DNA from: a virus
Virus record (IMG/VR): IMGVR_UViG_3300037961_003449
Coordinates: 1 to 20,754 of that record
Length of the DNA: 20,754 bases
Reading direction: 5' to 3' (one strand)
In this document: positions 1-20,754 of the stretch, piece by piece
Numbering within the stretch: the stretch's first letter is position 1
Layout of the letters: every line of letters starts with the position of its first letter
Made by a program: the position numbers and the translations under genes
The notes under the pieces: model-generated
What the model was told of the DNA's origin: nothing
Databases searched by the model: none
The model's input: the letters and a program-made list of their open reading frames with translations, nothing else

Positions 1-2
1 CG

Positions 3-311
3 ACTATTGATTACACGCGAAAGTTTGACGGGAAGTACGACGTTGCTAAAGGCGCGTTTACAACGTTTGACCGTCCTTATTTTGATTTGAAATGCCCAGT
101 TGAATTTATCCGGTCTGAAGAGGAAGAGGGGAGAGAAGAACGACAAGCCCGCATCTACATTGCACCAGAGCAAATTGGCGGCAACCAGCCGACCATGCAG
201 GATGAGATTGTGCTTAAGTTCGCAGGTTCAGGTGAAGCCGCTCAAATAACGAACATCGAAACCTACAGGGGCGGCCAAGAGTACCTCTACATCTTGCTGG
301 TACGTTTCTGA
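3..311 (+). CDS. Head-closure / head-tail joining-like protein, 5' end cut by window edge
   Basis: The frame is open from the first bases, so the start lies outside the window. A TTG at 87 is only an internal codon. The visible part is about 102 residues, rich in beta-forming stretches, with an acidic EEEE run near the middle and the ending YLYILLVRF. I recognise no catalytic motif. Its place directly before a gpZ-like and a gpU-like gene, and its small size, fit the head-closure or FII-like connector class that seals the capsid vertex to the tail; this rests on position more than on sequence. Its TGA overlaps the next ATG (TGATG at 309-313), so the two genes are translationally coupled. It could also be another small neck protein. 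Confidence 0.5.
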   Translation, partial: TIDYTRKFDGKYDVAKGAFTTFDRPYFDLKCPVEFIRSEEEEGREERQARIYIAPEQIGGNQPTMQDEIVLKFAGSGEAAQITNIETYRGGQEYLYILLVRF

Positions 312-799
312 TGGGAAAACTTGCAAAACAGATAGAACAACAAATCGACGCGGATTTAGACCAAGCATTTAGGGCTTTTGTTAAATTTGTGTGGCTAGAG
401 CTTTCTACAGAGGTGATTAGCCCTGCTTACACAGGATTTTTTGCGTCTAGCTGGAAAGTAAGCAACACTCGTCCACGCCCCAAAGACGAAGTAGAGAATT
501 TTGCACCTTGGAGCCAGATAAAAAAGGATAAAGCCAGACTAGGCTCTGCTCATAAAGCAATTTCTCCACAAGTTCAGCCTCGTTTTAGTTTTCCTAATTT
601 TACGAGCAGCGACACTGTGTATATAGGAAACACAGCACAGTACGCCCGTTACGCTCTACAACGGCCTAGCGGCATCGTCCCGTTTCTATACAAGGCCGAG
701 GCAGGCGCAAAATTATTTTTCGGGGCAAAGCCTGGTGTGTCGCTTAGAGTTTCTGGTACAGGCACTGATCGTGGCGCTCGTTACCAGGGAGTTGTATGA
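311..799 (+). CDS. Minor tail / tail-completion protein, gpZ or HK97 gp10-like
   Basis: 162 residues. The N-terminal third is helical and charged (AKQIEQQIDADLDQAF). It is followed by TGFFASSWKVS, which resembles the 'SGxLRxSW' turn common in HK97-gp10/gpZ neck proteins, and later by VYIGNTAQYARYA, which resembles the 'N.a.YA.yvE' strand of the same group. Members of this family sit at the head-proximal end of siphovirus tails and complete the tail before head joining. The start ATG overlaps the TGA of the preceding gene, and the stop overlaps the next start as ATGA at 796-799. The neighbours (connector before, terminator after) agree with the assignment. The match is by motif feel and order, so the family is likely but not certain. 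Confidence 0.5.
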   Translation: MGKLAKQIEQQIDADLDQAFRAFVKFVWLELSTEVISPAYTGFFASSWKVSNTRPRPKDEVENFAPWSQIKKDKARLGSAHKAISPQVQPRFSFPNFTSSDTVYIGNTAQYARYALQRPSGIVPFLYKAEAGAKLFFGAKPGVSLRVSGTGTDRGARYQGVV

Positions 800-1224
800 G
801 TCTTGTATCTTCTCGCGCTGCTTTTGAAAAAGCAGTTACTGACGCCGTAACGGCAGCCGATAGCACCGTTTCAATGGTCTACGACAATGTGAGGTTTACG
901 ACGCCCGGTAAAAATAAAAAGTATGTAGTTATGTCAATCACGTACAACCAAACAACAATTCAGACTCACGGCGCTTCATCCGACTTTTATGTAGGCGTTG
1001 TTCAATGCAGTATCTACACACCAAAATCTGCTGGCACGTCTACTTTCTCCGCCATCGGCGAGTCTATAATCGACGGCCTTACGTCTGTAAACGCTCCGGA
1101 CTACACAGATACGTTTAGCTGTAAGCCTCGTGTACTTGAAGTGTCCGGCCCCGTCCCACTGGAGATCGAGGATAGGTCGCACTTTATCGGGCTTGTATCT
1201 TGCCAATTTAGCGCAATAGCGTAG
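796..1224 (+). CDS. Tail terminator protein, gpU-like
   Basis: 142 residues. The pattern is an N-terminal helix (RAAFEKAVTDAVTAA), a strand with YDNVRFTTPGKNKKYVVMSI, then alternating strands with a central helix (FSAIGESIIDGL). This is the layout of the gpU / DUF4128 tail-terminator group, which forms a hexameric ring that stops tail-tube growth and gives the head-binding surface. It overlaps the preceding gene by ATGA. Only 19 bases separate its stop from the earliest start of the next gene. In lambda the tube gene V comes directly after U; here the chaperone G follows at once, which is unusual. Confidence 0.55.
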   Translation: MSLVSSRAAFEKAVTDAVTAADSTVSMVYDNVRFTTPGKNKKYVVMSITYNQTTIQTHGASSDFYVGVVQCSIYTPKSAGTSTFSAIGESIIDGLTSVNAPDYTDTFSCKPRVLEVSGPVPLEIEDRSHFIGLVSCQFSAIA

Positions 1225-1243
1225 AGTGTTACTGAAATAAATT

Positions 1244-1609
1244 GTGCTCTTCATGCGAGCTGTTGAACTACTGCGTAACAAGTTTGGCGTAAGCCAGCTT
1301 TATAGCTACGACGTTAAGGCTGATGACGAAGTTATTTTTACGGTTTTTTGGCACCCTTTGACCATCGCAGAGCGTGAGTCGATCCAGAAGAAAGCGGGAT
1401 CTGACGATGCAAACGATTTTGCGCTTGGGTTGATGGTAGAAAAAGCTTTGGATGAAGAAGGCAAGCGTTTGTTCCAAGACGGCGAAAAAGCAACTTTAAA
1501 GAACGCTGTTGACGCCTCTGTTCTTCAAGAAATCCAGCTAGCCATGCTGACCTCTGGAGCGGAGAACAAAGTGGAGGACGCTAAAGCAGACTTGAAAAGC
1601 AAATCCTGA
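1244..1609 (+). CDS. G: Tail assembly chaperone, short form (gpG-like)
   Basis: 121 residues from GTG 1244, or 118 from ATG 1253. No good Shine-Dalgarno sequence precedes either codon; ATG 1253 gives the more natural N-terminus (MRAVELL). The protein is small and acidic. It has a beta-rich first half (VIFTVFWHPLTIAERESI) and a helical second half ending in a charged tail (VEDAKADLKSKS). The family binds the tape measure protein during tail assembly and is absent from the finished virion. The assignment rests mainly on position directly before a T-type extension in another frame and the tape measure gene, the hallmark lambda G/GT/H order. It ends with UCC UGA at 1604-1609, which is probably a programmed +1 frameshift site. 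Confidence 0.8.
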   Translation: MLFMRAVELLRNKFGVSQLYSYDVKADDEVIFTVFWHPLTIAERESIQKKAGSDDANDFALGLMVEKALDEEGKRLFQDGEKATLKNAVDASVLQEIQLAMLTSGAENKVEDAKADLKSKS

Positions 1610-1610
1610 C
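1595..1610 (+). other. Probable programmed +1 ribosomal frameshift site, UCC UGA C
   Basis: The G frame reads AAA AGC AAA TCC TGA and the T frame reads GAC TGG from 1608. Passing from one to the other needs +1 (or -2) movement. UCC UGA is the shift codon pair known from eukaryotic antizyme, and 'UGA C' is the poorly terminated context used in bacterial prfB. Slow termination at UGA with the P-site tRNA slipping by one base is the simplest reading. A slip on the AAAA run at 1595-1598 is a second option. I see no prfB-like internal Shine-Dalgarno sequence upstream. Confidence 0.65.
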
Positions 1611-1793
1611 TGGGTATTTCTGTTTCATGTTGCAAAAGAGCTGGGTATGACGGTGACCCGGCTCTGCCAGGAGCTGACAGTCGAAGAGATGACAGCGTGG
1701 GCTGCCTTCTTCGAGATAAAAGGGGAGGAAGAGGAAAAAGCCATGGAGCGGGCAAAGATGTCCGCGAGGGCGCAGTCTACGGGCAGGCGCTAG
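1608..1793 (+). CDS. T: T domain of frameshifted tail chaperone (gpGT)
   Basis: This is a frame without its own plausible start that encodes 61 residues beginning DWVFLFHVAKELGMTV and containing ELTVEEMTAWAAFFEI, then a charged tail ending STGRR. The 'HVAKELG...ELT.EE...W.AFF' pattern is the typical T domain of lambda-like GT proteins, which links the G part to tail-tube subunits while G coats the tape measure. The frame is +1 relative to G and is closed upstream by TGA at 1593-1595, so the shift must fall between 1596 and 1609. Joined at TCC (1606) to GAC (1608), the product would have about 182 residues (179 from ATG 1253). The stop TAG at 1791 is followed by TAG at 1797 and 1803 in the same frame. 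Confidence 0.85.
   Translation, partial: DWVFLFHVAKELGMTVTRLCQELTVEEMTAWAAFFEIKGEEEEKAMERAKMSARAQSTGRR
1637..1665 (+). other. RNA hairpin downstream of the frameshift site
   Basis: AGAGCTGGGT (1637-1646) pairs with ACCCGGCTCT (1656-1665) in a 10-base-pair stem with one U-G wobble and a nine-base loop. It starts 27 bases after the UGA of G, inside the T coding sequence. It could stimulate frameshifting or affect translation here. The distance is longer than usual for a stimulator (about 5-9 bases), so the role is uncertain. Confidence 0.4.
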
Positions 1794-1820
1794 GATTAGG
1801 CATAGTCCTGGCGCGGCGCT

Positions 1821-4800
1821 GTGGTACAAGACATCTCACTTGCCGTAAAGGTAGATAAAAGGCAGGTAAAAGATCTTAGTAAGCGCATTGCTGAGGTAGA
1901 GAAGCAAGTAGGTAAGCTCAATAAAGTAAAAATAAATTTAGATACCACTAAGTCGGTACAAAATCTTGAAAAGTTAGAAGCATCGGCAAAAAAACTTATC
2001 AATGCGCTTGGCAAACCTGGGGGCATAAGAGCTGTAAAAAACAGTTTAATTGAAATTTCTGGTGCAAGCGAAAAAGTTTCTGGTCAATTTAGAAGAGCAA
2101 CTACTGCAGTCGAAAGACAAAGTGCTGCTCTCGGTGTTTTAGCGCTACGGTTTAAAGCTCTTAGAGAAGAAGGGCGTTCACTTGTTTTAGGGGGAGCAGG
2201 CCAAACCGCTAGGGGGCAAGGGTTAGGTCTAACCGGACAGGGACTAGATGCTATAGGCAACCCCTCCACAGGCGCAGCGGGCAGCACTAAACAGATTATT
2301 AAAGATCTTTCAAGTTTACCGCGCACGTTAGCAGCATCTAGGCAACAGTTTGCTGAAATTGATTTACTGCTTGAAAATAGTGTTGCCGGTAGCGAATCTT
2401 TTAATTTACTGGCAAAAGCAAGAAACAAATTTGTAGAACGAGAGCTTTCTATCCGCACGCAAATTAAACGAGCGTCTGAGCCTATGCCCGCTGACCCGTT
2501 TGGCACAAAGGTTCCGCTACTTCCCGCAGCAGGGCAAACTTCGGGTAAGTTTCAAGTAAGAACCGATCAAGAGCGTGCCGCAATAAATGCAGCGTTGGAT
2601 AAAAAACTGCAAATAGAAAAATCTATAACTAGAGAAAATGAACGACAAGCTAAAGCAACTAGATCCGCAGCTAGAGAACGCCTTAACAACATCAGAAAAA
2701 TTAGACGAAAGAGGCAGGGTAAACAGTTAAATGATCAGTTACTAGGAGCAGGTTTTCCGCTTTTATTCGGAGGCGGGGCAGGGTCTATAGGCGGGAGCCT
2801 ACTAGGAGGGGCATTAGGCGCTCCTTTTGGCGCGACCTTCGGTGGCCAGATATTCGGTAGTGCTATCGGTCAGCAGTTAGAGCAATCTGTAACTAAAGCG
2901 CTTGAATTAGGAGAAATAACAAAAAATATAAATCTTGATGGTTTACGTGAAGCAGGAATTTTAGTAAATGCAGAATTTCAAATAGCTATTGAAAAACTTG
3001 AGCGTTTAGGTAGGCTGTCTGAAGCTCAAAACATGGTTTCCGAAAAAGTAAGACAGACCACTGGTTTGAGCGGTAAGAGCTTAGAAGGACTTAACGAGAT
3101 ATTCGCTAAGCTGGGGCGCGTAAGTATGCAGTTTGTGCAAAGTTTTGGGGCACTGGTAGGTACTCTTTTGGTGCCCCTTGTTATTGGGCTTACAGGTGCC
3201 CTTGAAGCATTACTCCTACCCTTAAAACTTATAAATGGGTTTTTTGAACTTATTGCTTTAGGTGTTAGAAATTTATATAAAGATCTTGGGGGTACAAAAT
3301 CAGCAGCAGAAATTTTAGGCGGTGTAAACGAAAAGCTAGAAGAAGCAAGAGTAAAAGTTGAAGAACTAGGGCGTGCAATTAGAGAAGAACTTATTAGAAG
3401 CACTGAAGATTTAAACCTTGAAAAACAAATTACACTCGGTTTAACATCTACAGATCGCCTTACTAACATTGATGTAGGTTTACGGCAACAAGAAACACAA
3501 ATAAAAAGAAAGTACGAACCTAGATTTAAAGAGTTATTTAAACTTGGAGGCGGAGACGGGAGCGGAGCGTTTGTACTGGATCAACTTGCGGGTTTAAGTC
3601 AGTTACAAGAAAACGATAAAACTACAGCGCGAATTATAGCAAATCGAAAAAGAGAAAAAGAGACTATAGAACAGACTTTAAGGCTTACCAAAAGCTCATT
3701 AGCCGTAGATAAAGCTAGGTTAGATTTAGAAAAACAGACCGTACAAGAATTTACAAAAATTTTAAGCCTATCTGCAAACGAAACAGAGTTGTTAGAGCTG
3801 AAAAAAGCTGAAAACAAAGTTCTTTTTGACATAGACAAGAAAAAACTAGAAATTAAACTAAAAGAACAACTAGCCGATGTTCGTAATAGAGATATACGTG
3901 ACGACCTTATAGCTTTAAACAACATAGAACTTACTCAATTAACGTCTAAATTTAACCTAGAGCAAGATTTAACAAAAGAACGTGAAAGACAGTTAAAAGT
4001 AGCGTTAGCTAATCAAGACTTGGCTAATGAAGACGCTTTAGCGATTCAAAAATTTGAAGGCGGTGTCAGGCTAAGAGAGCAAGAATTAGCTGTAAACCCC
4101 GCGTTTACGGGACTTTTTGGCGGGTCAATGACTACCGAAGTTTTAGGTAATCTTCGCATTGAGCAAGAGCTATTAAAGCAAAACGCCGCAATAAGAACAG
4201 CCGAAGGAAAAGCTGCAGAGAGTAAAAAAGAATCTGATAGAAAAGCGGCGGAACAGCTTAAACGACAAAGAGACGCATATGTCCAAATAGAAAAAGCTGT
4301 TTTAAGTGCAACTGTATTCCAAGAAAAATACAACGAAGCACTCGCTTTAACTACTCCAGTTGTTGATAGTTTGTTTGATAGCTTACAAGCTGTTGCTGAA
4401 GGAACGAAAACAGCAGAGCAAGCCTTTGCTGACTTCCTAAGAAGCATCGCAGACATGCTGTTCCAAGCAGCTAAACAAATGATCGCCCAATACATCGCGA
4501 TCGGCATCGCTCGTATGTTCGCTGGGATGGGCGGCGGGGACTACAGCGTGTCAGGGGGCGGAATGCCTTTTGGCGGTTCAGGCGCTGCTCCTGCAGGATT
4601 AAACACTTCCAACATGGCAGGTTTCTTTAATCCAGGTGCATTTACAGGCAAAGCTAATGGCGGCTTAGTTTCTGGCAACCGGCCTTATTTGGTCGGAGAA
4701 CGTGGGCCTGAGCTGTTCGTTCCAGGTGCTCAAGGCAACATTGTCCCGAACAGCGCAATGGGCAGCGCTAACGTAACTGTGAACGTCGATGCCTCTGGCT

Positions 4801-4910
4801 CTAGTGTTGAAGGCGATTCTGCCCAAGCAAGTCAACTCGGCAAGATGCTCGGCGCTGCCGTTCAAGCTGAGCTAATTAAACAAAAACGACCTGGAGGTTT
4901 ACTTGCATAA
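1821..4910 (+). CDS. H: Tail tape measure protein (gpH-like)
   Basis: 1029 residues from GTG 1821, the only start in this frame after TAG 1803. Long charged helical and coiled-coil stretches fill residues about 1-300 and 500-830. A glycine-rich segment lies at about 307-350 (GGGAGSIGGSLLGGALG) and a strongly hydrophobic one at about 437-475 (ALVGTLLVPLVIGLTGALEA). The C-terminus carries the lambda-type tape measure region at about 857-893 (FADFLRSIADMLFQAA), then the common ANGGLVSG...YLVGERGPELFVPG end at about 945-970. The protein sets tail length and is probably ejected into the host envelope; the rough rule of 0.15 nm per residue suggests a tail near 150 nm. The first five-sixths is AT-rich and the end is GC-rich. 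It overlaps the next ATG as TAATG. Confidence 0.95.
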   Translation: MVQDISLAVKVDKRQVKDLSKRIAEVEKQVGKLNKVKINLDTTKSVQNLEKLEASAKKLINALGKPGGIRAVKNSLIEISGASEKVSGQFRRATTAVERQSAALGVLALRFKALREEGRSLVLGGAGQTARGQGLGLTGQGLDAIGNPSTGAAGSTKQIIKDLSSLPRTLAASRQQFAEIDLLLENSVAGSESFNLLAKARNKFVERELSIRTQIKRASEPMPADPFGTKVPLLPAAGQTSGKFQVRTDQERAAINAALDKKLQIEKSITRENERQAKATRSAARERLNNIRKIRRKRQGKQLNDQLLGAGFPLLFGGGAGSIGGSLLGGALGAPFGATFGGQIFGSAIGQQLEQSVTKALELGEITKNINLDGLREAGILVNAEFQIAIEKLERLGRLSEAQNMVSEKVRQTTGLSGKSLEGLNEIFAKLGRVSMQFVQSFGALVGTLLVPLVIGLTGALEALLLPLKLINGFFELIALGVRNLYKDLGGTKSAAEILGGVNEKLEEARVKVEELGRAIREELIRSTEDLNLEKQITLGLTSTDRLTNIDVGLRQQETQIKRKYEPRFKELFKLGGGDGSGAFVLDQLAGLSQLQENDKTTARIIANRKREKETIEQTLRLTKSSLAVDKARLDLEKQTVQEFTKILSLSANETELLELKKAENKVLFDIDKKKLEIKLKEQLADVRNRDIRDDLIALNNIELTQLTSKFNLEQDLTKERERQLKVALANQDLANEDALAIQKFEGGVRLREQELAVNPAFTGLFGGSMTTEVLGNLRIEQELLKQNAAIRTAEGKAAESKKESDRKAAEQLKRQRDAYVQIEKAVLSATVFQEKYNEALALTTPVVDSLFDSLQAVAEGTKTAEQAFADFLRSIADMLFQAAKQMIAQYIAIGIARMFAGMGGGDYSVSGGGMPFGGSGAAPAGLNTSNMAGFFNPGAFTGKANGGLVSGNRPYLVGERGPELFVPGAQGNIVPNSAMGSANVTVNVDASGSSVEGDSAQASQLGKMLGAAVQAELIKQKRPGGLLA

Positions 4911-5251
4911 TGGCAACCTTTCCCTCAATCACGCCTGCTTACGGGCTTCAAAAATCAAGCGCACCAGCAACCCGCACGGTGCGCTTTGGTGATGGCTATG
5001 AGCAGCGTTTAAGTTTTGGCTTAAACCAAAACCCAAAGTCATACAGCCTGACTTTTAATGTTTCAGAAACCGAAGCAGACACCATTGAGACATTCTTAGA
5101 CGCAAGAGCTGCAGACAGCGCAAGCTTTGACTTCACCCCGCCAGGCGAAGGAAGCAGCTCCAAGTTTGTTTGCGAAGAGTGGAGCAAGTCGATTCCGTAC
5201 TTGAACCGCGCCACAATCCAGGCAACATTCAGGCAAGTCTTTGAACCGTAA
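4910..5251 (+). CDS. M: Minor tail tip protein M
   Basis: 113 residues, close to the 109 of lambda gpM. The N-terminal part RTVRFGDGYEQRLSFGLN contains the GDGYEQR signature typical of the minor tail protein M family. The fold is beta-rich, with later motifs ADTIETFLDARA and FDFTPPGE, and it ends IQATFRQVFEP. Family members bind the tail-tip hub complex next to gpL and help start tube assembly. The start is clear: GGAGG at 4893-4897 lies 12 bases before ATG 4910, which overlaps the tape measure stop. The TAA of this gene overlaps the start of L in the same way, so H, M and L are translationally coupled. Confidence 0.9.
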   Translation: MATFPSITPAYGLQKSSAPATRTVRFGDGYEQRLSFGLNQNPKSYSLTFNVSETEADTIETFLDARAADSASFDFTPPGEGSSSKFVCEEWSKSIPYLNRATIQATFRQVFEP

Positions 5252-6009
5252 TGGCTGTTGCTGCTTGGGCTCCTAGTACCGATTTCGCTGTTGGCGCTAT
5301 TCGTCGTGCAACTGCTGCACAAAATAGCGGCTTGGTGTTCAAATGCACCGCAATAACAGGGACTGGAACGTCAGGCAGCGAAGAGCCAAACTGGCCTACT
5401 GACATTGGCAGCACAGTCACGGATAACGAAGTTGTCTGGACTGCGATCAGCTCGGTTTATGCCGACCTGTCAGGTTTAGCCGTTAATGCGATTATTGAAT
5501 TATTCGAGCTGCATTACGACGATGCTCTGCACGGCCTAGACAGCAACAATCAATCTGTCGTAGTGCGCTTTCACGCGGGCAGCAACGCGGACATAACCGG
5601 GGATATCCTCTGGGCAGGGCAGACTTACTCCCGCGTTCCAGTAAAGGCAGAGGGTTTTGAGTACACAAACACTGGGACGCTGCCTCGCCCGACGTTGACG
5701 GTCGCCAACTTAAGCGGGGTTGTCACAGACATGCTCATCAACAAAGACACGGGGGTTAATAGAGTGACCCCAAACAACGACTTAATAGGGGCCAAGGTTA
5801 GAAGGATACGCACTTTGAAAAAGTTTCTTGATAATGAAAGCAGCGCAGACCCCTACGCGACTTTCCCTGTAGAGGAGTGGTTTATAGACCGCAAGTCACT
5901 TGAAAACCGAGATGTTGTTAGCTTTGAATTAGCAAGCAAATTCGATTTGCCCAATAAAAAAATTCCTGGACGTGTCGTCGGTGAGGACGGCGAGCTACCG
6001 TCTGCCTAA
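5251..6009 (+). CDS. L: Minor tail tip protein L with extra N-terminal domain and no Cys-rich C-terminus
   Basis: 252 residues. From about residue 70 the sequence follows the gpL family: ADLSGLAVNAIIELFEL, later NDLIGAKVRRIRTLKKFLD, FPVEEWFIDRKSLENRDVV and FELASKFDLPNKKIPGRVV. It should form part of the tip ring between M and J. Two features are odd. Residues about 1-68 (AWAPSTDFAVGAIRRAT, then EEPNWPTDIGSTVTD and VVWTAI) look like a separate small Trp-rich beta domain of the kind found in carbohydrate-binding modules. The protein also stops directly after GRVV, where lambda gpL continues into a domain whose cysteines hold an iron-sulfur cluster. Only one Cys, near residue 32, is present. The start overlaps the stop of M (TAATG). 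Confidence 0.85.
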   Translation: MAVAAWAPSTDFAVGAIRRATAAQNSGLVFKCTAITGTGTSGSEEPNWPTDIGSTVTDNEVVWTAISSVYADLSGLAVNAIIELFELHYDDALHGLDSNNQSVVVRFHAGSNADITGDILWAGQTYSRVPVKAEGFEYTNTGTLPRPTLTVANLSGVVTDMLINKDTGVNRVTPNNDLIGAKVRRIRTLKKFLDNESSADPYATFPVEEWFIDRKSLENRDVVSFELASKFDLPNKKIPGRVVGEDGELPSA

Positions 6010-6029
6010 TAAGTCTTGCCGCTATTTTT

Positions 6030-6743
6030 ATGACGCTGCCCCCTTCCCTAAAAGAAAAAATTCAAGCACACGCAGCGGAGGAAAGCCCCAATGAATGCTG
6101 TGGCTTAGTAGCTGTAGTCAAAGGCCGCCGCAGATATTTCCCATGCAAAAACCTCGCTACTACGCCCCAGGAGCACTTTGTTCTTGATCCACGAGATTAC
6201 GCAGCGGTAGAAGAGCAAGGCGAAATTGTGGCTGTTATCCATAGCCACCCGGTTACAAACCACGCACCATCGCAGGCAGACCGAGTGGCGTGCGAGCAAA
6301 GCGGTCTCCCTTGGCATATCGTCAACCCAAACACAGGGAACTGGGGATACTGCGAGCCAGAAGGATTTGAGCTGCCCTATGTGGGGCGGGCGTTTTCCCA
6401 TGGAGTGGTTGATTGCTACAGCCTGTGCCGCGACTGGTATAAGCGTGAGCTAGGTGTTGAGCTAAGGAATTACCCAAGGCGTGATCGGTGGTGGGAAAAC
6501 GGCCAAAACCTGTATTTAGACAATTTTGAAAAGGAAGGTTTTCACCGCATTCCAATGGCACAACTGCAAAAAGGTGATTTACTGTTAATCCAGTTGTCTT
6601 CGCCTGTGCCAAACCACGCGGCGGTCTACATCGGAGACCAGCAGGTTTTGCACCACGTACAAGGCCGACTAAGCAGCAGAGACGTGTTGGGCGAGTATTA
6701 TCTGAAAAACGTGGCGTGCGTTCTAAGGCATGAAAGTCGTTAA
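6030..6743 (+). CDS. K: Tail tip assembly protein K: JAMM peptidase plus NlpC/P60 hydrolase
   Basis: 237 residues with two enzyme domains. Residues about 1-112 form a JAB/MPN domain with a complete JAMM set: Glu22 (PNECCG), His71 and His73 (HSHP), then seven residues, Ser81 and Asp84, the classical zinc peptidase spacing. Residues about 115-237 form an NlpC/P60 papain-like domain with Cys129 (VVDCYSLCRDWY), His196 (NHAAVYIGD) and His208 (VLHHV) as likely catalytic residues. In lambda, gpK acts in tip assembly; the NlpC/P60 part may cut peptidoglycan during DNA entry. ATG 6030 has no visible Shine-Dalgarno sequence and lies 20 bases after L. The gene overlaps I by 14 bases. Confidence 0.93.
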   Translation: MTLPPSLKEKIQAHAAEESPNECCGLVAVVKGRRRYFPCKNLATTPQEHFVLDPRDYAAVEEQGEIVAVIHSHPVTNHAPSQADRVACEQSGLPWHIVNPNTGNWGYCEPEGFELPYVGRAFSHGVVDCYSLCRDWYKRELGVELRNYPRRDRWWENGQNLYLDNFEKEGFHRIPMAQLQKGDLLLIQLSSPVPNHAAVYIGDQQVLHHVQGRLSSRDVLGEYYLKNVACVLRHESR

Positions 6744-7347
6744 GGTCTACGGCGCATTAAAAGAGCAGCTTGGCCAAGGACGGTTTGAGTTTGTGGCTGA
6801 CACGCCTGCTCAAGCGTTAAAGGCTCTGCTGGTTAATTTCCCTAAACTTGAAAAGTGGTTGCTAGACAGCGAAAAACGAGGCGTTGCGTATCAAGTAACA
6901 GTGGGTACACAGGCGGTTCACGACAAGGACGTTACGGGTCTGTACCTACCCTGGAGCGAAAAAGAAGTTTTTAGCATTACGCCTGTTTTGATGGGCGCGG
7001 GCGGGTTTACACAGGTGCTAACTGGTTTAGGTTTTATCGCTGCGGCTATTCTGCTCGGGCCGATTGGTTTTACAGCTATTGGCCTTAGTGCTCCAGTGTT
7101 TGCTGCAGGGACTGCCACAGCGTTTGGGCTGGTTGGGGCGTCCTTAGTGCTTAACGGCGTAGCCGAAATGATTTCACCCGTCCCGCAGCCCATAACAGCT
7201 AGCGAAGAGCCTACGCTTTTGGAGTCGAGTAGTTTTAGTGGGATAGTTAACACTACTAAGAAAGGCGTGGCTGTACCGATAGCCTATGGGCGTGTGTTCG
7301 TTGGGTCGGCGGTCGTTTCAGCAGGTCTTGACGTTGATCAGGTTTAA
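6730..7347 (+). CDS. I: Tail assembly protein I with ubiquitin-like N-terminal domain
   Basis: 205 residues. Residues 1-87 have the beta-grasp pattern of the lambda TAPI family (KVVKVYGALKEQLGQ, then the helix AQALKALLVNFPKLEKWL, then strands) and end GAGG at 89-92. A hydrophobic stretch follows at about 95-160 (FIAAAILLGPIGFTAIGL and ASLVLNGVAEMI). The C-terminal part GVAVPIAYGRVFVGSAVVSAG is the conserved end of gpI. gpI is needed for tip assembly and is not found in the mature lambda tail. The beta-grasp domain next to a JAMM protease in K matches a proposed link to ubiquitin-type processing. The start lies inside the end of K. J begins two bases after its stop. Confidence 0.92.
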   Translation: MKVVKVYGALKEQLGQGRFEFVADTPAQALKALLVNFPKLEKWLLDSEKRGVAYQVTVGTQAVHDKDVTGLYLPWSEKEVFSITPVLMGAGGFTQVLTGLGFIAAAILLGPIGFTAIGLSAPVFAAGTATAFGLVGASLVLNGVAEMISPVPQPITASEEPTLLESSSFSGIVNTTKKGVAVPIAYGRVFVGSAVVSAGLDVDQV

Positions 7348-7349
7348 TC

Positions 7350-10300
7350 ATGATTAATCCCAAATACATAGCAGGCGCTGGGGACGGCGGGGGAAAAGGC
7401 GGCGGAGGCGGCAGCAGTTCTCCCCCGACAGAAGATGCCGATTCGCTTCAGTCAAGACAATTTGCCAATGTCATTGACTTGCTCAGCGAGGGCGAAATCC
7501 AAGGCCTAGACGACGGCAACAAAAGCATATTTCTTGATGGGACGCCTGTTGAAGATACGAGGGGCCGCAATAACTTTTCAAATTTTCGGGTTGAGACTAG
7601 AACCGGAACGCCGACCCAAGACTACTTGCCTGGACCTTTTAACACTGTCGAAACTGCAAGAATCGTTAACACACAAATAAAAGAGGATAACTCCCCCATA
7701 ATAACTATTCAAGATGCCACCGTCGATCGTGTTCGGGTTACCATTTCTATCCCATCTTTGCAAAAAATTGAAGATGACGGGGATATTGTAGGCACTAAAG
7801 TTAGTATTAGTATTTTAGTTGATTACAACGGAGGCGGCTTTAACGTAGTCAAGGCAGACACTATAAAAGGCAAAAGTAGGAACTCATACCAGCGGGATTA
7901 TGTGTTTAAGTTAAACGATACTCGCCCTGCATACATAAAAGTTAGGCGCGACACAGAGGACAGTGAAAGCGTAAGGTTGTCAAACGATACAGTTTGGTCA
8001 AGCTATACAGAGATACGAGATAAAAAATATGGGTTTCCAAACGCTGCTTTAGTAGGGCTTAGGTTTGACGCTCGGCAATTCGGCTCAATCCCGACACGAA
8101 AATATCTGATCCGTGGCATAAAAGTGGGTGTTCCGACTAACGCAAAAATTGATCAAAGTGAAACTCAAAGGCTTGTTGTGGCTACTGGCCAAACTGAATC
8201 AATAGAAAATGGGATTCCCGGCAGGATCACTTACGACGGTGTCTGGACCGGCCAACTGAGCACTGATGCAGGTGCCCCAGGGGGAACAGTTTGGACAAAT
8301 GACCCAGCGTGGTGTTTTTGGGATTTGCTGACAAGCACGCGCTATGGAGCAGGCGTGCCTGCGTCTTCTTTAGACCGATATGATTTCTTTGCTATATCGC
8401 AATACTGCAACGAGTTAGTAGACGATGGGAAGAATGGTCAAGAGCCTCGCTTTAGTTGCAATTTATTGATTAACCAGCGTAAAGAGGTTTATGACGCGAT
8501 CAGGGATATGACCAGCATTTTCCGTGGCATTTCTTACTACGGAGCAGGTTCATTGGTTCTGCTGCAAGACAGGCCAACCGATTCGCAATATACCTTAGGT
8601 CCATCGAATGTTGTTGACGGGATGTTTTCTTATTCAGGAACATCACTACGCAGCAGGCATACGAGCGCGACCGTTGCATACCAAACTTACGAAGAAAAAG
8701 GTGAGGTAGCGTTTGAGCACGTAAAAGACGAAAACGCAATAGCAAAGTACGGGGTAAACAACAAAGAGATCAGAGCGGTTGGTTGCTACTCACAAGGGCA
8801 AGCAAGGCGGTTGGGTAAGTGGACGCTGCTTAGCGAGCAAAACTTAAATGAGATATGCACGTTTTCCATCGGCATTGATTCAGGGGTTGTTCTGCGCCCT
8901 GGAACGGTTGTAGATATTGCTGATCCTTTAAGAGCCGACACACGCAGAAGCGGTCGCGTTGCTTCTGCCGCCAGCGCCTCACAAATAACACTTGATACCT
9001 CTACTGATTTATCTGTAAATTCCCAAAAAACGCCCAAAATCACGTTCATGCTGCCATCCGGGTTGCTTGAAACGCGCAGTTTTACCCTTAGCGGGGCCGT
9101 CGTAACTTTAGCCAGTGCCTTAAGTGAGGTTCCGGCGGCAAACGCTCCTTGGTTAATTCAAACCGACGACATTCAATCCCAACAATTCCGTGTAATGGCT
9201 GTCGTTGAAAACGATGACCACACCTACGGAGTCACTGCAGTCAAATACAACCAAACTATTTATGGGGCGGCTGAGGAGGGGGCAGAGTTTGAAGAACGCG
9301 AGATATCAGGCATCTCTGATGCGCCTAAAGCAGTTTCAGGCATAGTCATACAAGATTTTTTATACGCAGAGAAGGGTGTAGTTCGTGTTGGCGTCGATAT
9401 AAGCTGGAAAACCCCTACTGTCGTACTCCCCGACCCCGAACGTAATCCTGATGGGGTGGCTGTAACAGCCACTAACGTAAAAGATTTTGCTCTCGAGTAT
9501 CGCTTAGACGGCGGTAATTTTATCGGGCTAACTACTGCTACTCCATCGGTTCAAGTTAAGGGATTAAAAGATGGACTGCTGGAAGTAAAGATCGTGGCTA
9601 GAAGCTTTGCGGGGGAGACAAGCCCCGTCGCAACAAACGAACATACTATACAAGCAAAATTAGCTTTACCTGGAGATGTTCAAAATTTAACTATAGAACC
9701 AGTTAGTCAGAAAAACGCCCGATTGCGCTGGGACGAAACGGTTGACCTAGACGTAAAAGTAGGTGGCAAGGTGCATATTCGGCACAGCAATTTAACTGAT
9801 GGCACTGCATCATGGTCAAATAGTTCTGACCTTGTAAACGCGGTTGCCGGAAACTCTACAGAAAAAGAAGTGCCTTTAATCGCAGGAGAGTATTTAGTTA
9901 AGTTTGCTGATGACGGGGGCAGAAAAAGCGTAACAGAAGCAAGCGTTATCGTAACTGAAGTACCAAATGCGCAGGATTTTCAGAGCGTCAAAAGTATAAG
10001 GGAAGACACAATATCTCCTACGCCGTTCGCGGGCGCAAAAACTAACGCTATATACAATGCTTCCGGGAATGCTTTGTCTTTAACGAGGCAAGATACTCCA
10101 GGCATTACCGGGTCAAGGTTTAAGTTAGTTATATTTGACGCAACAAACGATACAATAAAAACTTTTGATGGGACGTTTAGTGGGTTCACCCCAAACCTTG
10201 TCAACCATCAACTCTCTGCGGGTGATAAAGTGCAGTTTCGCATAAACACCACTCCTTTTGTCTTGCCATCCGGCCTGCAAGTAGGAACTACTTATTTTGT

Positions 10301-11123
10301 TCTTTCGTCAGGTTTAACAGCAAATACTTTTAAGGTCAGTGAAACTGATGGCGGCAGTCCTGTTGATATAGGGACTTCAGGCGGCAGCAATTCTGAATAC
10401 TCACTTGTGGGCGGAACTGTTAAATCATCGGGTGAGTATCAGTTTGAAAAAACACTTGATTTTGGCAATATCTACACTGTTGATTTAGAACGACATATCG
10501 TAGCTCGCGGCAACTACCCAGACGATACTATTGGTAGTAAAGAGGCCCTTATAAGCACTTGGCCGCCTTTAGGCGGGGACGTTGTAGACGGGACAAACGC
10601 TAAACTTTATGTGCGAACAACAAAGTCTACTTCTAACCCTATATTTGATGACGCTGATTTTTCTAAGTGGGAGGAATTGACAAGCGCGTCGCTGACAGCA
10701 AGAGCGTTTCAGTTTAAGGTTGTGCTCACGTCAAATGACCCGTCTCAGAACATTCTTGTTGACCAGTTAGGCGTCAACGTAAAACTGCAACAGCGAACAG
10801 AGCAAAGTAGCTCAACAATTACTACAAGCTCAACAGTTCCAATCGCCGTAACTTACGCCAATAAATTTTTTAATGGGCGAGCTGCGTATACTTTAGACGC
10901 GAGTCAACTTAATCAATATGGGCCTGGCCACGATACACACGCTTTGCCCGGTGTGCCACCTCGGCTAATCATAATCCCTAAAAATAACACCGCTGGCGAA
11001 GGGTTTACACTTGCTTCTGAAGATAGGGAAGGTTTTTATATTGGATTTAACAACCCAAACGGTAGCGGGCTTGTCGAACGGGACTTTGATTACGTTGCTT
11101 CCGGCTTTGGCAAGCAGGAGTAG
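7350..11123 (+). CDS. J: Central tail tip / host attachment protein J
   Basis: 1257 residues, a little longer than lambda gpJ (1132). A Gly-rich N-terminus (about 10-25) precedes ANVIDLLSEGEIQGL, the standard J opening. The central hub region runs to about residue 640 and includes LLTSTRYGAG and the FRGISYYGAG segment. Two fibronectin-III/Ig-like domains follow at about 656-770 and 772-868. The C-terminal part at about 1120-1150 (AFQFKVVLTSNDPSQNI) resembles J proteins of cyanobacterial phages as I remember them. J forms the trimeric tail hub and tip and usually carries receptor recognition at its C-terminus. ATG 7350 follows gpI by two bases with a weak AGG upstream. Codon use turns AT-rich in parts. 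Confidence 0.95.
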   Translation: MINPKYIAGAGDGGGKGGGGGSSSPPTEDADSLQSRQFANVIDLLSEGEIQGLDDGNKSIFLDGTPVEDTRGRNNFSNFRVETRTGTPTQDYLPGPFNTVETARIVNTQIKEDNSPIITIQDATVDRVRVTISIPSLQKIEDDGDIVGTKVSISILVDYNGGGFNVVKADTIKGKSRNSYQRDYVFKLNDTRPAYIKVRRDTEDSESVRLSNDTVWSSYTEIRDKKYGFPNAALVGLRFDARQFGSIPTRKYLIRGIKVGVPTNAKIDQSETQRLVVATGQTESIENGIPGRITYDGVWTGQLSTDAGAPGGTVWTNDPAWCFWDLLTSTRYGAGVPASSLDRYDFFAISQYCNELVDDGKNGQEPRFSCNLLINQRKEVYDAIRDMTSIFRGISYYGAGSLVLLQDRPTDSQYTLGPSNVVDGMFSYSGTSLRSRHTSATVAYQTYEEKGEVAFEHVKDENAIAKYGVNNKEIRAVGCYSQGQARRLGKWTLLSEQNLNEICTFSIGIDSGVVLRPGTVVDIADPLRADTRRSGRVASAASASQITLDTSTDLSVNSQKTPKITFMLPSGLLETRSFTLSGAVVTLASALSEVPAANAPWLIQTDDIQSQQFRVMAVVENDDHTYGVTAVKYNQTIYGAAEEGAEFEEREISGISDAPKAVSGIVIQDFLYAEKGVVRVGVDISWKTPTVVLPDPERNPDGVAVTATNVKDFALEYRLDGGNFIGLTTATPSVQVKGLKDGLLEVKIVARSFAGETSPVATNEHTIQAKLALPGDVQNLTIEPVSQKNARLRWDETVDLDVKVGGKVHIRHSNLTDGTASWSNSSDLVNAVAGNSTEKEVPLIAGEYLVKFADDGGRKSVTEASVIVTEVPNAQDFQSVKSIREDTISPTPFAGAKTNAIYNASGNALSLTRQDTPGITGSRFKLVIFDATNDTIKTFDGTFSGFTPNLVNHQLSAGDKVQFRINTTPFVLPSGLQVGTTYFVLSSGLTANTFKVSETDGGSPVDIGTSGGSNSEYSLVGGTVKSSGEYQFEKTLDFGNIYTVDLERHIVARGNYPDDTIGSKEALISTWPPLGGDVVDGTNAKLYVRTTKSTSNPIFDDADFSKWEELTSASLTARAFQFKVVLTSNDPSQNILVDQLGVNVKLQQRTEQSSSTITTSSTVPIAVTYANKFFNGRAAYTLDASQLNQYGPGHDTHALPGVPPRLIIIPKNNTAGEGFTLASEDREGFYIGFNNPNGSGLVERDFDYVASGFGKQE
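11116..11120 (+). promoter_or_regulatory. Strong ribosome binding site serving ATG 11125, not GTG 11152
   Basis: AGGAG overlaps the last codons of J and lies four bases before ATG 11125. No comparable purine run is found before GTG 11152. This makes ATG 11125 the likely entry point for ribosomes that translate the collar protein. Confidence 0.55.
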
Positions 11124-11124
11124 A

Positions 11125-11145
11125 ATGTCTGCAAGAAACCGCTGA
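11125..11145 (+). CDS. Six-codon leader peptide or start of an interrupted collar gene
   Basis: ATG 11125 codes MSARNR and then TGA. It has the best ribosome binding site of the area (AGGAG at 11116-11120, four bases before the ATG). It lies in the same frame as the collar-domain gene beginning at GTG 11152, with only CTG and CTT between the TGA and that GTG. It may be a coupling leader, a start whose gene was broken by one stop mutation, or a leaky UGA C site. Confidence 0.4.
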   Translation: MSARNR

Positions 11146-11151
11146 CTGCTT

Positions 11152-12114
11152 GTGGCTAACCACGATTACGACTTAGCTGACCAAAACGGGGCTGCTTTTC
11201 TTAACGATATAAATAGTTGCTTGAAAGCCATCCGCACGAATAACAGCGGAGGCTCCGACCCGCCGGGCAGCGGCAGCAATTTCCAGTTCCAGTGGTATGC
11301 AGATACAGGCGACAACACATTAAAAATAAGAAATGCAAATGGTGATGGCTTTGTAAACGTCAGCACTGTTGGGGGCATTGAGCTTGAAAACCTTGGCTTA
11401 GCTACTGCTGCGTCTCCGACTTTTACCGGGACAGCATCGTTCGGTGGCAACGTAAAGATGACCGGCACTGGAACGCTGGATCTGCCTGCGGGCACAACAG
11501 GCCAGCGCCCTGCCAGCCCTAACACCGGAATGATCCGGTTCAACACATCAAATAATGCTTACGAGGGCTATTCGGGGAGCGAATGGAAACATCTTGACGG
11601 CGACCAAACACCTGCTGGAACGATTATTTATACAACTATGTTGGATTTCACCCAGACGCCTCCCGTTCCGAAGGCCCCACCCGGATACCTGCCAGCTGAT
11701 GGCAGTCCAGTCAGCCGAACAACTTTTGCGGCGTTGTTTGCCGCTATTCAGGACTATTACGGTGTTGGCGACGGATCAACGACTTTTAATCTCCCAGACT
11801 TGCGTGGTGAGTTTATTCGCGGACTAGATAGCGGCAGAGGCGTTGACAGCAATCGAGCGCTTGGAAGTGCTCAGGGGGATCAAAACAAAACTCACAACCA
11901 CGGAGTCGAGAATGACAGCCACTCTCACTCCCTGCCCACCATATCAAGAGTTGCTAATGCAACTTCCTCAAGCGGCTCTGGCGACGGTGAATCTCAAAAT
12001 TACCCCGATGCCCAAAGCACTGGTCCAGCATCAACTGGAATTACTATTCAAGCTGATGGGGGTACTGAGGCACGACCACGCAACATCGCACTGCTGGCCT
12101 GCATTAAGACTTGA
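11152..12114 (+). CDS. Tail fibre protein with phage collar domain
   Basis: 320 residues from GTG 11152. The N-terminal half is a beta-rich stem (GIELENLGLATAASPTFTGTASFGGNVKM). A short GMIRFNTSNNAYEGYSGSEW module follows, common in phage and marine fibre proteins. The C-terminal half holds a Phage_Collar domain at about 175-230 (PPGYLPADGSPVSRTTFAAL to FNLPDLRGEFIRGLD). It is followed by a His-rich segment at about 247-259 (HNH and HSHS) that recalls the metal-binding HxH motifs of T4 fibre tips, and the protein ends PRNIALLACIKT. It is likely a side-fibre or tip protein that contacts the host. GTG 11152 lacks a Shine-Dalgarno sequence; see the leader at 11125. Confidence 0.85.
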   Translation: MANHDYDLADQNGAAFLNDINSCLKAIRTNNSGGSDPPGSGSNFQFQWYADTGDNTLKIRNANGDGFVNVSTVGGIELENLGLATAASPTFTGTASFGGNVKMTGTGTLDLPAGTTGQRPASPNTGMIRFNTSNNAYEGYSGSEWKHLDGDQTPAGTIIYTTMLDFTQTPPVPKAPPGYLPADGSPVSRTTFAALFAAIQDYYGVGDGSTTFNLPDLRGEFIRGLDSGRGVDSNRALGSAQGDQNKTHNHGVENDSHSHSLPTISRVANATSSSGSGDGESQNYPDAQSTGPASTGITIQADGGTEARPRNIALLACIKT

Positions 12115-12145
12115 CGCAGGGTAAGCTTGCTCTAAGAGGTGCGCT

Positions 12146-12487
12146 ATGTCTGTTCAACCTGGAACGCACAATTTCACGCTTCAGCGGAGGGCTGACTACT
12201 CCCTGTTGCTGCAGTTCAAGGACAGCAATGATGCGGTAATTGACTTAACGGGCTTTACTGCTTACGCGCAAGCGTGGGACAAGGCGCGGTCAACCAAGTA
12301 CGCGGATTTTGCTGTCGCGTACACCAACCGCTCCAACGGGCAGGTCACTATCAGCCTTACCGACGCACAAACGGCAACTTTCCCGGACGAGCTTTACTAC
12401 GACGTAATGCTTGAAAACGGCAGCGGCAACAGGGACTATTACCTGGAGGGCGTCATTTTTGTCTCTCAGGGGTACACGTCACCATGA
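12146..12487 (+). CDS. Small baseplate/fibre-associated protein
   Basis: 113 residues with a clear Shine-Dalgarno sequence (AGAGG) just before ATG 12146. It begins with a beta strand carrying two basic residues (NFTLQRRADYSLLLQF). Then come VIDLTGFTAYAQAWDKA and, near the end, FPDELYYDVMLENGSGNRDYYLEG. This beta-sandwich pattern (a 'DLTG' turn, then 'YYDV...G....YLEG') resembles small proteins found beside fibre genes in many phages, possibly the BppU N-terminal type. No enzyme motif is visible. The stop overlaps the next start as ATGA, so it is made together with the collagen-like protein that follows. A structural or fibre-linking role is inferred from position. Confidence 0.55.
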   Translation: MSVQPGTHNFTLQRRADYSLLLQFKDSNDAVIDLTGFTAYAQAWDKARSTKYADFAVAYTNRSNGQVTISLTDAQTATFPDELYYDVMLENGSGNRDYYLEGVIFVSQGYTSP

Positions 12488-12756
12488 CCACGGTCAACGT
12501 CACAACTGCTGAGAACAAGGTCCTTGTCACCACACCTGATGGGACGACCGTTGTTCAGGCCCCTGTCACAACAACTGTCACAGCCACAACCGCTGGCCCT
12601 CAAGGGCCTAAAGGTGATACCGGAGATCCTGGGCTTGTCCTTGATTCGTCGTCTAAAGTGGAGGGAAGCGTTATTTATTACGACGCAACTGCCAACACGT
12701 TCCGGGCTGATACAACCTGGACGACTGACACACTTGCCGACGGGGGCAATTTCTGA
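12484..12756 (+). CDS. Small Thr-rich protein with collagen-like linker
   Basis: 90 residues. The first half is very rich in Thr and Val (TTVVQAPVTTTVTATT). At about residues 38-50 lies a short collagen-like stretch GPQGPKGDTGDPG, which would form a brief triple helix. A beta segment follows (SVIYYDATANTFRADTTW) and a Gly-Gly-Asn-Phe end. Such linkers between beta-rich parts are common in trimeric phage fibres. It overlaps the preceding gene by ATGA and ends two bases before the next ATG, so it is clearly part of the fibre operon. It may sit between the baseplate protein and the long fibre encoded next. The exact role is unknown. Confidence 0.6.
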   Translation: MTTVNVTTAENKVLVTTPDGTTVVQAPVTTTVTATTAGPQGPKGDTGDPGLVLDSSSKVEGSVIYYDATANTFRADTTWTTDTLADGGNF

Positions 12757-12758
12757 CC

Positions 12759-14324
12759 ATGGCTAACACTCTTCGGATTAAGCGTCGGGCGTCAGGAGGG
12801 AGCACCGGAGCGCCTTCTTCTCTGGAAAATGCCGAGTTAGCTTTCAATGAGGCAGATGCCGGTGATGGCATTTTGTATTACGGCAAAGGCACGGGAGGTG
12901 CCGGGGGTAGTGCGTCAAGCATTATTGCTATTGGTGGTGATGGTGCGTTTGTCAATCTGTCCGGGAACCAAACAGTAAGCGGCAATAAGACCTTCACTGG
13001 CACGGTTGTTCTGCCAACGCTTTCGTCACTGGCTACATCGGGGAATGTTGTTGTCGGCGGCAACTTGACTGTGAATGGCTCCACAACTGAAATATCCTCA
13101 AGTGTTTTAAACGTCGAAGATAAAAACATTGAGCTTGGAAAGGTTGATACGCCGACTGATTCGACGGCAGACGGGGGAGGTTTAACACTCAAGGGTGCTA
13201 CGGATCACACAATCCTTTGGGCCAACAGCACTGATAGTTGGGACTTTTCTGAGCATGTAAATCTTGCCGCTGGCAAAGCTTTCAAAATCAATGGCTCTAG
13301 CGTTCTTAGCGATAACGCTCTTGGTTCTGGTGTCATTGCTTCCAGTCTTACTTCTGTTGGCACGCTGACTTCTGGAACGTGGTCTGCGTCAACAATCGTC
13401 ACCGGCAAGGGTGGGACAGGCCAAACCAGCTACAGCAACGGTCAGCTGTTAATCGGCAACTCAAGCGGTTCGCTTTCCAAGGCAACCTTGACCGCTGGAA
13501 GCAACGTGACCATCACCAATTCTTCTGGTGGGATCACAATCGCATCATCTGGCGCACCATCAGCCGGTGATGGTATTGACGTAAGCGGAAGCACCGTAAG
13601 CGTTGACCGAAAAGCTAATGGCGGCCTTGTTATTGAGTCTGCTGAGCTTGCTGTTGACCTTGGTGCGTCAAACATTACAGGTACGCTTGCAGTTGTCGAC
13701 GGCGGGACAGGTTCTACAACTGCCTCTGACGCACGAACGGCACTAGGTCTGGCAATAGGCAGCGACATTCTCGCCTACAGCTCAAAGCTTGATGCGATTT
13801 CTGGCCTTGGCGTCACTGACGGCAACATCATTGTTGGTAACGGCAGCACATTTGTTGCTGAAAACGGTTCAACCGCCAGAGCATCTCTGGGGCTCGGGAT
13901 CGGCACAAATGTCCAGGCATATGATGCCCAGCTAGACACTTTTGCAGGAGCCAGCAGCGCAACTGCGACTGCTTTGGTTGCATTGACTTCAACAGAGGTC
14001 GGCATTCTTGATGGCGCAACTGTTACTACTGCCGAGCTGAATGTTCTTGACGGCGTAACCGCAACCGCTACAGAGATCAACAAGCTTGATGGGGTTACTG
14101 CTGACACTGCTGAAATCAACAAGCTTGATGGGTTAAACGCATCAACATCAGAGCTGAACATTGTCGACGGCAGCACTTCTGCGACCTCTACGACCTTGGC
14201 GACAGCAGATCGCATGGTTGTTAATGACGCTGGAACGATGGTTCAAGTTGCACTGAGCGATCTTGTGACCTTCCTCGAAAACGGATCTGTAAGCGGTTTC
14301 GAACTCGATGGGGGCACTTTTTAG
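12759..14324 (+). CDS. Long repetitive tail fibre protein 1
   Basis: 521 residues. It starts [19 protein letters not shown], then [21 protein letters not shown], the N-terminal module shared by many phage fibres and similar to the start of the major tropism determinant (virion attachment). The body contains [19 protein letters not shown], then [20 protein letters not shown] and KDNIEL-type repeats, then [11 protein letters not shown] and [17 protein letters not shown], which are common beta-helix or fibre repeats. Five 13-residue repeats lie near the end (14004-14198). No S74 autochaperone or enzyme motif is visible. It probably forms a homotrimeric shaft. The N-terminal eight residues match those of the next gene closely, so the two may compete for, or share, one docking site. 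Confidence 0.85.
14004..14198 (+). repeat. Five tandem 13-residue repeats in fibre 1
   Basis: Five 39-base units code variants of [I/V/K][L/V]DGxTxxxxE[I/L]N. Units 3 and 4 are the closest pair; both contain ATCAACAAGCTTGATGG, 39 bases apart. Such units form a repeating rod in trimeric fibres. Near-identity of two units points to recent duplication or exchange, and the repeat number could vary between strains. Confidence 0.75.
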
Positions 14325-14329
14325 AACCA

Positions 14330-15655
14330 ATGGCAAATACAATCAAGCACAAGCGCGGGACATCCGATCCTGGAGCGTCAGATCTTGCCGTAGGCGAACT
14401 CGCCATCAATACAAGCGATGGCGGTGTTTTTACCAAGACCGATGGCGGGTCAGTCGTTGAGGTTGGCAGCAGCACTAGCGGGCTTGTCGATAACAGTACC
14501 GCCAGCGACAGTCTAGGTGTTGGAGCCAATGCGCTTGACTCTGAAACTGATGGCTATGGCAATACTGGAATCGGGAAATCGGCTTTAACTGCCCTTACAG
14601 AAGGCACCTCTAATGTTGGGCTCGGAAATAGGGCCGGCGAGTCTCTCACTACAGGAATTAGAAACACTTTCCTTGGTGCTCTTTCTGGAGGCGATATTGT
14701 ATCTTGCAGCGACAATGTCTTCGTAGGGTATGTCTCTGGCGCTTATAATACTGATGGCAAGAATACAGCTATTGGCGCATTTTCTTTTGCTGGCAGTGGC
14801 TCCGCGAGCAACAGTGTTGCAGTTGGGTATAAAGCTCTTTACTCAACTACAAATGGAAATTCAAATGTAGCCGTTGGATATACCGCTCTAGAGGATACGA
14901 CGACAGGCTATAACAACATTTCGATAGGTGCTTTCGCTGGACGGGAAATAACCGAAGGTCATACCAACGTAATTATTGGAAATTGGGCTGGGAGCAGCTT
15001 GACAGGGTCAGGCGGCAACAGCAACGTCTTGATGGGCTACCAAGCCGGGGATAGCCTAACCACCGGCGCTTTCAACATAATTCTTGGTTATAACGCCGAT
15101 GCAAGCTCTGCCACTGCAATAGGAGAGATAACTCTTGGCAATAGCAATCAAGACACTTTTCGCATCCCAGGCATTGACTTAGAGGCGACTTCAGGTGTTT
15201 TCAGTATAAAAAATGACGGCACAAGATCACAAGTTCGATTGTATTGCGAGTCAAGCAATGCTCACTATGCTGCAATACAAGCGCCTGCCCATGCTGATTT
15301 TTCAGGCAACCTCACCTTCACGCTTCCAAGCGGGTACGGATCGTCTGGGCAGTTTTTGCAATCAGACGGCTCAGGTGGAACGACTTGGGCAACACCGTCA
15401 GGCGGAGGCGGGGGCATCTCTGACGGCGACAAGGGCGACATCACCGTCTCAAACAGCGGCGCAACTTTCACGATTGACAATGATGTTGTCACTGCAGCCA
15501 AACTTGCTGACACTGCTGTAACGGCGGGGAGTTACACATCTGCTGACATCACAGTTGACGCTCAAGGGCGGATCACAGCTGCTTCTAATGGTTCTGGTGG
15601 CGGCGGCGGAATGTCGCGTGCCCAGTCAACAGCTATTGCGCTAATCTTCGCCTAA
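14330..15655 (+). CDS. Long repetitive tail fibre protein 2 with YadA-like head repeats
   Basis: 441 residues, starting [20 protein letters not shown], then [20 protein letters not shown], the same docking module as fibre 1. Residues about 68-270 are made of roughly 22-24-residue repeats of the type 'N[V/T]x[I/V]Gxxag..l' (for example [18 protein letters not shown]), which resemble the left-handed beta-roll of YadA-type trimeric adhesins. The C-terminal part carries [18 protein letters not shown], Gly-rich linkers and [18 protein letters not shown] with [14 protein letters not shown], common phage fibre modules, and ends ALIFA. It is probably a trimeric adhesin-like fibre binding the host surface. 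No autochaperone is seen. It follows fibre 1 after five bases without an evident Shine-Dalgarno sequence. Confidence 0.85.
14531..15140 (+). repeat. YadA-head-like repeat region in fibre 2
   Basis: This is a protein-level repeat of about 22-24 residues, with recurring GxNTx[51 protein letters not shown] and SNVLMGY. The DNA copies have diverged, so this is an old repeat expected to form a trimeric beta-roll. Confidence 0.7.
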
Positions 15656-15666
15656 CAGGTAACGCC

Positions 15667-16029
15667 ATGACCGCTCCAAACATTGCAGGACTATCAACCG
15701 TCACAGGGAAGAGTGTAGGGCTCGCATTAACTACTTCTTTTGCTGACTTGGTTGCTAACGCATCTTCGAGCAATAAGGTCATGAAGATCAACTCTTTGAT
15801 CGTGTCAAATGTAGACGGCACGAATGCAGCTGCTGTCGAAGTTGTCTTGCAGAAAAGCGGTTCCAATGATTTCTATCTAGCAAAGCAAATTGACGTGCCA
15901 GCAGAGGCGACGTTAATTGTCGTGTCAAAGGACACTCAGATCTACTTAGAGGAAAATGACAAGTTGCGCATAAAGGCAAGCGCCTCAAGCGACTTAGAAG
16001 CAATTTGCTCTTATGAGGAGATTTCTTGA
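15667..16029 (+). CDS. Conserved-looking small virion protein candidate
   Basis: 120 residues, rich in beta strands and short hydrophobic residues: LALTTSFADLVANAS, then VMKINSLIVSNVDGTNAAAV, YLAKQIDVPAEATLIVV, DTQIYLEENDKLRIKAS and a short C-terminal strand. The pattern, with the phrase 'N.dgt.aa.v.v', is one I associate with small structural proteins near fibre genes of marine cyanophages, but I cannot name a family. There is no signal peptide and no membrane segment. The TGA overlaps the next ATG (TGATG at 16027-16031), so it is coupled to the following gene. A capsid decoration or fibre accessory role is possible. Confidence 0.55.
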   Translation: MTAPNIAGLSTVTGKSVGLALTTSFADLVANASSSNKVMKINSLIVSNVDGTNAAAVEVVLQKSGSNDFYLAKQIDVPAEATLIVVSKDTQIYLEENDKLRIKASASSDLEAICSYEEIS

Positions 16030-16904
16030 TGAGGCATTACAACGGCAATTTCATCACTAAAACTCGCACTGTCCCCACCAGTTCCGCTGCAAGCGGCATA
16101 TGGAAGCTTGAGTCGCAGTTAATAGACAAAGCTGCAAGCCGCTGGCCGGTGTCACCCATAGTTGTAGACGGTCAAATTGATGGAGACCCCACCGCTGATT
16201 TTGTTGAATTTAGCCGCCGATTTATCGAAAGTGACACATATATGAGTGGCAGCAGTGCTGACTACAACGGTAACTATGATGTGACTCAAGTCACTGTTCC
16301 TGCTACGTTTAGCGGCTCAGCTCGCCTTTACTTAGGGCACAAAAATCATGTAATCGGCAGTGGCGCGACATATTACGGCGACTGCCCTGTCGCGGCAATT
16401 CAAATACTAAATAATGCTGGAACTTCCTTGCTTGAGTCTTGGGTTTTTAACGACACTAACGATACCGGCTGGAGAAACTTGACAGTCAGTCTTAGCGGCA
16501 CATCTACATACGGATTTGTAGAGTCATTGTCGACATCTGCTTCTAGAACTTACCATTCGACAAGCTACACCGTAAGTGGAAGCAACGGCGCTTTTACCCT
16601 TGCAACCAGCACAGGCTCTAGTTACACAGGTTGCGCTGATGGGATTTCTGACACTTTCAAGACATCGGGAGACGGCGGCAGCGACACGATTTTGACTCTT
16701 GGAACTGCAACAACGGCTCAGTCATCTAATACTTACTACTACTACAGAGAGACCAGCGGCACAGCTCGTTACCAAGCCGCACTAATAAGAAGCCCTGCTT
16801 ATACATTTTCAGGTGGTGAGCAAATTCGTATCGCCCATGCCGTGACTGGCTATAGCAGCGAACCAATGGACCCAAATGACGTTCTCTACATAGGAGTCGC
16901 ATGA
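16029..16904 (+). CDS. Ser/Thr/Tyr-rich virion or adhesin-like protein, function unknown
   Basis: 291 residues from ATG 16029; a TTG lies one codon earlier. GAGGAG at 16015-16020, eight bases upstream, supports the ATG. The sequence is low in Lys and rich in Ser, Thr, Gly and Tyr, with strands such as GSARLYLGHKNHVIGSGATY, VAAIQILNNAG and the loop FNDTNDTGWRNLTVSLSG, then many Ser/Thr residues (STSASRTYHSTSYTVSG). This composition fits an extracellular beta-sandwich or fibre-tip protein. There is no signal peptide, as expected of a virion part rather than an exported protein. It overlaps neighbours on both sides (TGATG and ATGA). I do not recognise a family; a host-contact role is inferred from location between the fibres and the fibre chaperone. 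Confidence 0.6.
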   Translation: MRHYNGNFITKTRTVPTSSAASGIWKLESQLIDKAASRWPVSPIVVDGQIDGDPTADFVEFSRRFIESDTYMSGSSADYNGNYDVTQVTVPATFSGSARLYLGHKNHVIGSGATYYGDCPVAAIQILNNAGTSLLESWVFNDTNDTGWRNLTVSLSGTSTYGFVESLSTSASRTYHSTSYTVSGSNGAFTLATSTGSSYTGCADGISDTFKTSGDGGSDTILTLGTATTAQSSNTYYYYRETSGTARYQAALIRSPAYTFSGGEQIRIAHAVTGYSSEPMDPNDVLYIGVA

Positions 16905-17362
16905 GCCTCTACTCACTTAATCAAGGCGAGCCCAAAGAGCTGCCTTTCAAGATACGTTTGTCTGACGGCAGCGTCCGCACTGATCCATCGTCTTTTACTG
17001 AAGACGAAATTGCTGATGTTGGCTACGTCTTTGCAGGATTCGCCCCTGCTCATGACGGAACAACCCAAAAAGTTACATGGAGTGGCACCGCTTGGGTCGT
17101 ATCCGACAAAACCGAGGCAGAGCTAAAAGCAGAGCAAGATCTGTTGTGGGACGAGATACGCGATCAGCGCAAGCAAAAAATCGACGCTGTTGAATGGCGC
17201 ATTTCTCGCTGGTTAAGCGAAACCCGCCAAGGGGTTAGCCCAACAACAGACACAATCTCTGAGTTGGATGCCTACATGCAGGCACTGCGGGACATTACAA
17301 AGCAAAGCGACCCAACTAACATCAGTTGGCCTTCTGAACCAGCAAACGCGGCTGGAAGCTGA
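16901..17362 (+). CDS. Tail fibre assembly chaperone-like protein
   Basis: 153 residues. An N-terminal beta part (LPFKIRLSDGSVRTDPSSF, VTWSGTAWVVSD) leads into a long charged helix (EAELKAEQDLLWDEIRDQRKQ). The C-terminal motif LDAYMQALRDITKQSDPTNI followed by SWPSEP matches the 'Y.qaLRDit...dp..i.WP..P' end typical of phage tail fibre assembly proteins (gp38/Tfa or DUF4376-like). Such proteins help fibres fold or trimerise and may stay at the tip. It overlaps the preceding gene by ATGA and the next by TGATG. Its place after the fibre genes supports the call, and it may serve the two long fibres that lack a visible autochaperone. Confidence 0.7.
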   Translation: MSLYSLNQGEPKELPFKIRLSDGSVRTDPSSFTEDEIADVGYVFAGFAPAHDGTTQKVTWSGTAWVVSDKTEAELKAEQDLLWDEIRDQRKQKIDAVEWRISRWLSETRQGVSPTTDTISELDAYMQALRDITKQSDPTNISWPSEPANAAGS

Positions 17363-17535
17363 TGGAACGTCCCGACCCAATGATCCCCTGCAAACCTGGG
17401 GCGGGGGATGTTGAAGCAATGTCCAACAGGGTGCTCTGGTTAGACCATCTTTACGTGCGAGATGGTCGAGATGACCCTAGCCATGAGTTTCATGGCGTTT
17501 ACACTGGCTTGGCGATTAAATACCAAAATCGATGA
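17362..17535 (+). CDS. Small conserved-looking protein of 57 residues
   Basis: The gene begins MERPDPMIPCKPGAGDV and contains VLWLDHLYVRDGRDDPSHEF, then a short GVYTGLAIKYQNR end. The start ATG overlaps the stop of the fibre chaperone (TGATG) and its TGA overlaps the next start (ATGA), so it is very probably real in spite of its size. There is no membrane segment or signal peptide. Charged and aromatic residues (DHLYVRDGRDDP, HEFHG) suggest a small soluble adaptor. I have an uncertain memory of similar short proteins in cyanophages and marine Synechococcus, and I know no function. Confidence 0.7.
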   Translation: MERPDPMIPCKPGAGDVEAMSNRVLWLDHLYVRDGRDDPSHEFHGVYTGLAIKYQNR

Positions 17536-17720
17536 GCAATGTTTTCGCCCTAACACTCCTTGTAGTCGGCTTTATCACGGGGAACACTGCGTGGGCGCAT
17601 CACAAGTATGTACCAGAGCAGTCAGTGGACATAACAGAAAATGGAAACCTCACCACTACCGAAAATGCAGAAAGCCAGTACGGTAGTCACGGAAAAAACG
17701 TACTTCACGTCCACCAATGA
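17532..17720 (+). CDS. Small exported His-rich protein
   Basis: 62 residues. Residues 1-22 form a hydrophobic signal peptide with an AWA cleavage end (NVFALTLLVVGFITGNTAWA), leaving a mature peptide of about 40 residues that starts HHKYVPEQ and ends SHGKNVLHVHQ. Five of about 40 mature residues are His, at both ends, which would suit metal binding. It overlaps both neighbours by ATGA. Location would be the periplasm of a Gram-negative or cyanobacterial host. No family is recognised. The coupled reading with the beta-barrel candidate that follows suggests that they work on the same compartment. Confidence 0.65.
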   Translation: MSNVFALTLLVVGFITGNTAWAHHKYVPEQSVDITENGNLTTTENAESQYGSHGKNVLHVHQ

Positions 17721-18079
17721 TCAAAAAGCTTGTTTTTGGTGCAGCCGCTGGCGCACTTGCCTTGGCTCCCCTCTGTGCAGCAAAGGCTGACGGTTTTTAC
17801 CTGAACCCCGAATGGAACGGCGCTTGGAGCGGTTCTAACTTTGGTGGCGCTGTCATGGATGGCCATGTTGGCTGGGAGAAAGGCGCTTTCTACATTCAGG
17901 GTGGTCCTTCTTGGCTGCAGCCTGATGGTGGCGAAACCGAAGTTGGTTTCTCTGCAAAGACCGGCGCTAGCGCACCACTTTCTGACTCCATTGATCTGTA
18001 CGGCGAGGTTTCCTACGCCAAGTACGAAAACATTGACGCAGGTTATGGCCTGAAACTTGGCGGCAAAGTCAAGTTCTGA
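17717..18079 (+). CDS. Exported mini outer-membrane beta-barrel candidate
   Basis: 120 residues with a clear signal peptide (basic MIKK, hydrophobic GAAAGALALAP, cleavage after CAAKA at about residue 24). The mature part of about 96 residues starts DGFYLNPEWNGAWSGSNFGG and alternates polar and apolar residues in strands (HVGWEKGAFYIQGGPSWLQP, EVGFSAKTGAS, LYGEVSYAKYE, GYGLKLGGKVKF). It ends in Phe, the usual recognition residue for outer-membrane insertion. The length suits a small barrel of about six to eight short strands or a multimer. It may change the host surface, for example superinfection exclusion, or help release; both are inference. It ends the operon before a hairpin and a terminator. 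Confidence 0.7.
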   Translation: MIKKLVFGAAAGALALAPLCAAKADGFYLNPEWNGAWSGSNFGGAVMDGHVGWEKGAFYIQGGPSWLQPDGGETEVGFSAKTGASAPLSDSIDLYGEVSYAKYENIDAGYGLKLGGKVKF

Positions 18080-18081
18080 TT

Positions 18082-18099
18082 AGTCTGCTAGAGCGGACT
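18082..18099 (+). other. Small hairpin after the beta-barrel gene
   Basis: AGTCTGC (18082-18088) pairs with GCGGACT (18093-18099), seven pairs with one T-G wobble, around a TAGA loop. It begins two bases after the stop codon and has no T run, so it is not a terminator itself. It may protect the mRNA 3' end. Confidence 0.4.
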
Positions 18100-18114
18100 T
18101 GAACACACCCGCAG

Positions 18115-18159
18115 CCTCCCGGTGGGATCTAATCCTCACACCAAGCCGGGAGGTTTTTT
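18115..18159 (+). terminator. Rho-independent terminator
   Basis: CCTCCCGG (18115-18122) and CCGGGAGG (18146-18153) form a perfect eight-pair GC-rich stem, and TTTTTT follows at 18154-18159. The 23-base loop can fold further (GGAT with ATCC). It ends the fibre/envelope transcript. The next gene's ribosome binding site starts two bases after the T run, so read-through or a promoter very close by is needed for the next two genes. Confidence 0.85.
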
Positions 18160-18172
18160 CTTGGAGACAATT

Positions 18173-18412
18173 ATGCAGAAGTACGTCAATGTGCTTGGAG
18201 CGGCTGGCTTCATCCTTGCGGCTGCGAACACGGCAATCATCACTTACGCCGTTTTGCGTGGGCCGCAAATCGTCGAGGAGAACTTGGACAAGATTCAGGC
18301 AGTGATGATGCGAAAATTGAATTCAGCGCTGTCTGACTCTGTGACTGAGGCAATGCCTAGCCAGGTCAAAGAGTTGATGCCCAGCACGACTGGACCTGCT
18401 TTGCCGTTTTAG
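18173..18412 (+). CDS. Small membrane-anchored protein
   Basis: 79 residues from ATG 18173, which has GGAG at 18163-18166. A GTG at 18122 in the same frame lies inside the terminator stem and is not a credible start. Residues about 5-28 form one membrane segment (YVNVLGAAGFILAAANTAII). A charged helical part (IVEENLDKIQAVMMRKL) and a soluble tail ending TTGPALPF follow. It could be a single-span inner membrane protein. I have a vague memory of similar proteins next to the proline-rich neighbour in cyanobacterial phages. The TAG overlaps the GTG start of the next gene (TAGTG), which suggests coupled synthesis and a possible complex. Confidence 0.65.
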   Translation: MQKYVNVLGAAGFILAAANTAIITYAVLRGPQIVEENLDKIQAVMMRKLNSALSDSVTEAMPSQVKELMPSTTGPALPF

Positions 18413-19020
18413 TGGCGGAGATCCCTGAGATCGTCATTGACAGGGTTTGGGTCAACGCTCCAGTCTTGTCAGTCCCTGCTGCGCCACCGGTAACGGTCAA
18501 TATCGGCGTGCCAATTATCGACATGCCTGCGTTTGACCCGATGGACTACAGGCCAGACAAGTTAACGGTAGACCCTGAGCCGGTTCTGCCTAACCCGCCC
18601 AGCACGCCAACACCACCACCTCCAGCGCCACCCACGTTGCCACCGGCGAAAGCTGCTGCTGTCGATGTAGATCCAAGATGCCCTCCCCTTCGTGCGAAGG
18701 AGGTTGGAACGCTTGTCCAAAATGGTTCAAAAAGAATTGCTGGCTACGAGTTACAAGACGGTGAATGCGTCGTCCTGTATGAAGAGATCAAGTTGCCTGA
18801 ACAAGTCATAGCAGCAATTCCGTCTCTTCCGCAGGTCACAACGGTGGGGGTAACCGCTGCTGTGGGTGTGACTGCTGGTTTAGCAACGCCGCTGCTGCTT
18901 AAGGCTGTGAAACCTGCTGTGAAGAAGATTGCGAAGAAGATCCAGTCTTTGCTGGGGCGTAAGGCGAAACCGGTAAGCGTATTTGAGAGGAGACGGGCGC
19001 AGCGGTTGGCGCGGAAATAG
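18412..19020 (+). CDS. Proline-rich protein with C-terminal membrane/basic segment
   Basis: 202 residues from GTG 18412. The N-terminal part has repeating Val/Pro strands (VWVNAPVLSVPAAPPVTVNI, GVPIIDMPAFDPMDY). Residues about 55-85 are an extended Pro run (LPNPPSTPTPPPPAPPTLPP), which could span a periplasm or bind partners. A small domain with two Cys (DPRCPPLRAKEVG, LQDGECVVLYEEI) follows. The end has a hydrophobic segment at about 145-165 (VGVTAAVGVTAGLATPLLL) and a very basic tail (KKIAKKIQSLLGRKAK, RRRAQRLARK). The Pro-rich link plus membrane end recalls TonB- or spanin-like bridging proteins only in outline. The last 122 bases also code the end of the - strand gene. No family name is known to me. 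Confidence 0.65.
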   Translation: MAEIPEIVIDRVWVNAPVLSVPAAPPVTVNIGVPIIDMPAFDPMDYRPDKLTVDPEPVLPNPPSTPTPPPPAPPTLPPAKAAAVDVDPRCPPLRAKEVGTLVQNGSKRIAGYELQDGECVVLYEEIKLPEQVIAAIPSLPQVTTVGVTAAVGVTAGLATPLLLKAVKPAVKKIAKKIQSLLGRKAKPVSVFERRRAQRLARK

Positions 19021-19810
19021 CGTGTCTGTGCGGCAGAACTTGCCCTGGCTTGGGCTTAATTACAACATCGGCGCAGACAGCAAAGTAAGGCGACTTGGGG
19101 TGAAACTCAATGCCTTTTAGCTTGAGTTCGCCGCAGTTCTTGAGCCTGGCAATTTCATACTCAAGCCGCTTTGTTTCTGCGATCTGCCTGTGCAGTTTGA
19201 TGTTGGCATCAGCCATAGCCTTGCATCGTTCTTGGAGGCCACCATCTAGAGGAATTGTTGCCTGGATCGACAAACCACCTGACCAGTTGTGAGTGTCTTT
19301 TTGACCTGTCCTGGTGGGCATTGTGTAGAGGACTCGTCCAGGATTATCGAGTACCCCATCCTCATTAAGATCAGAAAGGTCATATACGGGATCAGGAAAG
19401 TAATCCACATACGGAAGTTGCCAGCTTTTGGACCTATTGACATAAGGAGTGACCGTAATGATGGGACCTTGGCATTGAATGCCGTTACCAAAGGAATTAG
19501 TGAATGCTTGCGATGGAGCAATCATCACTGCTTGGTTTGTGACGCTTCCAGAACTGGTTGCGCTTGGAGCGGCGGTAGCAGACACGCCACCAATTGTTTC
19601 AGCATTGACTGGTGAGGCCAGGGCTAAAAGGGAAAGTGCTATTGGCTGAACGTACTTATAGTGTCCGTAATCTGATTGATCTCCGTCACTTTTTGCACAG
19701 TCGTTATGTTTGAAAGCCCTGGCCCTTTGTAGGTTTCTGAGAACTGCATAGCCGCTCCAGGGGTAATGATCTCCCAGCTTGGCTTGTTGTTCACGTCGAG
19801 GGCTGACCAT
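18899..19810 (-). CDS. Exported protein with coiled coil, start codon uncertain
   Basis: The open frame gives 303 residues from ATG 19810, but that start lies 172 bases inside the preceding gene. A signal-peptide-like segment (KYVQPIALSLLALASPVNA) begins only at residue 52, with no ATG, GTG or TTG near it. The next ordinary start, GTG 19585, would remove the segment. The mature part has a Ser/Thr-rich start, YVDYFPDPVYDLSDLNEDGV (possibly Ca-binding), GGLSIQATIPLDGGLQERC, then a coiled coil (IKLHRQIAETKRLEYEIARL) and KGIEFHPKSPYFAVCADVV, with Cys residues at both ends of the coil. I associate such proteins with cyanophage genomes. The tail is Ser/Gln-rich. Function unknown. Confidence 0.65.
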   Translation of the reverse strand: MVSPRREQQAKLGDHYPWSGYAVLRNLQRARAFKHNDCAKSDGDQSDYGHYKYVQPIALSLLALASPVNAETIGGVSATAAPSATSSGSVTNQAVMIAPSQAFTNSFGNGIQCQGPIITVTPYVNRSKSWQLPYVDYFPDPVYDLSDLNEDGVLDNPGRVLYTMPTRTGQKDTHNWSGGLSIQATIPLDGGLQERCKAMADANIKLHRQIAETKRLEYEIARLKNCGELKLKGIEFHPKSPYFAVCADVVIKPKPGQVLPHRHAISAPTAAPVSSQIRLPVSPYAPAKTGSSSQSSSQQVSQP

Positions 19811-20064
19811 TCATTTACGGTTGTTGTGCCTGGGGTAAGGCTGGCCCCGTTGACCGGGCCGATGTTAGTGCCGCTTACAGAGTATTCCCATCCAGTGCTG
19901 TAAGTTTCAGAGACTATGGTCTCCGTGACCTTGCTGGTGGTTTCAGTGTGGCTAGTCATGCTGCCGGTTTGAAAGTTAGGAATAACCGGAGCCGATTGCG
20001 CGGGTTTAGCGAAAGCAAGCATTTCTCCTGCTAACCCGCAAAGCAGCAACAAAAGAACTCGCAT
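19639..20064 (-). CDS. Small exported Thr/Ser-rich protein
   Basis: 141 residues. The ATG at 20064 comes directly after the TAA of the preceding gene (TAAATG). A signal peptide spans about residues 1-25 (MRVLLLLLCGLAGEMLAFAK, cleavage near AQSA). The mature part is rich in Thr, Ser, Glu and Val: TETTSKVTETIVSETYSTGW, then GWEYSVSGTNIGPVNGASL, NEWSALDVNNKPSWEIITPG and MQFSETYKGPGLSNI, and it ends in a repeated TTVQKVTEINQITDTISTF pattern. This suggests a beta-rich, perhaps multimeric, periplasmic or surface protein. The end of the gene overlaps the open frame of the next one, so the three exported proteins are probably made from one message. No family recognised. Confidence 0.7.
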   Translation of the reverse strand: MRVLLLLLCGLAGEMLAFAKPAQSAPVIPNFQTGSMTSHTETTSKVTETIVSETYSTGWEYSVSGTNIGPVNGASLTPGTTTVNEWSALDVNNKPSWEIITPGAAMQFSETYKGPGLSNITTVQKVTEINQITDTISTFSQ

Positions 20065-20553
20065 TTAATCGATTTTCAGCTCAGTAACAAACTGGCCGAT
20101 TGCCAAGGTGTTAGCCCCACCGCCGGTAACGGTTAGTGCTCCTGCCGGGGTAATTGTGCCTGCAAGTGTGCCAAGCGTCCCAGCAGCTGTGCTCTGCAAG
20201 CTGGAAAAATTAGGGGTTTCGCCTGTTGTTATTGCTGATGTTGGGACGGCATCGGCCTGAGTGTATGACTGGCTGAAGCTGAAAGCGTTGCCGGGTGTGT
20301 CTTGCGTTGCAGCGATTGTGCCTGGAGCGTAAACACCGGACGTGATCGTACCTGCTGAAATCGTATTTGCTGTAGTGCCGTCAGTCGTATCAACTCCTGA
20401 ACCGCTGATTGAAAAGCTGGAGCCGATTCTGTCTGCTGTAGTCATAGCCCCGCCTACTTGGAGGCTGACTGAGCTGGTGATTTTGTGCATTAAGTCAGCA
20501 TGAGCTGCTGGGCCGAAAGCCAGCAACGTAACCAAAGGCAGGAAGTGCTTCAT
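20065..20553 (-). CDS. Small exported Thr/Gly/Ser-rich protein
   Basis: 162 residues. AGGAG lies about nine bases before the ATG at 20553, and the ATG overlaps the stop of the holin-like gene (ATGA). A signal peptide (MKHFLPLVTLLAFGPAAHA) is followed by DLMHKITSSVSLQVGGAMTT, then ADRIGSSFSISGSGVDTTDG, and a Thr/Gly/Ala-rich, nearly Lys- and Cys-free body with many short strands (NTISAGTITSGVYAPGTIAA, GTLGTLAGTITPAGALTVTG). I associate the 'HK..SSV.L.V.ga.t.a.RIGSSfS.SG' opening with small secreted proteins in marine cyanophages, without a known role. It is likely a secreted beta-structured or surface-assembling protein. Confidence 0.72.
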   Translation of the reverse strand: MKHFLPLVTLLAFGPAAHADLMHKITSSVSLQVGGAMTTADRIGSSFSISGSGVDTTDGTTANTISAGTITSGVYAPGTIAATQDTPGNAFSFSQSYTQADAVPTSAITTGETPNFSSLQSTAAGTLGTLAGTITPAGALTVTGGGANTLAIGQFVTELKID

Positions 20554-20750
20554 TTTGGTGGCTCCTTTGAGTCAATCTTAGGTGGCTGTTTTTTCTGCTG
20601 GTTAGCAGACTTGCGCTCAATACCAAAAGAGGCCATTGCCCCCGTGAGCAAGCTAGCCACAAAAGTATTGTCCATTTTCATCTGCGGGAAGAAACCCAAA
20701 TAAGAGACTGTTAGCAATGTCGCGCTCCACACCAAAACAGCGCATTTCAC
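20550..20750 (-). CDS. Holin-like small membrane protein (may continue past window edge)
   Basis: 66 residues from GTG 20750, four bases from the window end; an upstream start cannot be excluded. Two hydrophobic segments at about 4-21 (AVLVWSATLLTVSYLGFF) and 29-44 (TFVASLLTGAMASFGI) are joined by a short loop (PQMKMDN), and a charged Lys-rich tail (KSANQQKKQPPKIDSKEPPK) follows. This is the layout of class II holins, which make lesions in the inner membrane at lysis. No endolysin is visible nearby, so holin is only a topological suggestion. Its TGA overlaps the next ATG, linking it to the three exported proteins downstream. Confidence 0.6.
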   Translation of the reverse strand: MKCAVLVWSATLLTVSYLGFFPQMKMDNTFVASLLTGAMASFGIERKSANQQKKQPPKIDSKEPPK

Positions 20751-20754
20751 AAGG

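Follow-up and report, generated by a model that had tools for sequence, protein, structure and literature searches.

Two reading frames overlap in the tail module of an uncultured virus, and the question they raise is how ribosomes would pass from one to the other, and on which bases. We analyzed a stretch of 20,754 bases (hereafter the window), part of a 21,655-base uncultured virus record. The upstream gene, G, ends in ...GCA GAC TTG AAA AGC AAA TCC TGA, followed by C, and the downstream frame, T, lies at +1 (or -2) relative to G. A preliminary description had placed the frame change at the terminal UCC UGA C. Our ORF positions agreed with its account of the G end and of a T frame that no move other than +1 (or -2) can reach. 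These frames are best explained by a programmed shift joining G and T. Comparison with relatives placed the predicted slip site elsewhere, at AAA AGC.

Locus and tail-module identity

The genes at the locus are as follows.
796-1224, plus strand: tail terminator (PF13554, 4.9e-06; phrog_179, 3.5e-12)
1244-1609, plus strand: gene G in the 0 frame, encoding a tail assembly chaperone (start GTG 1244 or ATG 1253; stop TGA 1607-1609)
1596-1793, plus strand: T frame (+1/-2), predicted from profiles, lack of start codons and frame conservation to be made only as a G-T fusion, KANPDWVFLFHVAKELG... to TAG
1821-4910, plus strand: tape measure protein, directly 3' of T (phrog_8892 and phrog_10574)

The preliminary description had already taken G and T for a tail-chaperone pair, an assignment borne out here by profiles, neighboring genes and protein fold; the pair is of the lambda G/GT type. 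G matched phrog_20784 (5.7e-24) and two tail assembly chaperone profiles, phrog_344 (5.7e-05) and phrog_16513. The T frame, 65 aa long, is open from 1596 to 1793, reads KANPDWVFLFHVAKELGMTVTRLCQELTVEEMTAWAAFFEI... and matched the tail profiles phrog_26456 (1.5e-07) and phrog_337 (1.6e-05). When G was modeled with AlphaFold (mean pLDDT 76), the top PDB match of the model was the HK97 tail assembly chaperone 2OB9 (prob 1.00, E 7e-3, TM about 0.5). The tail terminator lies before the pair and the tape measure gene after it, as expected for G/GT. Pfam and NCBIfam profiles gave no meaningful match to G or T, a PDB sequence search found no relative, and neither Rfam nor tRNA scanning returned a hit in the window.

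Some further features of these genomes were observed in passing. Unlike Dubu, the window has no major tail protein gene of its own in the interval from the tail terminator to G (1224-1253); in locus L172, a 143-codon ORF at ~1427, toward the terminase end, resembles a tail tube protein by eye. The small protein encoded at 17717-18079 seems to carry a signal peptide and has a beta-rich, outer-membrane-barrel-like look (phrog_417, function unknown), and a block of secreted-looking proteins occupies the minus strand at 18899-20753, after the plus-strand tail module (phrog_564 and phrog_650, function unknown). BFVD entry D6PII1, a viral protein of 179 aa that is 68% identical to G, has the length of the G-T fusion; it may be an in-frame G-T fusion, which would weigh against the shift proposed below, or an annotation effect.

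Frame relation among relatives

G/T relatives were taken from IMG/VR, GenBank phages and one Prochlorococcus single-cell contig (AG-418-M08), and their frames were typed with G and T profile HMMs, leaving the slip site unassumed. T was at +1/-2 in 314 and at -1 in 40 of the 354 relatives with overlapping G and T. One further locus, L127, was typed as 0-frame, the sole such case, and has a deletion inside G. Grouping the +1 loci at 90% identity yielded 88 clusters. Counts across these relatives reflect shared ancestry and are not independent, a concern that is lessened by the spread of the 88 clusters across four groups and by a shift direction that changed at least three times.

The identical frame relation recurred in hundreds of independent contigs, in a Prochlorococcus SAG contig and in GenBank MH327491, which excludes a sequencing error. 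The signals that bear on the position of the shift are listed here.
1571-1579, plus strand: Shine-Dalgarno (SD)-like element GTGGAGGAC, with core GGAGG at 1573-1577, 17 nt before AAA
1593-1595, plus strand: T-frame stop TGA just 5' of the slip, which sets the 5' limit for a shift; a T-frame stop stands here in 71/88 clusters
1595-1600, plus strand: putative slip site AAA AGC (P-site AAA 1595-1597, A-site AGC 1598-1600; +1 re-pairing on AAA 1596-1598, then GCA for Ala)
1604-1610, plus strand: TCC TGA C of the preliminary description (TCC 1604-1606, the last codon of G; TGA 1607-1609, the stop; C 1610, the next base)

Since the T frame opens just 3' of the TGA at 1593-1595, the shift must fall within about 1595-1609. 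No ATG, GTG or TTG was found in the T frame 5' of the conserved DW motif, and in the near-identical locus L002 the first T-frame start is an ATG at codon 17. The same three codons are lacking from the first 12 T codons in 69/88 clusters, making separate initiation of T unlikely.

Conservation of AAA AGC

An in-frame AAA AGN occurred within the permitted overlap in all 314 of the +1 loci (AGC in 304, AGT in 6, AGA in 4). The conserved lysine codon was AAA in 88/88 clusters, against 496 AAA to 339 AAG in the rest of G, and the codon after it was AGC in 82/88, against 89 of 448 among other Ser codons. In-frame AAA AG was scarce in the rest of G, with 12 instances among 9,667 codon pairs. The four bases AAA A, which let one tRNA pair with both the P-site codon and the codon at +1, were kept in all 88 clusters, so that AAA pairing after a +1 slip would be perfect in every cluster.

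G stopped 1-9 codons past the conserved AAA, with TAA in 42, TGA in 43 and TAG in 3 of the clusters. Many members, such as TTG AAA AGC TAA TAG CGA CTG G, have a stop directly after AGC and a T frame that opens at the same AAA, so that no other slip site is possible in them. The T peptide was conserved from the first codon past AAA (A-L-K-x-x-L-x-x-D-N and A-I-E-x-E-L-E-S-D in two distant groups), and the 0-frame tail past AGC varied in both sequence and length (for instance SVKG, STQA, SGEAGAKEG, SD). In a scan of 2.9 million viral contigs, at least 120 matches to the D-L-K-A-N-x-D-W junction ran through AAAAGC and none through AAAGC, the unshifted form. No relative with an AAG junction (AAGAGY) was found in the same contigs; the sole AAG match, L490, was an unrelated chance match.

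The codon before AAA was NTG or NTA in most clusters, encoding Leu in some groups and Met in others. This codon is what puts the T-frame stop directly 5' of the slip in the 71 clusters that have one, and an E-site effect is also possible.

AAA AGC was not avoided in other ORFs of these phages, the observed and expected counts being 5 vs 4.8 in the window, 9 vs 7.9 in clade A and 4 vs 4.9 in clade B. A rare-codon explanation for AGC was rejected for the window, where AGC reaches 28.7 per 1000 codons (13.0 in clade A and 3.5 in clade B). Both findings make it unlikely that the hexamer is highly slippery on its own, and its lack of avoidance elsewhere suggests that AAA AGC by itself shifts poorly and that context matters.

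Proposed mechanism and alternatives

From this conservation we infer that G and GT are in all likelihood joined by a +1 slip at AAA AGC (1595-1600), taken by a minority of ribosomes, in which P-site tRNA-Lys re-pairs. With AGC waiting in the A site, peptidyl-tRNA-Lys would release AAA 1595-1597 and pair again, perfectly, one base further on with AAA 1596-1598. Ala-tRNA would then read GCA 1599-1601, giving the shifted product ...EDAKADLK-ANPDWVFLFHVAKELG..., and the predicted tryptic junction peptide for a shift at AAA AGC is ANPDWVFLFHVAK. The junction would therefore read ...DLKANPDWVF... in place of the ...LKSKSDWVF... expected from a shift at UCC UGA. Ribosomes that do not shift would read AGC AAA TCC and terminate at TGA.

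The preliminary description favored an RF2-dependent slip at UCC UGA C, as in antizyme or prfB. In such a slip, P-site tRNA-Ser would move from UCC to CCU while a weak UGA C awaits RF2. The string is indeed present in the window, T is open there and TCC TGA recurs in four other clusters. It is absent, however, from 83/88 clusters, among them relatives of ~71-73% identity that keep AAA AGC, and the T frame of most relatives opens only at AAA AGC, 5' of any TCC. Homologues thus do not keep TCC TGA C and show a different slip site, an observation that the preliminary description had itself listed against its proposal. The five clusters with TCC TGA are always those in which T reads K-A-x-P-D-W, and the string is a by-product of T-frame Pro-Asp-Trp, coded CCT GAC TGG. 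The window also has no SD-like element at a distance of 3 nt before the string, its slip sequence is not CTTT, and a slip at UCC UGA C would leave the conservation of AAA AGC unexplained. For both the antizyme and the prfB class, defining features were sought and were absent or not conserved, and a general RF2/UGA switch is ruled out by the TAA and TAG stops in about half of the relatives. We consider a slip at UCC UGA C unlikely.

A slip of -2 at the same place as the +1 slip, as proposed for phage Mu, would reach the same frame, and -2 slips are known in that phage (PMC5009743). The two products differ by only one lysine, the -2 product being LKKANPD. With -2, tRNA-Lys would land on TGA, TAA, TCA or similar codons with mismatches, against perfect pairing in 88/88 clusters with +1. 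The -2 direction is accordingly somewhat less likely again than a slip at UCC UGA C. Independent translation of T, through reinitiation or an internal start, is very improbable. A strong SD-like sequence does lie 5' of the junction and could aid such a start, but TGA or TAA closes T just 5' of AAA in those same 71 clusters, most clusters have no start among their first T codons, and the TTG before AAA is swapped for TTA or CTC in relatives and hence is not a start. We rejected the SD-like sequence as a T start signal, a start codon at a workable position being absent. We give next to no credence to an assembly error or to slippage during transcription of the A run. The site does hold four A's, but transcriptional realignment has been linked to far longer runs, of >7 A's (PMC3711429), and the junction is found in hundreds of contigs, with the one-base-shorter form in none. 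A +1 slip at AAA AGC remains the preferred reading.

Upstream Shine-Dalgarno-like element

An SD-like element occurs in the window and at the corresponding position in loci L002-L172. In clade A (15 clusters), to which the window belongs, the codons GTG GAG GAC set GGAGG 17 nt 5' of AAA. The AT-rich clade B (34 clusters) had AAG GAG GTN, AGA GGA GTN or AAG GGG GTN, or one of a small number of close variants, at -30 to -22. In both clades this element was the strongest anti-Shine-Dalgarno site of the gene and was stronger than in synonymous shuffles. The clade B codons that form it were otherwise uncommon (AAG 59/293 Lys, GAG 41/274 Glu, GGG 3/121 Gly) and the amino acids they encode varied, which points to selection on the nucleotides. 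The element was weak in groups C and D and absent in the -1 relatives.

SD stimulators are spaced 3 nt from the slip in the prfB +1 shift (PMC12421855) and 8-11 nt in -1 shifts (PMC6321510). At 17-23 nt from the slip, the element reported here lies outside both spacings, and it may or may not stimulate the +1 slip. A downstream stem-loop stimulator was rejected, as no conserved nested fold was found downstream in clade A or clade B. A mini-hairpin, GGC-UAAA-GCC at -16..-7, was likewise set aside; in clade B, where it is seen, it mostly follows from the codons for Ala-Lys-Ala, and in clade A no more than two pairs form.

Evolution of shift direction

When 54 G/T proteins were placed on a maximum-likelihood tree, three changes of shift direction were needed, and the branches with good support alone require no fewer than three. 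The L195/L202-like +1 clade was nested in a -1 KBS-S-2A-like set. Irrespective of the order in which sites were gained and lost, all +1 lineages had AAA AGN and most -1 relatives NNA AAA AAC. The loci L195, L202, L206 and their kin, which are distant from the window, read GAC ATG AAA AGC, again a +1 arrangement.

We tentatively suggest, as a possibility that we rate below even, that AAA AGC (with a sense A-site codon and no need of a stop), together with a nucleotide-selected SD-like sequence 17-23 nt upstream, may form a candidate +1 recoding element that recurs in bacterial viruses, in a gene family whose shift changed at least three times between the -1 site A AAA AAC and the +1 site AAA AGC. 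The presence of -1 (A AAA AAC) and +1 (AAA AGC) sites in one family makes the evolution of shift direction under a fixed need for GT testable, and the +1 slip motif, common to hundreds of marine and freshwater phage contigs, is itself testable. In the cyanophage records examined, the G-T fusion was unannotated; the AAA AGC site can guide annotators in joining G and T of such phages.

Comparison with known systems

The tail chaperones of different phages use -1, -2 or +1 shifts (PMC5009743), and the marine phage studied here very probably joins its tail-chaperone frames by a +1 ribosomal slip. The arrangement resembles lambda gpG/gpGT in having the gene before the tape measure, a short G with a C-terminal T extension and an overlap at the end of G. 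It differs in direction, since lambda slips -1 and the window would slip +1 at AAA AGC. Several cyanophages shift -1 at A AAA AAC-type sites. Cyanophages KBS-S-2A, S-H1 and MED4-117 are -1 relatives by our typing and fall in the same protein tree as the window, whose T frame at +1/-2 places it outside the -1 heptamer class.

Among +1 cases, the tail chaperone of halovirus HSTV-2 is similar in that its G/GT pair very likely shifts +1 (PMC5009743), with a run of identical bases (GGG GGC) near the end of gene 22. HSTV-2 is an unrelated archaeal myovirus, and its run is of G rather than AAA AGC. For the SEA-PHAGES chaperones, PRFect has 350 forward positive cases and a forward 'four' motif, XXXX (PMC10885494). 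The AAA A of the window fits XXXX, and the part of that report considered here describes neither an AAA AGC family nor a conserved upstream SD-like element nor a marine cyanophage clade. Listeria PSA tsh and SPP1 gp17.1 also have +1 shifts in phage structural genes, at CCC UGA or CCC UAA. There a rare Pro codon is followed by a stop, in contrast to the window, where AAA is followed by sense AGC and the stop comes 1-9 codons later in the family.

The prfB and antizyme shifts share the +1 direction with the window, and UGA C or UCC UGA is present at the end of its G. The proposed AAA AGC G/GT shift is outside both classes. In prfB an AGGGGG-type SD ends 3 nt before the slip (PMC12421855), whereas the bases before TCC in the window are GACTTGAAAAGCAAA and the core of its SD-like element ends 26 nt before TCC. 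prfB also has a CTTT slip and an RF2-specific TGA C, unlike the TCC TGA C of the window and the varying stops of its relatives. Antizyme combines a conserved UCC UGA with downstream structure, and UCC UGA is confined to 5/88 clusters here. Tail chaperones with a +1 shift are already known or proposed, in HSTV-2 and at the SEA-PHAGES forward sites; for AAA AGC or AAAAGC as a frameshift site, a search of open-licence full text returned no description.
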